From Pectinatus sottacetonis (GTDB taxonomy: Bacteria; Bacillota; Negativicutes; Selenomonadales; Selenomonadaceae), in the NCBI RefSeq assembly GCF_015732155.1, contig NZ_WIQK01000001.1:1188001-1252000 (forward strand): a DNA stretch of 64,000 nt, written 5' to 3'. Of this stretch, positions 1 through 64,000 are shown one piece after another (within the stretch, counting starts at the first letter, position 1; the number at the start of each line of letters is the position of its first letter). Position numbers and translations under genes: made by a program. The notes beneath the pieces were generated by a model. It did no database searches, had not been told where the DNA came from, and was given only the letters and a program-made list of their open reading frames with translations.

Positions 1-219
1 GGTCCTTCAATTGTTCCCATAAACACCGTAGGCTCAGGTGATTCATTTATTGCCGGCATCGCAGCTGGATTATACAGAAATTATTCTATTATCAATACTT
101 TAAAACTAGGTGCTGACTGCGGAACTGCCAATGCTATGAAAGAAGAAAACGGTTTTATTGATCCCAAAACTGTCAATGCCTTTTTTAATGACATCCATGT
201 CACACCATTCACTTTATGA
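1..219 (+). CDS. lacC: PfkB-family sugar-phosphate kinase, probably tagatose-6-phosphate kinase (3' end only)
   Basis: The first 72 codons in frame 1 are the C-terminal end of a ribokinase/PfkB-type kinase, ending at TGA 217-219; the rest lies outside the window. The signature NTVGSGDSFIAG contains the catalytic Asp and anion-hole glycines of PfkB signature 2. The GSGDS form, rather than GAGDS, is what LacC-type tagatose-6-phosphate kinases usually carry, and lacF, lacE and lacG follow on the same strand. From family knowledge, LacC phosphorylates tagatose-6-phosphate in the tagatose pathway that degrades galactose-6-phosphate. 1-Phosphofructokinase is the main alternative; the missing N-terminus prevents a firm choice. 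Confidence 0.75.
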   Translation, partial: GPSIVPINTVGSGDSFIAGIAAGLYRNYSIINTLKLGADCGTANAMKEENGFIDPKTVNAFFNDIHVTPFTL

Positions 220-356
220 TATTATAAAGAATTTTATGTATAAAAAAATTCATAAAAATATAACTATAAAATGATAATACTGAAAATATACTTTATTATA
301 AAAATTGTCTATGCTATATTAGCCTTATGTCTAGAAAAAATTCAGGAGTGATTATT

Positions 357-674
357 ATGAACAAAGATGAATTAGCCATGACTGCTGTTGAAATTGTAGC
401 ATATGCCGGTGATGCACGTACCAAGTATATGGAAGCCCTAGATTATGCCAACGAGGGCAATTTTGAAAAAGCTGATGCAACCATTGCCGAAGGTAATGAA
501 CTTATAACTGAGTCACACAACACCCAAACTGAACTGTTAAACAAAGAGGCTTCCGGGGAATCTATCGAAATGACTTTTTTAACAGTACATGCCCAAGACC
601 ATTTAATGACTGCAATGTTATTCAGGGATCTGGTAAAAAACTTTATGCGTCTTTATAAAAAGACTAACAAATAG
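357..674 (+). CDS. lacF: PTS lactose-type EIIA component
   Basis: This 105-aa cytoplasmic protein relays phosphate from HPr to EIIB of the lactose/galactoside PTS. It has the normal length of the Lac-family EIIA, a helical bundle that forms trimers. The motif TVHAQDHLM places the phosphorylated histidine at residue 78, the position known for this family. The ATG at 357 was chosen because AGGAG (344-348) lies 8 nt upstream; an ATG at 327 would add ten residues and has no ribosome binding site. The EIICB gene begins 14 nt after its stop, so the two are surely co-transcribed. The similarity to gram-positive LacF is strong along the whole length. Confidence 0.93.
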   Translation: MNKDELAMTAVEIVAYAGDARTKYMEALDYANEGNFEKADATIAEGNELITESHNTQTELLNKEASGESIEMTFLTVHAQDHLMTAMLFRDLVKNFMRLYKKTNK

Positions 675-688
675 GAGGTTCTTATGTT

Positions 689-2365
689 ATGGAACAACTC
701 ATAAAACTAATAGAAAAAATGAAACCATTCTTTGAAAAAATCTCCAACAACCCTTATCTGCGTTCAATACGTGATGGTTTCATCAGCTGTATTCCAGTAG
801 TTTTATTTTCCAGTTTATTCATACTTATAGCCTGCGTACCCGAGATCTTCGGATACAAATGGTCTTCAACTGTCAACGCCACTTTATGGCAGGCTTATAA
901 CTATTCTATGGGTATATTATCTATCCTTATGGTAGCAACTATAGCCAAAAGTCTAACGGATAATTTTAATCAAAAGATGCCAAAATTACGACAAATAAAT
1001 CCTATTTCCATAATGATAGTATCCATAGTATGTTTTCTGCTGCTCAGCGTAGACAGTGTAAAAGGTGGTTTTTCTGCCGAATATATGGGCACTAAAGGTC
1101 TTTTATCCGCTTTTGTTGTAGCTTTCATTATTCCGAATATTTATAAATTTTTCGTAAAGCGCAATATTACTATAAAACTGCCTGATGAAGTCCCCCATAA
1201 TATTGCACAAACTTTTGCCGATCTAATCCCTTTGGCAATATCTGTACTTGTTTTTTGGGCATTCAGCATAGCTTTTAAACATGTATTCGGCCATATTTTC
1301 AGTGCATGGATACTGGATGTATTTAAACCATTATTCACCGCTGCTGACGGCTATACCGGTATTGCCATAATTTATGGTGCCATGGCAATGTTCTGGTTCG
1401 TTGGCATCCACGGTCCTTCTATAGTAGAACCAGCCGTAACGGCTATTTATATTGCTAATGTAGAAGCAAATTTAAAAGCATTTCAGGCAGGTACTCATGC
1501 TGCCCATATTCTCACGCATGGCACATCATACTTTGTTGCTACACTTGGCGGTACTGGTGCTACTTTGATGTTTGCTGCGATGTGTGCTTTCATTGCTAAA
1601 TCCAAACAGCTGCGAGCCGTCGGCAAAACCTCTATTATCCCTGTTCTCTTTGCTGTAAATGAACCAATCCTATTTGGTGCGCCAATTGTTTTAAATCCTG
1701 TAATGTTTGTTCCTTTTATTTTAGCGCCTATAGCTAATGTATGGCTTTTTAAGTTTTTTGTTGATGGTCTAGGCATGAATTCTTTTATTTACATTCTTCC
1801 CTGGACAACTCCGGGAACCATAGGCCTGATTATTGCTACTGGCTTTGCTAAATTAGCTTTTGTTCTTGCTCCCCTGCTTCTCATTGTAGATACTGTTATT
1901 TATTATCCATTTTTCCGCGTATATGATAAACAGCTTGTAGACCGCGAAGCTGCCCATGGATACAGCGAAGAGGACCTTCCATCTGCACCTATTCCCGATG
2001 CTGTCCCCAGTTTATATGCTGCTGACAAACCATCAGCCTCATCAAAAGAGCTTAATGTACTGGTACTATGTGCCAGCGGTGCAACAAGCAGTATGCTGGC
2101 AAAATCCATAGCCAAAGGGGCAAAAGCATTAGGCGTTGCCATGGATTCTATTGCCATGGCCTATGGACAACATAAAGAAAAAATCACTGATTTTGATCTG
2201 ATAATACTCGCTCCGCAAATGGCGTCAATGTATGATGAATTAAAACATGACTGCGATGAAAAAGGGGTAAAATCAGCCACTACTTCAGGACGTGAATATG
2301 TAAAACTTACCCGTGATCCCAAAGCAGCACTTAATTTTGCTTTAAATTTATTATCAAATTCCTAA
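689..2365 (+). CDS. lacE: PTS lactose-type EIICB permease
   Basis: This 558-aa inner-membrane permease imports a beta-galactoside and phosphorylates it at C6. Residues 1 to about 420 form the multi-helix EIIC domain, with the conserved WFVGIHGPSIVEP and VNEPILFGAPIVLNP stretches of the Lac family. A linker follows, then EIIB from about residue 450, with LVLCASGATSSML carrying the phosphorylated Cys461. The C-then-B order is that of LacE. GGAGG (674-678) lies 10 nt before the ATG. The sequence tracks LacE more closely than cellobiose-type CelB. With GH53 downstream, galactobiose or short galactan oligomers are as likely a substrate as lactose; that is inference. Confidence 0.92.
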   Translation: MEQLIKLIEKMKPFFEKISNNPYLRSIRDGFISCIPVVLFSSLFILIACVPEIFGYKWSSTVNATLWQAYNYSMGILSILMVATIAKSLTDNFNQKMPKLRQINPISIMIVSIVCFLLLSVDSVKGGFSAEYMGTKGLLSAFVVAFIIPNIYKFFVKRNITIKLPDEVPHNIAQTFADLIPLAISVLVFWAFSIAFKHVFGHIFSAWILDVFKPLFTAADGYTGIAIIYGAMAMFWFVGIHGPSIVEPAVTAIYIANVEANLKAFQAGTHAAHILTHGTSYFVATLGGTGATLMFAAMCAFIAKSKQLRAVGKTSIIPVLFAVNEPILFGAPIVLNPVMFVPFILAPIANVWLFKFFVDGLGMNSFIYILPWTTPGTIGLIIATGFAKLAFVLAPLLLIVDTVIYYPFFRVYDKQLVDREAAHGYSEEDLPSAPIPDAVPSLYAADKPSASSKELNVLVLCASGATSSMLAKSIAKGAKALGVAMDSIAMAYGQHKEKITDFDLIILAPQMASMYDELKHDCDEKGVKSATTSGREYVKLTRDPKAALNFALNLLSNS

Positions 2366-2462
2366 AATATAACCATTCCATAAAAAACCGTTACATATTT
2401 TATCTTTCACCAATATGCAATGGTTAAACAAACAACTTAAAACACAATCAACGAGGTGCTAT

Positions 2463-3866
2463 ATGAAAAAATTTGCAGATGATTTTATTTTTGGCGGTGC
2501 TACAGCAGCTTATCAGGTAGAAGGCGCCACTCAGACGGACGGACGCGGTCCATGTGCCTGGGACTATTATATGAACCAGCCTGGCAGCCACTTTACCGCA
2601 GACAATGCCAGTGATTTCTATCACCGGTATAAGGATGATCTCCAATTATGCCGTGACTTTGGTATCAATGGTATTCGTATTTCTATCTCATGGACACGTA
2701 TTTTACCTCAGGGATGCGGCAAAATAAATCCTAAAGGTATTAAATATTACAATGACCTGATAAATGAATGTATCAAGTGCGGTGTAGAACCTTTTGTCAC
2801 CCTGCACCATTTTGATACTCCTCTGCCATTTTTCAATGATGGTCATTGGTTAAACCGAAATATAATAAAACATTACCTCAACTTTGCCAGAATTTGTTTT
2901 GAAACTTTTGGCGATCGCGTAAAAAAATGGGCCACATTCAATGAACCCTGGTCTATTGCACAAAATGGTTATATCTCTGGTTCATTTCCCCCATATAAAA
3001 AATATGACATCAATTCTGCTGTCCAAATACTGCACAATCTAATGATTGCACATGCTAAAACAGTAAACCTTTACAAAGAAATGTCACTGCCAGGAGAAAT
3101 TGGTATAGTCCATACCTTAGAGGGTAAAGTACCTATTTCAAATAGTTCTGAAGACGTAAAGGCCTGCCGCCTCGATGATACTATCTCTAATAAATTTATG
3201 CTCGATGCCTGTTTTAAAGGTCATTATGCTAAAGACACACTTACTGACATACAAGAAATTCTTGCCCAAAATGATGGCACTCTGCGAATCGAACCAGGTG
3301 ATATTGAGCTACTTACTAAAGCCGCATCTCAAATAGATTTTCTTGGCATGAATTACTACTCCAGCCATTTTTTACAAGCATATAATGGGGAAAGCCTGAT
3401 TCATCACAATGGCACTGGTGAAAAAGGAACAAGTATTTTTGCCCTAAGAGGAATCGGTGCCCGGGTAACAAACCCAGCCGTAGAAACAACTGATTGGGAC
3501 TGGCCCATATATCCACAGGGAATGTACGATATGCTATTGCGTATAAAAAAGGATTATCCCAATTATAAAAAAATATATATTGCTGAAAATGGCATGGGCT
3601 ATAAAGATGACTTCATAAACGGAAAAATTGACGATACACCGCGTATAAAATATGTACAGGAACACTTAGAAGCTATTTTAAATGCCATTTCTGCTGGTGT
3701 AAATATAAAAGGCTATTACATCTGGTCATTAATGGATGTACTGTCGTGGAGTAATGGTTACAACAAGCGCTATGGTCTATTTTATGTTGATTTTAATACA
3801 CAAAAGCGCTATCCCAAAAAAAGTGCTTATTGGTATAAATCTATAGCCCATAAAAAAATCTTGTAG
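2463..3866 (+). CDS. lacG: 6-phospho-beta-galactosidase (GH1)
   Basis: This 467-aa cytoplasmic glycosidase would hydrolyse the 6-phosphogalactosides delivered by the PTS to galactose-6-phosphate plus an aglycone sugar. It is full length for family GH1. The acid/base glutamate is E161 in TFNEPW and the nucleophile is E375 in IAENGMGY. The C-terminal motif SWSNGYNKRYGLFYVDF supplies the Ser, Lys and Tyr that bind the 6-phosphate. FIFGGATAAYQVEGAT and this C-terminal motif match LacG better than the 6-phospho-beta-glucosidases. The ATG at 2463 follows GAGGTG (2453-2458); the longer frame to 2415 lacks a binding site. It lies 97 nt after lacE. Confidence 0.92.
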   Translation: MKKFADDFIFGGATAAYQVEGATQTDGRGPCAWDYYMNQPGSHFTADNASDFYHRYKDDLQLCRDFGINGIRISISWTRILPQGCGKINPKGIKYYNDLINECIKCGVEPFVTLHHFDTPLPFFNDGHWLNRNIIKHYLNFARICFETFGDRVKKWATFNEPWSIAQNGYISGSFPPYKKYDINSAVQILHNLMIAHAKTVNLYKEMSLPGEIGIVHTLEGKVPISNSSEDVKACRLDDTISNKFMLDACFKGHYAKDTLTDIQEILAQNDGTLRIEPGDIELLTKAASQIDFLGMNYYSSHFLQAYNGESLIHHNGTGEKGTSIFALRGIGARVTNPAVETTDWDWPIYPQGMYDMLLRIKKDYPNYKKIYIAENGMGYKDDFINGKIDDTPRIKYVQEHLEAILNAISAGVNIKGYYIWSLMDVLSWSNGYNKRYGLFYVDFNTQKRYPKKSAYWYKSIAHKKIL

Positions 3867-3905
3867 ACAGTAACGAAAATTATTATTAACACATCTTATT
3901 CCCCT

Positions 3906-3954
3906 ATTATATATAACTACTAAAAATTACATTAATTTAGTAGTTATATATAAT
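3906..3954. repeat. 19-bp perfect inverted repeat between lacG and the porin
   Basis: Arms 3906-3924 and 3936-3954 are perfectly complementary (core TATAACTACTAAA) around an 11-nt loop. There is no U-tract behind it, so a plain intrinsic terminator is less likely than an mRNA-stabilising or processing hairpin or a DNA operator. It separates the cytoplasmic lac genes from the envelope and secreted genes. Confidence 0.7.
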
Positions 3955-3997
3955 GTTGTTGCAATATTAAAAATTTTGAGAATAGAAGGTATGTATA

Positions 3998-5362
3998 ATG
4001 AAAAAGAAATTATTATTAACCCTGCTGACAACTGGCATATTATTAAACACGCCAGCAGCTTTTGCTGCAGAAAACCCCTTTTCCAGTGTGCCTAAAGATC
4101 ATTGGGCTTATTCTGCCGTAGAAAAATTAGTACAAGATGGTCTTGTCGATGGTTACGGTGATGCTGATTTCCGCGGAGAAAAATTTATTACCCGTTATGA
4201 AATGGCTCAAATATTAGCAAAAGCTATGTCCAACCAAGAAAAAGCCAGCACTGATGATAAAAACTTAATTGAAAAATTAGAAAAAGAATACAGCAACGAA
4301 TTAGACAGCATGAACATTCGTATTTCAAATATAGAAAATAAGTTATCATCATTTAAATGGTTTGGTGATGCCCGTATTCGTTATCAACGCAATTATAACA
4401 ATAATATTCATCAGGATAATGATTCTGGTAACTCCAGCCGCCTGCAAGAACGACTCCGCTTAGGCTTTTATGGGACTCCAGCCCCTCATCTCTCTGTTAC
4501 CGGCCGACTAAAAATGGAAAATACCAATAATAATAATGACGGCTGGGGAAATACTCATGATGATTCCGGTCAGCATAATTCAGCCTATATGGATTTACTG
4601 GCACTATCCTGGCAGCAAAAAGACACTACCGTAAGTGTAGGTCGGCAAGAGGTCAGCATCGGTCAAGGCATAATTTGGTGGGAAAATCCTGTTGATGGTA
4701 TTTATGTCACCCAAAAATTCGGCAAAAATTCTTCTCTTTCTGCTGGCTGGGGCGATTTAACAGCAGAAAACTGGAAAGATAAATCCATGAATGCCTTTTT
4801 AGCCAATCTTAAAGTAGGTATTGATGATAAAACTTCTACGACCCTTGGCTATTTATCTACCGGCAAAAGCAAAAATAATACTGTCGACTTAACTCATTAT
4901 GATTCTATTCATGATTCCTGGACTGCGCCTTATAAACTAAAACAAATTTCTTATGGTATTAACAGACAATTATTCCCTAAACTAAATCTACTTGTTGAAG
5001 GAGTCACCAACCGTGCCAGCGATCTGCCAAGTAATGCCCAAAAAAATGGTTGGTGGTCAAGACTAACCTATGGCAAACAGGACTGGAGTAAAGCAAATAC
5101 ATATAATATTTATGCTGATTATCTCTCATTAGGCAATTGGAGTACTGATTCTACAGGCTGGGGGCATATTCTTAATACAGCCGGCGGCAATGGTCTTGGC
5201 TGTGATGGGGAAAAAGGTTTTGGCATCGGTGTAAGCTACATGTTAGCTGCTAATACAAACTTAGACGTCAATTTCTATAAACTGCGTCCATATGACAGCA
5301 ATTATTCTGGTTTCTCCAATTATAAAAATTCCTATAATGTCTCTTTAGCCTTCTCCTTTTAA
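3998..5362 (+). CDS. SLH-domain outer-membrane porin
   Basis: This 454-aa protein starts with a signal peptide (lysines, a hydrophobic stretch, cleavage near AFA-AE at 24). One S-layer homology domain follows (about 27-78; DHWAYSAVEKLVQDGLVDGY), then a coiled coil (about 80-115), then a beta-barrel to the terminal SFAF-type aromatic end (LAFSF). In Negativicutes such proteins bind peptidoglycan through the SLH domain and tether the outer membrane, while the barrel is a diffusion channel. Its position 34 nt before the GH53 galactanase suggests a role in uptake of galactan oligosaccharides; that specificity is inference. Confidence 0.88.
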   Translation: MKKKLLLTLLTTGILLNTPAAFAAENPFSSVPKDHWAYSAVEKLVQDGLVDGYGDADFRGEKFITRYEMAQILAKAMSNQEKASTDDKNLIEKLEKEYSNELDSMNIRISNIENKLSSFKWFGDARIRYQRNYNNNIHQDNDSGNSSRLQERLRLGFYGTPAPHLSVTGRLKMENTNNNNDGWGNTHDDSGQHNSAYMDLLALSWQQKDTTVSVGRQEVSIGQGIIWWENPVDGIYVTQKFGKNSSLSAGWGDLTAENWKDKSMNAFLANLKVGIDDKTSTTLGYLSTGKSKNNTVDLTHYDSIHDSWTAPYKLKQISYGINRQLFPKLNLLVEGVTNRASDLPSNAQKNGWWSRLTYGKQDWSKANTYNIYADYLSLGNWSTDSTGWGHILNTAGGNGLGCDGEKGFGIGVSYMLAANTNLDVNFYKLRPYDSNYSGFSNYKNSYNVSLAFSF

Positions 5363-5396
5363 CTAAGATAACTTATTATAAAAGAGGTATAATATC

Positions 5397-7256
5397 ATGA
5401 AAAAAAGTTTTATATACTCACTAGCAATATTGCTATTAAGTAGTTTATTTGTTATTTTAAGTCCTTTTTCTACAGCCGTTGCTGCTATTCATGTTAACCC
5501 TATTCCTAATCTTCCTCCCGATTTTATAAAGGGCGCCGATGTATCAATGCTGCCGGAAATAGAAAAACAAGGCGGTAAATTTTATGAAAATGGTACCTCT
5601 AAAGACTGCCTGGAAATTCTAAAAAATCATGGCATTAATTGGATTCGTCTTCGCATTTGGAACAATCCTTATCAAAATGGAGTACCCGTGGGCGGCGGAA
5701 ACACTGACGAGTCAAAAGCCTTGCTAATGGCTGCACGCGCTAAAAAACTAGGCTTAAAAGTTCTCCTTGATTTTCATTATAGTGATTTTTGGGCTGATCC
5801 CGGCAAACAAAATAAACCAGCCGCCTGGGCAAATGATAATCCGCAAAAACTGACCCATGATATCTATGATTTTACCGCAAAAGTAGTTAAAGATTTTAAT
5901 AATAAAGACCTTACACCTGATATGATTCAAATTGGCAATGAAGTTAATAACGGTATTTTATGGCCTGATGGCAAAACGACTTCACCTAATGGTTATAAAA
6001 ATCTTGCCAATATGCTCAATGCTGGTCTAAAAGCTGTCAGCGATAACGACCCACAGCATAAAATCAAAAAAATGATTCATGTTGCAGGCTGTGATGATGC
6101 TTTTTATCAGACTTTCTTTGACGAATTAATAATAAAAAACAAAGTCAATGATTTTGATATTATCGGCATGTCATTTTATCCATTTTGGCATGGGACTCTT
6201 CCTAAATTAGAAAACACGATGAATGATATAAGTTCCCGTTATAATAAAAAAATCGTCGTTGTTGAAACCGCTTTCGGTTTTACCAATGCCAACGGTGATT
6301 CCCAAAAAAATGTCTATGGTTCGGCTGAAGAAAAACTCAGTGGCTATAAAAGCACAGTCCAGGGACAAGCTTCCGGCATCAGAGATGTAATGGCAGCAGT
6401 ATCCAAAGTAAAAAACAGCTGTGGTCTGGGTATCTTTTACTGGGAACCAGATTGGATTCCTACCCCAAATGCCGGCTGGAAAACAAATGAAGGCAATGAA
6501 TGGGACAATCTGGCAATGTTTGACTTTAAAGGTAATGCCTTGGATTCACTAAATGTATTCAAGCTTGTGTCTGATCCTGATAATAAATACATTAAGCCTC
6601 TTCCTAAAAGAGCTGAACCTGTAACAATATCTGCTCCTGTTAATAAAATTATCAACTTGCCGACAAAAGTTGATATCATCTTTTCTAATGATTCTGTGAC
6701 ATCCCTCCCTGTTATTTGGAATACCCCTCTTCCCTCTTATTCCCAAACTGGCACATATACTCTTCATGGTAAAGTAGCAGACACTGAGATCCCCGCGACA
6801 ATTATTCTTAATATTATAGATAAAACCAATTTAATAACAAATGGTGATTTTGAAACAGGAAATTTGGCCGGCTGGACTATAACCGGTGATAAGACTGCTG
6901 TAAACAATGTAGGCACTTCAGGGAATGCCCTGGGAAAAAGTGCGATGCATTATTGGGCTCCCAAAGATTTTTCATGTAAAATCCAACAAAAAATCTCTCA
7001 TTTGAAACCCGGTATTTATACCCTTTCCTGCTGGACTCAAGGCAGCGGCAATGAAAACAGCTATGAATTATTTTTGACAACAGGTACCAACAAACATTAT
7101 GTGACAATTAAAAATACCGGCTGGAATAAATGGCACCAAAGCATTATAAAAAACGTTAAAATTGAAAATGGAACTGCTGATATTGGGTTTATCTTAAAAG
7201 GAAAAGCAGGCAGCTGGGGTTCTATAGACGATATTGAATTTTATCTGCAAAAATAA
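5397..7256 (+). CDS. ganB: Secreted arabinogalactan endo-beta-1,4-galactanase (GH53) with binding modules
   Basis: This 619-aa enzyme has a signal peptide (about 1-30) and a GH53 TIM barrel (about 40-400). FIKGADVSMLPEIE and NGINWIRLRIWN-like segments are typical. E182 in QIGNEVNNG is the likely acid/base and E290 in VVVETAFGF the nucleophile. An Ig-like Big_4-type domain follows (about 408-472), then a C-terminal jelly-roll module (about 475-619, NGDFETGNLAGWTI) resembling galactan-binding CBM61. It would cut beta-1,4-galactan side chains of pectin outside the cytoplasm. AGAGG lies 9 nt before the ATG. The gene closes the lac/galactan cluster; no clear terminator follows it. Without a lipobox, it is probably periplasmic or released. 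Confidence 0.92.
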   Translation: MKKSFIYSLAILLLSSLFVILSPFSTAVAAIHVNPIPNLPPDFIKGADVSMLPEIEKQGGKFYENGTSKDCLEILKNHGINWIRLRIWNNPYQNGVPVGGGNTDESKALLMAARAKKLGLKVLLDFHYSDFWADPGKQNKPAAWANDNPQKLTHDIYDFTAKVVKDFNNKDLTPDMIQIGNEVNNGILWPDGKTTSPNGYKNLANMLNAGLKAVSDNDPQHKIKKMIHVAGCDDAFYQTFFDELIIKNKVNDFDIIGMSFYPFWHGTLPKLENTMNDISSRYNKKIVVVETAFGFTNANGDSQKNVYGSAEEKLSGYKSTVQGQASGIRDVMAAVSKVKNSCGLGIFYWEPDWIPTPNAGWKTNEGNEWDNLAMFDFKGNALDSLNVFKLVSDPDNKYIKPLPKRAEPVTISAPVNKIINLPTKVDIIFSNDSVTSLPVIWNTPLPSYSQTGTYTLHGKVADTEIPATIILNIIDKTNLITNGDFETGNLAGWTITGDKTAVNNVGTSGNALGKSAMHYWAPKDFSCKIQQKISHLKPGIYTLSCWTQGSGNENSYELFLTTGTNKHYVTIKNTGWNKWHQSIIKNVKIENGTADIGFILKGKAGSWGSIDDIEFYLQK

Positions 7257-7265
7257 CCTTTCATC

Positions 7266-7790
7266 TTAAAACAATAATTCTTCAGAATTAATTATATTAG
7301 CATATCTTGATAAAACATCAGTCATTACAGAATGAAGTTCAGCTTCATTAAACTTTTCTGATTTTTTTGCATTTGAAGCATCTGAAATATAATTAAATTT
7401 TATACCTCTGCAATACCCATCTATAATTGTTGCTAAACAACATAATGTGGAACTATAACCTATTACAAAAACATTATCATCTTGATTAATGTTTTTCATT
7501 TCTAACGCAAATTTTGTATTAGAAAAACATGAAAAATTATGTTTTTCTAATACAATTTCATTATCTAGTGGAATAAATCCATCTACAAAATCACTATATC
7601 CAGAATTGGGGTTAAAAATTTTACCATCCTGCAAATGCTTAATATGAATAACATTCCACTTTTCTTTTCTTGCTTTTTCTAATATTTTCTTAGCGTTTGT
7701 CAATGATTTTCCTATATTATTAATATAAAAAGCCCGTCCTTTTGTAATATATTCTTTCTGAATATCTACGACAACTAAAATATTTGACAT
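7266..7790 (-). CDS. Isochorismatase-family cysteine hydrolase
   Basis: This 174-aa cytoplasmic protein belongs to the isochorismatase-like (nicotinamidase-related) alpha/beta hydrolases. The catalytic Asp is in NILVVVDIQKEY near the N-terminus, a Lys occurs in the mid region (HIKHLQDG), and the nucleophilic Cys is in VIGYSSTLCCLATIIDGY. The ATG at 7790 is preceded by AGGAG (7796-7800 on the plus strand), so the open frame extending to 7937 is not part of the gene. Substrate cannot be told. It converges on the galactanase gene, 9 nt apart, and is noticeably more AT-rich than the galactan genes. Confidence 0.82.
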   Translation of the reverse strand: MSNILVVVDIQKEYITKGRAFYINNIGKSLTNAKKILEKARKEKWNVIHIKHLQDGKIFNPNSGYSDFVDGFIPLDNEIVLEKHNFSCFSNTKFALEMKNINQDDNVFVIGYSSTLCCLATIIDGYCRGIKFNYISDASNAKKSEKFNEAELHSVMTDVLSRYANIINSEELLF

Positions 7791-7849
7791 TTTTACTCCT
7801 AAAAAAGTTATTAATTTACAAAAAAATATTATTACCAAAATAGATACAT

Positions 7850-7970
7850 GTGACATACTCCCACCACTTAATGCCTCCTGCGACATTTGAAGTGGGATCT
7901 TCTTGTTCGATACGGCTAATGTCGTAAGCATAAGCAAGCTAACCCCGTATGTACCACGGTTTCATAATAG
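7850..7970 (-). mobile_element. IS200/IS605-type right end
   Basis: Directly behind the dead tnpB lies a right-end-like segment. Read on the minus strand it finishes GTGGTGGGAGTATGTCAC (7850-7867), a typical IS605-family terminus. A subterminal hairpin pairs 7864-7869 with 7890-7895 (CCACTT/AAGTGG). In active elements this region encodes the 3' part of the TnpB guide RNA. A shorter copy of the end recurs at 10440-10462. Confidence 0.65.
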
Positions 7971-8150
7971 TTAGGCAGATAATATTCTTCTGCCTTCTTC
8001 ACGAATATTTATAGCGGCATTTATATCTCTGTCATGATGTGACTTACATTCTAGACATTCTCATTCACGTATGGATAGGTCTTTTGTATATCTATTTTTA
8101 TATCCGCATATGTGACAAATTTGCGAACTTGGATAAAATTTATTAAACTG
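7971..8150 (-). pseudogene. TnpB (IS605 OrfB) C-terminal remnant
   Basis: The minus strand encodes about 60 codons of a TnpB C-terminus: FYPSSQICHICGYKN, then SIRE-stop-ECLECKSHHDRDINAA, then NIREEGRRILSA and a stop at 7971-7973. The two CxxC pairs are the zinc ribbon, and DRDINAA holds the last RuvC aspartate. The Trp normally found before the second CxxC is replaced by TGA, and everything upstream of about 8155 is lost. The gene is dead; its right end follows at 7850-7970. Confidence 0.85.
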
Positions 8151-8159
8151 ATATTTTCA

Positions 8160-8535
8160 TAAATATACCAATCGTATCATTATATAACAGCAATATATCC
8201 ACTAAAAAAATGTTATAATATACATTAATTGCATTGTAACTATATTATCTACGTATACTGAATACTAATATTATTTTTTTGCAGCAAATGTAGCATAATA
8301 TATTTAAGATGCTTCATATTTGTTATAAGTGACATTTTTATCCAACATATCCAATTATATAACAAATTTTTTTCTTATTATGTTTTCATTTATTATCCCC
8401 CCGGCAAAAATCACTTTTTACATATCAATCATACCTAATTGACTCATTTTTTTAACAAATAATTGTATTTTTATACTTTATTTTTACAAAATTTATTTTG
8501 TGTTAAACTTTATAAAATAAACCATTAAATACATC
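8160..8535. other. AT-rich gap, no gene seen
   Basis: Very AT-rich sequence between the TnpB scar and the Lrp-like gene. No start codon with a binding site opens a convincing frame on either strand. The promoter of the Lrp-like gene must lie at its right end, but I could not assign clear -35/-10 boxes. Confidence 0.5.
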
Positions 8536-8548
8536 GAGGAAATTTAGA

Positions 8549-8959
8549 TTGGATAATTTAGATTTAAAAATTATATATTTATTAAAAGAAAATTCTAGAA
8601 TTACTATTAAAAACATCAGTAAAAAAATCAATTTAACTGCACCCGCTGTAAAATCTCGAATGGATAAGCTTATCAAAAACAAACTGATTGAATCATTTAC
8701 TATAAAAGTCTCTAGCACTTTAGAAAAAAGAAAGTTCATATCATTTATTACACTATTTATGAAAACAACTTCACACGAACAACTCCAACATTTTTTAAAA
8801 AATAATATCGGTGTTTTAGAAGCTTACCGAATTAGTGGCAATGGTTGCTATTTAATTAAATTTATTTATAAAAATGATAATGATTTAATCACATTTTTGG
8901 ACCAGATAAGCTTATATGGAACACACCAAATAAATACAAGCATTGCACAAATAAAATAA
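8549..8959 (+). CDS. Lrp/AsnC-family transcriptional regulator
   Basis: This 136-aa protein has an N-terminal winged helix-turn-helix of the Lrp/AsnC type (DLKIIYLLKENSRITIKNIS then KKINLTAPAVKSRMDKL, residues 3-45). A shortened effector-binding RAM-like domain follows (about 65-136). It uses a TTG start, supported by GAGGA (8536-8540) 8 nt upstream. Such proteins usually sense amino acids and bind DNA as dimers or octamers. Its neighbours are a YolD-like fragment, a methyltransferase and a nitroreductase, so a local target is possible. Base composition is very low in GC, as in the surrounding accessory stretch. Confidence 0.82.
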   Translation: MDNLDLKIIYLLKENSRITIKNISKKINLTAPAVKSRMDKLIKNKLIESFTIKVSSTLEKRKFISFITLFMKTTSHEQLQHFLKNNIGVLEAYRISGNGCYLIKFIYKNDNDLITFLDQISLYGTHQINTSIAQIK

Positions 8960-8995
8960 AACCATGCATAAAAAAGCCAATATAAAATTACGCGT

Positions 8996-9196
8996 GTGCG
9001 GCTCTCATTTAATCAAATGATACAGATTACATATTTTGTGCCTAATATAAAAAAATCTGGTGGAGAATATGTGACAAACATTGGCTATGTTAAAAAAATA
9101 AAGAAATATGAGCATCTTATAGTAATGTTTGATGGGATAACTGTCTTTATCGCAAATATTACCAATATACAAAGTAATTTTTATAAAAAAGTTTAA
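8996..9196 (+). pseudogene. YolD-like protein fragment
   Basis: The 66-codon frame from GTG 8996 matches the C-terminal half of YolD-like proteins (ITYFVPNIKKSGGEYVTNIG, then VKKIKKYEHLIVMFDG). YolD-like proteins normally exceed 100 residues and often sit beside Y-family DNA polymerases. Here the N-terminal half is missing, no polymerase is present, and no convincing ribosome binding site precedes the GTG or the ATG at 9017. I read it as a remnant, though expression of a short form cannot be excluded. Confidence 0.55.
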
Positions 9197-9262
9197 CTAT
9201 TGGACTTTCTATTTACTAAGTTGTTTAACTATAAAACTAATAACCATCGGGGGCAATTGAAA

Positions 9263-9886
9263 TTGAAAGAAACAGTGATAACTATTGAATCATATAATAA
9301 AAATGTAAAAGCTTATGCTGAAAAATTTATGGAATTTCCTTCTTATATGAAACAGATTGCTAAATTATATGATTTATTAGAAGATGGAGTTTCTGTATTA
9401 GATTTAGGTTGTGGTCCTGGTAATGTGTCTAGACAGCTACAAAGAGGCAAAAAACTTAATTATTTAGGAATAGACTTATCAGAAGAAATGATTAAACTTG
9501 CACAAGGAAATAACAAAAACGGGAAATTTTCAGTGCAGGATATAACACAGGTAAATTTTCCTCGTAATAATTTTAATTGTATAGTATTTTCTTTTTGTAT
9601 AGTGCATTTAGAGACAAATATGGCATTGGAACTATTATCCAGGGCAATAAAATGGCTAAAAAAAGACGGTTTTATTTATTTAAGCTTTATGGAAGGTAAG
9701 AAACCAGGATATGAAACTACTAGTTTTTCAAGTGAACCAATATTCTTTAATTACTATCAAAGTAATGAAATAAAAAAGCTGTTAATAAAAAATGGAATAA
9801 AAATAATTCAAGAAGATAGTAGTGATTATGTAGAAAACAATGGGGTGATAACAAAGGATATTTTTTTTATTGGACAGAAAATATAA
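9263..9886 (+). CDS. Class I SAM-dependent methyltransferase
   Basis: This protein of about 207 aa has the Rossmann-fold SAM-binding motif I VLDLGCGPGNVSRQL, the acidic motif II region LGIDLSEEMI, and later IVFSFCIVHLE and IKWLKKDGFIYLSFMEG. It resembles small-molecule methyltransferases of the Methyltransf_11/25 type. The open frame reaches TTG 9200, but the TTG at 9263, preceded by GGGGG (9249-9253), fits better with TIESYNKNVKAYAEKF near the N-terminus. The nitroreductase gene starts 35 nt later, so the two are probably co-transcribed. The substrate is unknown. Confidence 0.8.
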   Translation: MKETVITIESYNKNVKAYAEKFMEFPSYMKQIAKLYDLLEDGVSVLDLGCGPGNVSRQLQRGKKLNYLGIDLSEEMIKLAQGNNKNGKFSVQDITQVNFPRNNFNCIVFSFCIVHLETNMALELLSRAIKWLKKDGFIYLSFMEGKKPGYETTSFSSEPIFFNYYQSNEIKKLLIKNGIKIIQEDSSDYVENNGVITKDIFFIGQKI

Positions 9887-9921
9887 AGAATTTTACATGA
9901 AATATATAGATAGGTGAAAAT

Positions 9922-10443
9922 ATGAACACATTATTAAATATATTAACTCGCAGGAGTGTTAGAGCTTATAGGGATAAGGCCGTAAAAAGAGAAGATATTG
10001 AAACCATTTTAAAAGCTAGTACCTGGGCTCCTTCGGGTAATAATATACAGCCTTGGAAGTTTGCTATAATCATGAAAAATAAAACATTAATAAAAAAATT
10101 AGCATCATTAACAATATATGAGCAATGGGTAAAAACAGCACCATGTATGATTGCTGTCTTCCTAGATTCTAAAAGTATGAAAAATATTGAAACAGAAAAA
10201 CCATATACAAAACATGTTCAAGCTATTGGAGCAGCCATACAAAATATACTTTTAGCAGCGCATGAACTTGATTTAGGAACGTGTTGGATTGGTGAAATAC
10301 TCAAGAATGAAGAAAAAGTAAAAACACTTTTGAATGTGTCTGCCGATATGAAGTTTATGGCCTTAATAACGGTAGGATATCCTAAAACTATTTCTAAAGG
10401 AAAACGGAATGATGTAAGCAATAGTATTCTTAGTTGGCAGTGA
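9922..10443 (+). CDS. Nitroreductase-family FMN oxidoreductase
   Basis: This 173-aa protein is a compact nitroreductase. It has the N-terminal FMN-binding stretch ILTRRSVRAYRDKAVKRED, the WAPSGNNIQPWKF motif, and a C-terminal ATGIGTCWIG-like segment (ELDLGTCWIGEILKN). Family members are FMN homodimers that reduce nitroaromatics, quinones or flavins with NAD(P)H. The stop codon TGA 10441-10443 lies inside a copy of the IS605-type end, so insertion may have reshaped the 3' end of the gene. A bidirectional terminator follows at 10485-10519. Confidence 0.85.
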   Translation: MNTLLNILTRRSVRAYRDKAVKREDIETILKASTWAPSGNNIQPWKFAIIMKNKTLIKKLASLTIYEQWVKTAPCMIAVFLDSKSMKNIETEKPYTKHVQAIGAAIQNILLAAHELDLGTCWIGEILKNEEKVKTLLNVSADMKFMALITVGYPKTISKGKRNDVSNSILSWQ

Positions 10444-10462
10444 CATACGCTCCACCACTTAA
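10440..10462 (-). mobile_element. Partial second copy of the IS605-type end
   Basis: GTGACATACGCTCCACCACT at 10440-10459 and the following TAA repeat, with minor changes, the end at 7850-7871 and have the same orientation. No transposase sequence adjoins this copy, so it is a solo end or a scar. Confidence 0.5.
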
Positions 10463-10484
10463 TAAAGGATCATAAGGCCATAAA

Positions 10485-10519
10485 AAATCCTCAGGCTAAA
10501 CAGCCTGGGGATTTCTTTT
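10485..10519. terminator. Bidirectional intrinsic terminator
   Basis: Arms 10485-10497 and 10502-10514 form a 13-bp stem (one G-U pair) with an AAAC loop. The plus strand ends in CTTTT and the minus strand in six Ts. It serves the nitroreductase gene and the converging chemoreceptor gene. Confidence 0.88.
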
Positions 10520-10569
10520 ACTTATATTAATGTCCAATAATACTTTGTGCTATTTTTACTATGTTCGCA

Positions 10570-12291
10570 TCAAATCTTAAACTTACTGACTTCTTTTTCC
10601 AGTTGTTCGGCCATTTTTGCCAAATGTTCACTTGCTGTGGCAATTTCTTCTACCGAAGATGATTGTTCTTCTGTTGAAGCCGAAATTGTCTGTGTCTGTG
10701 CTGAATTCTTTTTAGTTTCATCATCAATGCTGTCCACTGCCTTAACAACATCCTGTGAACTGCTCGTAATTTCCTGAACAGCAGCTGATATTTCATGGAT
10801 CTGGCCTGTCATATTCTTGACCATGGATAATATTTTTTCAAAACTTGTTCCTGCTCCTTCTACGACTCTGGCACCCATATCTACTTCTTTTTTCCCATCA
10901 TTCATATAAATAACAGCGTTATCTGTCTTGGCCTGTACTTCCCCTATAAGCTCGGTTATCTGCTTTGCGGCATCCTGTGATTGTTCTGCCAATTTCCGTA
11001 CTTCTTCTGCCACCACGGCAAAGCCCTTACCTGCTTCACCTGCTCTTGCTGCCTCTATAGCTGCATTCAATGCTAAAAGATTCGTCTGCCCTGCTATATT
11101 TGAAATAACATCTACAATTTGGCCTATCTGTTTCGATTTTTCTTCCAACTCACCTATAACTACGGCTGTGGCATTGGTTTTAACTTCAATCGTATTCATT
11201 TGATTTACAGCTTTTTTAATAGCATCTTCACCATCACTAGCCGCTGATGCAGTACTTTCAGCTGAATTTGCCACTGTTTCCGTGTTAACAGCGACCTGAT
11301 TAATAGCAATAGAAATTTGTTCAACTATACTACTGGTATTATTAGCCGCTTCCAATTGTTTTTCTGAACCTGCAGCAACCTTTGAAACAGCACCTGCTAT
11401 TTGATCTGAGGCCTGAGCGGACTGTTCTGAACTGGCTGTTAACTGTTCAGATGAAGCTGCCAATTGTTCTATATTGCCCGATAGAGTTCGAATCAAATTA
11501 TAAATACTATTTTTCATTTTATCAACAGCTCTTGAAACACTGCCAAATTCCGTTTTATCCTGAAGACTTTCTTCTGCAATATTTTTAGAAAAATCCCCCT
11601 GGGCCAAAATTTCCAGATATTTGATAAAATCATTCAAACGGTTTGTTATCTGTTTTATTATCAGTACACTCAAACCAACTATGATAACCATTGACACCAA
11701 AATAATTATTGTGAACACTATCTTAACAAATTGAGCATTACTTTTATTTTGCGTATTTAATTCATCAGCAGACTGCTTAACCTGAGATGAAAGTATTTTC
11801 AAATCATTGCTAAATTTGTCTGCTAATGGCCGGCCTTGCTGGATAAACAAATTAAATGCTTCTTCATTTTTGTCTTGTAAAGACAGATCAATCACTCTGC
11901 CTCTCACTTGACGGTATTGCTTCAAGTCCTCCATAACTTTTTTATATTGATTTTGTTCATTATCATTTAATTTTATCTTAGCAAAATCTGCCGCATTTTT
12001 GTTGAAAAGTTCTACCCTTCTATTTATATCTGCTTGGAATTCTTCCTTCAAACTATGTTGTTTTGCTGCGAGTATTGCATACATATCAGCTTCAATTTTT
12101 CGCCCTTGTACTCTGCTATCATTGACAAACTGAACTGCCATTAAATTATCATTATACATATGATTCATAACGACAGTACTCTCATTTAAAAAATAATAGC
12201 CCATGATGCCTACTACAAACATCATTATAATTGAACCTAATCCCAGTAATCCTATTTTTGCCCCGACTTTTAAATTTTTAAACCATTGCAA
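10570..12291 (-). CDS. Methyl-accepting chemotaxis protein with 4HB sensor
   Basis: This chemoreceptor of about 573 aa has a first membrane helix (about 8-30), a periplasmic four-helix-bundle sensor, a second membrane helix (about 190-212), a HAMP domain and a long cytoplasmic signalling domain. The conserved hairpin tip reads [20 protein letters not shown] followed by [15 protein letters not shown]. It would signal to CheA/CheW. The start is ambiguous: AAGGGAG directly abuts ATG 12300, which is too close, but lies 9 nt from TTG 12291, which I prefer. It follows the 12347-13087 gene by 55 nt, so the two may form an operon. Confidence 0.9.
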
Positions 12292-12346
12292 AAAAATCAT
12301 CTCCCTTGATTCTATCAAAATATTATTTATACATTTTTCTTTAAAG

Positions 12347-13087
12347 CTATGACGATATTAAAAGATCTTCCCATTTATCTATACTTCTCACAACCACAAC
12401 AAATACCGTATCATCATTGCTTTGAAAATCCATAAACAAAATTTTCCCCTCCTTGATTTTATGATGCTCAAGTGAATATTCTACCGCTTCTTTGGATAAT
12501 CTTTCTATAGCCGCAGTAAATAAAGTCTTTATTTCAGGTGAAATCTGTTGATATCGCTTCCAAAAGGGCGATGACACACCATAAATGACAACTGCAATAA
12601 AAATTTTATCCAGGCTCACAACACTTACCCATTCAGGCCCACGTAAATTCTGTTCACGATAATATTTAGATATATCTGATGCCATTGCATCATCACTAAT
12701 TCCCTGTGTTTTTGTCAAATGCTTAAATATATTATCCTCATATACTGTTAAAGATATACTATAAGACATTGTTTTTATATTACATGGCTTAAATAAATGA
12801 TAATAGCGGACATTAGAACCATATGACTTTTCCTTTCTAGGTAGTACATGTGTCTTTATGAATCCTAGTAACAGCGGATAATACTTGCCAAATTTAGTGG
12901 CTTCATTGCTATATTGAAGCAGCGCTCGTTCCCATTTAGAAAAATTTTCTACATATACGATAAGTTCTACCTGCCTACCAACTATAAGATATTTTAATTT
13001 TGCCAATACGGGAAACTGATAAGTTTCATGGATGTATTGCTTCAATTTAATTTGATAATCTACAATTGATTCAACTGACTGCAGCAA
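12347..13087 (-). CDS. Unrecognised protein upstream of the chemoreceptor (start uncertain)
   Basis: This 246-aa protein has no family I recognise. It appears soluble, with alternating helical and strand segments, no signal peptide and no membrane helix. It contains a central segment [20 protein letters not shown] and a C-terminal [20 protein letters not shown]. The frame opens at TTG 13087 with no binding site. A good AAAGGAG followed by GTG (13106) or ATG (13112) lies just upstream in the other frame, separated by nine As; with eight As it would read through. The true start may therefore lie at 13106 with a one-base indel. It probably shares a transcript with the chemoreceptor gene. Confidence 0.65.
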
Positions 13088-13324
13088 AAGATTTTTTTTT
13101 AATCACAAACATAACTCCTTTAAATATCATTAATAATATATATTCCAGCATTATCCTAGTAACTACAAATTAACCAAATATAACTTTATAAACACTTTTA
13201 ACAATCTCCAGCCGATGCTGCTATTTTTTCTTTGTAGAATATAAAACACATATAATAAAAAATACTTCTGTGCCAATCATATTACTACTACAATCATTAA
13301 TCATTCTCTCAAAATCCCCATGTC

Positions 13325-13360
13325 AAAAAAAAAACATCTATATCTCAAAGATATAGATGT
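13325..13360 (-). terminator. Minus-strand intrinsic terminator with no gene before it
   Basis: A perfect 12-bp stem (13334-13345 with 13349-13360, loop CAA) is followed on the minus strand by about ten Ts (13325-13334). No minus-strand gene lies within the 400 bases that would be transcribed into it, so it may end a small RNA. Confidence 0.7.
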
Positions 13361-13689
13361 CCATATAGCCCAAACACTAAGTGTCCACTATTCGACTTTA
13401 TCAAAGTTATCTACAAATTATATACAGCATATTAAATTGTTTTATCACATATAAGCTTCATTTATAACAGTACAATTCAAATCTCCAGCAAATTATACTC
13501 TGCAAAAATTTAAACCTGCACTTTAAACTTAGTAATTATAATCTTGTGTTATATTATCATAAAAAACTATATTTTTCAAGTTATACCGTTATTTTCTTTA
13601 CTAGAATAAATAAAAAACATCATATATAAATCTATATTTTGTATATATAAACTATTTGCCAATTTACCTTATTGTTCTAAAATGAACGA
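13361..13689. other. AT-rich gap, no gene seen
   Basis: This stretch holds no convincing coding frame. A weak minus-strand promoter (TTGAAA complement at 13574-13579, TAATAT complement at 13551-13556, 17-nt spacer) could drive a transcript of about 200 nt into the terminator at 13325-13360. Confidence 0.35.
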
Positions 13690-13753
13690 TTGCTCCTATA
13701 AAAATATAATGTTATAATTTTATAATCAACCTAAAAAAATATTAAGTTAACAA
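13690..13753 (+). promoter_or_regulatory. bioH-bioC promoter with BirA-like operator
   Basis: TTGCTC (13690-13695), a 17-nt spacer and TATAAT (13713-13718) form a promoter. Overlapping its start point is TAATCAAC-N15-GTTAACAA (13723-13753), close to the known BirA operator pattern TTGTnAAC/GTTnACAA. The right half is perfect; the left half has two mismatches. Confidence 0.65.
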
Positions 13754-13771
13754 TAAAAGGAGGAAAATAAA

Positions 13772-14455
13772 ATTTTTTTATTAATAAATGGCTGGGCTAC
13801 CACTGCAAATATATGGGCATCATTACAGCCCAGTCATAATTGTATAATGTATGATATGTCTCAGTATAGTACATATGAACATTTAAACGCCTTTTTTTTA
13901 GAGCTTCCTGTTTCTTCCCAGCCTATAACTATTATAGGCTGGTCCTGGGGGGCAATGGTATCCCTGGAATTAGCTTATAAATTTCCCCAGAAAATCAATA
14001 AACTTATCCTCATATCTGGAACAGCAAAATTTATTAATGACAACGACTATGTATACGGGACAGAAAAAGCCGCTGTTAAAAATTTATCAGACAAAGTTAG
14101 ACAAAATCCTTTGTTGGCACAAAAAGCATTCTACAAACAAATGTTTTCTCCCGCTGAACGGACAGCCAGAAATATTTTTTTTAAAACTTGTATTCCGGAT
14201 ATTTTGGTAACAAATAACCTCTCCCTGCAAACCGGATTAAATTATTTATTAACAAAAGATTTGCGAAAAATTCTGCCCTTTATAAAAGTACCCACGCAAA
14301 TTATTCATGGCACAGATGATATCATATGTCCCTTCAGTGCCGCAGAATATCTCCATAAAGCTCTTCCTGATTCACAGCTTGCAGTATTGCCATGCTGCGG
14401 TCATATTCCTTTTTTTACGCAACGCAGTATTTGCCAAAAACTACTTTTTAAATAG
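13772..14455 (+). CDS. bioH: BioH-like alpha/beta hydrolase (pimeloyl-ACP methyl ester esterase)
   Basis: This serine hydrolase of about 227 aa would release pimeloyl-ACP from its methyl ester, ending the BioC/BioH cycle. It shows the oxyanion stretch LLINGWATTANIW, the nucleophile elbow GWSWGA, the acid in HGTDDIICP and the catalytic histidine in CCGHIPFF. The first ATG (13847) would cut off the oxyanion region. The frame upstream contains no ATG, GTG or TTG but is preceded by AGGAGGA (13758-13764), pointing to an ATT start at 13772. bioC follows after 15 nt, which supports the assignment; a BioG- or BioV-like analogue is the alternative. Confidence 0.75.
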   Translation: MFLLINGWATTANIWASLQPSHNCIMYDMSQYSTYEHLNAFFLELPVSSQPITIIGWSWGAMVSLELAYKFPQKINKLILISGTAKFINDNDYVYGTEKAAVKNLSDKVRQNPLLAQKAFYKQMFSPAERTARNIFFKTCIPDILVTNNLSLQTGLNYLLTKDLRKILPFIKVPTQIIHGTDDIICPFSAAEYLHKALPDSQLAVLPCCGHIPFFTQRSICQKLLFK

Positions 14456-14470
14456 CGGAGTAATTTAATT

Positions 14471-15262
14471 ATGTTAAACAAAAATATTATTATGAAACAT
14501 TTTTCCCAAGCCAGTACTGAATATGATAAATATGCAAATGTTCAAAAAAAAATGGCTGTAAAATTATCAGCTATGCTCAATGACAGACACTCATTTGAAA
14601 ACATTCTGGAAATAGGCTGTGGTACGGGCTGTCTTACCAAAATTATTGCCCAGCAGTTTCCCACAGCGCACATTCTGGCTACTGATATTTCTGAATCTAT
14701 GCTTAAAACTGCCAAAGATAACTTATCACTATACCCCAATATCCAGTTTAAAGTCATGGATGGTGAAAATATCCATACAAACGATAAATACGACCTAATT
14801 ATTTCCAATGCTGCTTTTCAATGGTTCTCTGATTACAATAAAGCATTTAAAGGCTTTTATTCCTGTTTAAAAAAAAGAGGCATATTAATATACGCCACTT
14901 TTGGCAAAAATACTTTTGTTGAACTGCACAAATCATTTGCATATGCTTATGATAAAAATAATTTTTCCGGCTATCCCAATAATCATCAATTTATTTCCAT
15001 ACAAAATTTAACCGAATTATGCAAACATAATAAATTTGAAAGTACTTTTAAAACTGCTGATTATATTGAATATTTTAAGACCGTAAGAGACTTTCTAAAA
15101 AGTGTAAAAAAAATAGGTGCCAATAACGCATCTTCCCATTCCTGCTTCATCAGAAAAAAAATCATGCTTAATATGTTGTCCTACTACCAAAAAAATTTCT
15201 GCTATAATAATAAAATTTATGCTACTTACAATGTAATATATGGTATAAATAAAAAAATTTAA
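14471..15262 (+). CDS. bioC: Malonyl-ACP O-methyltransferase BioC
   Basis: This 263-aa SAM-dependent methyltransferase would methylate malonyl-ACP so that the fatty-acid machinery can elongate it toward pimelate. The N-terminal IMKHFSQASTEYDKYANVQ is typical of BioC. Motif I is ILEIGCGTGCLTKII, followed by ATDISESML and the NAAFQWFSDY segment. GGAG (14457-14460) lies 10 nt before the ATG. The gene follows the BioH-like hydrolase in the same transcript behind a BirA-like operator. A weak stem followed by Ts at 15320-15352 may terminate the unit. Confidence 0.88.
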   Translation: MLNKNIIMKHFSQASTEYDKYANVQKKMAVKLSAMLNDRHSFENILEIGCGTGCLTKIIAQQFPTAHILATDISESMLKTAKDNLSLYPNIQFKVMDGENIHTNDKYDLIISNAAFQWFSDYNKAFKGFYSCLKKRGILIYATFGKNTFVELHKSFAYAYDKNNFSGYPNNHQFISIQNLTELCKHNKFESTFKTADYIEYFKTVRDFLKSVKKIGANNASSHSCFIRKKIMLNMLSYYQKNFCYNNKIYATYNVIYGINKKI

Positions 15263-15319
15263 CATTATAAAAAAATTTACGATATAATATATGTAAAATC
15301 ATTTAAAAGGAACAGGGAT

Positions 15320-15352
15320 CTTGTTTCGCAATTTTTAAAACAAGCTCAATTT
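15320..15352 (+). terminator. Possible terminator after bioC
   Basis: CTTGTTT (15320-15326) pairs with AAACAAG (15338-15344) around an 11-nt loop; a short T-rich stretch follows. The stem is only 7 bp, so it is a weak candidate. It could also belong to the leader of the next gene. Confidence 0.4.
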
Positions 15353-15432
15353 TTTATTAAAACTGCGTATTAAAACGCATAAATCCCATAATATATGCAA
15401 GGATCGCAAATAAATATAAATAGGAGGAAAAC

Positions 15433-15813
15433 ATGAATACTATCAATTCTATCAACAGTCTATCATCACTGCTCGATTCTTATGTTACACCAAAAACATC
15501 TTCTAAAAGCATGACTACTACATCATCGTCGACAGTTTCCGGCACAGCCGGCAAATCATCCGGCAACGACAGCAGCAGCAGTGATGACGCAACTGTCACA
15601 ACTACTCGTGTCTTATCAGATGGATCTATGTTAATAGTAGTTACAAAAGGTGACAAAATAATATCTGAAACCAAAACAGCTCCCCCCGCGACAAATAATC
15701 TTGCCCAAAATCTTTCAGGAGCATCCCAATCCGCAAACCAGTTAGATAAATTCAATGACAGCTCAGCAAGTAGTATTACTGCAGCTGGTTCCCTGTTTGA
15801 CACTGATATTTAA
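15433..15813 (+). CDS. Small Ser/Thr-rich protein of unknown function
   Basis: This 126-aa protein has a strong AGGAGG 5-10 nt before its ATG and a strong terminator after it, so it is probably expressed as a single-gene unit. Residues 20-55 are low-complexity Ser, Thr and Asp. A short ordered core follows (RVLSDGSMLIVVTKGDKI), then an Ala/Ser/Asn-rich tail. There is no signal peptide, no cysteine and no membrane helix. The composition resembles flexible surface or flagellar-associated proteins, but I do not recognise a family and assign no function. Confidence 0.65.
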   Translation: MNTINSINSLSSLLDSYVTPKTSSKSMTTTSSSTVSGTAGKSSGNDSSSSDDATVTTTRVLSDGSMLIVVTKGDKIISETKTAPPATNNLAQNLSGASQSANQLDKFNDSSASSITAAGSLFDTDI

Positions 15814-15829
15814 ATAAAAAATATAGCAC

Positions 15830-15882
15830 GTAAAAAGAGCTGCTTGGTCAATAAATTAATTTGATCTTACAGCTCTTTTTAC
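15830..15882 (+). terminator. Strong intrinsic terminator
   Basis: GTAAAAAGAGCTG (15830-15842) pairs perfectly with 15870-15882. The interior extends the helix with GGTCAA/TTGATC. The downstream arm contains five Ts. It closes the 15433-15813 unit. Confidence 0.8.
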
Positions 15883-15890
15883 ATGTTATT

Positions 15891-16160
15891 CTATATTTAT
15901 TATATTGCAAGGCAATTTTATTAATATTTTCTATAATTGAAATATAGGAAATATATAATTAAAAAACAAATTATCAAAATAATATATTACATACTTTTAT
16001 AATGAAATTTATTGATTCTACAGTGCTTTTAATAATTCAAATTTTTCAGTTATTTACCAGAAAACACAATCTTAATATCTTTTACTTTTATACTATCACT
16101 TATCTATAGGCAGTGTCAATCATTATTGTGAAATTTTTAACAATAAATTTTATTTTATAG
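15891..16160. other. AT-rich gap, no gene seen
   Basis: Intergenic sequence between the terminator and the inverted repeat before cstA. No coding frame or RNA gene was recognised. Confidence 0.5.
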
Positions 16161-16204
16161 AAATATACTAAATTTTTTTACTTTATGGACAATTTAGTAT
16201 ATTT
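16161..16204. promoter_or_regulatory. 14-bp inverted repeat upstream of cstA
   Basis: AAATATACTAAATT (16161-16174) and its exact complement (16191-16204) flank a 16-nt loop, 40 nt before the cstA start codon. It could be a regulator binding site or a leader hairpin. No T-tract follows. Confidence 0.55.
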
Positions 16205-16244
16205 GTGTTACATTATTGTCATAATATTAAAGGAGGCCTTTTTT

Positions 16245-18089
16245 ATGAATGGTGTTTACCTGGTTGTGATCACAGCTTGTTTCTTAATTTTGGCTTATCG
16301 CTTTTATGGTGCTTTTATTGCGGCAAAAGTACTCACGCTCAATGAATTCCGTACACCACCTTCAATTCGTTTAAAAGATGGACACGATTATGTCCCGACA
16401 AACAAATGGGTGGTATTCGGACATCATTTTGCTGCCATTGCTGGTGCCGGCCCATTAGTCGGACCTGTTATTGCCGCTCAGTTTGGTTATCTGCCTGGTA
16501 TGCTATGGATTCTTTTTGGATCAGTATTGGCCGGTGCAGTCCACGATATGGTAATACTGTTGGCATCCATACGCCATGACGGCAAATCAATTGCTGAAAT
16601 TGCTAAAGCAGAGATTAGTAAGCTAGCTGGTACCAGTGCACTTTGGGCAACTTTATTTCTGCTTATAATAACAGAAGCTGGTATGGCTGTTGTAGTGGCA
16701 AATTCTTTATTCAACAGTCCCTGGGGTACCTTTACAGTTGGTTCTACTATTCCTATTGCTATATTTATCGGTCTTTATCTTAAATTTCTTCGGCCTGGCA
16801 AAATACGAGAAGCTACTATTTTAGGTGTAACTTTAATTTTACTTGCCGTTATTTTTGGCCCGGCAATCAAAAATTCTCCTGTATTAGCTCCTTTCTTCAC
16901 CTTCAGCGTAGTACAGATAGAAATAGGTATTGCTATCTATGGCTTTTTTGCTTCTGTTCTACCGGTATGGCTGCTCTTAGCCCCACGTGATTATCTTAGT
17001 ACTTATATGAAAATTGGTACTATAGCAGCATTAGCTATTGGTATTTTAATTGTAGCGCCAGCAATACGTATGCCAGCTGCATCACAATTTATCTGGGGCG
17101 GCGGTCCCGTTATAAAAGGATCTGTTATTCCCTTTGTTTTTATAACTATTGCCTGCGGCGCCATATCTGGTTTCCACAGCATCATATCTACCGGTACTAC
17201 TCCTAAAATGATAATGAATGAACGACAGATACTTCCTATAGGCTACGGTGCTATGCTCACGGAAGCATTTATTTCCATGATGGCCTTGATTGCTGCTACC
17301 AGTCTGCATCCTTCAGACTATTTTGCGATAAATTCCTCTCAGCAGGCTTTTGCCGCATTAGGAATACATGTGCAAGACTTACCTATGTTATCCCATCTTG
17401 TAGGAGAAAATCTTATGCACAGACCCGGTGGAGCTGTTTCACTTGCTGTTGGCATGGCCGATGTATTTTCTAAAATCCCTTTCATGGACCAATTCATGGG
17501 ATTCTGGTATCATTTCTGTATAATGTTCGAAGCACTCTTTATCCTTACACTCATAGATGCCGGCTCACGTGTAGGCCGCTATCTTCTACAGGAACTTTTG
17601 GGCAGAGTTTATAAACCATTTAGCAATACCGAATGGTGGCCGGGAATCATCTTCTGCAGCGCCTTGATAAGTATCTGCTGGGGCTATCTGGTATTACAAG
17701 GCAATATCAGCGAAATATGGCCATTATTTGGTGTTTCCAACCAGCTTTTAGGAACTATTACCCTGGCAATAGGTACATCATATATTTATCGAACCGGCCG
17801 AGGTCGCTATGCTTGGGTAACTATGGCTCCCTGTCTATTCATGGCTGTAATAACTTACTATGCTGACTATCTAAATATTTTCAACAGTTATATCCCCAGT
17901 GGTAAGTGGCTCCTTGTTTCTATAAGCGTTATTATGTTTGTTCTTGTTTCCATTGTAATGGTAGAGTCAATTCGTAGCTGGCTACGTTATCGCAACACTA
18001 TCCCACAGGACTATAGAACTCAAGCTGAAATAGAAGCTGAAACTAAGGCAGAATTGGAAAAATCTGGACAAGCTGTTTTCATAAAATGA
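16245..18089 (+). CDS. cstA: Carbon starvation protein CstA-family transporter
   Basis: This 614-aa inner-membrane protein has some 15-18 predicted membrane helices. CstA hallmarks are NKWVVFGHHFAAIAGAGPLV, GPVIAAQFGYLPG, AGAVHDM and HSIISTGTTPKM. Family members take up peptides or pyruvate under nutrient limitation. It is shorter than E. coli CstA (about 700), as usual for Firmicute homologues. AGGAGG (16231-16236) fixes the ATG at 16245; the frame to 16185 runs through the inverted repeat and is rejected. A terminator follows at 18126-18162. No lytTR-type two-component genes, which often control it, are adjacent. Confidence 0.9.
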   Translation: MNGVYLVVITACFLILAYRFYGAFIAAKVLTLNEFRTPPSIRLKDGHDYVPTNKWVVFGHHFAAIAGAGPLVGPVIAAQFGYLPGMLWILFGSVLAGAVHDMVILLASIRHDGKSIAEIAKAEISKLAGTSALWATLFLLIITEAGMAVVVANSLFNSPWGTFTVGSTIPIAIFIGLYLKFLRPGKIREATILGVTLILLAVIFGPAIKNSPVLAPFFTFSVVQIEIGIAIYGFFASVLPVWLLLAPRDYLSTYMKIGTIAALAIGILIVAPAIRMPAASQFIWGGGPVIKGSVIPFVFITIACGAISGFHSIISTGTTPKMIMNERQILPIGYGAMLTEAFISMMALIAATSLHPSDYFAINSSQQAFAALGIHVQDLPMLSHLVGENLMHRPGGAVSLAVGMADVFSKIPFMDQFMGFWYHFCIMFEALFILTLIDAGSRVGRYLLQELLGRVYKPFSNTEWWPGIIFCSALISICWGYLVLQGNISEIWPLFGVSNQLLGTITLAIGTSYIYRTGRGRYAWVTMAPCLFMAVITYYADYLNIFNSYIPSGKWLLVSISVIMFVLVSIVMVESIRSWLRYRNTIPQDYRTQAEIEAETKAELEKSGQAVFIK

Positions 18090-18125
18090 TATTCTAAAAA
18101 ATTTATTAATTATAAATTTTATTTT

Positions 18126-18162
18126 AAAAGCCATCACAACAGGCATATAGTGATGGCTTTTT
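18126..18162. terminator. Bidirectional terminator between cstA and gpmA
   Basis: AAAAGCCATCAC (18126-18137) pairs perfectly with 18150-18161 around a 12-nt loop, with Ts after the arm on both strands. It serves the converging cstA and gpmA genes. Confidence 0.88.
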
Positions 18163-18170
18163 CTTGTTTA

Positions 18171-18914
18171 TTATTTGGCTTTTCCCTGAGCCGCAACTTT
18201 ATTTATTTTATTCTTTATCATTTCCGGATCACCCAGATAATATTTATTTTTAACATACCAATCATCATCAAATTCATATACCAATGGTACTCCTGTCGGT
18301 ATGTTCACACTAACAATTTCTTTTTCTGACAAATTATCGAGAATTTTCACCAATGCTCTTAATGAATTGCCATGTGCTACTATTAAAACCCTTTTCCCCT
18401 GTTTCATATCGCGCAAAACATTTTCTTCATAATAAGGAACCACCCTTGCTATTGTATCCTTTAGACTTTCTCCTAGTGGTAGTTCTTCGTTATCCACTTT
18501 TCTGTATGCAGGCATTAAGGCTGGATTTCTATCATCATCTTTAGTCAGTAACGGTGGACATACATCAAAAGATCTACGCCAGATTTTCACCTGTTCTTCG
18601 CCATATTTTTCCGCTGTTTTAGCCTTATTAAGTCCCTGCAGGGCTCCATAATGGCGTTCATTCAATTTCCATGTTTTTTCTATAGGCAGCCAGACCCTAT
18701 CCATTTCATCAAGAACAATATTAAGGGTATGTATTGCCCTTTTTAAATAAGATGTATAACAAATATCAAAATCAAAATCCTTCTTTTTTAGCCATATACC
18801 GGCTGTACTGGCTTCTTCTCTACCTTTTTCTGTCAGGTCAACATCTGTCCAGCCTGTAAATAAATTTTTCTGATTCCATTCACTTTCACCATGTCTTACT
18901 AAAACTAACTTCAT
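18171..18914 (-). CDS. gpmA: 2,3-bisphosphoglycerate-dependent phosphoglycerate mutase
   Basis: This 247-aa glycolytic enzyme interconverts 3- and 2-phosphoglycerate. The motif [20 protein letters not shown] contains the phosphorylated histidine; [13 protein letters not shown] and the second catalytic histidine in [15 protein letters not shown] are also present. The length is normal for the dPGM family. It is a single-gene unit starting at ATG 18914 and ends at the bidirectional terminator shared with cstA. Confidence 0.95.
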
Positions 18915-19360
18915 AAATCACACCTCTTTCTATAAAATAAAAACTATCATCATTTGGGGAAAACCAACCTTTTTAATATGTCCATAAATATATTTTACCA
19001 ACATCATGAAACCGCTCAATTCTGAAATAAAGCTACCAGCCAAACAATCTTTCTAAAACAATAAAAACAGCTCTACTCTAGTTATATTTTTTTGAATATA
19101 CTCTCAATTACTACTTATTATTATATATAGCCACTGCTTAAAATTCAATAAATTATCACTATGCTCAATAATAATTTATTTTTATTTTCTCCTAAAAATA
19201 TAACAAATTTTATAAATATATTTACAATAAGAATAACACAAAGTTAATATATATTTAACGTATACGGTATTATTATGTTCTATAATGATGTTGTATCTTG
19301 TAATTAATACAGATTTTTTCATATTATTCTATCGCTAAACATATACACTCACTCCCCCTT
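18915..19360. other. AT-rich gap, no gene seen
   Basis: No convincing coding frame is present. A TATAAT at 19281-19286 has only a poor -35 match, but could start a short RNA that ends at the hairpin at 19361-19400. Confidence 0.4.
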
Positions 19361-19400
19361 GCAGAAAAAACAGGCAGATAATACTGCCTGTTTTTTCTGC
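19361..19400. terminator. 17-bp perfect hairpin, isolated terminator
   Basis: Arms 19361-19377 and 19384-19400 (core CAGGCAG, flanked by A6/T6) are perfectly complementary around ATAATA. No plus-strand gene precedes it; the nearest downstream gene is larA, which has its own promoter after the hairpin. Confidence 0.75.
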
Positions 19401-19456
19401 ATAATTTTCCCTATTATTCTATTAAATATATTTATTTTATTATAAAATAAATTATC

Positions 19457-19485
19457 TTTACATTAAAAATATACTGAATTATACT
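19457..19485 (+). promoter_or_regulatory. larA promoter
   Basis: TTTACA (19457-19462), a 17-nt spacer and TATACT (19480-19485) make a good sigma-70 promoter 38 nt before the larA ATG. Confidence 0.65.
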
Positions 19486-19523
19486 AAAGCATAAGATGAT
19501 AAACACTATATGGAGATGACAAA

Positions 19524-20813
19524 ATGGAAAATAATAATTTTATAAACATTTCCCTGCCCTACCACAAAGGTAAAATAATCGCCAAAATACCTCGTAATAA
19601 TTTAGCAGGTATTCTTTCATCAAAAACTGCCAATTTTCGTGCCGATATGTCGGAAAAAGACATTGTAGAAAAATCGCTTGATACACCTATTAATTCTCCC
19701 AAACTGGAAGAACTGGCTAAAGGGAAAAAAAATATCGTTATCATTAGTTCAGATCATACTCGACCAGTTCCTTCTAAAATAATAACTCCTATATTGCTCA
19801 GCAGACTTCGCCAGACTGCTCCGAATGCAAATATTACTATCTTAGTAGCCACTGGGTTTCATCGACCATCAACAAAAGAAGAATTAATTAATAAATATGG
19901 CACCGATATAGTAAACAATGAAAAAATTATTATGCATGTTTCTACAGATGATACAGCTATGACAAAAATAGGCACGCTTCCCTCCGGTGGCCCTTGTATT
20001 ATTAATAAGCTTGCAGTTGAAGCTGATCTGCTGTTAGCAGAAGGATTTATCGAATCACACTTCTTTGCCGGCTTCTCTGGCGGAAGAAAATCTGTTTTAC
20101 CGGGAATTGCTTCTTATAAAACAATAATGGCTAATCATTGTGGTGAATTTATTGCTTCAGATAAAGCGCGTACCGGAAATTTACTGCACAATCCCATTCA
20201 TGAAGACATGGTTTATGCTGCTAAAACTGCGAAATTAAAATTTATTTTAAATGTCGTTCTTGACGAAGACAAAAAAATAATTGCTTCCTTTGCAGGAAAT
20301 AGTGAAACAGCACATATTAAAGGCTGTAAATTTTTACAAAACCTAGCCCGTGTAAAAAATATCCCCAGCGATATTACTATAACAACAAATGGTGGCTATC
20401 CCCTGGACCAAAATATTTATCAGGCTGTAAAAGGCATGACAGCCGCTGAAGCAGCCAATAATAAAAACGGTGTCATTATTATTATTGCCGGCTGCTGTGA
20501 TGGTCATGGTGGTGAAGGTTTCTACAGAAATCTGGCTGATGTAAAAACGCCTGAAGATTTTTTGATAAAATCGCTTCACACACCTCGCCAGGAAACTATT
20601 CCCGAACAATGGACCTCTCAGATACTAGCGAGAATACTCACGTATCACCATGTGATTCTCGTTTCTGATCTTATAGACCCCCAGATAGTAAAAAATCTTC
20701 ATATGGATATTGCCCTAACGTTAGATGAAGCCTTAAATAAAGCCTATGCTTTGAAAGGAATTAATGCCAAAATAACAGTCATCCCAGACGGCCTTTCTGT
20801 AATAGTAGAATAA
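19524..20813 (+). CDS. larA: Nickel-pincer lactate racemase-family protein LarA
   Basis: This 429-aa cytoplasmic protein belongs to the LarA family, which racemises lactate or related 2-hydroxyacids using a nickel-pincer nucleotide. Family motifs are IISSDHTRPVPSK, VATGFHRPS with a catalytic-type histidine, and SGGRKSVLPGIASYKTI, whose lysine would bind the cofactor covalently. GGAGA lies 7 nt before the ATG. The cofactor genes larB, larC and larE are not in the window. Many family members racemise other hydroxyacids, so lactate is not certain. It has its own promoter at 19457-19485. Confidence 0.88.
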   Translation: MENNNFINISLPYHKGKIIAKIPRNNLAGILSSKTANFRADMSEKDIVEKSLDTPINSPKLEELAKGKKNIVIISSDHTRPVPSKIITPILLSRLRQTAPNANITILVATGFHRPSTKEELINKYGTDIVNNEKIIMHVSTDDTAMTKIGTLPSGGPCIINKLAVEADLLLAEGFIESHFFAGFSGGRKSVLPGIASYKTIMANHCGEFIASDKARTGNLLHNPIHEDMVYAAKTAKLKFILNVVLDEDKKIIASFAGNSETAHIKGCKFLQNLARVKNIPSDITITTNGGYPLDQNIYQAVKGMTAAEAANNKNGVIIIIAGCCDGHGGEGFYRNLADVKTPEDFLIKSLHTPRQETIPEQWTSQILARILTYHHVILVSDLIDPQIVKNLHMDIALTLDEALNKAYALKGINAKITVIPDGLSVIVE

Positions 20814-21015
20814 TTACCCACATTAACAAGCCAGAGCAAATTTCTATCTTTTGCCTGACATACAAGTATAATAAAAAAGGATCTGCCCGCAATAACATCA
20901 GCCTCATAAAATTTCTTCTCCTTTGCCACTGTAACTTTTTCTTTAGCTGATATTAACTAAGAGAGCATATCTGTTTATGAAAATAATGTTATATATGGTA
21001 GTTCCTTTTTTGCTG

Positions 21016-22938
21016 TTATTTATACTTTTTTATGATTTCTGCTATTTTATCAGCGGCAAAAGATAAATCTTCATTATTATGTGTTGCCATAATGGCCGCT
21101 CTGAGCCTCGCTTCACCTTTTTTTACAGTCGGATAGCGAATAGCGGATATGTATATACCAACGGCAAACAACTTTTCTGCTATTTCCATCGTACATTTTT
21201 CCCCACCTGTTTTTATGGGCACTATGGCCGATGAAGTATTAACCGGAATTCCGTTTTGCGCCAAACAATGGCTGAAATAAGCTGTATTCTTCTGAAGCTG
21301 CTGTACAATAGAAGGATTTTTTTCAATCAGCTCTAATGCTTTTAGCGCTGCTGCTATTACTGCCGGGGAAAGACTTGTAGAAAAAATAAAACTACGGGAC
21401 TTATTGCGCAGATAATCTATAAGGATCTGACTGCCGCAGACAAATCCACCTTCACTAGCAAGGGCTTTACTCATTGTTCCCATAAGTATATCCGGTTTAT
21501 CACTGCTATTATAGTATTCAACAATTCCTCTGCCCGTCTTCCCTATAACACCTGTAGAATGAGCTTCATCCAACATGGATAAAAAATGGTATTTTTTTGC
21601 CAGATAAATTATTCCGGGCATATTGGCAATATCTCCATCCATACTGAAAACCGCATCACTTACTATTAGAGCACGGCAGGGAGAATACAAGCATATTTTT
21701 CTCTCAAGGTCTTTCATATCATTATGCCGATAAACAATAGTTCTGGCTTTACTCAGACGGCATCCATCAATAATACTGGCATGATTTAATTCATCGCTAA
21801 AAATAATTGTATTTTTATCACATAAGGCAGATATTATCCCTACGTTAGCCATATATCCTGTATTATACGTAAGTGCAGCTTCTGTATTTTTAAATTCAGC
21901 CAGTTCATTTTCCCACTGAACATGAAGTGTCATATTCCCTGTTGTTAAACGTGAGCCCCCTGAACCTGTACCAAAGTCATGTATAGCTTTAACAGCCGTT
22001 GCTTTAATCTGTGGATTATTAATTAACCCCAGATAATTATTAGAAGCAAGCATAATCATATCTTTATTTTCACATTTTATATGATTATTTTGCGCAGATG
22101 ATATTTCATACATTGTACGATAGAGATGTTGTTTCTGTAAAGTGTCTATATCTATAGAAATTTTCTGAATAAAATTATTTTGCCTAATATTTTCTTTATT
22201 ATCAGACTTTAGTTGCGGAATATTACCAACAAGTACATATTGTTTTTCTAAATAGTTAATACAGTCGGGAATATTTTCTTTCTTCCCGCGAAATAAAAAT
22301 ATCCTCCCGCCATCAGGACAACCCATCTCTTTAAGCTTTGTAATTCTTACATAACCTATATCTTTGGCTGCTACATATCCAGTCACATAATCAGGATCAT
22401 CAGACATACATATCTCTGCCACAATATATGGTGAATTCACCACTTTGCTGGCAAGGACAATTGCTTCCTTATAGTGATCTTTATCGGCTGGACAGCCGGA
22501 ATCTTCAGCATCCATATAAGTTGCCCGTATGCCGCGCTGAGGATCTGGCTCTAGTCTTTCCAATGTATCAGCATCAAGCAGCATTGCTCCCCGCATAGCA
22601 TATGTATCCTTAAATTTTTTCATTATTTCCAAACCATTTTTTATATGCAGTTTCTCCAATAATGCTAATATTTGCCGTTGGCCCATATCAGCATCTTTTA
22701 CTTCTATAGAAGTTACCGGCAATGCTTTAATATGCTCTATTTTCCGGGGATTTACCGATTCCACTTTCAGATTAATAAAATCAGGTTTTCCTTTAGCATG
22801 ATGCAGTGCCCGTTGTAACAAAGAAGATGCATCTTTATTAATTTTCTCCTCAGCAATAATTTTTTCTGCACCAGAAATATGCATGTTTCCATTATTGATT
22901 TTTTTACTAGCTCTCATCTTTAAACTATATAAAGCCAT
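21016..22938 (-). CDS. bioWF: Bifunctional BioW-BioF fusion: pimeloyl-CoA synthetase / 8-amino-7-oxononanoate synthase
   Basis: This 640-aa protein joins two biotin enzymes. Residues 1 to about 245 are BioW (6-carboxyhexanoate-CoA ligase): YSLKMRAS, HISGAEKII, HHAKGKPDF, RGAMLLDADT and AEICMSDDPDYVTGYVAAK. Residues about 260-640 are the PLP enzyme BioF (KAPA synthase), with ASNNYLGL, GTGSGGSRLTTGN, MLDEAHSTGVIG and MGTMSKALASEGG, whose lysine binds PLP. The fusion would make pimeloyl-CoA and use it directly. AGGAG lies 9 nt before the ATG. Transcription is from a promoter overlapped by a BirA-like operator at 23005-23058. Separate bioC and bioH-like genes at 13772-15262 make the pathway look redundant. 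Confidence 0.93.
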   Translation of the reverse strand: MALYSLKMRASKKINNGNMHISGAEKIIAEEKINKDASSLLQRALHHAKGKPDFINLKVESVNPRKIEHIKALPVTSIEVKDADMGQRQILALLEKLHIKNGLEIMKKFKDTYAMRGAMLLDADTLERLEPDPQRGIRATYMDAEDSGCPADKDHYKEAIVLASKVVNSPYIVAEICMSDDPDYVTGYVAAKDIGYVRITKLKEMGCPDGGRIFLFRGKKENIPDCINYLEKQYVLVGNIPQLKSDNKENIRQNNFIQKISIDIDTLQKQHLYRTMYEISSAQNNHIKCENKDMIMLASNNYLGLINNPQIKATAVKAIHDFGTGSGGSRLTTGNMTLHVQWENELAEFKNTEAALTYNTGYMANVGIISALCDKNTIIFSDELNHASIIDGCRLSKARTIVYRHNDMKDLERKICLYSPCRALIVSDAVFSMDGDIANMPGIIYLAKKYHFLSMLDEAHSTGVIGKTGRGIVEYYNSSDKPDILMGTMSKALASEGGFVCGSQILIDYLRNKSRSFIFSTSLSPAVIAAALKALELIEKNPSIVQQLQKNTAYFSHCLAQNGIPVNTSSAIVPIKTGGEKCTMEIAEKLFAVGIYISAIRYPTVKKGEARLRAAIMATHNNEDLSFAADKIAEIIKKYK

Positions 22939-23004
22939 ATTTTGTCCATCTCCTATTATATATGCAGGATTCCTCCCTTAAAAACTTAAATAAATCCTTC
23001 ATAT

Positions 23005-23058
23005 ATAATACAAATGCTTTGCATTATTGTCAACTTAAATTTTATTTAAAGTTTATAA
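23005..23058 (-). promoter_or_regulatory. bioWF promoter with overlapping BirA-like operator
   Basis: On the minus strand, TTGACA (23028-23033), a 17-nt spacer and TATTAT (23005-23010) form a near-consensus promoter. TTGTCAAC-N16-GTTTATAA (23027-23058) overlaps the -35 box. It differs at one base from the known BirA operator form TTGTnAAC/GTTnACAA. Confidence 0.8.
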
Positions 23059-23096
23059 TAATAATTTAATAAGAATTCAGTTATTTTACCAAAATA

Positions 23097-23137
23097 AAAT
23101 ACTCTGGTTCAGCACTATGTACTAAAACAGAGTATTT
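23097..23137 (-). terminator. Terminator after fumC
   Basis: AAATACTCTG (23097-23106) pairs perfectly with 23128-23137; on the minus strand a T-rich stretch follows. It lies 31 nt beyond the fumC stop. Confidence 0.7.
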
Positions 23138-23167
23138 ATAACACATTGGTATATATAAAATTTTTCT

Positions 23168-24556
23168 TTATTCTTCTGGTTTTATCAACCGCTGCGGATT
23201 CATATAAAAATCAAAATCCTTTTCTGATACATAGCCTAATGATAGAGCAGCTTCTTTTAACGTAATATTTTCTTTAGCCGCCTTTTTACCTATTTCTGCA
23301 GATTTATCATATCCAATCAATGGTACTAATCCTGTAACTAATATCAATGAATGTTTCAAATGATCTTCAATTCTTGACAAGTTAGGTTTGATTCCTACTG
23401 CACATTTATGATTAAATGAATTTATTGAATCACTTAAAAGTCTTATACTCTGAACCATATTGTACGCAATTACCGGCATAAATACGTTGAGTTGGAAGTT
23501 TCCCTGACTGGCCGCAAAACCAACAGTTGCATCATTACCCATTACCTGGGCAGCAACCATAGTAACTGCTTCAGCCTGTGTAGGATTTACTTTCGAAGGC
23601 ATTATGGAACTGCCCGGTTCATTCGCCGGTATGGTTATTTCACCAATACCGCATCTAGGACCACTTGCAAGCCAGCGGACATCATTGGCTATTTTCATTA
23701 GATCTGCTGCCAATGCTTTCAATAAACCATGCACAGCTGCCAATTCTGATTTACTTGAAAGTGCCTGAAACTTATTCGGTGCTGTAACAAAATTTTCCCC
23801 TGTAAGATGGCTGACTTCAACTGCAACTCTTTCCGCAAATTCTGGATGAGTATTTATGCCTGTACCAACGGCAGTACCACCCATAGCCATATAATGAATA
23901 AATTCTATGCCGCTGTTTAAAATCTCCCGATCTCTTTTTATTATACCAGCCCAGCCGCTTATTTCCTGTCCAAGCGTTAATGGAGTTGCATCCATGAGAT
24001 GTGTACGGCCAATTTTTATAATATCAGCAAACTCAGTTGCCTTTTTATCCAGTGTTACAATAAAATTATCCATTGCCGGGAATAAATATTTTTTTATCAT
24101 TGTAAGAGAAACTACATGAAGTGCCGTAGGAAATATATCATTCGAGCTTTGAGAATGATTTACATGGTCATTAGGATGAACTTTTATATCATGCCCTTGT
24201 TCATGCAGTATCTGCATCGCACGATGTGCTATAACTTCATTCATATTCATATTAAATTGTGTACCACTGCCTGTTTGCCATACAGCTAAAGGAAAATTCT
24301 CATCCAATTTCCCTTCATTAATTTCATCACACGCCTTTATAATAGCGTCAACGCGTTCTTTATCAACTAATTTTAAATCAAGATTAACTTTTGCAGCCGC
24401 ACGCTTTAACCGTGAAAACACACGAACAAGCTCCATTGGTATTTTTTCTATCCCTATTTTAAAATTTTCATAGCTTCTTTCGGTCTGTGGTCCCCACAAC
24501 TTATCACATGGAACCTTGACTTCACCAATAGAATCTTTTTCAATACGATACTGCAT
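23168..24556 (-). CDS. fumC: Class II fumarate hydratase
   Basis: This 462-aa enzyme interconverts fumarate and malate. The superfamily signature GSSIMPSKVNPTQ is intact, as are GSGTQFNMNMNEV, HPNDHVNHSQSSND and GRTHLMDATPLTLGQE. These identify iron-sulfur-independent, oxygen-stable fumarase C rather than aspartase, whose motifs differ slightly. The ATG at 24556 follows a GGGGG-type binding site by 8 nt; an in-frame TTG at 24562 is less likely. It is a single-gene unit. In a fermentative Negativicute it would serve the reductive branch toward succinate and propionate, which is inference. Confidence 0.92.
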   Translation of the reverse strand: MQYRIEKDSIGEVKVPCDKLWGPQTERSYENFKIGIEKIPMELVRVFSRLKRAAAKVNLDLKLVDKERVDAIIKACDEINEGKLDENFPLAVWQTGSGTQFNMNMNEVIAHRAMQILHEQGHDIKVHPNDHVNHSQSSNDIFPTALHVVSLTMIKKYLFPAMDNFIVTLDKKATEFADIIKIGRTHLMDATPLTLGQEISGWAGIIKRDREILNSGIEFIHYMAMGGTAVGTGINTHPEFAERVAVEVSHLTGENFVTAPNKFQALSSKSELAAVHGLLKALAADLMKIANDVRWLASGPRCGIGEITIPANEPGSSIMPSKVNPTQAEAVTMVAAQVMGNDATVGFAASQGNFQLNVFMPVIAYNMVQSIRLLSDSINSFNHKCAVGIKPNLSRIEDHLKHSLILVTGLVPLIGYDKSAEIGKKAAKENITLKEAALSLGYVSEKDFDFYMNPQRLIKPEE

Positions 24557-25001
24557 ACACAATTCCCCCTGCTAATTATTATTTGTCTGAAAATAAATAT
24601 ACAGTTTAAATATAGACACTTCATTTTTTATTGTATTCAGCAAAACGTGGTTATTACATTACATAATATGAATAATACGACTGGTGTTCTACATAAAAAA
24701 TAGTATATTATTGATATTCATTTTCATCTATAACAGTTCTATATAATTAATCATAGTCCCTGCCACTATTGCATGAATTACTTTAATTATATTCTATATA
24801 TTATATTACTCTTATTTTTTTATAAATAAAAGCTGAATTTTTAATATGCATTATCAACTATTTGAAAATACTATTACTGCGTATATATATATTTGAATCA
24901 GTTACTTGACTTGTTTTTGTATTTATTTAATAATTTCTATAATTATTATTTTTGCTTTTATGCCATTTTATCCAGTTTCGCAAACCACGGGATAAAAACA
25001 C
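24557..25001. other. AT-rich gap, no gene seen
   Basis: The interval between fumC and the XRE regulator shows no convincing coding frame, strong hairpin or recognised RNA. It must hold the fumC promoter near its left end. Confidence 0.5.
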
Positions 25002-25361
25002 TCACTTTTTTTCATCTTCACCAACAGCTTTCTTTTTTGTCTTCAAATAATTTAAGTACTGTCCTATTTCTGCGTTAATCTCATCATCAACAGAGAGAAT
25101 ATCATTAATTAAGTTTTCCTTTAATGACGATATATTCTGTTTATTAATACAATTATCATCATTTCCCATAAGATAATCGATACTTACCTTATAAAATTTA
25201 GCTAATAAAATAATCGTATCCATATCGGGTTCATTTCTGCCGGTTTCGTAATGATTGTATTTTGTATAACCGATGTTAAGTCTTTTTGCCGCTTCTTTTT
25301 GTGTTAATCCCATTTTTTTACGAACCTCTTTAAGCCTATATGTAAATCGGCTCTTCAGCAT
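25002..25361 (-). CDS. XRE-family helix-turn-helix regulator
   Basis: This 119-aa cytoplasmic protein has an N-terminal Cro/CI-type helix-turn-helix (about 8-62): RLKEVRKKMGLTQKEAAKRL, followed by ETGRNEPDMDTIILLAKFYK and VSIDYLMG. The charged C-terminal part is probably for oligomerisation. The ATG at 25361 has a GAGGGGG binding site; the frame to 25379 is less likely. Two small palindromes upstream, CTACA-TAT-TGTAG (25393-25405) and TACATTATGTA (25483-25493), are candidate operators. No prophage genes are nearby, so it is probably a stand-alone regulator with unknown targets. Confidence 0.82.
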   Translation of the reverse strand: MLKSRFTYRLKEVRKKMGLTQKEAAKRLNIGYTKYNHYETGRNEPDMDTIILLAKFYKVSIDYLMGNDDNCINKQNISSLKENLINDILSVDDEINAEIGQYLNYLKTKKKAVGEDEKK

Positions 25362-25379
25362 AATCCCCCCTCCCCACAA

Positions 25380-26021
25380 TTGAAAGTTTAAGCTACATAT
25401 TGTAGAAAAACAATTGAATCTATTAAATGTATACTTTCGATTGACGGTTTTATATTTATGGGCTATTATTTAATTAATGTTATACATTATGTAGATATTT
25501 TTTTTACTTTGATTATCAATATATTCGTTAAAAAAAATAATTAAATTGTTAAATTTTATATATATATTATTTTTTTATATTAATTATATTTATAATATAT
25601 TTTGTCCTTAAATTTTATATGCAATAAACAAATAAACATAAAAAACAAAACTTTAATTCTGTATCTATTTACTAAATAAAAAGAGGAATTTTTATAAAAA
25701 AGTATAATAGATATAAGATAAACTATTAATAATATATGTTATAGTAGTTCTTGGTAATAATATATATGTAGAACATTAAAAATATTTTAGTATAACTTGA
25801 TATAGTGATAATTTTGTTTCAAATAAATATTATTTGTTTTTTTCATCTTTAAGCATAAGTAAAAATAATTAAGTCTATAATTAAAATTTCCAAAACTAAA
25901 AATTTGCTGCCAGCAATAAGCTTATTACATAAAGACCTAATTATTATTTGCTTTGAATTATGAGAACAACTGTACTATAATTTATTATTTTCTAAAATAT
26001 TGCTATATCAACTAATGAAAG
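25380..26021. other. Long AT-rich intergenic stretch
   Basis: No coding frame is evident in about 640 nt. TTGACG (25441-25446), a 17-nt spacer and TATTAT (25464-25469) make a good plus-strand promoter, more than 500 nt before the next plus-strand gene. Two small palindromes (25393-25405 and 25483-25493) flank it. It may drive the EAL gene through a long leader, or a small RNA. Confidence 0.5.
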
Positions 26022-26033
26022 TTGAGGTATTTT

Positions 26034-28946
26034 ATGACAGCAAACAATTTACTTACTTTGACTAAAAAGCTTATTAATAAATTTTACAGTTCAGGAAATT
26101 TTGACAATATACTTTCATTAATGGATGAAACTACTGTTGGTTTTAGCTCTCACTTTTTTAAATATTCCATAGGGAAAAAAGACTTAATTTCTTTTTTCCA
26201 ACAGGAATATAAACATCTTTCACCATGCAGAATAGTAGATAATTATCTTTCTGAAAAATATTCCAAGGATGATAAACACACTATTAAAAGTGATATTATC
26301 CTTTATGTAGAAAAAATCCATGCTCTAAAATATTATCGTATTTTAATAATGTACAAAACGGTAGACAACTGCATACATATATATGGCATACATATTTTAG
26401 AAAGTGCAAATGAAAATTTTATGAACTTTAACCATTTGCATAAAATTAATAACAATGACGTAAACATACCAAACATAACAAACTTTCATGATAAAAGTAT
26501 TAGACAGGCCCGCTTAATTTATACAATAGGCCGTAATAATTCTATTCAATTTTATGATAATGAATTTTCTAAAATGCTGGGCTATTCACCTAATGATATT
26601 CTAACTACAATGAAAGATTTAATTTATGATGCTGATTTAAAAAATGTACATACTAAACAACAGCATCAGCTAACTCAAAATGATACTTACCAGCTAAAAT
26701 ACAGATTAAAAACAAAGTCAGGTTTTCCCGTATATATTATTGAATCAGGCTACAAACTCATTGCTGAAAATAATACTTTTATCTTGAACAGTATTATCAT
26801 TGATGTTAGCCCGTTAAAAGAAATAAATGATTACTTTGTTTCCTGTCTGTTTTATGACAATCTTACAGGTATATATAATAAAGAAACTTTTTATAAACAA
26901 ACTCACTATGTAATAATAGAAAATGACAATATTCCTTTTGAGCTCATGTGTATAGATATTGAACGTTTTAAAATAATAAATGAAGTCTTTGGTAAAAAAA
27001 CAGGCAATAACTTACTAATACAAATAAGTGAATTTTTAAAACATGCTCAGATCGACTTCTTAGTTTATGGCAGACTATATGCTGATAAATTCATTTTATG
27101 TTATCCGGCACAAAACAATAATAGAAATTTTTTTATTAATTCCCTAAAAAATATTGCTTCAAACTTTAAATCCAATTATAAAGTAATTTTATGTTTTGGT
27201 ATTTATTCTATAACTGATAGAAATATATCTGTAAGTGTAATGTGCGATAAGGCTAATCTTGCCTTAAAAAAAGTAAAGGGACATTATATTGTACCTTATG
27301 GTAAATATGATGAAAAAATGCATCAAATATTAATAAATGAACAATCTTTTGTTAATGATATGAATTTTGCCTTAATTAATAATGAATTTACTTTTTATCT
27401 ACAGCCAAAATATGAAATGAATACAAAAAAAATTCTAGGTGCTGAAGCTCTAGTACGTTGGATTCACCCTACAAAAGGATTTATCGGCCCTGATAAGTTT
27501 ATCCCCATATTTGAGCAAAATGGCTTTATTCTACAGCTGGATAAATATATATGGGAAGAAGTATGTAAGCTGCTTAAAAAGTGGCACGACAATAACATGC
27601 CTCTTTATCCCATCTCTATAAATATTTCTCGTATAGACCTTTATAGCGATAATCTTGTGAGTTTTCTTGATGCACTTGTAAAAAAATATGATATCCCACC
27701 TCACTTTCTTGAGCTGGAACTTACTGAAAGTGCTTATATAAATAATGCTGAGCAAATAATTACAATAACCAAGGAATTACAATCAATTGGCTTTATAATA
27801 TTAATGGACGATTTTGGCAGTGGCTTTTCCTCTCTTAATATGTTAAAGGACGTAAATGTCAATGTTTTAAAAATAGATTTAAAATTTTTACAGGGAACAG
27901 ACCAATCCAGTCGTAGTGGTAAAATATTAAATTCTATTGTTCACATGGCCAAAACAATTAACCTCCCAGTCATTATAGAAGGAGTCGAAACGCAGCAGCA
28001 GGCTGAATTTCTGCGCTCTATAGGCTGTAATTGGGCCCAAGGTTATTATTATTCCAAGCCACTTTCCGTTGATGACTATGAAGCTATCATTTCTAAAAGT
28101 GATTACAAAACATGTATTACAAATACAACTACACCAGGAAAAACTGTAAATATAGAGGAATTTTTTAATCCCAATACTAAATTCAACCTATTATTCAACA
28201 GCATGACCTGTGGTATTGGTATTTATGAATATTCCACCGATGGTCTACAGATACTGCGCGCTAATGATAGTTATCTCAACATGTTCAACTATGATTTAGA
28301 AACTTTTTATAGCGTAAATAGACATATCCTTAATTCTATTCATAAAGAAGACCAGCATATATTTTTACAATCAATAGAAAAAACATGCCAAAAAGATATT
28401 GTTACACAATGTTATATCAGACGCTATACCAGTGATCAACATCTGCTGTATCTGCATCTTCACATAAGTCGCATCGTTAAAGAAAAAGAATATTGCCTAT
28501 TATACATTTCTATAGAAAGTTATTCCCAATTCGATAATGACAACTTTATCAAAACGCATGTACTTTTGGATAATATACCAGCCGCTTTTTGCATATATGA
28601 GTTATGCGGCAATGACTTTTATCTGCGGCAGACCAGCAGACAGCTTTCCTATATGACCGGCTGCACACCACAAAAACTCATGATGCTCACCAATAGTAAT
28701 ATTAATGAACTTTTTGATAAAAAAAGCCTGATTTTATTAAAAAAGGCTATTGACTACTCTTGCAGTAAAAATATAACTGTACATGTTAAACATCTTCTTA
28801 AAACTGTTGATGAAGGTGAGCTGACAATAATTTCCTCTATTAATGCCCGTAAAACAAAAGCAGGTAATTTAATCTGTTATGCCTATTTAAAAAAAGCTTC
28901 TTCTAAAATAACATTATTCAATGACCTTTATCCCTTAGATAAATAA
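26034..28946 (+). CDS. PAS / degenerate GGDEF / EAL signalling protein, probable c-di-GMP phosphodiesterase
   Basis: This 970-aa protein is cytoplasmic with no membrane helix. It begins with a SnoaL-like fold (about 8-125), then a PAS domain (about 150-270). The GGDEF domain (about 280-430) has YADKF where the active GGDEF motif should be, so it is probably inactive. An intact EAL domain follows (about 440-690): GAEALVRW, LELTESAY, LMDDFGSGFSSL, KIDLKFL and IIEGVETQQQAEFL carry the catalytic acidic and lysine residues. A second PAS-like region closes the protein. It should hydrolyse cyclic di-GMP. GAGG (26024-26027) precedes ATG 26034; a TTG at 26022 is rejected. Confidence 0.88.
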   Translation: MTANNLLTLTKKLINKFYSSGNFDNILSLMDETTVGFSSHFFKYSIGKKDLISFFQQEYKHLSPCRIVDNYLSEKYSKDDKHTIKSDIILYVEKIHALKYYRILIMYKTVDNCIHIYGIHILESANENFMNFNHLHKINNNDVNIPNITNFHDKSIRQARLIYTIGRNNSIQFYDNEFSKMLGYSPNDILTTMKDLIYDADLKNVHTKQQHQLTQNDTYQLKYRLKTKSGFPVYIIESGYKLIAENNTFILNSIIIDVSPLKEINDYFVSCLFYDNLTGIYNKETFYKQTHYVIIENDNIPFELMCIDIERFKIINEVFGKKTGNNLLIQISEFLKHAQIDFLVYGRLYADKFILCYPAQNNNRNFFINSLKNIASNFKSNYKVILCFGIYSITDRNISVSVMCDKANLALKKVKGHYIVPYGKYDEKMHQILINEQSFVNDMNFALINNEFTFYLQPKYEMNTKKILGAEALVRWIHPTKGFIGPDKFIPIFEQNGFILQLDKYIWEEVCKLLKKWHDNNMPLYPISINISRIDLYSDNLVSFLDALVKKYDIPPHFLELELTESAYINNAEQIITITKELQSIGFIILMDDFGSGFSSLNMLKDVNVNVLKIDLKFLQGTDQSSRSGKILNSIVHMAKTINLPVIIEGVETQQQAEFLRSIGCNWAQGYYYSKPLSVDDYEAIISKSDYKTCITNTTTPGKTVNIEEFFNPNTKFNLLFNSMTCGIGIYEYSTDGLQILRANDSYLNMFNYDLETFYSVNRHILNSIHKEDQHIFLQSIEKTCQKDIVTQCYIRRYTSDQHLLYLHLHISRIVKEKEYCLLYISIESYSQFDNDNFIKTHVLLDNIPAAFCIYELCGNDFYLRQTSRQLSYMTGCTPQKLMMLTNSNINELFDKKSLILLKKAIDYSCSKNITVHVKHLLKTVDEGELTIISSINARKTKAGNLICYAYLKKASSKITLFNDLYPLDK

Positions 28947-28969
28947 TATAACAGATATAAATTTTGTCA

Positions 28970-29005
28970 AAAAAACCTTCTATAATTTAAAATAGAAGGT
29001 TTTTT
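28970..29005. terminator. Bidirectional terminator
   Basis: AAAAAACCTTCTAT (28970-28983) pairs perfectly with 28992-29005 around an 8-nt loop, with A6/T6 on the outer edges. It serves the EAL gene and the converging ClC gene. Confidence 0.9.
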
Positions 29006-29007
29006 AT

Positions 29008-30585
29008 TTAATGTGTAAGCTCTTTTTCTGCCAATAAATTCTGCAATGTTTCTATCTGATTATTATATGCTAGTATATATAAATAATCCCCTGCCTGCAA
29101 TCTTGTTTCTCCATCTGGAACGAATTCTTCTTCACCACGTTTAATGTTAATTACCAAACTGTGTTTTGGCCATTCAATAGATTTTATACACTTTGTATCA
29201 GCAAAGCTCCCATTACCGACAACTCTTTCTAGTATCACTCGTTTATAACTAAGTGCTTCTTTTACTTTTTTATTTTTCTTCAAGGAACGGCTTAAAAGCG
29301 CATCATAAACAGCCTGCCCACCTATCATATCCATTACTACATATGCTGTCATAGACACAAAAATCAAGGCCAGCATATGCTGGAAGGAACCAGTCATTTC
29401 CATTATAAGTATACTTCCCGTTATAGGTGCTTTTACCACTGCAGCAAAATATGCTGCCATAGCAAATACTATAAAATTAGCTGCATAAATAGAATCTATA
29501 AGTCCTAATGATAAAGCTGCATAGCTAAAAACACTACCAGCTACTGCACCTAAAACAAGCATAGGAAGAAAAATTCCGCCTGGAACGCCCGAACCAAATG
29601 ATAACGTTGTAAAAATAAATTTACCTAAATATAAAACGATTAAAAACAGTATTCCATAGTGTTCACGTACTAAAACATCTACTAACTGGTTCCCACCGCC
29701 TAAAACCTGAGGCAGTACAAACCCCAAAACAACAGCTAAAAATAAGGGCAGTGCTGGTTTCCACATTTTTTTCAATATTTTTTGCTTATCAAACCAATCC
29801 ATCATCCAAAACAATAAATAATTAAAACCATATCCTAAAAAACCAATAAAAACCCCTAACAACATCAACAACCCATACATATGCAGTGGCAAAATATGTA
29901 AATTTCCAATATGAAAAACTGTACTGCCACCTAAAAATATATCTATCATTGCTGTAGCAGCAACAGATGCGGCTGCTGTTCCCATAAGAACTATGGGAGA
30001 AAAATTTCTGTATAATTCTTCAAAACCAAATATAATCCCCGCCAATGGAGCATTAAATGCGGCAGCCAAGCCTGCACAAGCTCCACTTGTCAATAAAAAA
30101 CGTTCCTCCATGCGCGAACGTCTTCTTCCCCTACTTACGCCCTGTGCTAATGCTGCGCCTAACTGCACACTAGGGCCCTCACGTCCTAGTGAAAGACCTG
30201 AGCCAATAGCTATAACGCCCCCTACAAATTTAGCTATCAACACACTGAACCAATGCATATGCATACGCCCAAGAAGTATTCCTTTTATCTGCGGAATACC
30301 ACTACCAGAAGAAAGAGGTTCCTTTTTTACTATAAAATACAATAAATAGGAAAACAACAACATGAGTAAACAATATAAAACAACATACTGCCAATTATCC
30401 CATGTAAAATACCGATATAATATCGGCCGCAACTTATCGGAACCTTCTAATATCCATCTATATGCTGATACGACAATTCCAGTAATTACTCCTATAAAGC
30501 TTCCCTCAAGGCACAGTCTTAACCTAAAATGACGAGGGTCTTCAAATGCGCTTGCTGCCTTTAATATACTATTTTTACTCACCAT
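29008..30585 (-). CDS. ClC-type chloride channel/transporter with RCK_C domain
   Basis: This 525-aa inner-membrane protein has the ClC fold (about 20-430) and a cytoplasmic TrkA-C/RCK_C ligand-binding domain at the C-terminus (about 445-520). Selectivity-filter motifs are GSGIPQIKG, GREGPSVQLGA with the gating glutamate, and GSGVPGGIFLPMLVLGA. The glutamate in FGFEELYRNF could correspond to the proton-path glutamate of exchangers, so Cl-/H+ antiport is likelier than a channel. Some bacterial ClCs export fluoride, but those have a different filter. GGGAGA lies about 7 nt before the ATG. Confidence 0.9.
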   Translation of the reverse strand: MVSKNSILKAASAFEDPRHFRLRLCLEGSFIGVITGIVVSAYRWILEGSDKLRPILYRYFTWDNWQYVVLYCLLMLLFSYLLYFIVKKEPLSSGSGIPQIKGILLGRMHMHWFSVLIAKFVGGVIAIGSGLSLGREGPSVQLGAALAQGVSRGRRRSRMEERFLLTSGACAGLAAAFNAPLAGIIFGFEELYRNFSPIVLMGTAAASVAATAMIDIFLGGSTVFHIGNLHILPLHMYGLLMLLGVFIGFLGYGFNYLLFWMMDWFDKQKILKKMWKPALPLFLAVVLGFVLPQVLGGGNQLVDVLVREHYGILFLIVLYLGKFIFTTLSFGSGVPGGIFLPMLVLGAVAGSVFSYAALSLGLIDSIYAANFIVFAMAAYFAAVVKAPITGSILIMEMTGSFQHMLALIFVSMTAYVVMDMIGGQAVYDALLSRSLKKNKKVKEALSYKRVILERVVGNGSFADTKCIKSIEWPKHSLVINIKRGEEEFVPDGETRLQAGDYLYILAYNNQIETLQNLLAEKELTH

Positions 30586-30652
30586 AACTTATCTCCCATC
30601 AGGGAAAAACCACCTCTTTTGCCATAAAACAGCAATTGTATTTTATATGATA

Positions 30653-31399
30653 TTATGACTTTACATATTTTTGTATTTGATTACGCCAAACCTTATATCC
30701 CTTTTCATTAAAATGAAGTCCGTCTATAGTATATTGAGCAGGTAACCTGCCATCACTTCCTGTAAATGGTCTTGTAATATCGAGATATGGATCATTATAT
30801 TTAGCAGCCAGTTTTTTTATCTGCACATTCAACAATTTAATATTCTTATTAGTTCTCAAATAAACTGAGGGAAAAATTTTATCGTTAAAAGGAAAAACAC
30901 TTTCTACATATATTTTTGTATCAGGCAGATTTTTGTGCAAAAGGTATAAAATACGATCATAATTTTCTACTGTTTTTGTTATAGAGCGATTATAACAAAG
31001 ATCATTAGTTCCTATCATAAGAAATATCTTAGGTGGATTCAGCTCTATAATCTGCTCCAATCTGTTCAAAACTCCCAGTGTAGTATCACCGCCAATGCCA
31101 CGATTTACAACATTCTGTCCTGGAAACAATCTTTCCCAGTTCCCTTCATCTGTCATACTATCTCCTAAAAATACAATTGGCCTCGGTTTATGTGGTTCTA
31201 TCATAAAATACATTTTACGAAGACGGTAATGTAGACTTAAATATGCCGGAGTATCAGGTCCACGCCCGATGTCGTTAATGTCTGAGTTCCATCTTTTTTG
31301 TGTGCGTTTCCATCCACCCTGCATAGAAACTGCCGCTGCCACCGCCATTATACAGATCAAAATAAGATATATTTTTCGTTTTAAAAATATGTTTTTCAT
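30653..31399 (-). CDS. SGNH/GDSL-family hydrolase, membrane-anchored or secreted
   Basis: This 248-aa protein has an N-terminal hydrophobic segment (about 9-26) without a clear cleavage site, so it is probably anchored or exported. The hydrolase domain carries block I IVFLGDSMTDEGNW with the nucleophilic serine, block II glycine in NRGIGGDTT, block III MIGTNDL, and the DGLHFNEKGY Asp-His of block V. It is closest to the PAF-acetylhydrolase-like esterases, which often deacetylate carbohydrates. GGAGG lies just before the ATG. It follows the ClC gene region on the same strand with its own start; no partner gene explains its substrate. Confidence 0.85.
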   Translation of the reverse strand: MKNIFLKRKIYLILICIMAVAAAVSMQGGWKRTQKRWNSDINDIGRGPDTPAYLSLHYRLRKMYFMIEPHKPRPIVFLGDSMTDEGNWERLFPGQNVVNRGIGGDTTLGVLNRLEQIIELNPPKIFLMIGTNDLCYNRSITKTVENYDRILYLLHKNLPDTKIYVESVFPFNDKIFPSVYLRTNKNIKLLNVQIKKLAAKYNDPYLDITRPFTGSDGRLPAQYTIDGLHFNEKGYKVWRNQIQKYVKS

Positions 31400-31722
31400 A
31401 TAGCTCCTCCCTTTTTAATAACTATTTTACCAAATAGAGACGCATTTAATTTAAGTATTAAATTAATTTAATACTTATGCACTATTAACAAATATTATTA
31501 TTATTGCAATCTCTATTATAAATTTAGCGAATAATTATATTTTAACATAAAATCACTTGAATTTTACAATTACTTTTTCGCAAATTTGCTATTTATATAC
31601 CTATTACCAATTACCATAAATTTTTCCAGCATACATTTTCTCTTCATTTAAAATATTTTACTAATTGAATCTAGCAATAAGTCATTTTTATTATATTCTA
31701 TAAACCTATTTTTACTGCAAAA
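31400..31722. other. AT-rich gap, no gene seen
   Basis: The interval between the GDSL hydrolase start and the MFS terminator contains no convincing gene or RNA. It should contain the promoter of the hydrolase gene. Confidence 0.5.
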
Positions 31723-31759
31723 AAATTGTGGTGGAATATTACCAATTCCATCACAATTT
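31723..31759 (-). terminator. Terminator after the Fsr-like transporter
   Basis: A 15-bp stem (31723-31737 with 31745-31759, one G-U pair) is followed on the minus strand by Ts. It lies 30 nt past the transporter stop. Confidence 0.8.
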
Positions 31760-31788
31760 CACCTGAAAGATCATATACGCTACTTTAT

Positions 31789-32958
31789 CTAAACACCCTT
31801 ATTTACCTTAGGAAGAAAAAATGTTGCCATTGCTCCTAATATGGCAATAATTACAATAAGCTGCATAACCGCTGTTAACCCATAATTATCAGCAAACCAC
31901 CCCAATGAAGGGACAACAACACCTCCTACACTAAAAGAAAGTCCCAATGTAACACCAGAAGCAAACCCAATATTTTTTGCTAAATAAGTTTGTCCTAAAA
32001 CAACATACGAACTATAAGAAGCATACATAGCAAACCCCATAGGAATAAGCAGCAGATAAACTATAATAATATTTTTGCTCATTAATACCGCGCACAAAAA
32101 AAACACTAGGGCAATCATGCAATATTTTATTACTCTGATATAACCAAACCGATCAGCTAACACTCCACCGATAAGTGTTGTCGCTACTCCAATAAGAGCA
32201 AGTATAGTAAGTGTAGAACTCCCTACTGCATTTGACTGCAGTAAAATATGTATACAGTAAAGTGGTAAAAAACTTTGTATTGCACAAAATACTATTGACC
32301 GGCAAACAATAACAATAGTTAGACGGGAAAATGCATGCCAGTCATTTTTCCCTGATGTAGTGTTGCCTTCTTCTATACAGAACTTATCCTGTACGAAAAA
32401 TGTTTCCGCAGCCTGTTTCAGCTTAGGCATAAAGAAAAACAGTGCTGTCCCCATGAATAGGGAAATAATTGTAAAGACAGCCGTCCCCTGCATTCCCCAA
32501 AAACTTACTAAAGCAACTGCCATAAGTGGTCCTATGCCAAAGCCACCATTTCCCCCTACAGAAAAAATACTCATCCCCAATCCTTTTTTATCACCAGAAA
32601 CTTTATTCACAAAACGTGCTGCTTCAGGATGAAAAATAGCACTGCCTATTCCCATACAAGTAACAGCAGCAAAAATTGACCAATAATTACTCATAAAACC
32701 TGTCATACCCAGAGAAATCCCACTAAGTAAAACTCCAAACGCCATGAACCAGGGACGTGAAACTCTATCGGCAAGATAACCAAAGGCTGGCTGTACTATT
32801 GATGATAAAAAACTAGCAGCAAACATTAAGCCCGCCACTGCTTTATAATCCATACCATAATACGAAACAAAAAATGGCAGCAATGCCGGCAGTGCACCAG
32901 AATTGATATCACAACACAAATGTGACCCTGCTAAAAAATATAAATATTTATTTCTCAT
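31789..32958 (-). CDS. MFS transporter, fosmidomycin-resistance (Fsr) type
   Basis: This 389-aa inner-membrane protein has 12 predicted helices and the MFS motif A variant GYLADRVSRPWFM between helices 2 and 3. HLCCDINSGALPALLPFF, IGSAIFHPEAARFV and SVGGNGGFGIGPLMAVALV are typical of the Fsr family, whose members export fosmidomycin or other small toxic compounds by proton antiport. The divergent or upstream marR gene (33010-33465), on the same strand about 50 nt before it, probably regulates it. Drug specificity cannot be read from sequence. Confidence 0.87.
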   Translation of the reverse strand: MRNKYLYFLAGSHLCCDINSGALPALLPFFVSYYGMDYKAVAGLMFAASFLSSIVQPAFGYLADRVSRPWFMAFGVLLSGISLGMTGFMSNYWSIFAAVTCMGIGSAIFHPEAARFVNKVSGDKKGLGMSIFSVGGNGGFGIGPLMAVALVSFWGMQGTAVFTIISLFMGTALFFFMPKLKQAAETFFVQDKFCIEEGNTTSGKNDWHAFSRLTIVIVCRSIVFCAIQSFLPLYCIHILLQSNAVGSSTLTILALIGVATTLIGGVLADRFGYIRVIKYCMIALVFFLCAVLMSKNIIIVYLLLIPMGFAMYASYSSYVVLGQTYLAKNIGFASGVTLGLSFSVGGVVVPSLGWFADNYGLTAVMQLIVIIAILGAMATFFLPKVNKGV

Positions 32959-33009
32959 TGTTCTTGCTCTTCCTCTTCTATGCGTTTATATTATTTCTAA
33001 TGTACTATT

Positions 33010-33465
33010 TTATTTATTTTTTAATTCTGTCTTGCATAAAATTTCCCATGACTTTACTAATTTAGTCAAAATTTTACAAAGTGACTCAAACTCGGTATCA
33101 GAAAGTATTGCAAACATTTTATTAAGAAATTTTAAATGTGCTGCATGATAGATTAATGATGTTTCCCTTCCCTTTTTTGTTAGTCTTACTATAATTTTTC
33201 TTTTATCATCAAGACATGTAATTTTTTCTATATATTCATTTTTCACTAATTTGCCTAGCAGTTCACTCAAAGACCCCGGCCTGATCGCCAGCTTTTCCGC
33301 TAGTTCATTCTGCCGTATCGCTCCATATTCAGATAAAAAACGAATTACCCGGCTTTGTCCCGGCGGCAGGAGAAGATTATCATTCACATGATAAAAAAAA
33401 CGTTCACGGAGACTGCTTAAACGATGAATCATCATATGCAGTTCATTTAATTTTTCTTCTTCCAT
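33010..33465 (-). CDS. MarR-family transcriptional regulator
   Basis: This 151-aa protein carries a winged helix-turn-helix: QSRVIRFLSEYGAIRQNELA, then EKLAIRPGSLSELLGKLVKN, and the wing CLDDKRKIIVRLTKKG. MarR proteins bind as dimers and usually repress a neighbouring efflux gene, releasing DNA on binding a phenolic or oxidative signal. The ATG at 33465 has GGAGAG about 10 nt upstream; an ATG at 33483 would lack one. It lies immediately upstream of, and on the same strand as, the Fsr-type transporter, probably in the same transcript. Confidence 0.88.
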   Translation of the reverse strand: MEEEKLNELHMMIHRLSSLRERFFYHVNDNLLLPPGQSRVIRFLSEYGAIRQNELAEKLAIRPGSLSELLGKLVKNEYIEKITCLDDKRKIIVRLTKKGRETSLIYHAAHLKFLNKMFAILSDTEFESLCKILTKLVKSWEILCKTELKNK

Positions 33466-33685
33466 AATAATTATTCTCTCCATATAAATATAGTGACAAT
33501 AGCTATATTTTACTTTTTTATAAGGTACCTAACGATTTTATTATCACACCATGACAATGATCTGTCAACAAGATAATTTTATTGACAACTTACTATGTAA
33601 GTTTTATGATGTATTTAGTAAGCTATATATTTTCTCTCTTACACATAGCTCTATCAAATTAGTTTTATATTATGGAGTAATGTTT

Positions 33686-34267
33686 ATGCGCAATAAATTA
33701 ACTACAGAAATATTGGTAAAAACAGCTGCCCACATAGCCGATAATGATGGACTTGATACTGTAACCTTAACCAAAATTGCTGAAAAATTGAATATAAAAA
33801 AACAATCATTATATAATCATATCGACAGTCTAGCTCACTTAAAATGTGAGCTCGTTATTTATGCCAATCTGCATTTAAAACAGTATCTTGTTGAAGCTGC
33901 TATTGGTAAATCCAAGGATGATGCCGTTTTAAACATTGCTGAAGCATATAGGCAATTTGCTCACCATTTTCCTGGACAATATCAAGCTATTATTTCCATC
34001 GCCTGGGAATGTAAAAGTAATGATAAGTTTAAAGCTGCTACCGTAAATCTCATGGATGTATTATCTAAAGTTTTTTCCCAGTATGATAATCTCCACGATG
34101 AAAATCTTATTCATGCAGTAAGAGGATTGCGTAGCGTTATGCATGGTTTTGTTTCCCTCGAAACATCCGGCTGGTTTCACAATCCTGTCGATAAAGAAAA
34201 AAGCTATCTATTATTAATTCAGGCATTTATTAACGGTATTTCTTCTATTAATGATAAAAATATTTAA
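33686..34267 (+). CDS. TetR/AcrR-family regulator
   Basis: This 193-aa protein has an N-terminal TetR helix-turn-helix (ILVKTAAHIADNDGLDTVTL, then TKIAEKLNIKKQSLYNHIDS) and a C-terminal domain with HFPGQYQAIISIAW, as in the WHG-type TetR_C families. The ATG at 33686 is preceded by GGAG (33674-33677) with 8 nt spacing; the frame to 33551 is rejected. The MFS efflux gene starts 13 nt after its stop, so the regulator and transporter form one unit that probably represses itself. Confidence 0.85.
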   Translation: MRNKLTTEILVKTAAHIADNDGLDTVTLTKIAEKLNIKKQSLYNHIDSLAHLKCELVIYANLHLKQYLVEAAIGKSKDDAVLNIAEAYRQFAHHFPGQYQAIISIAWECKSNDKFKAATVNLMDVLSKVFSQYDNLHDENLIHAVRGLRSVMHGFVSLETSGWFHNPVDKEKSYLLLIQAFINGISSINDKNI

Positions 34268-34280
34268 AGCAGGTGTTACA

Positions 34281-35498
34281 TTGGAAAATTGGAAACGAAA
34301 TTTATTTATCTGCTGGCTAGGATCATTCGCAACTACATCAGCCCTGAGCCAGATCGCACCTGTACTGCCTCTTTTTATAAAAAATCTGGGTATGCATGAT
34401 ATGGCTCAAATAGAAACCTGGTCAGGTATTGCTTTTGGCAGTACCACATTTGTAATGGCATTTTTTTCACCCTTTTGGGGGAAATTAGCTGATAAATACG
34501 GCAGAAAACCTATGCTTTTGCGGGCTAGTCTAGGCATGGCAATAGTCGTTGGCAGTATCAGTTTAGTTAATTCTGTTTATCAGCTCGTGGGACTGCGTAT
34601 CTTAATGGGTACTATTTCCGGTTTTAATTCTGGTGCTATAACCTTAATAGCTACACAAACACCTGAAAATAAAGCTGGCTGGGCATTAGGTACATTATCA
34701 ACAGGTACTATAAGCGGTATGCTTTTGGGTCCGCTTATGGGTGGGTATCTAGTAGAACTCTTAGGTATACGCAGTATATTTATTGTGATGGGTTTATTCT
34801 TACTCATTGCCTTTTTTTTGACACTTTTTTTCGTTCAGGAAGATTTCACTCCACCCCAAAAAGCACTTATGTCTTTTGGTAATATCTGGCACATTTTACC
34901 TGATAAGACCCTAATCATTGGAATGTTTATAACAACGTTTATTATACAAGCTGCCCTTTTTTCTATAGAACCTATAATTACAGTTTATATATCATCTCTA
35001 GCTCCGCAAACAGAACATCTTGCCTTTATCTCGGGGCTGGTATTCGCTTCCTCGGGTTTTTCCAGCATACTTGCCGCTCCATTGCTAGGACGATTATCTG
35101 ACCGAATTGGTGCACATAAAATTATTTTGGCATCTCTTATCTGTGCAACTATTTTATTTATCCCCCAGGCTTTTGTAAAAAATGAATGGCAGTTAATGGG
35201 ACTGCGATTTCTGATAGGTATCCCTACAGGTGCTATGCTGCCATCCATCAATACCATATTAAAACAAAATATTCCGCCTGAAATTGCCGGCCGCATGTTT
35301 AGCTATAATCAGACAGCCCAATTTCTTGGTGTATTTTGTGGTTCTGTCTTAGGTGGACAAATTGCTGCCCATTCTGGTATACGTAACTTATTCTTTTTTA
35401 CCAGTTTTTTATTATTTGTAAATTTAATTGGTGTCCGCGAGTTTATTTATAAACGAGCCGATGATAAATTCACCCATACTATTTCTCATTCTATGTAA
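34281..35498 (+). CDS. MFS multidrug efflux transporter, MdtG-like
   Basis: This 405-aa inner-membrane protein has 12 predicted helices. Motif A is present twice: FWGKLADKYGRKPMLLRASL between helices 2 and 3 and LLGRLSDRIGAHKII in the second half. ISGFNSGAITLIATQTPE is motif-like, as in drug/proton antiporters of the 12-TMS DHA1 group. TTG 34281 is preferred: AGGTG (34271-34275) precedes it and MENWKRNLF is the normal start of homologues. An ATG at 34251 overlaps the tetR stop and has no binding site. Its tetR partner probably controls it. Confidence 0.85.
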   Translation: MENWKRNLFICWLGSFATTSALSQIAPVLPLFIKNLGMHDMAQIETWSGIAFGSTTFVMAFFSPFWGKLADKYGRKPMLLRASLGMAIVVGSISLVNSVYQLVGLRILMGTISGFNSGAITLIATQTPENKAGWALGTLSTGTISGMLLGPLMGGYLVELLGIRSIFIVMGLFLLIAFFLTLFFVQEDFTPPQKALMSFGNIWHILPDKTLIIGMFITTFIIQAALFSIEPIITVYISSLAPQTEHLAFISGLVFASSGFSSILAAPLLGRLSDRIGAHKIILASLICATILFIPQAFVKNEWQLMGLRFLIGIPTGAMLPSINTILKQNIPPEIAGRMFSYNQTAQFLGVFCGSVLGGQIAAHSGIRNLFFFTSFLLFVNLIGVREFIYKRADDKFTHTISHSM

Positions 35499-35623
35499 AA
35501 CTAATATAACGGAACCGCTAACGCATAATTAAATTAAGCATACACTTTCTCATTGCTCCTAGTAAATATTAAAAGCATTGTGTAATATTTATAAAAATAC
35601 TGCGTGCAACAGCCCCGTTATTT

Positions 35624-38600
35624 TCATTTTTTAATGTTTCCAGAGTTTAGCCATCTGTCTAAAGGGGAAAAATTTTTTTTTACAGAAAGCTTCTTTTTCG
35701 TAAAATATACAAACACTAATGGTATTACTATTAACGTAAAAAATGTTGATGATAATAATCCTCCAATTACTACCCAAGCCATACTTACTCTTGTTTCAGA
35801 ACCCGGTGTCATTGCCAATGCTGTCGGCAGCATACCCGTAACCATTGTTATTGAAGTCATAAAAATAGGCCTTATCCGTGTTTTTGCTGCTTGTATCACG
35901 GCAGCTTTAGCCTCTTGCCCTCTATGCATAAGCGTTAATGTGTAATCAAGCAGTAACGTACCATTTTTAGCAACTAAACCGTCCATAACTAATATTCCTA
36001 ATAATGAATAGAGATTAATTGTATTCCTTGTCACAGCTAAAAAGAAAAAAGCACCAATCAATCCAAAAGGCAAGGAAAGCATTCTTATAAGCGGCGTTGA
36101 CAATGATTCATACAAAACTGCCAGCAATATATATACTAAAAGCAATGATAATAATATTGCCTGCCCCATCTGAGAAAAAGTATCCTTCATATTATCAGCT
36201 TGTCCAATAAATCTATAGCTTACATCTTTCCCTAAGTTTTCTTTTGCCAACCTCTGTGAAATTGTACTTAATATGTCCTGCATAGATTTATCATCATCAA
36301 TATTAGCAGAAATATTGATAGATTCCTTTTTATCAACTCGCCGTAACATTACTGGTCCAGCATCATATTTTACTGCAGCAATTTCCCCCAGATCCACCAT
36401 ACCGGTAGAGGTACTCACTGGAATAGATCTTATATCAGACGGCGTAAAACCATCACTTCCCTTAAGCCGCACATATATATCAGTATCCTGATAATCATTA
36501 TTGGGATCATTTGCCAGATATCCTGCCAAAGAACCTGCTATAGCTCCAGAAAACACATTCTGAACGTCATTTGCCGTTGTATTAAAGTACTTTAATTTAT
36601 CGCGATCAACAATAAGACGTAATTCTGGTGCTCCTTCTGTATAAGAACTGCGAACATCTTTTATTCCATTTATTTCATTTAAAGTATCCTGCACTATGTT
36701 AGATGCTTTTACTGTATTTTGTAAATTATTACCGCTTACTTCTATTTGTACTGGTGATTTATTTCCACCACCGGTTCCTGTTCCACCCGACACACCAGGC
36801 ATAGAATTTTCAGTAGCGGTTACTTGTACCACAGCTTCCGGAAACTTCTTTTTTAAATAACTACGTACATGATCACATACCTGCCATACACTTATACCAC
36901 GCTGACCTTTATCAACAAGCTGAACACTAATCCTCGCATAATTACCTGCTGGCTGTCCGACGCTTGATAGATAATTTTTAACTTCTGGCTGCTTCATCAA
37001 ATAATTTTCTGCCTGCATTACCTTTCCATTTGTAGTATCTATATTTTGCCCCACTGGGAATTGCATAGATACTCGAAAACCACCCTCATCTGTCTTTGGC
37101 ATATATTCACCGCCAATAATTCCCAGTGGATAATATAAGCTTATTGATAATAAAAGTAAAACTATCACTGCTGCTATAATTTTTTTAGTATTAAAAAAAC
37201 TCCATTGTAATATTTTATCATAATGTAATATAACTTCATTACCTATTTTCGTTAAAAACCCCCATAACTTTCCAGACGGTGGACTTTCTACTCCATTCTT
37301 ATAAAACCGTGATGCCAGCATTGGTGTAAGCGTAAATGATACTGCTAACGAGCAAAGTGTTGCAAAAACAATAGTCAGACCAAACTGTCGAAAAAATTGA
37401 CCAGTCATCCCATTCATAAAAGCAATTGGCATGAAAACAACCACATCACATAAAGTAATAGCTATTGCCGCTGTACCTATTTCGTTTCGCCCATCTTCTG
37501 CTGCCTGCTCTGATGTTTTTCCCTTTTTCAAATGTCGATGTATATTTTCCAGCACAACTATAGAATCATCGACCAATATCCCTACACATAATGACATTCC
37601 CATTAATGACAACATATTAAAAGTAAACCCAGCTACATACATCATAAAAAAAGTCGTTATCAACGATGTTGGTATAGCTATAAGAACTGCCATTGTGGAT
37701 CGCCAACTGCGCAGGAATAAGAAAAGCACTAATCCTGTGGTAAATAAACCTTCCATCAATGCTTCTAAAGTATTATGTAGAGCATCCTGTACATAAGTAG
37801 CGGAATTTGTTACTACCACGAATTGATAATCGGGATAGTCTTTTCTCAATTGATCCAATTGAGTCAAAACGGCTTTTGATGTTTCTACAATATTAGCATT
37901 GCTGTTTTTATATACGGATAGAGATACAGCATCCTGTCCATTAGTTCTTGCATAACGCGTAACACGCTTATCCTGTTCCTGTACATTAGCAACATTTGAT
38001 AATGAAATAGCTGCGCCCTTATTATTGCGAACATAAATTGATGCCAATTCCGCCGGTGATTTATATTTTGCCGTCAGGCGAACATTGGTTTCTGTTTGTT
38101 TTCCATATACAGAACCAGCTGGTGCCAAAACATTTTCCTGCTTTATTTGGGAAATTATCTGTGCTAAAGACAAGCCAAAATATTTTAATTTATCTTTATC
38201 TACATTAACTGCTATTTCTTTATCTCTACCACCATCTACTTGTATATCAGACACTCCGCCCGCTGCAGACGTTCTACAAAAGTATCATTCGCCACAGTAT
38301 AGACTTCTCCCAGTGGTTTATTAGATAATACCGATATTTCCATAATTGGCAATGCATCAACATCTCTTTTTAAAACAGTAGGTGTTTGTATTCCAGTCGG
38401 CAGCTTATTCAAGACACTATTGACATACTGACTGGTATCAATAGCCGCTGCATCAATATTAGTCCAGAATTGAAACTCTAATGTAATTTGTGCCTTTTCT
38501 GGTCTGGCTACAGCTGTCATATGCTTCAAATTAGTTAATGATGACAATGAATTTTCCAAAGGCTTAATTACATCTTGTTCTATTTCCTCTGAATCAGCAC

Positions 38601-38757
38601 CAGGATAATTGACAGTTACTGTTACATACGGTATATTGATCGCTGGCAACAGCTCCACACCAATCTTGTAAAAACTAAACAATCCCAATACAACAAAAAA
38701 TAATACGATCATGGAAATACCAATAGGTTTTTTTATACAGTACCGTGTGATATTCAC
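35624..38757 (-). pseudogene. RND efflux permease (AcrB/HAE1 type) with a frameshift
   Basis: Two frames together encode a normal RND permease of about 1044 aa. Residues 1 to about 165 (38757 down to about 38257) run from ITRYCIKKPIGISMIVLFF to FVERLQRA. The rest continues in another frame from GVSDIQVDGGRDKEI to 35624. Joining them needs one extra G in GCGGAG (plus-strand 38256-38257), giving QRAGVSD. The second part holds the docking domains and helices 2-12, including FMMYVAGFTFNMLSLMGMSL and the VGILVDDSIVVLENIHRH motif, with two charged aspartates for proton relay. The adaptor gene overlaps the start by 4 nt. A sequencing error or a real inactivating mutation both fit. Confidence 0.85.
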
Positions 38758-40004
38758 GTTGCATCACTCCCGTCAATAAGAGGATTCACTTTAAGTCCGG
38801 TGCGCAAACGGGCAAGATTATCAATTGCTACCCTTTCTCCTACTGTTAGTCCACTTATTATCTGAGTATCTTCATCACCTGAAATTCCCACGGCTACTTC
38901 TTTCTGCTGTACTACATTATTACTGCCAATTATATAAACATAATTTTTCCCATTTTTAGCAATTATGGCCGCCTTAGGAACAGCAATAACATTACTGCCT
39001 AAAACACTTTTAACCAATGCCCGGGCAAACATTCCACCTTTTAAAAGATTATCCGGATTATCAAGTGACACCCGTAAAACATACGTCATCGATGTCGAAT
39101 CTATAGATGGACTTATATATATTATGCTGCCCTTAACACTTTGACTTAGTGATTCAATATTGACATCAACCGGCATTCCCATTGAAAAAGCTGGCAGATC
39201 CTGCTCTGAAACCTGATAGTCAACATACATCGTACGATTATTATATACACTTAAAAGTTTCTGTCCGGCAGTTACCACATCGCCAGCTTCTACCTGTCTG
39301 TAGCCTATTATTCCATCCGCCGATGATGTCAAATACATATCATTTTCCTGTTTTTGTGCTATTAATAATGTACTTCTTGCTTTTGCCATATTTTCCTTAG
39401 CAGACACTATGGAAGAAGCTTGTCCATTACTCATCTGATCTTCTATTGCCGCTAAATTAGCCTTAGCATCTTCCATTTGCTGTCGGGATGCATCCATATC
39501 ATCAGCAGAAATACCTCCTACCTCATAAACTTTTTCATTACGCTGATATGTCATTTGAGCTTTATCATAATCAGCCCTTGCTCTGCTATAATTGGCATTA
39601 AGCTGTACTTCAGCTGTCTGAGCATCTGCAGCTGCTTGATTATATGCATGCCTATCTGCATCTACAGTAAGTGCTGCATCACCAACATCTTCCTTTATTA
39701 AAACCTGTCCTGCTTTAACAACTTGTCCAAGTGCAGCACCAACATATTCTATTTTTCCTGGATATTTAGCAGCTATATCAATTTGTTCCTTTGGTACTGT
39801 ATGTCCTACTAATGATATGTTTTTTACAAGATCTTTTTTACTTACACTAACAATATGTACTGCTGTAACAAGTTTTTTATCGTGTATACCCTGTCTTTGA
39901 TAGAGCAATTTATATGCTCCTCCAAGCAGTATTACTAATATCATAAGACTTCCTATAACAATAAGACGTTTATTTTTTGATTTTATTACATTCCTGATAT
40001 GCAT
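38754..40004 (-). CDS. RND efflux periplasmic adaptor (membrane fusion protein)
   Basis: This 416-aa protein has an N-terminal membrane anchor (about 14-34). A split biotinyl-lipoyl domain follows, whose halves lie around KYPGKIEYVGAALGQVVKAG and TSSADGIIGYRQVEAGDVV. A coiled-coil hairpin rich in Ala, Gln and Asp lies between them (about 120-215). A beta-barrel and membrane-proximal domain close the protein. It would link the RND permease to an outer-membrane channel. Its stop overlaps the permease start (ATGA), so translation is coupled. No TolC-like gene is in the window. Confidence 0.9.
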   Translation of the reverse strand: MHIRNVIKSKNKRLIVIGSLMILVILLGGAYKLLYQRQGIHDKKLVTAVHIVSVSKKDLVKNISLVGHTVPKEQIDIAAKYPGKIEYVGAALGQVVKAGQVLIKEDVGDAALTVDADRHAYNQAAADAQTAEVQLNANYSRARADYDKAQMTYQRNEKVYEVGGISADDMDASRQQMEDAKANLAAIEDQMSNGQASSIVSAKENMAKARSTLLIAQKQENDMYLTSSADGIIGYRQVEAGDVVTAGQKLLSVYNNRTMYVDYQVSEQDLPAFSMGMPVDVNIESLSQSVKGSIIYISPSIDSTSMTYVLRVSLDNPDNLLKGGMFARALVKSVLGSNVIAVPKAAIIAKNGKNYVYIIGSNNVVQQKEVAVGISGDEDTQIISGLTVGERVAIDNLARLRTGLKVNPLIDGSDAT

Positions 40005-40280
40005 ATAAATTTCCGCCTTTTAAATAATTAATATACTACTGCTAATAATTTATTTTTCTTTGAAAAGCATTATATTTTACACAAAACATCACTTCCCAAA
40101 CAAATTTTTATGACTATTTTCTATTCCCTATCTGCCCATTTTATCCTTTATATTTTTTATATTATATTCCTATTTATAATCTTATTTGTTACAATTCTAT
40201 GTCAGAATAAATTTTTATATCAAACTCGTATTAATAATATATAGTAATATCAATAGATAGAATTTTCTACTATTTTAGTC
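40005..40280. other. AT-rich gap upstream of the efflux adaptor
   Basis: No gene seen. The promoter of the RND operon should lie at the left of this stretch, but no convincing -35/-10 pair stood out. Confidence 0.45.
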
Positions 40281-40281
40281 A

Positions 40282-40366
40282 TGATCTCCAGTAAACCGGA
40301 GGCTTGTTCTAGCCTTGGAAGGGCATATTACTAACATGCGCCCCTCAAGCGGCGTCCGAAAGGTCT
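40282..40366 (-). mobile_element. Possible solo IS605/TnpB right end or guide-RNA scaffold
   Basis: A GC-richer, structured island of about 85 nt stands out from its AT-rich surroundings. Read on the minus strand it ends CTCCGGTTTACTGGAGATCA then TGAC, a hairpin-plus-tail layout resembling IS605-family right ends. Further small hairpins are GGCT/AGCC and GGGC/GCCC. No TnpB coding sequence adjoins it. The identification is from resemblance only; another structured RNA is possible. Confidence 0.4.
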
Positions 40367-40433
40367 AATTAAGTATTTACAGAATATATGCTATAAGAAA
40401 AAAGAACATTAAAAAATAAAATTATTAAAGAGA

Positions 40434-40477
40434 AAGGGACTGTGACAAAATGATTTCTCATTTTGTCACAGTCCCTT
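40434..40477. terminator. 20-bp perfect hairpin after the toxin gene
   Basis: Arms 40434-40453 and 40458-40477 are perfectly complementary (AAGGGACTGTGACAAAATGA) around TTTC. On the minus strand a T-rich stretch follows. It begins 8 nt after the toxin stop and is most simply its terminator. Confidence 0.8.
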
Positions 40478-40484
40478 ACGAAGA

Positions 40485-40757
40485 TTAAAACAAATCACTA
40501 TGTGTACCTGTTCTTGATAAGAATAAGACTAACCTATCATTTTGTATCTGATAGATTAATAACCAATCTGGTGAAAGATGGCATTCTCTAAAACCTATAT
40601 AATCACCAATTAATGCATGATCTCTATATATTGCAGGCAACTCTTTTTGTTCTCGTAATATATTGACTACTTTTTCCAGTCTTTTAGGATCGCAGCCACG
40701 TCTTATAGCTTTTTTATAATCTTTCTTAAATCTACTAGATAACCATAAATCAATCAT
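40485..40757 (-). CDS. RelE/YafQ-family mRNA interferase toxin
   Basis: This 90-aa protein is a small RelE-superfamily toxin of the YafQ subgroup. Typical features are LSSRFKKDYKKAIRRGCDP near the N-terminus, RECHLSPDWLLIYQI in the middle and a LFLSRTGTHSDLF end, including the conserved His and terminal Phe of YafQ. Such toxins cut mRNA at the ribosome. The gene overlaps the antitoxin gene by 8 nt, giving coupled translation and the usual antitoxin-first order. Confidence 0.9.
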   Translation of the reverse strand: MIDLWLSSRFKKDYKKAIRRGCDPKRLEKVVNILREQKELPAIYRDHALIGDYIGFRECHLSPDWLLIYQIQNDRLVLFLSRTGTHSDLF

Positions 40758-41019
40758 TAAGATAATCCATCATTTCCTTAGTTGATTTAAACGGACCTAC
40801 CAAATTTTTACCAGCTTTAACATCATCTAATGTTTTTCTGGTTTCAGCATTAGGTACATAGGCTGCTTTTATTTCAAAAGGAATATATCCTCTATTTACC
40901 ACTTGTCTGGCAAATAAGTTAATTGCTGTAGACATATTTAATCCCATACTTTTTAATACTTTTTCCGTATCTCTTTTTAAATCTTCATCCATTTTTATAC
41001 TAATTACTTTTTTAGGCAT
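40750..41019 (-). CDS. RelB/DinJ-family antitoxin
   Basis: This 89-aa protein has an N-terminal ribbon-helix-helix DNA-binding region (KVISIKMDEDLKRDTEKVLK, SMGLNMSTAINLFARQVV), as in DinJ/RelB antitoxins. The C-terminal tail (about 55-89) would wrap the toxin. Antitoxin and complex normally repress their own promoter. A matching operator candidate, TATATAC-N14-GTATATA, lies at 41037-41064, just upstream of the start. Confidence 0.9.
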   Translation of the reverse strand: MPKKVISIKMDEDLKRDTEKVLKSMGLNMSTAINLFARQVVNRGYIPFEIKAAYVPNAETRKTLDDVKAGKNLVGPFKSTKEMMDYLND

Positions 41020-41036
41020 AAATATCTACCTCCTTA

Positions 41037-41065
41037 TATATACATTATATATTAATAGTATATAC
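41037..41065 (-). promoter_or_regulatory. Toxin-antitoxin promoter/operator
   Basis: TATATAC (41037-41043) and GTATATA (41058-41064) are perfect inverted repeats 14 nt apart. A minus-strand TATAAT lies between them, so the repeats straddle the likely -10 box. This is the layout expected for autoregulation by a DinJ-type antitoxin. Confidence 0.6.
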
Positions 41066-41300
41066 GATAGCAATATAAAGTATATTTTTGAATAAAAAAC
41101 ATAAATTAATTAAAACTATAAGTTATGTTTTTGTGCTTTTGGTGTTTTTTAATCAAGTATAAAAAATTTATTGTATTCCTCCTTTTAGATAGAAACTATA
41201 AATTATAATTTCGTAAATTACAATAGCAAATTGAACACTTTTTTATCCATAATGTTTTTTTTAATCTCATTAAAATATAAAAAATATATAATTTAAAATA
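41066..41300. other. AT-rich gap, no gene seen
   Basis: Intergenic sequence between the antitoxin promoter and the chemoreceptor terminator; no gene, RNA or repeat recognised. Confidence 0.5.
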
Positions 41301-41346
41301 GAAAGCGCACTGTATAAAACCCTAAAATCTCATACAGCGCGCTTTC
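41301..41346 (-). terminator. Terminator after the Cache chemoreceptor
   Basis: GAAAGCGCACTGTAT (41301-41315) pairs with 41332-41346 with one mismatch, around a 16-nt loop. It lies 40 nt beyond the chemoreceptor stop. Confidence 0.7.
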
Positions 41347-41385
41347 CTATATTTCTCATATTTTAAATTCAGTAGATCGATTCAT

Positions 41386-43170
41386 TTATATTTTAAACTT
41401 ACTTATTGCATTTTGTAATTCCTGCGCCATTTTAGCTAAAGCCCTGCTCGAATCGGCAATTTCATTCATGGATGCTGTCTGTTCTTCTGTCGCGGCAGAA
41501 ACATTTTCTGCCTCTGAAGAAACACTCCGACTCATAGAATCCATTTGCGTAACTGATTCCGCTATATTTTCTGTTCCCCTTGCCAATCCAGCTGCTATTT
41601 TTTCCATACTCACTGATTGTTTATCTATTTGTGTTACCATATCTACAATAACGCCAAAAGTACCCCCTGCATTGTCTACGGCTTTTACACCAGACTCAAC
41701 CTGATCGACACCCTGCTGCATTACATCAACTGCATTTTGTGCTTCTGTTTGAATAGTTCCTATAAGCTGCGCTATCTCCGATGCAGCCGACTGTGACTGC
41801 TCCGCAAGTTTTCTGACTTCTTCAGCCACTACAGCAAATCCTTTACCATGTTCACCAGCACGTGCTGCTTCAATAGCCGCATTTAATGCTAAAAGATTTG
41901 TCTGCCCAGCAATATTTGCAATAGTATCGACTATTACACCTATTTTTTTCGATTCTTCACCTAACCCGGCTATTACATCTGCAGATTTACCTACCGATTC
42001 CTTCATAGACTTCATTTTCTCAACTGCTGCATAAACTTCCTTATTTCCTTTTATAGCTGATTCATTGGTCTGTTTAACTTTTTTACCTGATTCTTCCATT
42101 GTGCTCATAAATTGCTGCATTTGCCCAGAAAAATTATTAGTTTGCTTGGTAGCACTATCAACTGCAGTAAATTGATCATTACATAAATGAGCTACATTTA
42201 CCATTGAATCAGCAACTTGATTGCTCGCTGTAGCCGACTGTTCTGCACTAGAAGTCAATTCTTCTGATGAAGCTGCCAGATATTCAGAAGACTCCGCAAT
42301 TTTTTTCAACAATTCTTTAACATTATCTCGCAATGTCTGTAATGCCTTGCCCATTGTCCCCAGCTCATCTTTACGGCTTAATATCTTTCCCTCAATAGTT
42401 TCGTTAAAGTCACCTGTAGCCAGTACATGCATTTTCTTAGTCACAAATTCAATTGGCGTAGCTATAACCTTACCGATATAAATTGCTACACCAATAAGTA
42501 TAAGTTGTAATATAAGCATATAGATAATAACTCTTACAATATTATCTTTAAGTCCTTGATCCTCTACTTTTTCTTTTTGTGCTACCTTATCATCAATATA
42601 GTCAATCCATTTACCTGTACCCAGCACCCATTTATATGGTTCAAAAGCTAAGGAATAATTTCGTTTAGGTAAAGGTGTAGTTTCATTAGGTTTAGGAAAC
42701 ATTAAATCCGTATATCCACCACCCGGTTTACGTCCGTTCTCAATTATTTCTCTTATATAGTGTCTTCCCTTTGGATCTACTGCATCCATACGGGATTTCC
42801 CCTCAGTAGAGCGTCCCAACAAAACTACATTTATTCCATCATATGTATCTATCCAATAATAACCTTTACCATTATCATAGCGCATTTGGCGAACAAGTGA
42901 AGCTGCTTGAGTTTCAGCTTGCTGCTGTGTTAATAAACCCGCCTGCTGTTTCTCATATACACTTTGGACAACACTCACCGCCATCTGAGTTTGCATTTTC
43001 AGTTCATGATCCACACTATCTGATAATGTCTGGCGATATTCTTTGATATGTTCATTACTGTTTTGCACCATGTTATAGATAAAAAAACTACCTATACAGA
43101 TTATTGTAACAATAGAAACTGCTACGATAACAATTGTTAATCTTACTTTAATAGAATGTAAATTTTTCAT
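41386..43170 (-). CDS. Methyl-accepting chemotaxis protein with Cache sensor
   Basis: This 594-aa chemoreceptor has a membrane helix (about 9-32), a periplasmic single-Cache domain (about 35-205) with [12 protein letters not shown] and [12 protein letters not shown] motifs, a second helix (about 210-230), HAMP and a signalling domain. The tip is [20 protein letters not shown] followed by [15 protein letters not shown]. Cache domains of this type often bind small organic acids. The gene is a single unit with its own terminator. It shares the tip sequence with the 10570-12291 receptor, so both could enter the same array. Confidence 0.92.
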
Positions 43171-43308
43171 ATGTAAAGCCTCTTTCCTTGTGGCAGCTGC
43201 TGTAATAATAACTATTATTGTATATATTCTCTATTCTCTAATATTTTCCTTTATTTATAAAAAAATATGTATACAAGTATATATTACTGCATTTATATGC
43301 AATAAAAC

Positions 43309-43385
43309 AGCAGGTAGTCAATGCATAGCAGTATTTATATGAAAAGTTGCCTTATCACCAAACTGCCTTATATTAACTACCTGCT
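43309..43385. repeat. Inverted repeat after glutathione peroxidase
   Basis: AGCAGGTAGT (43309-43318) and ACTACCTGCT (43376-43385) are perfectly complementary, with about 57 nt between them. It may be a long terminator stem for the glutathione peroxidase gene. The large loop makes this uncertain. Confidence 0.4.
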
Positions 43386-43427
43386 ATATATTACATTTCT
43401 TAACACAAAGTTACAATCTACCTGATA

Positions 43428-43979
43428 TTACTCTTTTAATAAAGCTTCTATTTTTTCTGTCATTTGTGCTGGAGTAGTAGTAGGTTCATAACGGCCAACT
43501 ACTTCTCCTTTTTTATTTATAAGAAACTTGGTAAAATTCCATTTTATAGAATCACCTTCCATAAACGAAGGGAAATTAGTATTTATCGCATCCTGCAGTC
43601 CCTTAGCATTTGGATGATTATTATCAAACCCTTTAAACGGCTGTTGTTTTATCAAATATTTAAATAACGGCTGCGCTGTTTCTCCCCGAACATCACCCTT
43701 AGCAAAAATAGGAAATGAAACACCATAATTAAGTTTGCAGAATTGTTCTATTTCCTGAGCAGTCCCAGGTTCTTGTTTAGCAAACTGATTACTTGGAAAA
43801 GCCAATATTGTAAAGCCCTGATCTTTATATTTTGCATAAAGCTGCTGAAGTTCTTCATATTGCGGAGTAAAACCGCATTTACTGGCGGTATTTGCAATTA
43901 TTAATACTTTGCCCTTGTAATCTGCTAAAGATTTTTCTTTCCCGTGGTTCGTTTTTACTACAAAATCATAAATTGACAT
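43428..43979 (-). CDS. Glutathione peroxidase-family thiol peroxidase
   Basis: This 183-aa cytoplasmic enzyme reduces peroxides. The active-site motif NTASKCGFTPQYEEL has Cys where some family members have selenocysteine; no in-frame TGA is present. FPSNQFAKQEPG and WNFTKFLINKKGEVVGRYEP complete the family signature. In bacteria such Cys enzymes usually take electrons from thioredoxin. It lies 22 nt after the nitroreductase stop region on the same strand, so it may be transcribed with it. Confidence 0.93.
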   Translation of the reverse strand: MSIYDFVVKTNHGKEKSLADYKGKVLIIANTASKCGFTPQYEELQQLYAKYKDQGFTILAFPSNQFAKQEPGTAQEIEQFCKLNYGVSFPIFAKGDVRGETAQPLFKYLIKQQPFKGFDNNHPNAKGLQDAINTNFPSFMEGDSIKWNFTKFLINKKGEVVGRYEPTTTPAQMTEKIEALLKE

Positions 43980-44001
43980 ATTAGTTCCTCCTTAAATTAT
44001 A

Positions 44002-44607
44002 TCAAACATCCGGATAAAAAATTTTTACCCGTCTGCTTACCGGCATTTTTTCTATTGCTGCCGGAGCTTGTAATGGTCTACCAAATGGCATCTGAGCAAT
44101 TAACTTCCAATTCTCCGGTATGGAAAATAAAATTTTTACTTTTTCATCAATAAGTGGATTATAATGCTGTAAATTTACACCCAACCCCATATTAGTCAAG
44201 GCTGTCCAAACAGCAAACTGCAGCATACCATTAGCCTGTTGAGCCCATATTGGAAAATTATTTGCATAAGAAGTATATTGCTTCTGCATATCCTGCACTG
44301 TCTGAATATCATCAAAAAATAAAACCGTTCCATATGCATTCATGAAACTATTTATTTTTTCTTTTGTCTGAGACCACCGATCCTTGGGCACAATTTCCTG
44401 CAAAATTTCCTTTGTTATATGCCATATTGCAGAATGTTTCTTGCCCATTGCCACTACCACTCTGGTAGACTGCATATTAAACGCAGATGGTACTTCTATC
44501 ACAAGTTTTTCTATTGCAGCAGTAATCTGTGATGGCAGAATCTTAATATCTTTTCCTAAATTATAATTGGTACGACGATTACTTATCGCCTCCTGAAAGC
44601 ATCTCAT
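44002..44607 (-). CDS. Nitroreductase-family protein, Frm2-like
   Basis: This 201-aa protein resembles the Frm2/Hbn1-type nitroreductases. Typical features are AISNRRTNYNLGKD, PSAFNMQSTRVVVAMG, WAQQANGMLQFAVWTALTNM and the QMPFGRP motif near the C-terminus. Family members bind FMN and are linked to lipid signalling or oxidative stress in yeast; the bacterial role is unclear. The ATG at 44607 follows GGGAG by 8 nt, while the GTG at 44613 does not fit. Its gene sits just upstream of glutathione peroxidase and just downstream of the aldehyde dehydrogenase, all on one strand. Confidence 0.87.
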   Translation of the reverse strand: MRCFQEAISNRRTNYNLGKDIKILPSQITAAIEKLVIEVPSAFNMQSTRVVVAMGKKHSAIWHITKEILQEIVPKDRWSQTKEKINSFMNAYGTVLFFDDIQTVQDMQKQYTSYANNFPIWAQQANGMLQFAVWTALTNMGLGVNLQHYNPLIDEKVKILFSIPENWKLIAQMPFGRPLQAPAAIEKMPVSRRVKIFYPDV

Positions 44608-44642
44608 ATACACAGCTCCCTTCTTTTTCTTTTATAAAAATT

Positions 44643-46118
44643 TTAGTATAAACCAGCAGGGGATTCATTTATATCAATAAAAATATTTTTTATCTGTGAA
44701 TAATTTTTTAAAATCATTTTATGGGTTTCTCTGCCAATACCTGATTTTTTATAGCCACCAAACGGAGCATGTGCCGGTAGATTATTATAGTTATTTACCC
44801 ACATACGCCCTGTTTCTACTGCTCGGGCAACTCTTATTGCCCGATTAATATCTTTTGTCCATACAGCCCCACCTAAACCATATTCACTGTCATTGGCCAG
44901 TTTTACCACTTCATCTTCACTATGAAATTTTATAAAACATACTACCGGTCCAAATATTTCTTCCTGTGCCACACGCATATTATTTGTAACATTCCCTAAT
45001 ATGGTAGGTTCCATATAAGCACCATTTTTTAATTTTCCTATATTTATTTTTTTACCACCAGTTATGATTTGAGCACCTTCCTGTTTAGCAATATCCACAT
45101 AAGTTAATATCTTTTTCAGTTGTCTTTGGCTGATTTGACTGCCCATCATTGTATCTTTTTCCCAGGGCAATCCTATTTTAACAGCTTCAAATTTTTCCTT
45201 CACAGCTTGTAAAAATTTATCATATATTGTATCTTGCACAAATATTCTTGATCCAGCACAGCAAACCTGTCCCTGATTGAATAATATTCCCATACAAGCC
45301 CCTTCAATGGCCTTTTCCCATGGCATATCATCAAAGAAAATATTTGCTGATTTACCACCTAATTCCAATGTTGCCGGTATAAGTTTATCAGCAGCAGCCT
45401 TAGCTACATTATATCCAATTTCTGTTGAACCGGTAAAAGCCAGCTTTCTTATATCAGGATGCTTCAGTATATAATCACCTGTGGTGGATCCCCTTCCTGT
45501 CACAATATTAAGAACACCTGCCGGCAAAACATCTTCTATTAATTTACCAAGTGTTAGTACACTTAATGAGGTTTCACTAGAAGGTTTAAATACTATACAA
45601 TTTCCCGCAGCTAATGCTGGAGCAAGCTTCCATGCTGCCATTAAAAAAGGAAAATTCCAGGGAACAATCTGTCCAACTACACCTAATGGTTCTTCTACTA
45701 CTATACTCAAAGTATTCTTATCTATAAAAGAAGCTGTCCCTTCCTGCGTTCTTATTGCTCCGGCAAAATATCTAAAGTGATCGCTTGATAAAGGAATATC
45801 TATCATACTTGTTTCCCTTATTGGTTTACCATTATCCATACTTTCAATCATCGCAAGTTTATCTTTATTCTTATCTATAATCTCTGCAATTTTCAGTAAT
45901 ATTGTTGAACGCTGTACTGCGCTTGTTTTTTTCCATGTAGGAAAGGCCTTCCATGCTGCCTTTACTGCCACATCAACATCTTTTTTAGATGCATCAGCAC
46001 AGACTGCTAAATGTTCTCCAGTTGCCGGACAGATACTTTCATATACTTTATCATCTTCTGCATTTTTCCATTCACCGTCAATCCAAAGTTTATATTTATC
46101 AGCTAATATCTTTTCCAT
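44643..46118 (-). CDS. NAD(P)-dependent aldehyde dehydrogenase
   Basis: This 491-aa enzyme belongs to the classical aldehyde dehydrogenase superfamily. PWNFPFLMAAWKLAPALAAG binds the cofactor, LELGGKSANIFFDD has the general-base glutamate, and FNQGQVCCAGSRIFV has the catalytic cysteine; EEIFGPVVCF is also present. The sequence is closest to betaine-aldehyde or phenylacetaldehyde-type ALDHs, but the substrate is open. The ATG at 46118 follows AGAGGA by about 10 nt; the ATG at 46139 overlaps that site. It probably heads a run that continues into the nitroreductase gene 35 nt further on. Confidence 0.92.
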   Translation of the reverse strand: MEKILADKYKLWIDGEWKNAEDDKVYESICPATGEHLAVCADASKKDVDVAVKAAWKAFPTWKKTSAVQRSTILLKIAEIIDKNKDKLAMIESMDNGKPIRETSMIDIPLSSDHFRYFAGAIRTQEGTASFIDKNTLSIVVEEPLGVVGQIVPWNFPFLMAAWKLAPALAAGNCIVFKPSSETSLSVLTLGKLIEDVLPAGVLNIVTGRGSTTGDYILKHPDIRKLAFTGSTEIGYNVAKAAADKLIPATLELGGKSANIFFDDMPWEKAIEGACMGILFNQGQVCCAGSRIFVQDTIYDKFLQAVKEKFEAVKIGLPWEKDTMMGSQISQRQLKKILTYVDIAKQEGAQIITGGKKINIGKLKNGAYMEPTILGNVTNNMRVAQEEIFGPVVCFIKFHSEDEVVKLANDSEYGLGGAVWTKDINRAIRVARAVETGRMWVNNYNNLPAHAPFGGYKKSGIGRETHKMILKNYSQIKNIFIDINESPAGLY

Positions 46119-46204
46119 AATAATACATTCCTCTTTCATTTACTGCCAACTGGCAAACATATGATATCTAAAAACAAATTTCATATAAAATTTACTCTTT
46201 ATAT

Positions 46205-46284
46205 GAAAAGCATTCTGGACTTCCCACAACTAAAGTCGTGGAGCTCTTCCTTCACCGATAGTTGCGCCAAAAACACGTCTTACA
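46205..46284 (-). mobile_element. IS605-type right end (second element)
   Basis: Directly beyond the TnpB remnant, the minus strand reads toward ACTTTAGTTGTGGGAAGTCC and AGAATGC, a right-end layout familiar from IS605-family elements. CCAC and GTGG (46223-46240 region) pair with one mismatch around TAAA. No left end or intact transposase was found. Confidence 0.65.
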
Positions 46285-46416
46285 TTATCTCCACAGGCTA
46301 TCCCCGTAGTTCTTACGGTTATTATATATATTTCTATTTAATATTCTTAATCCTTCATTACGAATGTTTATGGCTGCATTTATATCTCTGCCGTGATGAG
46401 CTTTACAGTTAAAACG
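46285..46416 (-). pseudogene. TnpB C-terminal remnant (second copy)
   Basis: The minus strand encodes 44 codons: RFNCKAHHGRDINAAINIRN, then EGLRILNRNI and NYGDSLWR-stop. The DRDINAA motif, which carries the last catalytic RuvC aspartate region, reads GRDINAA here. Frames upstream are closed by stops. It is unlike the 7971-8150 remnant in detail, so it is from a different element. It is dead. Confidence 0.8.
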
Positions 46417-46605
46417 TTACTATTTTTTATAGCTTGGATTGGTCTTATGCCAATCTCTATATGCATATTTCTATACATACTGACTAGTGTGGTGTCTAAC
46501 TCATGACTAACGTAACGAGTCTGCAACCTTCATTCAGTCAATGATTAATTATTATTATATTACTATGCTATAAAAATTTCAATATATTTTAATTACTATC
46601 TACTC

Positions 46606-46656
46606 AATATATAAAGAAAGAGATTCCCTATGTGAGAATCTCTTTCTTTATATATT
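46606..46656 (-). terminator. 21-bp perfect hairpin after the superoxide reductase gene
   Basis: Arms 46606-46626 and 46636-46656 are perfectly complementary (core AAAGAAAGAGATTC) around a 9-nt loop. It begins 3 nt past the dfx stop and should terminate the encapsulin operon. Confidence 0.85.
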
Positions 46657-46659
46657 ACA

Positions 46660-47034
46660 TTAAAAATCTGTTTTCCATAATCCATGTAAATTGCAATATT
46701 CATATACTGTGCCACTTTCAGCACCGCAGAATTCAGCCTTAGGTTCTTGTCCAGGTTCTAGAAACTGAAGACGTACACGGGCATCTGCCACAAGCGCAAT
46801 CCACTGAATATAATGTTCCGGCTGCATTGGATGTAATGTAGAACCAACTGCAACTTTAATCTTACCATCAGTCTTAGTTACTACAGGAACGTGTTTTTCC
46901 TGTGCAGCATCTGTTGTGTTAGCAACAAGCTTAGTCATTGGCTGACCACAACAAGTAAGGGTGCCACCGCCATTATTTATAAGAGCTACAATATTACCAC
47001 ATTTTTCGCAACGATAAAAAACAACTTTGTCCAT
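46660..47034 (-). CDS. dfx: Desulfoferrodoxin / superoxide reductase
   Basis: This 124-aa protein reduces superoxide to peroxide without making oxygen, as in many anaerobes. The N-terminal desulforedoxin-like domain has YRCEKCGNIV and TLTCCGQPM (four Cys around one iron). The C-terminal domain has the active iron ligands: EKHVPVV, HPMQPEHYIQW and the YCNLHGLW Cys-His pair. The ATG at 47034 follows GGAGG by 9 nt; TTG 47040 is too close. It is the last gene behind encapsulated ferritin and encapsulin, 79 nt after the shell gene, with a strong terminator after it. Confidence 0.94.
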   Translation of the reverse strand: MDKVVFYRCEKCGNIVALINNGGGTLTCCGQPMTKLVANTTDAAQEKHVPVVTKTDGKIKVAVGSTLHPMQPEHYIQWIALVADARVRLQFLEPGQEPKAEFCGAESGTVYEYCNLHGLWKTDF

Positions 47035-47113
47035 TCTCAATTACCTCCAAAATATTAATTATATAATTTATATAAAGAACTGTTATTTTACAGTAAATAT
47101 CTATACAGTTCTT

Positions 47114-47929
47114 TTATTCAAAACGTACAATAGCCTGCGGCCGTTTAATCCTCAACAATAATGTCTCTAACAAGCGAAATTTATGATTAAGTTCGGTCTG
47201 TTCTAAATATGCAGTTTTAAGATCCTGTCCAATAACCAAATCCATATTGCGGCTGTCCGCACATACAAGGACCGCTTTTTCTTTTCCTAATGCAGGCGTA
47301 ATATATATATTTTTATTTAAAAGTTTTTTTACTCTGTCAATTTCCAGCAGTCCTGTTCCCTGCTGTAGCCTTTGCATTTGCAAGAATAAATCCGGACTCA
47401 GGGCCAATGAATAAGCACCATATATTCTTTTTTCTACCAACAAATTTATCGCTGCCGCAATATTTACAAAAGCATTTTCTCCAGTAGACCAGTCTGACCG
47501 TTCAATTTTATTGGCGCCATCTACACTGAATAAACCATCTATATTGAAGGTATTATCACCAAAGAAAATTAGTCTGTCTTCTTTCAAGGCGCAATTTTCT
47601 GCTGCATTAATAGCTTCTGATAAATCAATGGGATAGCCGAAATGAACAGCACTCTGTATATCCTTAGCTGATAAGGTAAAATCAGAATATAGTGTTGGAA
47701 TTTCAGAAAACTTTCGTCCTAAAGTCATTATCAATCCATTTTTAGCCACTTCATGCAGTTCATCAGCATTATCAATAGTAATATTAGTAACGCCAATTCC
47801 TAACGGCCCTAAAACCGAAATAAATCGTCGGCCATGCAAAACCATTTTTGCTGTATTTACAACAGTATCATCTATTTGCTTCCATAATTCCTCACTAAAT
47901 GGAGCTGACTCTCTGGATAAATAATCCAT
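47114..47929 (-). CDS. Encapsulin shell protein (family 1)
   Basis: This 271-aa protein forms icosahedral protein compartments from an HK97-like fold. MDYLSRESAPFSEELWKQID is the classic encapsulin N-terminus, which binds cargo tails; GRRFISVLGPLG follows, and SLALSPDLFLQMQRLQQGTG is in the A-domain. The C-terminus ends QAIVRFE. The ATG at 47929 has AGGAGG 9 nt upstream; the ATG at 47935 is too close. It follows the cargo gene by 35 nt. The cargo is the ferritin-like protein at 47965-48327, so the particle should store iron. Confidence 0.95.
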   Translation of the reverse strand: MDYLSRESAPFSEELWKQIDDTVVNTAKMVLHGRRFISVLGPLGIGVTNITIDNADELHEVAKNGLIMTLGRKFSEIPTLYSDFTLSAKDIQSAVHFGYPIDLSEAINAAENCALKEDRLIFFGDNTFNIDGLFSVDGANKIERSDWSTGENAFVNIAAAINLLVEKRIYGAYSLALSPDLFLQMQRLQQGTGLLEIDRVKKLLNKNIYITPALGKEKAVLVCADSRNMDLVIGQDLKTAYLEQTELNHKFRLLETLLLRIKRPQAIVRFE

Positions 47930-47964
47930 CAACATTACCCTCCTCGTATTATCTTCATAAAAAT

Positions 47965-48327
47965 TTATTTCATAAGGCTGCCAATAGTAGCTGAAGATAT
48001 AATATTTGTATTTTTAGCCTTAGTTTCATTTTCCAATTCCTGCAAAAGCTCTTTTACTTCATTTTCGCCAGAAATAAAATGTTCTGCCTCCTGAGGATCA
48101 AGAATACGAAGTAATGTCATAAGTTCGCCAACATGCGCTTTTTCTTCATCCCGTATATCAGCTATAACTTTCTTCGCAATTTCATTATCAGTTGCCTGTA
48201 CATGTGCATCATAAAGATATATTGCTTCCAGCTCCCCAGAAATATCCAAACGAACCGCTTGAATCAATTCTTCCTTAGTTAATTTTCGCTCAACATTTCC
48301 CTGAAACGGATTTGCAAAATCAGCCAT
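47965..48327 (-). CDS. Encapsulated ferritin-like protein (EncFtn)
   Basis: This 120-aa protein is a two-helix ferritin-like cargo that oxidises Fe(II) inside the encapsulin. Metal ligands lie in ISGELEAIYLYDAHVQATD and IADIRDEEKAHVGELM (the ExxH motif). The C-terminal tail SSATIGSLMK is an encapsulation signal of the (T/S)-(I/V)-G-S-L type that binds the shell interior. AGGAGG lies 7 nt before the ATG. It is the first gene of the operon. A promoter with a PerR-like sequence lies at 48367-48404. Confidence 0.94.
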   Translation of the reverse strand: MADFANPFQGNVERKLTKEELIQAVRLDISGELEAIYLYDAHVQATDNEIAKKVIADIRDEEKAHVGELMTLLRILDPQEAEHFISGENEVKELLQELENETKAKNTNIISSATIGSLMK

Positions 48328-48366
48328 ATTATTATTCCTCCTCTTAGGTTAAGAAAAATTATTTTC

Positions 48367-48404
48367 CGTTAATAATTATACCATATAACGCATTTCATTT
48401 TCAA
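48367..48404 (-). promoter_or_regulatory. Encapsulin-operon promoter with PerR-like box
   Basis: On the minus strand, TTGAAA (48399-48404), an 18-nt spacer and TATAAT (48375-48380), preceded by TGG (extended -10), form a strong promoter. GTATAATTATTAACG (48367-48381) matches the core of the known PerR box TTATAATnATTATAA at 10 of 14 positions and overlaps the -10. Control by peroxide or iron is plausible but unproven. Confidence 0.6.
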
Positions 48405-48576
48405 TTAAAAATACAAATTATGCTCCCTAAATTTATTATATTATCAGTGCATACAAATATTTTTATTTTTTCATAAAATAATAAAAATATTTTATCATAA
48501 AATAAATATTGTCAAATGTCAAAAGTAAGTATATACTAAATTATATAGAAATTTAGTTATCTAAAATATTATATAG

Positions 48577-48729
48577 GAATAGGTGCCGCAAGGCTTAATA
48601 GGGAAGACCGGTGAAATACCGGCGCGGTCCCGCCGCTGTAACAGGGAGTAATGCTGTATTATGTCACTGGGATTTATCCTGGGAAGGCACAGTTTAGCTA
48701 TGATCTGAAGCCAGAAGAACTGCCTATTT
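48577..48729 (+). ncRNA. Cobalamin riboswitch aptamer
   Basis: The conserved class-I features are in order: AATAGGTGCC at the P1/P2 entry, GGGAAGACCGGTGAAATACC, GGCGCGGTCCCGCCGCTGTA, and the B12 box AAGCCAGAAGAACTGCC (48709-48724). P1 closes AATAGGT with GCCTATT. An intrinsic terminator follows at 48833-48871. It would bind adenosylcobalamin or a related form. No recognisable gene stands behind it on the plus strand for over 9 kb. Confidence 0.95.
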
Positions 48730-48832
48730 GACAATCACCGATGACAATATAATTTGTCGAACCTGCGAGCGATAGGAAGGGGATTTCTCGAATACATCCT
48801 TTTATTTTTGTTATATGGATTTAGTCGATGGA

Positions 48833-48871
48833 GCCTTTTGCCTTTTTTTGGCAGAAGGTTTTTATTTTTTA
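48833..48871 (+). terminator. Riboswitch-linked intrinsic terminator
   Basis: GCCTTTTGCC (48833-48842) pairs with GGCAGAAGGT (48850-48859) with two G-U pairs, followed by a long T-rich tract. It is about 100 nt past the aptamer and is the probable expression platform. Confidence 0.8.
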
Positions 48872-48928
48872 CAGACTCTGTAAAATTTTATAATTTATTA
48901 TTCCATTGATGAGTCTGTGATTTACAAG

Positions 48929-49071
48929 TGGACTAATAGAAATAAATTTAATTATTTTGTAATATCCATTTTATCACCCCAGTTAAATAAACAGTCATAC
49001 TTCTACATATGCTTTATTTATCTCCTGATAATGAAAATTACTAGTTTAATATTTTTTATTCTATTAGTCCA
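48929..49071. repeat. 143-bp element with 13-bp inverted ends
   Basis: TGGACTAATAGAA (48929-48941) and its exact complement (49059-49071) flank an AT-rich core; pairing continues a few bases inward with one bulge. It resembles a miniature inverted-repeat element or the shell of a long hairpin. No clear target duplication was seen. Confidence 0.45.
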
Positions 49072-49102
49072 TTATAATTCGCATGAAATAAATTCTAAAA
49101 AT

Positions 49103-49155
49103 GCAAAAATATCATCGTAAAGGTTTTTTATTGCAATGATATCTTTGCCTTTTTT
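49103..49155 (+). terminator. Intrinsic terminator
   Basis: GCAAAAATATCAT (49103-49115) pairs with 49136-49148 with one mismatch, and a T7 tract follows. It ends any transcript that reads past the riboswitch terminator. Confidence 0.65.
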
Positions 49156-49159
49156 TATT

Positions 49160-49655
49160 TATAAAAATCAATAACAGCCTCGAAAGGAGATGGTTCCATT
49201 GTATTAATTGTTTAAACATGGCAGTTTTTCAGTTTATCCACCTATATATTCTGCTTTTTATTTTTCCAGAAGATATAATCCACTTTATCCCATAATATAT
49301 TATTGCCGCCTCACAATAATATCATGCTATAAATATTTGGCTATTAACCGGAACTCGGAATTCCCCAGAGAATATTTATATCACTATCATTATAACAAGG
49401 TATAAAGTTATTATTATTACTAAGAAACTTATTTTGTTGTTATCCATTAATAAACAACTCTAACAGTTAAAAGCCATCCGCTTGATTAATAATATTGTGT
49501 CTGCCATGCTAATAGCCAATTAAACTGAAATGATCTTTATTGTATTTATTAATACTATAAAAGCCTATGTTATTAATAAATACTAAAAGAAAAATAATTT
49601 ATTTAAGAGAACCTCCTTCTCATATAAATAACTCCATCTTTAAATATAGTTCGGA
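49160..49655. other. Gap behind the riboswitch; no intact gene
   Basis: AAAGGAG followed by ATG (49191) opens a frame that stops after five codons. Longer frames behind it (49208-49405 and one starting MAVFQFIHLYILLF) are low-complexity and unlike any protein I know. A B12-regulated gene may have decayed here; the sequence does not allow its identification. Confidence 0.4.
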
Positions 49656-49696
49656 AATAATTACCTTAGGTCCGCCATAAACCTAAGGTAATTATT
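49656..49696. repeat. 16-bp perfect inverted repeat
   Basis: AATAATTACCTTAGGT (49656-49671) and its exact complement (49681-49696) surround CCGCCATAA. Neither strand has a good T-tract, and no gene ends nearby, so its role is open. Confidence 0.6.
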
Positions 49697-49843
49697 ATTT
49701 TAAAAACCAATAATCATAATTTTGGCATCGTAAACATTTTGTAAATATTTTTTGTTTTTTATGAATATTCAAAGAATATAAGTATGCCAAAACACTTAAT
49801 TTATTTTTTAATTCATATTTATTATACCTCTTTTTCCGATAAA

Positions 49844-49886
49844 CAACAGCCCTATATCATAATTTTTTTATGATATAGGGCTGTTG
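49844..49886 (-). terminator. 18-bp perfect hairpin after the 69-aa gene
   Basis: Arms 49844-49861 and 49869-49886 (CAACAGCCCTATATCATA) are perfectly complementary around a 7-nt loop. It lies 13 nt past the stop of the 49900-50109 frame, which supports that frame being a real minus-strand gene. Confidence 0.75.
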
Positions 49887-49899
49887 CTGCAATAAAAAT

Positions 49900-50109
49900 C
49901 TATTTTAACTGCATAGCATCATCTAAATTTTTTATTGCGAGCTGAAGCTGATTTTCTAAAAGCTTTAAACGATTTGCAATTTTTATTTCATTTCTCTGCC
50001 TGTATATAATTTGATCAGTTTTCACATGCAAAAGTATATCTTCCAGCTCATTTTTTTGTTTTTCTACATTAGAAAATACTTTTAAAATACAAAAGACTCC
50101 TTTTACCAT
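49900..50109 (-). CDS. Small coiled-coil protein of unknown function
   Basis: This 69-aa frame encodes a charged protein whose residues 15-66 look like a coiled coil (VEKQKNELEDILLHVKTDQI, then RLKLLENQLQLAIKNLDDAM). There is no signal peptide or known motif. The ATG at 50109 has only a weak binding site, but a strong terminator follows the stop, and the reverse frames are poor. I consider it a probable gene of unknown role. Confidence 0.5.
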   Translation of the reverse strand: MVKGVFCILKVFSNVEKQKNELEDILLHVKTDQIIYRQRNEIKIANRLKLLENQLQLAIKNLDDAMQLK

Positions 50110-50302
50110 CCATAGCTGTAATTTAAGCTGTACATATTCAATTTAAATTCTCAGATACTAAATAAAGATATGACCTATACTTAACCATATCTGATTTATA
50201 AATTTAATTTATACTACTTGTATAATATACTAAATAATAATTTTATATCTGTCAATATTTTTCAATAAATACCATACATATTTTTAACTTTATAAAAAAA
50301 AG
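50110..50302. other. Short AT-rich gap
   Basis: No gene seen. It should contain the promoter of the 69-aa gene on the minus strand. Confidence 0.4.
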
Positions 50303-50337
50303 CAGCCATAATAATAGTTAATCTATTATTATGGCTG
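50303..50337 (-). terminator. Intrinsic terminator, minus strand
   Basis: CAGCCATAATAATAG (50303-50317) pairs perfectly with 50323-50337 around TTAAT; on the minus strand a run of Ts follows. It probably ends the porin transcript, about 200 nt past the stop. Confidence 0.75.
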
Positions 50338-50540
50338 TAATAATTAAATCAATAAATTTTATTTATAAAGTAACCTATATATGGCAGCAGCCTTATTCTA
50401 TCTCTTAATCATGATTATTTTTAAACTAAAATATCTTTTGCATGACATGTCTATGGCATAGACCTAAGCAGAATAACTCCAAATATTCCACCACTGTTTC
50501 ATACTCCAACTATTATTCAGAAATGACTAATTATTGATCG

Positions 50541-51182
50541 TTAAAATTTAAAAGATAATCCTGCATATAACCCTTTAGCTGTTACATCCATATTAGTATT
50601 CTGAACCTGAAAATCATTTACTTTAGTATATTGATAAAGTAAATCTAAATCCACATTTTCGGTAAAGGCATAACCTACACCAGCTTCATAATGCTGCATG
50701 TTGTCACCAAAACCGGCAGCTGCCCAGCCTGTCATATTTGGAGCGATTGGAGCTTCATACTGTGCACCGGCTTGGAAAAAACTGCGTGTGGCATCGCCCC
50801 AGTTATCATCTAAACCTAAACGTGCATGCATATTACCAGCATATAATGAAACATTTTTATTGAGTTTATATCTCAAGTTATATTCCTGTGTTCTAAAATT
50901 TTGATCTCCAAAATCCGATAACTTCAGTCGACTGTCATTATACTTGTACTGTACTGCCAGATTATTGCCAAGACCTACTGTCGCACCGCCAAAAACCCTG
51001 TTTTTTACATCAGAGTCAACTTTTTCTCCTGTGTTGCTGTTTTTTACAGACATCGCTGGTGCAACAGCTGTACCTGCATTAATTTCAACTTTTCCCTGAT
51101 CATAATTCTGCAATGGTGCTGCAAAAGCTGTCGTACTTAAAGAAAGACAGACTGCAACTCCTAGTAACGTTTTTTTTGTCAA
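50541..51182 (-). CDS. Small outer-membrane beta-barrel protein (porin-like)
   Basis: This protein of about 213 aa has a signal peptide (KKTLLGVAVCLSLSTTAFAA) and a predicted barrel of roughly ten strands. Barrel traits include alternating residues (LAVQYKYNDSRLKL, YNLRYKLNKNVSLYAGN, YAGLSFKF) and a terminal Phe, the outer-membrane assembly signal. It has no SLH domain, unlike the porin at 3998. A TTG start at 51182 follows GGGGG by 8 nt; the frame extending to 51290 has no binding site. The family is recognised in many Negativicutes, but the transported solute is unknown. Confidence 0.82.
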   Translation of the reverse strand: MTKKTLLGVAVCLSLSTTAFAAPLQNYDQGKVEINAGTAVAPAMSVKNSNTGEKVDSDVKNRVFGGATVGLGNNLAVQYKYNDSRLKLSDFGDQNFRTQEYNLRYKLNKNVSLYAGNMHARLGLDDNWGDATRSFFQAGAQYEAPIAPNMTGWAAAGFGDNMQHYEAGVGYAFTENVDLDLLYQYTKVNDFQVQNTNMDVTAKGLYAGLSFKF

Positions 51183-51299
51183 CAAAAAGGCCCCCAAATT
51201 ATAATATACTTTTAACATCTTTTTGATATACTCACCATGGCTAAAATCAGGAAAATAGAGAGTGATACCGAATCCTGCCTTACAAAACAAGTTTTATGT

Positions 51300-51337
51300 G
51301 TTCAATAAACGGATAATATCCTATCCGTTTATTGAAC
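51300..51337. terminator. 16-bp perfect hairpin between cfa and the porin
   Basis: GTTCAATAAACGGATA (51300-51315) pairs perfectly with 51322-51337 around ATATCC. It may terminate cfa transcripts, though it is about 235 nt past the stop, or it may act as a leader hairpin for the porin. Confidence 0.6.
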
Positions 51338-51572
51338 ATTCAGCTATAGCTACTTACGCAGACCCGCAAGACTCACATTATTTTTCCATGCTAAACTACG
51401 GTTTTTTATGTAAATCTATTATAAATTCAATAAATGATAATTTTTTCCTGCCTGAAATAAAAAAATTAAATTATTTGTGACAAAATTTCCCTGCTTATAA
51501 AACAGTAGGAGTATGTCCTGAATATATATACTAAAAGCTGCCCTCCTGCAACATTATAAGCAGTTTATATTA

Positions 51573-52763
51573 TTAATCTTCATACATATATTCATCAGTC
51601 ATTGGTAATTTGTTATTTACACCTTTACTTAAAAGATACTGTACTACATCTATATTGCCCGTTCTAAATGCAGACGCACAGCCGGCAAGATACAGACTCC
51701 ACATCCGCTTAAATCTTTCATTATACTTTTCCGGTAGTTCATCTTTGCAATTCATAAAATTCTTATGCCATTCATCCAACGTACGTGCATAATGCCGACG
51801 CAGACTTTCCATGTGAAGTAAATAAAAATTAAAATCAGGCAGTAAACTTACAGTTTCACGCACCGTTGGGACATAACCTCCGGGGAAAATATATTTCTTT
51901 ATCCAACCATTAGTCGGTGCTTCCGTAAAGCCCATTATAGAATGGAGTAAAAACAACCCTCCGTCCTTTAACAGTGTATTAACTTTGTGTAGATATAATG
52001 GCAAAAATTCTTTGCCTACATGTTCAAACATTCCAATACTGACAATTTTATCAAATTTATATTGTTTTGGATCTAAATCCATATAATTTAATAAATGAAC
52101 TTTTACTTTATCTTCTAAACCTAATTTTTTTATTCTCGCAGTAACTCCATCATATTGTTCTTCACTTAAAGTAATTCCTACAGCATTAACACCATAAAGC
52201 TGTGCCGCTCTTATTATGAGCCAGCCCCATCCACAGCCAATATCAAGCAAAGTTTCATTTTTTCTTAACAATAACTTTTGCAACGAATGATCTATTTTAT
52301 GTAATTGAGCTTCTTCAAGAGTATCTGTTGGTCGTTTAAAATAAGCACAGGAATATGACATTGTCCTATCAAGCCACTTTCGATAAAAATCGTTGCCAAG
52401 ATCATAATGACTGTGTATATTTTCTTTTTCTTCTTCTTCCACGCCGGAAAACATTTTTTTCCTCAAACCAGCCAAATCATATTTTTTAATATCTCCAGCC
52501 TGGTTTTTGAACATAGTTGCAATAACATCATCCAATGAACCTTCAAAATCTATACTTCCGTCCATATAAGCTTCGCCTAATGTCAATACAATATTTGAAC
52601 CTATCTGCGTGATATCCTTAAATTCAGGTTCACGGTGAAAAATTATTTTAAAATTAGGATTCTCTTTACCATAATTTTTTTCTTCACCATCCCAAAATCG
52701 TACAGTAAACCCGCCTTTATTCCATAGTTTTAATGCAGCTTTCAATGCCGCTTTTTTCAACAT
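51573..52763 (-). CDS. cfa: Cyclopropane-fatty-acyl-phospholipid synthase
   Basis: This 396-aa enzyme adds a methylene group from SAM across the double bond of membrane phospholipid acyl chains. MSYSCAYFKRPTDTLEEAQL, LLDIGCGWGWLIIRAAQLYG, GITLSEEQYDG and DKIVSIGMFEHVG are the CFA synthase signatures. The HSIMGFTEAPTNGWIKKYIF segment fits the active site. The start is ATG 52763. It is a single-gene unit. Cyclopropanation toughens membranes in stationary phase or under acid stress. Confidence 0.93.
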   Translation of the reverse strand: MLKKAALKAALKLWNKGGFTVRFWDGEEKNYGKENPNFKIIFHREPEFKDITQIGSNIVLTLGEAYMDGSIDFEGSLDDVIATMFKNQAGDIKKYDLAGLRKKMFSGVEEEEKENIHSHYDLGNDFYRKWLDRTMSYSCAYFKRPTDTLEEAQLHKIDHSLQKLLLRKNETLLDIGCGWGWLIIRAAQLYGVNAVGITLSEEQYDGVTARIKKLGLEDKVKVHLLNYMDLDPKQYKFDKIVSIGMFEHVGKEFLPLYLHKVNTLLKDGGLFLLHSIMGFTEAPTNGWIKKYIFPGGYVPTVRETVSLLPDFNFYLLHMESLRRHYARTLDEWHKNFMNCKDELPEKYNERFKRMWSLYLAGCASAFRTGNIDVVQYLLSKGVNNKLPMTDEYMYED

Positions 52764-53109
52764 AAAAATCGCCTCGCCGATAGATAAAATTCCTTTTTAA
52801 AGTAAATTTTACTCACTTTAAAACTTAGACCACTTATTGTTATTCAATTCTATTAAAATAAGCTGGTTTTCAAATAAATAGTATTTTTTTTATAAAAATA
52901 CTACCGAAAGCAAAACTGTTTTAGTGATAATTATGTGTTAATGTGTAACATCATAATTTATTACTCTAATTCAAGTTTATCACGATTTTTACCTTATTAC
53001 AAGCATATATAGTCATCATTTTTTTTTGTAATCTATGTAATAAATTTTATAACATAGCTTCTCGTGTTTCCTTGGATAATACATTCAAAATAATACTTAT
53101 GCTTTACAT
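52764..53109. other. AT-rich gap, no gene seen
   Basis: The interval between the cfa start and the ccdA stop contains no convincing gene. A frame at 53033-53221 overlaps ccdA antiparallel reading and is not supported. Confidence 0.5.
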
Positions 53110-53805
53110 TTAAAATATTGAAAAAATAATTCCTATTCCCTTTTGAAGCCAGTCCAGCCAAATAAAAGCACCTAAAATTATCATCATATAACCAGCAACT
53201 TTTTGTATTATAGGCAGCCATCCATAAAACTTACGCATATGTATCAAGTATTTTTTCAATACCGCTACAAACAAAAAAAATGGTATAGAAAAACCCATAG
53301 AATAAACAAATAATAAAAATATACCTGTTTTAACTGTTCCAGTTTGTCCCGCATAAATTAGTATTGCAGCAAGAATCGGTCCAGTACATGGTGTCCAGCC
53401 TGCTGTAAAAGCTGTACCTAATAAAAATGCTCCAACAGGTCCTTTAAAAGTCTTTTTTAAAAAAGGTCGATAGTCTCTGCCCAAAAAAGTTGTCTGAAAA
53501 TGACCTGTCAATATTATTCCCATAATAATAATAATAATTGCCCCTGCTTTTTTTATCTCTTCCTGATAATTAAAAAACCATTGTCCCATCAATGACGCCG
53601 TTGCTCCCATAATAATAAAAACCAGCGTAAATCCCGACAAAAAACAAATACTATTTATATATATGTTCCATTTTCTCTCTTCTTGTCCATCAATTGATTG
53701 TGCTAATATTAACGAAAAGGTAGGCAGCATTGGTAGAACACAGGGGGAAACAAACGATAACAGCCCAGCAAACAAAGCTGCTGTTACACTAACATTATCA
53801 ATCAT
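53110..53805 (-). CDS. ccdA: CcdA-family thiol-disulfide electron transporter
   Basis: This 231-aa inner-membrane protein has six predicted helices. The conserved cysteines lie in LSFVSPCVLPMLPTF and AGWTPCTGPILAAIL, the pair that passes electrons from thioredoxin across the membrane. It would reduce the periplasmic TlpA-like protein encoded just upstream. The ATG at 53805 is preceded by AGGAG with 9 nt spacing and overlaps the tlpA stop by 8 nt, so translation is coupled. A role in cytochrome c maturation is possible, but no cytochrome genes are nearby. Confidence 0.92.
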   Translation of the reverse strand: MIDNVSVTAALFAGLLSFVSPCVLPMLPTFSLILAQSIDGQEERKWNIYINSICFLSGFTLVFIIMGATASLMGQWFFNYQEEIKKAGAIIIIIMGIILTGHFQTTFLGRDYRPFLKKTFKGPVGAFLLGTAFTAGWTPCTGPILAAILIYAGQTGTVKTGIFLLFVYSMGFSIPFFLFVAVLKKYLIHMRKFYGWLPIIQKVAGYMMIILGAFIWLDWLQKGIGIIFSIF

Positions 53806-54349
53806 TATTTTTATCTCCTGCGCTATCAATGATTTTTTCTAATTCAACCAAATCAATCTGTCCAGTCCGCCGATACTTTATTATTCCATTTTTATCGATT
53901 ACGATAGTTGTCGGAATCTGACGAACTTTAAACAATTCTGCCGCTTTTCCATCACTATCCAGTAAAACAGGAAAAACATAATTATTCTGTACCATAAAAC
54001 TATTTATTTTTGTTTTTGATTCTTGCATGTTAATTGCCAAAAATTGTAATTTATTTTTGTATTTATTATAAAAATCATTTATTTCCGGCATTTCATCACG
54101 ACATGGGGGACACCAGCTGGCCCAAAAATTCAATACATATACTTTATTATTTTTTGCTGCATTTATTGTTACAGACTTATCTTCTATGTCTTTTAAAGTA
54201 ATCGCGGGTGCTTTTTTCCCGATAACTACTCCCACAGTAGCTGGTTCTTCAGCTGATTTCCCCGTATAATTTTTATATGCTGCCATATAATTATAGACAC
54301 TAAAACCTACTAATAGTACCATTACTATAAACCAAATATATTTACGCAT
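53798..54349 (-). CDS. TlpA/ResA-like membrane-anchored thioredoxin
   Basis: This 183-aa protein has an N-terminal anchor (about 5-25), then an AhpC/TSA-type thioredoxin fold. The active site is LNFWASWCPPCRDEMPEINDF. QIPTTIVIDKNGIIKYRRTG contains the cis-proline. It acts outside the inner membrane as a thiol-disulfide reductase or peroxide-reducing factor. It lies between a TetR gene (15 nt upstream) and ccdA (overlapping), a compact redox operon. Confidence 0.92.
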   Translation of the reverse strand: MRKYIWFIVMVLLVGFSVYNYMAAYKNYTGKSAEEPATVGVVIGKKAPAITLKDIEDKSVTINAAKNNKVYVLNFWASWCPPCRDEMPEINDFYNKYKNKLQFLAINMQESKTKINSFMVQNNYVFPVLLDSDGKAAELFKVRQIPTTIVIDKNGIIKYRRTGQIDLVELEKIIDSAGDKNND

Positions 54350-54364
54350 TTTTTTCTTCCTTTT

Positions 54365-54937
54365 TTAAATTTTCATAATCTTCTTCATATTTTGGAATAC
54401 ATCTACCATCATTGCAATATTTCTATTATTTTTTGTTAATAATGTAACTCCCTCAATAACAGATACAATTGTTTGTGCTAATATACGGCTGTCCAAAGTT
54501 GTATCTCTGTCTTTTTCTTCTATGTCATCAATAACTAGTTTTACTTCATTTATCCAAAAATCGAATATTGCTGCTAATTTTTTCCTAAAGACTTCACTAT
54601 GATTACTAAGTTCAATAGATAAATTCCCAAAAATACAACCATATTTTATTTTTTTTGCACTTTTACATTCTATTATATAATCAAGCATGGCCGCAATTTT
54701 TTCTTTTGGTAGTTTGTTTGTTTCTAAAATATTTTCTACTATATTTTTTTTCCACTTCGCAAATACATAATCCAATATAACTAAGCCAAGTTCTTCTTTT
54801 GACGAAAAATAATAATAAAATTGTCCTTTACTTATTTTAGCAGCTGTTAATATTTCTTCCATTGATGTATCTCTATATCCCTTAAGATGGATCAGCTTTG
54901 CTGCCTTTTTTACAATATGCTCACGTTTTTGTATCAT
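54365..54937 (-). CDS. TetR/AcrR-family regulator of the tlpA-ccdA operon
   Basis: This 190-aa protein has a TetR helix-turn-helix (AAKLIHLKGYRDTSMEEILT, then KISKGQFYYYFSSKEELG) and a divergent C-terminal domain with YGCIFGNLSIELSNHSEVFR, similar to TetR_C_6/YcdC-like groups. It is the first gene of an operon with tlpA and ccdA. A near-palindrome ACCAACCAGTCGGT (54964-54977), 27 nt before its ATG, is a typical TetR-family operator, so autorepression is likely. Confidence 0.88.
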   Translation of the reverse strand: MIQKREHIVKKAAKLIHLKGYRDTSMEEILTAAKISKGQFYYYFSSKEELGLVILDYVFAKWKKNIVENILETNKLPKEKIAAMLDYIIECKSAKKIKYGCIFGNLSIELSNHSEVFRKKLAAIFDFWINEVKLVIDDIEEKDRDTTLDSRILAQTIVSVIEGVTLLTKNNRNIAMMVDVFQNMKKIMKI

Positions 54938-54963
54938 TACTATGCTTCCCTTTATATCATTAA

Positions 54964-54977
54964 ACCAACCAGTCGGT
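54964..54977. promoter_or_regulatory. Likely TetR operator
   Basis: ACCAAC and GTCGGT flank CA; the halves are inverted repeats with one mismatch. The site lies directly upstream of the tetR-tlpA-ccdA operon. Confidence 0.6.
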
Positions 54978-55109
54978 TTTTATATTATATATTTTATTTT
55001 ATTTTTCGTCAATAAAATAAAATGCAATTATTTTGCTCTGCCTCAATACAAAATTTTACTAATCTATTAGAAATTTTACTTACACTACATTATTTTTCCC
55101 AAAAACAAT

Positions 55110-55142
55110 ATTAGGATAAGCTATAAACCCGCTTATCCTAAT
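55110..55142 (-). terminator. Terminator after the DUF4446 gene
   Basis: ATTAGGATAAGC (55110-55121) pairs perfectly with 55131-55142. On the minus strand a moderately T-rich stretch follows. Confidence 0.7.
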
Positions 55143-55201
55143 ATCTAATATAAAAACATTATTTACTTACATTTATTTGCTGGTACAATAAAAATTTTCT
55201 T

Positions 55202-55690
55202 TTATCCTTTTGCCATTGCCCTATTCAAAGCTTCCCTTTCTTCACTAGAAAGTTTATAAGAAGATGTTCCCTTATCAATCGGCTTCATATAAGTCGTAGA
55301 ATTATTGCGACTGAATATACTGGATAAAACTAAACCGGTATTATTTCTGTCTAAAAGAGCCACTGCATAGCTTAAATCCCCACCAACATCTTCAAATGCA
55401 GCAAATCTGACAATTCCTACCCGCTGAATGACATTTTGCAGTATATTATGTATCTGCTTATTATCATCTATAATATCAGCATTCTGATCCATAACCTTAT
55501 CAACTTTAGAAATATGTTCCAAAAGCATATTTTCTAAAGACTTAGCATTTGATCCTGTCATCATTAATTTATAACGTTTTTTCATATTATTTAGTTTTAC
55601 TAAAGATATAATAGCAATTATATATACGAATAATAATAAAATAATCATTGCTATAATAATATAAATTATACCACTAGAACTTTCTACCAT
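55202..55690 (-). CDS. DUF4446-family membrane protein
   Basis: This 162-aa protein has one N-terminal membrane helix (about 8-30), a coiled-coil region (about 45-85) and a conserved C-terminal domain: VGIVRFAAFEDVGGDLSYAV and ALLDRNNTGLVLSSIFSR. This matches DUF4446. The family is commonly encoded next to parA-parB in Firmicutes, as here, but its function is not known. It lies about 455 nt beyond parB, so it may have its own promoter. Confidence 0.87.
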   Translation of the reverse strand: MVESSSGIIYIIIAMIILLLFVYIIAIISLVKLNNMKKRYKLMMTGSNAKSLENMLLEHISKVDKVMDQNADIIDDNKQIHNILQNVIQRVGIVRFAAFEDVGGDLSYAVALLDRNNTGLVLSSIFSRNNSTTYMKPIDKGTSSYKLSSEEREALNRAMAKG

Positions 55691-56145
55691 TTATTGATAC
55701 TCCCTTATAATAAGTATTAGTCTTTAATATTGTATTTTATTGTTTATAGCTGATCCTATAAAATCATAAGCATATTTACCGATATATAATACATCTACTT
55801 GGGATAAGCTTGACTTTAAGATTTTATAACAGCATAACTGCCTTTTACAGAAATCATCTATAAACAATTTACTGCAATTTTACAATATACATAATTGACC
55901 AGCTTATGTTTTTCATTATAATCCTAATTATCACACATTCCCACTATTTAACAACCGCGGAAAAGAATCACCATACTTGTTTCTAATACATATAATTTTA
56001 TAAATTTTTGCTATACCTTCAACCATTACTTAAAGTTAAAGAAGTTATAATCTTCTTTGATTAAAATTCAATAACTTTGCCGCTTACTGCTAATAATGAT
56101 TAAGCACGCCATATTATACCACATAATTCATTTTGATATCAAAAT
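55691..56145. other. AT-rich gap, no gene seen
   Basis: The interval between DUF4446 and parB has no convincing gene. A weak AAAGAAG/CTTCTTT hairpin near 56035-56060 may end the parB transcript. Confidence 0.45.
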
Positions 56146-57057
56146 TTATACAAAAAATTCTTTTTCCATTTTTTGTGTTTTATTGGTAGTTTTTTCCTTT
56201 ATTAAAGTTTCCACTATACGATCAAGTTCTTGTTCTGAAGTAAATTCAATTTCTATTTTACTTTTTTTCAAACCTTTTTTTATTTTTACTTTTGTCCCCA
56301 GCAAAAGTTTTAATTTATCTTCTGCATCATTAATAAAGACATCTTTAGTTTTTTCCGTTTCTTTTTTTCCCATAGTAAAATACTGCGGATTTTGTAATAC
56401 TTTTTTTACTAAATTTTCTGCATCTCGGGCCGATAACTCATTAGCAATTATATATAATGCCGTTTGCTCTTGCAATTGTATATCATCGATTGAAAGCAGC
56501 GGTTTAGCCTGTCCCATGTTTAATACATCATCTACAACATATTTTTTTACCGTTTCACTCAATTTTAACAGCCGCAAAAAATTAGCAATATGGCTACGGC
56601 TTTTCCCCACATATTGCGCTACATCACTTTGCGTTAATCCTATTTCTGTTATTAACTTTTGGTAAGCAGCTGCCTCTTCGATTGCATTTAAATCTTCTCT
56701 CTGTAGATTTTCTATAAGTGCTATCTGTGCTGTTTCTTTATCATTATAGTCACACACTATAGCTGGTATAGCCTGCATATTTATTCTTTTACAAGCCCGC
56801 AAGCGACGCTCACCAGCTATCAACTGATACTTGCCATCTACCATTCTAACTAATACAGGCTGTAATATACCATATTTTTTTATTGATTGCGCTAGCTCAT
56901 CTATGTTTGTATCATCAAAATTATGCCGCGGCTGAAAAGGATTAGATAAAATATCTACTGTATTTATCTGCTCTATTTTCCCCTTATCAGATTCTGCATC
57001 CTTTAATAATGCGCCTAGCCCACGACCTAATGCATTATGTGTGGTTTTTTTAGTCAT
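56146..57057 (-). CDS. parB: Chromosome-partitioning protein ParB (Spo0J-like)
   Basis: This 303-aa DNA-binding protein nucleates at parS and spreads as a CTP-dependent clamp. The N-terminus NALGRGLGALL binds ParA. The ParB/Srx CTPase motif includes PRHNFDDTNIDELAQSIKKY and AGERRLRACK, and the helix-turn-helix reads IGLTQSDVAQYVGKSRSHIA. It overlaps parA by 8 nt, downstream of it in one operon. Two parS-like sites are at 57494-57509 and 58906-58921. Confidence 0.95.
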   Translation of the reverse strand: MTKKTTHNALGRGLGALLKDAESDKGKIEQINTVDILSNPFQPRHNFDDTNIDELAQSIKKYGILQPVLVRMVDGKYQLIAGERRLRACKRINMQAIPAIVCDYNDKETAQIALIENLQREDLNAIEEAAAYQKLITEIGLTQSDVAQYVGKSRSHIANFLRLLKLSETVKKYVVDDVLNMGQAKPLLSIDDIQLQEQTALYIIANELSARDAENLVKKVLQNPQYFTMGKKETEKTKDVFINDAEDKLKLLLGTKVKIKKGLKKSKIEIEFTSEQELDRIVETLIKEKTTNKTQKMEKEFFV

Positions 57058-57808
57058 TTTTATTTATCTCCTCTGCCAAAGATTTATATGCTAATGCTCC
57101 TTTTGATAATGAGTCATACTTATTTATCGGGCAGCCGTAGGATGGAGCTTCACTCAAACGTACATTTCGGGGAATCACTGTGGTATATACTTTATGAGGG
57201 AAATGCGTCTTTACTTCCTCAGCAACTTGAGCAGATAAATTTGTTCTGGCATCATACATAGTCAGTATTACACCTTCCAGTACCAGTTTTTCATTAAGAT
57301 TTTCCTTAACTAATTTAATCGTATTCAGTATCTGAGTCATCCCTTCCAGTGCATAATATTCACACTGTAATGGTAAAATAACAGAATCTGCTGCTGTAAG
57401 CGCATTGATTGTCAGCAATCCCAATGAAGGGGGACAATCAATTAAAATATAATCATATTCATTTTTTACCTTATCCAAAGCCTTTTTTAATTTTGTTTCA
57501 CGTGAAAACATAGAAACCAGTTCCACTTCTGCTCCTGCCAAATCAATCATCGCCGGTAAAAGTTCTATGCCTGATTCTGTTTTTATTAAAATATTCCTTA
57601 TATTTTGTCCTCGTAATAACAAATCATATAATGATTTCTTTATATGCGTTTTATCTATACCACAACCACTTGTAGCATTTCCCTGTGGATCAGCATCTAC
57701 AAGCATTACTTTTTTTTTTAAATCGACAAGTGCTGCACTTAAATTTATTGCTGTTGTTGTTTTACCTACTCCACCCTTTTGATTAGCAAGCGCAATTATC
57801 TTTGTCAC
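57050..57808 (-). CDS. parA: Chromosome-partitioning ATPase ParA (Soj-like)
   Basis: This 252-aa ATPase drives chromosome segregation with ParB. It has the deviant Walker A motif ANQKGGVGKTTTAINLSAAL near the N-terminus, Walker A-prime LVDADPQGNATSG, and Walker B YDYILIDCPPSLGLLTINAL. It is the short chromosomal type without an N-terminal repressor domain. The start is ATG 57808. A parS-like site lies inside the gene at 57494-57509. Confidence 0.95.
   Translation of the reverse strand: MTKIIALANQKGGVGKTTTAINLSAALVDLKKKVMLVDADPQGNATSGCGIDKTHIKKSLYDLLLRGQNIRNILIKTESGIELLPAMIDLAGAEVELVSMFSRETKLKKALDKVKNEYDYILIDCPPSLGLLTINALTAADSVILPLQCEYYALEGMTQILNTIKLVKENLNEKLVLEGVILTMYDARTNLSAQVAEEVKTHFPHKVYTTVIPRNVRLSEAPSYGCPINKYDSLSKGALAYKSLAEEINKND
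57494..57509. promoter_or_regulatory. parS-like site within parA
   Basis: TGTTTCACGTGAAAAC matches the known parS consensus TGTTTCACGTGAAACA at its first 14 positions. It sits in the coding sequence of parA. Confidence 0.8.
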
Positions 57809-58202
57809 AAAAACACCTTCTTTTTATTATTTATTATTGATTTTTCCACAAAATTACTTATTTTCCTGCACTATATCATAAATAAATGTCTAGATAAAAC
57901 TAATAGCTATTACCATTAACATATATTTTATGATAAAATATATGTTAATTTTATATAAATAATTTTCATTATACTGGTTAATATAAATTACAAAATCTAT
58001 TCCATTGTGTTTATTTTCTATTCTAAAAAGATCCAATAAAATACCCTATTCTTTACTTTGCATTCTAAGAAATTGAAAAACATTCATATAAATAACATCT
58101 TATCTTATATATTGAAAACTTCAAAGCAAAGACAAAATTTTTCTATATATTTTATCCGTATGCGTGATATTTTGTCAGCAGCTCAATCTTATAAATTTTT
58201 AC
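57809..58202. other. Gap between parA and the methionine synthase operon
   Basis: This AT-rich interval contains the divergent promoters of parA and the metH operon. I saw no SAM, cobalamin or other known riboswitch in it. Confidence 0.45.
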
Positions 58203-58214
58203 GAGGTGTCAAAT

Positions 58215-58895
58215 ATGCCTATATACAATGCTCCATTAAAAAAAGTTGATCAAAAGGAAACACGACGCTATGCCGGACTGGCAATAGCTGATTTTGATGA
58301 AAATTTCATCATAGATGCCTGTGATGAAATTGTATATTCCGCGACACCACGTGGTATATGGAATATGTATAATTATGATAATATTCATGGTATTGTTTTA
58401 GCTGATAAGGACTTCCAAATAACAGGCAGTAAAATATTAAATCATCTCAGTCATTGCCAAAAAGTAATCATCATGGCCGTTACTATTGGTGAAGTCATAG
58501 AAAAATCAATAGAAATGGCTTTTAATAATGGTACTTATTCACATGGTTTGTTACTTGATGCCGCAGCTACTACTGCAGTAGAACAAATTGCCGATGCCCT
58601 TGAAAAAAATATAGACCCTAAAGCAAATGCACTAGGATACAAACGTATTTGGCGTTTTAGTCCCGGATATGGCGATTGGAGTATAACATGTCAACCCCAA
58701 ATACTCAAGTTAGCCAATGCTGAAAAAATAGGCATACACTGTACTTCATCTATGATGCTCACGCCAAGAAAATCCGTAACAGCCATAATTGGCCTTGTTC
58801 CTCAGACAGACCCTTTTTCTCCTGAAAAGCCCTCTTGCCAAAATTGTTCACAAAAAAACTGTCCCTCACGAAAAGTTACAAATAAAAATTTTTAA
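58215..58895 (+). CDS. Methionine synthase activation-domain protein
   Basis: This 226-aa protein corresponds to the C-terminal reactivation domain of MetH. It contains RFSPGYGDWSITCQPQIL, the SAM-binding RxSPGYG-type motif, and LTPRKSVTAIIGLVPQ. A Cys-rich tail (CQNCSQKNC) may bind a metal or iron-sulfur centre. It would reductively methylate cob(II)alamin with SAM. The ATG at 58215 follows GAGGTG. metH lies 42 nt downstream and lacks this domain, so the pair make up a split enzyme. Confidence 0.9.
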   Translation: MPIYNAPLKKVDQKETRRYAGLAIADFDENFIIDACDEIVYSATPRGIWNMYNYDNIHGIVLADKDFQITGSKILNHLSHCQKVIIMAVTIGEVIEKSIEMAFNNGTYSHGLLLDAAATTAVEQIADALEKNIDPKANALGYKRIWRFSPGYGDWSITCQPQILKLANAEKIGIHCTSSMMLTPRKSVTAIIGLVPQTDPFSPEKPSCQNCSQKNCPSRKVTNKNF

Positions 58896-58905
58896 ATTCA
58901 ATGCA

Positions 58906-58921
58906 TGTTTCACGTGCAACA
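58906..58921. promoter_or_regulatory. parS-like site between the activation gene and metH
   Basis: TGTTTCACGTGCAACA matches parS (TGTTTCACGTGAAACA) at 15 of 16 positions. It lies in the 42-nt gap before metH, about 1.4 kb from the parS-like site in parA. Confidence 0.85.
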
Positions 58922-58937
58922 AAAAGAAGGTATTATT

Positions 58938-61316
58938 ATGATACATATATTCGATGGTGCCATGGGCACAATATTACAAGAACGAGGCATCTTAAAATCA
59001 GGCATATGTCCCGAATTATTAAATATCAAACATCCAGCAGATATAATCAATGTGCATAAAGCTTATATAAACGCAGGCTCTACAATTATAGAAACAAATA
59101 CTTTTGGAGCCAGCCGTATAAAATTAGCCCATTTCGGACTTGAGGGCAGTACACGGGAAATAAACATGGCTGGTGTAAAAAATGCCAGAGTTGCTGCCTG
59201 CAATAATGCTAAAGTAGCTGGATCAATGGGCCCTACTGGCAAATTTATTGAACCTTTAGGTGACCTTACTTTCGATGAGGCTTATGATATATATTTAGAA
59301 CAAGCTTCTGCTCTTGCCGAAGCTGGTGCTGACTATATTTTAATTGAAACTTGCATTGATCTACAGGAAATGCGTACTGCATTACTAGCTGCAAAAAAAG
59401 CTGCTCCAAATATTCCTGTTATCTGCCAAATGTCTTATTCCGAAGATGGCAGAACAGTAACCGGGACAGATGCCCAAACTGCTGCTATTACTCTTGAAGC
59501 AATGGGCGCTGACATAATTGGGGCTAATTGTTCCACAGGTCCAGAACAACTGCTGCCAATAGTTAAAATTCTTGCTAAAAATTGTGCCTGTCCCATCAGT
59601 ATCCAACCAAATGCAGGTATGCCGCACTTAATAAATGGCAAAACAATATTCCCTATGAGTCCTATTGCTATGGCCAAATGGGCTCCCAAACTGATAAGTG
59701 CCGGAGCATCCTTTATCGGCGGCTGCTGCGGCACTACTCCCAATCATATTGCAGAAATAAAAAAAGCTTTATATAATTCACCCGATCCTATACGGATAAA
59801 ACCTACTAGTTCTTTAGCACTCACCAGCCGCACTAAAACTGTATTTATCGGCATTGATATGCCAACCAGGCTAATCGGTGAAAGAATAAATCCTACCGGC
59901 AGAAAAAAATTAGCGGCAGAAATAAAAAACGGTTCTTTTATATCAGTAAAAAAAGAAGCGGTAGAACAAACAAATGCTGGTGCAGATATTCTTGATGTAA
60001 ACATGGGTGTTGGCGGCATTGATCAACCTGCTGCTATGGAAAAAGCAATAAAAGAAATCTCACAAATAGTTTCTACACCCTTATCTATAGACACAAGTGA
60101 TCCCCAAAGTTTAGAAGCAGGATTAAAAGCCTACCCAGGACGAGCTTTGATCAATTCTGTTTCTGCCGAACCTGACAGATTAAAATATTTTATCCCCTTA
60201 GCAAAAAAATATGGAGCAGCTATTCTCTGCCTTCCCTTATCAGATAAGGGATTGCCAAAAACTGCTGGTGACAGAATAACCATCCTAAAAAAAATCATTA
60301 CCCATGCTAAAGAAGCTGGTTTGAAAGATAATGATTTTATTTTAGATAGCCTTGTAATGACAATAGCTGCAGATAAGACAGCAGGATGCGAAGTCTTAGA
60401 GGCACTTAATCTATATCGCCATGAATTCGGTTATCCCTCAACTATGGGACTTTCCAATATTTCCTTTGGTCTTCCCAATAGACCCCTTGTAAATAGTACT
60501 TTTTTTGCCATGTGCTTGGCCGCTGGACTTGATGCCCCTATAATGAATCCTTACGATACATCTATGCAAAATACATTATCTGCCGCTGCAGCTCTAATTG
60601 CTAAAGATCCTAATGGCCAGAAATACAGTTTAACAGCATCTAAACAGCAATCAACTATTGTCAAAGAAAAAAATATTCCTAAAAATATTTTAACGGCAAT
60701 AAAAAATGCCATAATAAACGGTGAAAAAGAAAATGTTGCCAATATGGTCGAACAAGCATTAAAAGAAGGCCATTCTTCCAATGAGCTAACAGAAAAAGCC
60801 CTTTCTGCAGCTATGAATGATGTGGGAAAAGATTTTGGAGCAAAAAAAATTTTTCTGCCTCAAGTCATGCTTTCTGCTGAAGCCATGCGTGAAGCATTTT
60901 TAAAAATAAAAGAAATCATTCCCGCCCAGGAAATTGCCAATAATGGAACTGTTGTTATTGCTACAGTAAAAGGCGATATCCATGATTTAGGTAAAAATAT
61001 TGTTGCAGCTTTATTAGAAAATAATGGCTTTAAATTAATTGATCTAGGTAAAGATGTGGCTAACGAAGCTATTGTTCGTGCTGCTATTGAAAATGATGCC
61101 GATATAGTAGGCCTCTGTTCCTTAATGACCACTACCATGACTCAGATAGATTCTGTAATTTCTTCCTTAAAAAAAGCTGGTTCTAAGGCTCATGTTATTG
61201 TAGGTGGTGCTGTTTTAACGCAGGAATATGCTGATAATGCTGGTGCTGATGCATATGCGGAAGACGGTGTAATAGCTGTTAAATTAGCCAAAAATTTAGT
61301 ACAAAATAAGCTATGA
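58938..61316 (+). CDS. metH: B12-dependent methionine synthase, truncated-type MetH
   Basis: This 792-aa enzyme transfers the methyl group of 5-methyl-THF to homocysteine. Domain order: homocysteine-binding barrel (about 1-285; zinc Cys in GANCSTGPEQ and GGCCGTTPNH), pterin-binding domain (about 300-560; RINPTGRKK, DVNMGVGG, SIDTSDPQS), cobalamin cap (about 580-660) and Rossmann B12 domain with DIHDLGKNIVAALLENNGF, whose His ligates cobalt. The activation domain is absent and is encoded by the preceding gene. GAAGG precedes ATG 58938; the frame to 58905 runs across parS. A terminator overlaps the stop at 61306-61338. Confidence 0.93.
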   Translation: MIHIFDGAMGTILQERGILKSGICPELLNIKHPADIINVHKAYINAGSTIIETNTFGASRIKLAHFGLEGSTREINMAGVKNARVAACNNAKVAGSMGPTGKFIEPLGDLTFDEAYDIYLEQASALAEAGADYILIETCIDLQEMRTALLAAKKAAPNIPVICQMSYSEDGRTVTGTDAQTAAITLEAMGADIIGANCSTGPEQLLPIVKILAKNCACPISIQPNAGMPHLINGKTIFPMSPIAMAKWAPKLISAGASFIGGCCGTTPNHIAEIKKALYNSPDPIRIKPTSSLALTSRTKTVFIGIDMPTRLIGERINPTGRKKLAAEIKNGSFISVKKEAVEQTNAGADILDVNMGVGGIDQPAAMEKAIKEISQIVSTPLSIDTSDPQSLEAGLKAYPGRALINSVSAEPDRLKYFIPLAKKYGAAILCLPLSDKGLPKTAGDRITILKKIITHAKEAGLKDNDFILDSLVMTIAADKTAGCEVLEALNLYRHEFGYPSTMGLSNISFGLPNRPLVNSTFFAMCLAAGLDAPIMNPYDTSMQNTLSAAAALIAKDPNGQKYSLTASKQQSTIVKEKNIPKNILTAIKNAIINGEKENVANMVEQALKEGHSSNELTEKALSAAMNDVGKDFGAKKIFLPQVMLSAEAMREAFLKIKEIIPAQEIANNGTVVIATVKGDIHDLGKNIVAALLENNGFKLIDLGKDVANEAIVRAAIENDADIVGLCSLMTTTMTQIDSVISSLKKAGSKAHVIVGGAVLTQEYADNAGADAYAEDGVIAVKLAKNLVQNKL

Positions 61317-61340
61317 AAACAATGTCTTCATAGCTTATTT
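61306..61340. terminator. Bidirectional terminator overlapping the metH stop
   Basis: ATAAGCTATGAA (61306-61317) pairs perfectly with 61327-61338. The metH stop codon lies in the left arm. It serves metH and the converging phosphofructokinase gene. Confidence 0.8.
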
Positions 61341-61349
61341 ATCATTTTT

Positions 61350-62312
61350 TTACACTAAAATTTTAGCAATTCTCATATACTCTTTATCTAATTCTTTTTT
61401 ATTATTAACAGCATCATTTAAATCAATCGAAACCAGATCATTTTTATTATAACCCAAAACTATATTATATAATCCTGATATTAATGCCAAAGCTGCCTTT
61501 TCTCCTAACTGACTGGCTTTTACTCGATCTTCAACAGTAGGTGCACCGCCGCGTAATATAAGATCCAATACAGATATCCTTGTATCCAGTTTAGTTTTTT
61601 CTGAAATAGTTTTTCCTATATTCATTATATTATCATAACCATCTCCGACAACTATTAGGCTGTAGGTTTTTCCCTCAGCATGTCTTTTCTTTAAATCTTC
61701 TACTAATTGATTCAAATCAGTTGCTACTTCAGGTACTAATATAAATTCCGCACCGCCGGCAATACCTGATACTAATGGCAGCCAACCACATTTTTTCCCT
61801 GCCACTTCTACGACAATTACTCGGCGATGCGAAGAGGCAGTATCCCGCAGTTTATTAAGGGCCTCTACTATTGTATTTGCCGCCGTATCACTGCCTATGG
61901 TATAGTCTGTTCCCCAAATATCATTTTCTATTGTTGCCGGAATACCTACTATTGGGAAATCATACTCATCCCCAAAAACCTTAGCACCCTTCATTGTTCC
62001 ATCACCGCCAATTACAACAATACCTTCTATCTCATGGCGTTTAAGATTATTATAAGCTTGTTTACGACCTTTTTCAGTTTCAAATTCTGGACAAAAACTT
62101 GTTCCTAAAAAAGTCCCTCCGCATTGTATAACATCACTTACTGAAACCGAATTCAACTGATATATTTGATCATTTACCAATCCAGAAAAACCATCTTTGA
62201 CACCCCAGACAGAAGCTTTTTCAAATAAAGCAGTTCGTGTTACCGCCCTTATAGCAGCATTCATTCCCGGACTATCTGTTCCACTAGTTAAAACAGCAAT
62301 ACTTTTTACCAT
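61350..62312 (-). CDS. pfkA: PfkA-family 6-phosphofructokinase, divergent active site
   Basis: This 320-aa protein has the PfkA fold and the ATP-type GGDG motif (VVIGGDGTMKGA). Several usually invariant positions differ. LTSGGDAPG reads LTSGTDSPG. The catalytic TIDND reads TIEND, so the general-base Asp is Glu129. ARFPEF near residue 72 reads SFCPEF, and VMGRxCG reads VAGKKCG. Length and overall order are normal. It may be a second PFK with altered activity or a regulatory paralogue. ATG 62312 follows GAGGGGG by 8 nt; GTG 62315 is the alternative. It converges on metH. Confidence 0.82.
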   Translation of the reverse strand: MVKSIAVLTSGTDSPGMNAAIRAVTRTALFEKASVWGVKDGFSGLVNDQIYQLNSVSVSDVIQCGGTFLGTSFCPEFETEKGRKQAYNNLKRHEIEGIVVIGGDGTMKGAKVFGDEYDFPIVGIPATIENDIWGTDYTIGSDTAANTIVEALNKLRDTASSHRRVIVVEVAGKKCGWLPLVSGIAGGAEFILVPEVATDLNQLVEDLKKRHAEGKTYSLIVVGDGYDNIMNIGKTISEKTKLDTRISVLDLILRGGAPTVEDRVKASQLGEKAALALISGLYNIVLGYNKNDLVSIDLNDAVNNKKELDKEYMRIAKILV

Positions 62313-62472
62313 CACGTATTCCCCCTCTATAAAGAGTCATATTATCATTAATATTATACCACTTTAAAACATCCGTGCCTAAAATAAAGCATACTTTCTT
62401 TACCATGAAATAAATATGCTGCCAAACCTGACCAGTCCATAATCTAATCCAAACTATAGCAAACTACCTTAC

Positions 62473-62500
62473 TTGACAAAACAGCATTTAAAATGATAAA
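62473..62500 (+). promoter_or_regulatory. Promoter of the AICAR transformylase gene
   Basis: TTGACA (62473-62478), a 16-nt spacer and GATAAA (62495-62500) form a promoter about 230 nt before the start codon, implying a long leader. Confidence 0.55.
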
Positions 62501-62527
62501 GTGATTTTATCTAAAATATGTGTTATA

Positions 62528-62558
62528 TCATTAAAATATTTAATACATATTTTAATGA
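62528..62558 (+). terminator. Leader hairpin 1
   Basis: TCATTAAAATAT (62528-62539) pairs perfectly with 62547-62558 and a T-rich stretch follows. It lies in the leader of the AICAR transformylase gene. Confidence 0.5.
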
Positions 62559-62671
62559 TTATTTTTAATTTACCATAGGTTTACTTATTACTTCAATTCT
62601 TTTGATCAATTATATTTTTTTATTAAGAACTAATATTATTCAATGCTTTATCAGCTCCAAACAACTCACAT

Positions 62672-62699
62672 CATCCAAAAAACATTGGATGGTTTTTTT
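62672..62699 (+). terminator. Leader hairpin 2, attenuator-like terminator
   Basis: CATCCAA (62672-62678) pairs with TTGGATG (62685-62691) and is followed by G and T7 (62693-62699), 32 nt before the start codon. It has the form of an intrinsic attenuator. Confidence 0.6.
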
Positions 62700-62730
62700 A
62701 CTATTATTGATAACAAAGGAGAACCTAATT

Positions 62731-63906
62731 ATGAATTCAATGGAACTAAAATATGGCTGCAATCCCAATCAAAAACCAGCCAGAGTTTTTATGAAAGAAA
62801 ATACAAACCTTCCCTTCACTGTATTAAATGGCCGCCCTGGATATATTAACCTTCTTGATGCTTTTAACAGCTGGCAGTTAGTACAAGAATTAAAAGAAGC
62901 AACAGGACTTCCTGCGGCCGCTTCTTTTAAACATGTAAGTCCTGCTGGTGCAGCCGTAGGACTTCCCCTATCCGACATACTAAAAAAAGTTTACTTTGTC
63001 GAAGGTATAGAATTAACTCCGTTATCTAGTGCTTACATCCGCGCTCGCGGTGCTGATAGAATGTCATCTTACGGTGATTTTGCTGCATTGTCTGACGAGT
63101 GCGATGAAGCAACAGCATCTTTTTTAGCTAGAGAAGTATCTGATGGAATAATTGCTCCCTCTTATTCAGAAAAAGCACTTGAAATATTAAAAACTAAACG
63201 TAAAGGTAATTATCTGATAATACAAATGGATAAAAATTACCTACCGCCTGAATTAGAACACAAAGAAGTATTTGGCATAAAATTCGAACAAAAACGCAAT
63301 AACGTAAAAATTGATACTTCTATTTTAGAAAACATCCCTACTAAAAACAAAAATATTACCGAAAGCGCTAAACGTGACCTTGTCATCGCTTTAATAACAT
63401 TAAAATATACACAGTCAAACTCTGTTTGTTATACTAAAGACGGGCAAGCAATTGGTATAGGAGCCGGGCAGCAATCTCGCGTCCACTGTACTCGTCTTGC
63501 TGGCAATAAAGCTGACACATGGCATCTAAGACAGCACCCTAAAGTTCTTAATCTTCCCTTTAAAGAAAATATTCGCCGCCCAGACAGAGATAATGCTATT
63601 GATGTATATATTTCTGATGAATATATGGATTTACTTGGTGCAGATGACTGGCAGCGCGTATTTACAGAAAAACCACCTATATTATCTAAAAAAGAAAAGC
63701 AAGACTGGCTAACCAAAATATCTAATGTATCACTTGGCTCTGATGCATTTTTCCCATTTGGTGATAATATTGAACGTGCACATAAAAGCGGTGTAGCTTA
63801 TATTGCACAGAGTGGTGGTTCAATTCGCGATGATAATGTCATTGACACTTGTGATAAATATAATATAAGCATGGCAATGACCGGTATACGTTTATTTCAT
63901 CATTAA
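62731..63906 (+). CDS. Standalone AICAR formyltransferase (PurH C-terminal-type)
   Basis: This 391-aa enzyme would formylate AICAR with 10-formyl-THF in purine synthesis. It matches the transformylase part of PurH: LKYGCNPNQKPARVF, LNGRPGYINLLDAFNSWQLV, ASFKHVSPAGAAVG, SVCYTKDGQAIGIGAGQQSR and FFPFGDNIERA. The lysine and histidine of the FKHVSPAG motif are the expected catalytic pair. The IMP cyclohydrolase domain of bifunctional PurH is absent, so that step must be encoded elsewhere. AAAGGAG (62715-62721) lies 9 nt before the ATG. A leader with two terminator-like hairpins precedes it. Confidence 0.9.
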   Translation: MNSMELKYGCNPNQKPARVFMKENTNLPFTVLNGRPGYINLLDAFNSWQLVQELKEATGLPAAASFKHVSPAGAAVGLPLSDILKKVYFVEGIELTPLSSAYIRARGADRMSSYGDFAALSDECDEATASFLAREVSDGIIAPSYSEKALEILKTKRKGNYLIIQMDKNYLPPELEHKEVFGIKFEQKRNNVKIDTSILENIPTKNKNITESAKRDLVIALITLKYTQSNSVCYTKDGQAIGIGAGQQSRVHCTRLAGNKADTWHLRQHPKVLNLPFKENIRRPDRDNAIDVYISDEYMDLLGADDWQRVFTEKPPILSKKEKQDWLTKISNVSLGSDAFFPFGDNIERAHKSGVAYIAQSGGSIRDDNVIDTCDKYNISMAMTGIRLFHH

Positions 63907-63962
63907 AAAAGAAGAATTATCCACAATTTTTATAAATAATTTGTGGATAATTCTTCTTTTTT
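63905..63962 (+). terminator. Strong terminator after the AICAR transformylase gene
   Basis: Arms 63905-63926 and 63941-63962 form a perfect 22-bp stem (core GAATTATCCACAA), with six Ts in the right arm and more beyond. Confidence 0.92.
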
Positions 63963-64000
63963 ATTTTTTTTTACTTTACAAAGCTTGACAAATAAGGTTT

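Follow-up and report, generated by a model that had tools for sequence, protein, structure and literature searches.

A cobalamin riboswitch with no recognisable gene behind it in Pectinatus, and a conserved gene-less counterpart in the same genome

Introduction

What does a cobalamin (B12) riboswitch control when no gene follows it? The question is raised by a locus in a Pectinatus genome of 2.69 Mb (the source genome, G000). The window, that is, the whole stretch of 64,000 nt that was analysed, corresponds to G000:C1:1188001-1252000, and positions without a prefix refer to it. An earlier note on this DNA described an aptamer and a terminator with no gene behind them and offered two explanations, the remnant of a lost B12 gene or a B12-controlled regulatory RNA. 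To our knowledge, few organisms have yielded a characterised riboswitch that controls an RNA instead of a gene. EutX of Enterococcus faecalis and Rli55 of Listeria monocytogenes are B12-controlled RNAs that sequester an ANTAR regulator (passages of PMC5821096 and PMC8079631), and AspocR is described in passages of PMC8079631 as a B12-controlled antisense RNA.

The genus set consisted of five Pectinatus genomes, the source and its congeners G001, G002, G003 and G004. Class-level searches covered 300 genomes for the DNA downstream of the riboswitch and 380 genomes for the riboswitch itself (48560-48872).

Anatomy of the locus

The riboswitch is flanked on the left by genes for encapsulin (47114-47935) and a ferritin-like protein (47965-48327), the latter with an EncFtn-like match just over the cut-off. 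They belong to a minus-strand row of desulfoferrodoxin, encapsulin and ferritin-like genes (46660-48327) that runs divergently from the riboswitch and is likely an oxidative-stress and iron-storage cluster. On the right lie orf69 (69 aa, 49900-50109, minus strand) and then an outer-membrane beta-barrel gene. Farther off in the window, a minus-strand ORF of 640 aa (21016-22938) is a fused biotin gene, with a BioW (6-carboxyhexanoate-CoA ligase) domain in front of an aminotransferase class I/II domain that looks BioF-like by eye. The features of the locus are collected in Table 1.

Table 1. Features in and around the riboswitch (window positions)
Feature	Position	Strand	Basis
Candidate sigma-70 promoter, TTGTCA-17-TATACT	48509-48537	+	10 of 12 matches; ends 26 bp before aptamer
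Cobalamin riboswitch aptamer, complete	48564-48741	+	RF00174, 107.4 bits, model 1-189
Post-aptamer element, ACCTGCGAGCGATAGGAAGGGGATTT	48761-48786	+	By eye; many DNA matches extend across it (query end 246-248)
T1, riboswitch terminator, U-tail to about 48871	48830-48862	+	Terminator pattern (13 pairs, 5 G-C) and folding (-18.0 kcal/mol)
Structured non-coding segment between T1 and T2	48872-49095	+	Folding z-scores
Long imperfect hairpin	48929-49071	+	42-nt arms 48929-48970 and 49030-49071, 74% complementary
T2, second terminator-like hairpin, followed by T-run 49150-49156	49103-49148	+	Folding (-14.1 kcal/mol for 49096-49160) and inspection
AT-rich stretch in which no gene, family match or relative was recognised	49157-49843		ORF, Pfam, DNA and tblastn searches
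Perfect inverted repeat of 19 bp, shortly beyond the orf69 stop	49844-49886		Repeat search; fold -30.7 kcal/mol

The RF00174 match spans all 189 model positions (E 6.4e-26, gathering score 31.5). It confirms the complete aptamer of the earlier note and begins 13 bases before the start at 48577 given there. It is the only Rfam match at the gathering threshold within the window; over 48540-50000, at E up to 10, the 18 other matches all stay under their own gathering scores. By score the aptamer ranks 5th of the 13 cobalamin riboswitches in the source genome and 18th of the 51 in the genus. Its alignment has 22 non-standard-pair positions, the joint highest with L008 among the nine source-genome sites whose alignments were inspected (range 12-22, counted by eye). 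Promoter-like sites do not exceed chance here (21 sigma-70-like sites against 19.7 in shuffles), so the candidate upstream of the aptamer is argued for by position alone.

The terminator claimed behind the aptamer was recovered as T1 (GGAGCCTTTTGCC..GGCAGAAGGTTTT), one of the terminator-like sites in a pattern scan that found 2 against 0.7 in shuffles. T1 thus supplies the predicted expression platform expected of a cobalamin riboswitch. Between aptamer and T1, the post-aptamer element is a candidate antiterminator strand. Similar elements follow the aptamer in most riboswitches of the genus, as judged by eye, and when the 3' arm of T1 is left out of the fold, the 5' arm pairs with the second half of the element. 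The best upstream duplex of this arm scores -12.0, a strength equalled by 146 of 200 shuffles and thus at chance level.

A second hairpin, T2, was overlooked in the earlier note; its stem stands directly before CTTTTTTT, and it is likely a second terminator. The terminator pattern accepts loops of 3-8 only and the T2 loop is too long for it, so that T2 was not listed by the scan and is argued from folding and inspection. The main element of the segment between T1 and T2 is the long hairpin, nearly perfect in its outer part and diverged in its inner arms. Against 300 shuffles, the folding z-score is -4.97 for 48863-49095 (without T2) and -6.26 for 48863-49165 (with T2). Similar values on the reverse strand (-5.35 and -6.75) mean that the signal reflects inverted repeats and is no proof of an RNA. 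In a fold survey across the window with 30 shuffles each, the segment scored -5.26, a value as low as this being found in 2 of 137 background windows; another low background window overlaps the segment itself. As modelled, a read-through RNA should end near 49160 with its last ~290 nt strongly folded.

The DNA behind the terminators

No plus-strand ORF of gene quality occurs before 58164-58895, in agreement with the earlier statement that no intact gene follows in the next 1.3 kb. Before that point, only one plus-strand ORF reaches 110 aa (56096-56665), and most of it overlaps parB on the minus strand. The gene that begins at 58164 is a methionine synthase split over two ORFs (58164-61316, plus strand), an ORF of 243 aa and then MetH of 803 aa. 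This MetH has no activation-domain match, and the 243-aa ORF matches the activation domain just under the cut-off. The short ORF that had been noticed after a Shine-Dalgarno sequence does have five codons (MVPLY-stop); its ATG is at 49190, not 49191, and the Shine-Dalgarno-like AAGGAG abuts it directly.

Candidates for the remnant of a lost gene were sought by protein family, by translated similarity and by DNA, and all came out at chance level. With Pfam, the six frames of 48740-49899 produced a single hit (E 0.086), far short of its cut-off. With tblastn, 341 stop-to-stop frames of at least 200 residues from the collected loci gave a best score of 24.3 bits; its single-query E of 0.003 is what chance would give over 341 queries. 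At DNA level, where at most two candidates were scored per genome, 48872-49900 had matches at E 0.001 or below in 15 of the 300 class genomes, the source included; the other 14 have single or double AT-rich matches of 27-53 bases (E 2e-5 to 1e-3). By Pfam, tblastn and the 300 class genomes, no remnant of a gene was thus detected behind the aptamer. The inverted repeat next to orf69 has, as its only other match listed in the source genome, itself inverted.

The same place in congeners

The order ferritin - orf69 - cfa is kept in G002, G003 and G004 (the cfa gene is one that we take, by eye, to encode cyclopropane-fatty-acid synthase). The ferritin-orf69 spacer measures 339, 204 and 286 bp in these genomes, respectively, against 1572 bp in the source. 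The inserted DNA is defined here by this excess of 1.2-1.4 kb, and its boundaries are unplaceable since the spacers have diverged too far. With all five genus genomes searched for RF00174, none of the three syntenic spacers contains the riboswitch. G001 has ferritin and encapsulin genes without the other neighbours, and no riboswitch near them within the 11.5 kb examined. The absence of riboswitch and extra DNA from all three syntenic congeners indicates a lineage-specific arrangement and argues against a shared gene lost at this place.

The beta-barrel gene (50541-51290) lies between orf69 and cfa and is missing there in the three syntenic congeners, whose orf69-cfa gaps, at about 190-250 bp, are too short to hold it. 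The gene adds a further lineage-specific difference to that of the riboswitch.

Relatives of the riboswitch

The riboswitch is common: 48560-48872 was matched at E 1e-25 or below in 108 of the 380 class genomes. A tree of 85 aptamer rows, of which 82 are distinct, places the window aptamer with three riboswitches from G052, which belongs to another family; the support is 89/96 on a branch that is not starred. Two of the three directly precede TonB-dependent receptor genes. In DNA matches, the second G052 copy is 80% identical over query positions 36-246; the first, which is the one of the three not directly before a receptor gene, is the best match through T1, with 74% over 304 query bases. 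Behind this riboswitch come a second riboswitch-like RNA (by eye), an ORF of 61 aa, another riboswitch and then a TonB receptor. The whole tandem (L075:3779-5200) contains no ORF of 90 aa between the first riboswitch with its terminator and the receptor. Further tandem riboswitches occur at L166, L167, L168, L169, L171 and L184.

The 29 best-matching loci were classified by eye on their first or longest sense ORF. It was a GntP-like transporter in seven, a TonB receptor in five, CbiK-like in five, methylmalonyl-CoA mutase-like in three, another B12-related protein in three and something else in three. In the remaining three (L166, L167 and L174), the sense ORF is absent or has only 112 codons in the stretch examined. 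Three plasmid records also match, in the riboswitch part only.

The earlier note had proposed a search of relatives for the gene normally behind this riboswitch. Two of the three nearest relatives by tree have a TonB-dependent receptor gene directly behind them; at the same place in the three syntenic congeners, both the riboswitch and the extra DNA are missing. The TonB-receptor leaders, nearest in G052, resemble the window locus in aptamer and expression platform, and they differ from it in being followed by the receptor gene.

B12 riboswitches across the genus

The five Pectinatus genomes contain 51 RF00174 sites. At 39 of them, the next ORF is in sense, has at least 130 aa and lies within 500 nt (including L107, with an intact ORF 51 nt on); at five more, a sense ORF of at least 130 aa follows at 665-789 nt. 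The seven sites without one are the window site (1500 nt examined), one shared locus in each of the five genomes, and L139 of G003, a degenerate site (45.4 bits) where a sense ORF of 81 aa lies 476 nt on. Separation of a riboswitch from its gene has a precedent in G002:C3, where L111 and L112 carry identical aptamers ~3.2 kb apart. L111 has an ORF of 450 aa 84 nt on; behind L112, a different ORF comes only after 491 nt in which no ORF reaches 70 aa. The riboswitch was thus duplicated and separated from its gene.

Two further observations came from these loci. In four of the five genomes (L011, L107, L117 and L133), a riboswitch stands ~50 nt before a gene that looks malate/lactate-dehydrogenase-like by eye; the four aptamers form one clade (97/92), and the link of the gene to B12 is not obvious. 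At L079:7380-7830 of the source genome, CRISPR-like direct repeats (GTTTTCGTCCCCTTACGGGGCTTATGTTTTTTAA) were spotted by eye.

A conserved sister locus

A second gene-less B12 riboswitch of the source genome lies outside the window at L057:3688-4099 (G000:C1:1093687-1094098), with counterparts at L108, L115, L125 and L138. It is flanked by a thioredoxin gene and a convergent gene for a TPP-dependent, acetolactate-synthase-like protein. In all five genomes the riboswitch is followed by T1, a conserved RNA of ~110 nt and T2. Judged by N-termini, the convergent gene is the same in four of them (G000, G002, G004 and G003, in the last behind an opposite ORF of 213 aa); G001 has an opposite ORF of 578 aa.

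The mean column identity of the RNA is 91%, and 97.0% of 99 cells are paired in its first hairpin and T2 stem. Four pairs differ at both positions, where shuffles lead one to expect 1.3; 7 of 500 shuffles reach four. Such compensatory changes among only five related sequences are modest evidence. In G001, an insertion of 1 nt inside the conserved block throws out of frame an ORF that would otherwise cross it, and it is thus an RNA, not a peptide, that seems to be conserved. A covariance model built on this RNA, R1, found it in all five genus genomes and, under stricter filters, gave one weak match among the other 295 genomes. This match (30.8 bits, L155 in G046) lies among four tRNA genes, overlaps at least one of them and was taken as false. 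Within the source genome R1 matched the sister locus only, and the window RNA had no match to it. With its conservation, its compensatory changes and a terminator of its own, the sister RNA is a strong candidate for a B12-controlled sRNA without an ANTAR motif, apparently kept under selection in the genus.

One stretch of the sister RNA is complementary to a Shine-Dalgarno-like sequence. Up to three mismatches, this pattern has 34 sites in the five genomes, fewer than the 88 of a reversed control; the four exact ones are the sister locus. Twenty-six of the other 30 were inspected. The site at G000:C1:303673 lies at the start of an ORF of 103 aa that looks, by eye, like a methylmalonyl-CoA decarboxylase delta subunit. 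The protein occurs in two of the five genomes, and the duplex of the second genome falls in another register. From sequence, this ORF may be a target of the sister RNA, and it is a weak lead.

Comparison with known systems

Like EutX and Rli55, the window locus has a B12 riboswitch and terminator followed by non-coding RNA and no gene. The two known RNAs carry an ANTAR dual hairpin, whereas none was found in the window RNA, and the window locus is not conserved. The ANTAR motif is a dual hairpin whose hexaloops have A1 and G4 (passages of PMC3369931); a scan for it, with stems of at least 3 pairs and a gap of up to 60, was negative for the window RNA and the sister RNA alike, and an ANTAR sponge was rejected for both. 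The source genome does encode an ANTAR response regulator, its single ANTAR match, together with a HisKA_2/GAF_PdtaS kinase in an EutVW-like pair (L045:11845-13854). No eut-like genes were seen by eye beside it within the 18 kb examined.

AspocR and the antisense-acting riboswitches treated in parts of PMC9943018 share with the window locus an orientation towards the 3' end of a convergent gene and the lack of a sense gene. The window locus differs from them in that T2 lies ~750 bp before the convergent gene, that orf69 has no recognised family and that the arrangement is not conserved. Passages of the same article count 10,769 cobalamin riboswitches in sense and 190 in antisense, and treat pseudogene-adjacent ones as fortuitous; Pectinatus does not appear in its main text. 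A further likeness is in the source genome itself, where the sister locus has the same succession of riboswitch, T1, non-coding segment, T2 and convergent gene. The sister locus, however, is conserved in five of five genomes with compensatory changes, and the window RNA is unmatched by R1. We found no report of either locus in the open-access papers searched. The kind of thing is already known, and the window locus is one more member.

Possible roles of the gene-less riboswitch

With moderate confidence, we read the window unit from its sequence as a marooned and probably working B12 riboswitch, with no selected function demonstrated for its RNA. Aptamer and T1 are both complete, and a complete switch with an unconserved output is best fitted by a marooned leader. 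Transcription would start near 48544. With cobalamin bound, T1 would form and a leader of ~320 nt would be released. With little cobalamin, polymerase would read through the structured segment to T2, giving a non-coding RNA of ~600 nt. The unit most likely originated as the leader of a gene for a corrinoid (TonB-dependent) receptor; it may have entered the ferritin-orf69 spacer of this lineage without the gene, or the gene may have been deleted later.

Several points weigh against this reading. If a gene was lost, no trace of it is left, yet the aptamer scores like gene-bearing ones. The segment behind T1 is predicted to fold far beyond shuffles and to have its own terminator, which a pure relic would not need. 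Furthermore, the genus keeps another gene-less B12 riboswitch under apparent selection. A working switch, in turn, is put in question by an antiterminator that is not above chance and by non-standard pairs at the high end.

Some of these points favour a selected, trans-acting sRNA that would be made when B12 is scarce and would pair with mRNAs or bind a protein, in the manner of EutX/Rli55 and AspocR. This is a serious rival, and a possible one in our judgement: the switch has a good score, its output is predicted to fold and terminate, and one RNA of this sort has already been retained by the genus. The layout with two terminators and the strong folding speak for it, and so does the gene-less riboswitch with conserved structured RNA and terminator in the source and all four congeners. 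Against it, the matches to the RNA region of the window in 300 class genomes are all short and AT-rich, R1 recognises only its own sister site in the source genome, the ANTAR dual hairpin is absent by scan, and the opposite strand folds about equally well. Either option of the earlier note may be right. Indirect support for a controlled RNA comes from T2, the strong folding and the conserved gene-less riboswitch elsewhere; the searches for a gene remnant were negative.

It is improbable that the riboswitch serves an unrecognised short gene or one broken by a sequencing error. ORFs of 67 aa (48917-49120) and 65 aa (49208-49405) could be proposed as such a gene, and the former is the longest on the plus strand in 48863-49899. 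A length of 67 aa is, however, reached by 8.3% of 1000 dinucleotide shuffles, and the Pfam and tblastn results given above offer nothing better.

Silencing in cis at low B12, by read-through RNA entering the convergent orf69 or regions beyond, seems more improbable still. The convergent layout is that of the antisense-acting riboswitches described in parts of PMC9943018. The T2 stem ends at 49148 and the orf69 stop is at 49900, with the inverted repeat 49844-49886 also in between, so that an RNA ending at T2 does not overlap the gene. Moreover, Pfam gives no match for orf69 at E 0.001, and three congeners retain this ORF without the riboswitch.

Least probable of all is a mobile-element remnant, in which the inverted repeat 48929-49071 would be a MITE-like insertion and the rest debris: the nearly perfect outer and diverged inner arms and the absence of the region from congeners would suit it, but pattern searches of five genomes, plasmids, phages and viral contigs for a MITE or insertion sequence gave no support, with no second arm copy within 2 mismatches in the source genome, 3-mismatch sites no commoner than in a reversed-pattern control, plasmid matches over the riboswitch part only (3 records), no phage-record matches and the exact 20-nt arm in no viral contig.

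Significance for regulation by B12 in Pectinatus

The sister locus, although outside the window, is the part most worth following. With a stranded switch and a conserved riboswitch-sRNA candidate in one genome, it becomes possible to test whether new regulatory RNAs arise from marooned riboswitches. Even as a relic, the window unit would warn against presuming a target gene for every riboswitch. A more far-reaching proposal, which we regard as doubtful at present, is that Pectinatus uses at least two B12-riboswitch sRNAs without ANTAR motifs, an old one found genus-wide and a young, lineage-specific one in the window. If true, it would show a stranded riboswitch turned into an sRNA of B12 scarcity.
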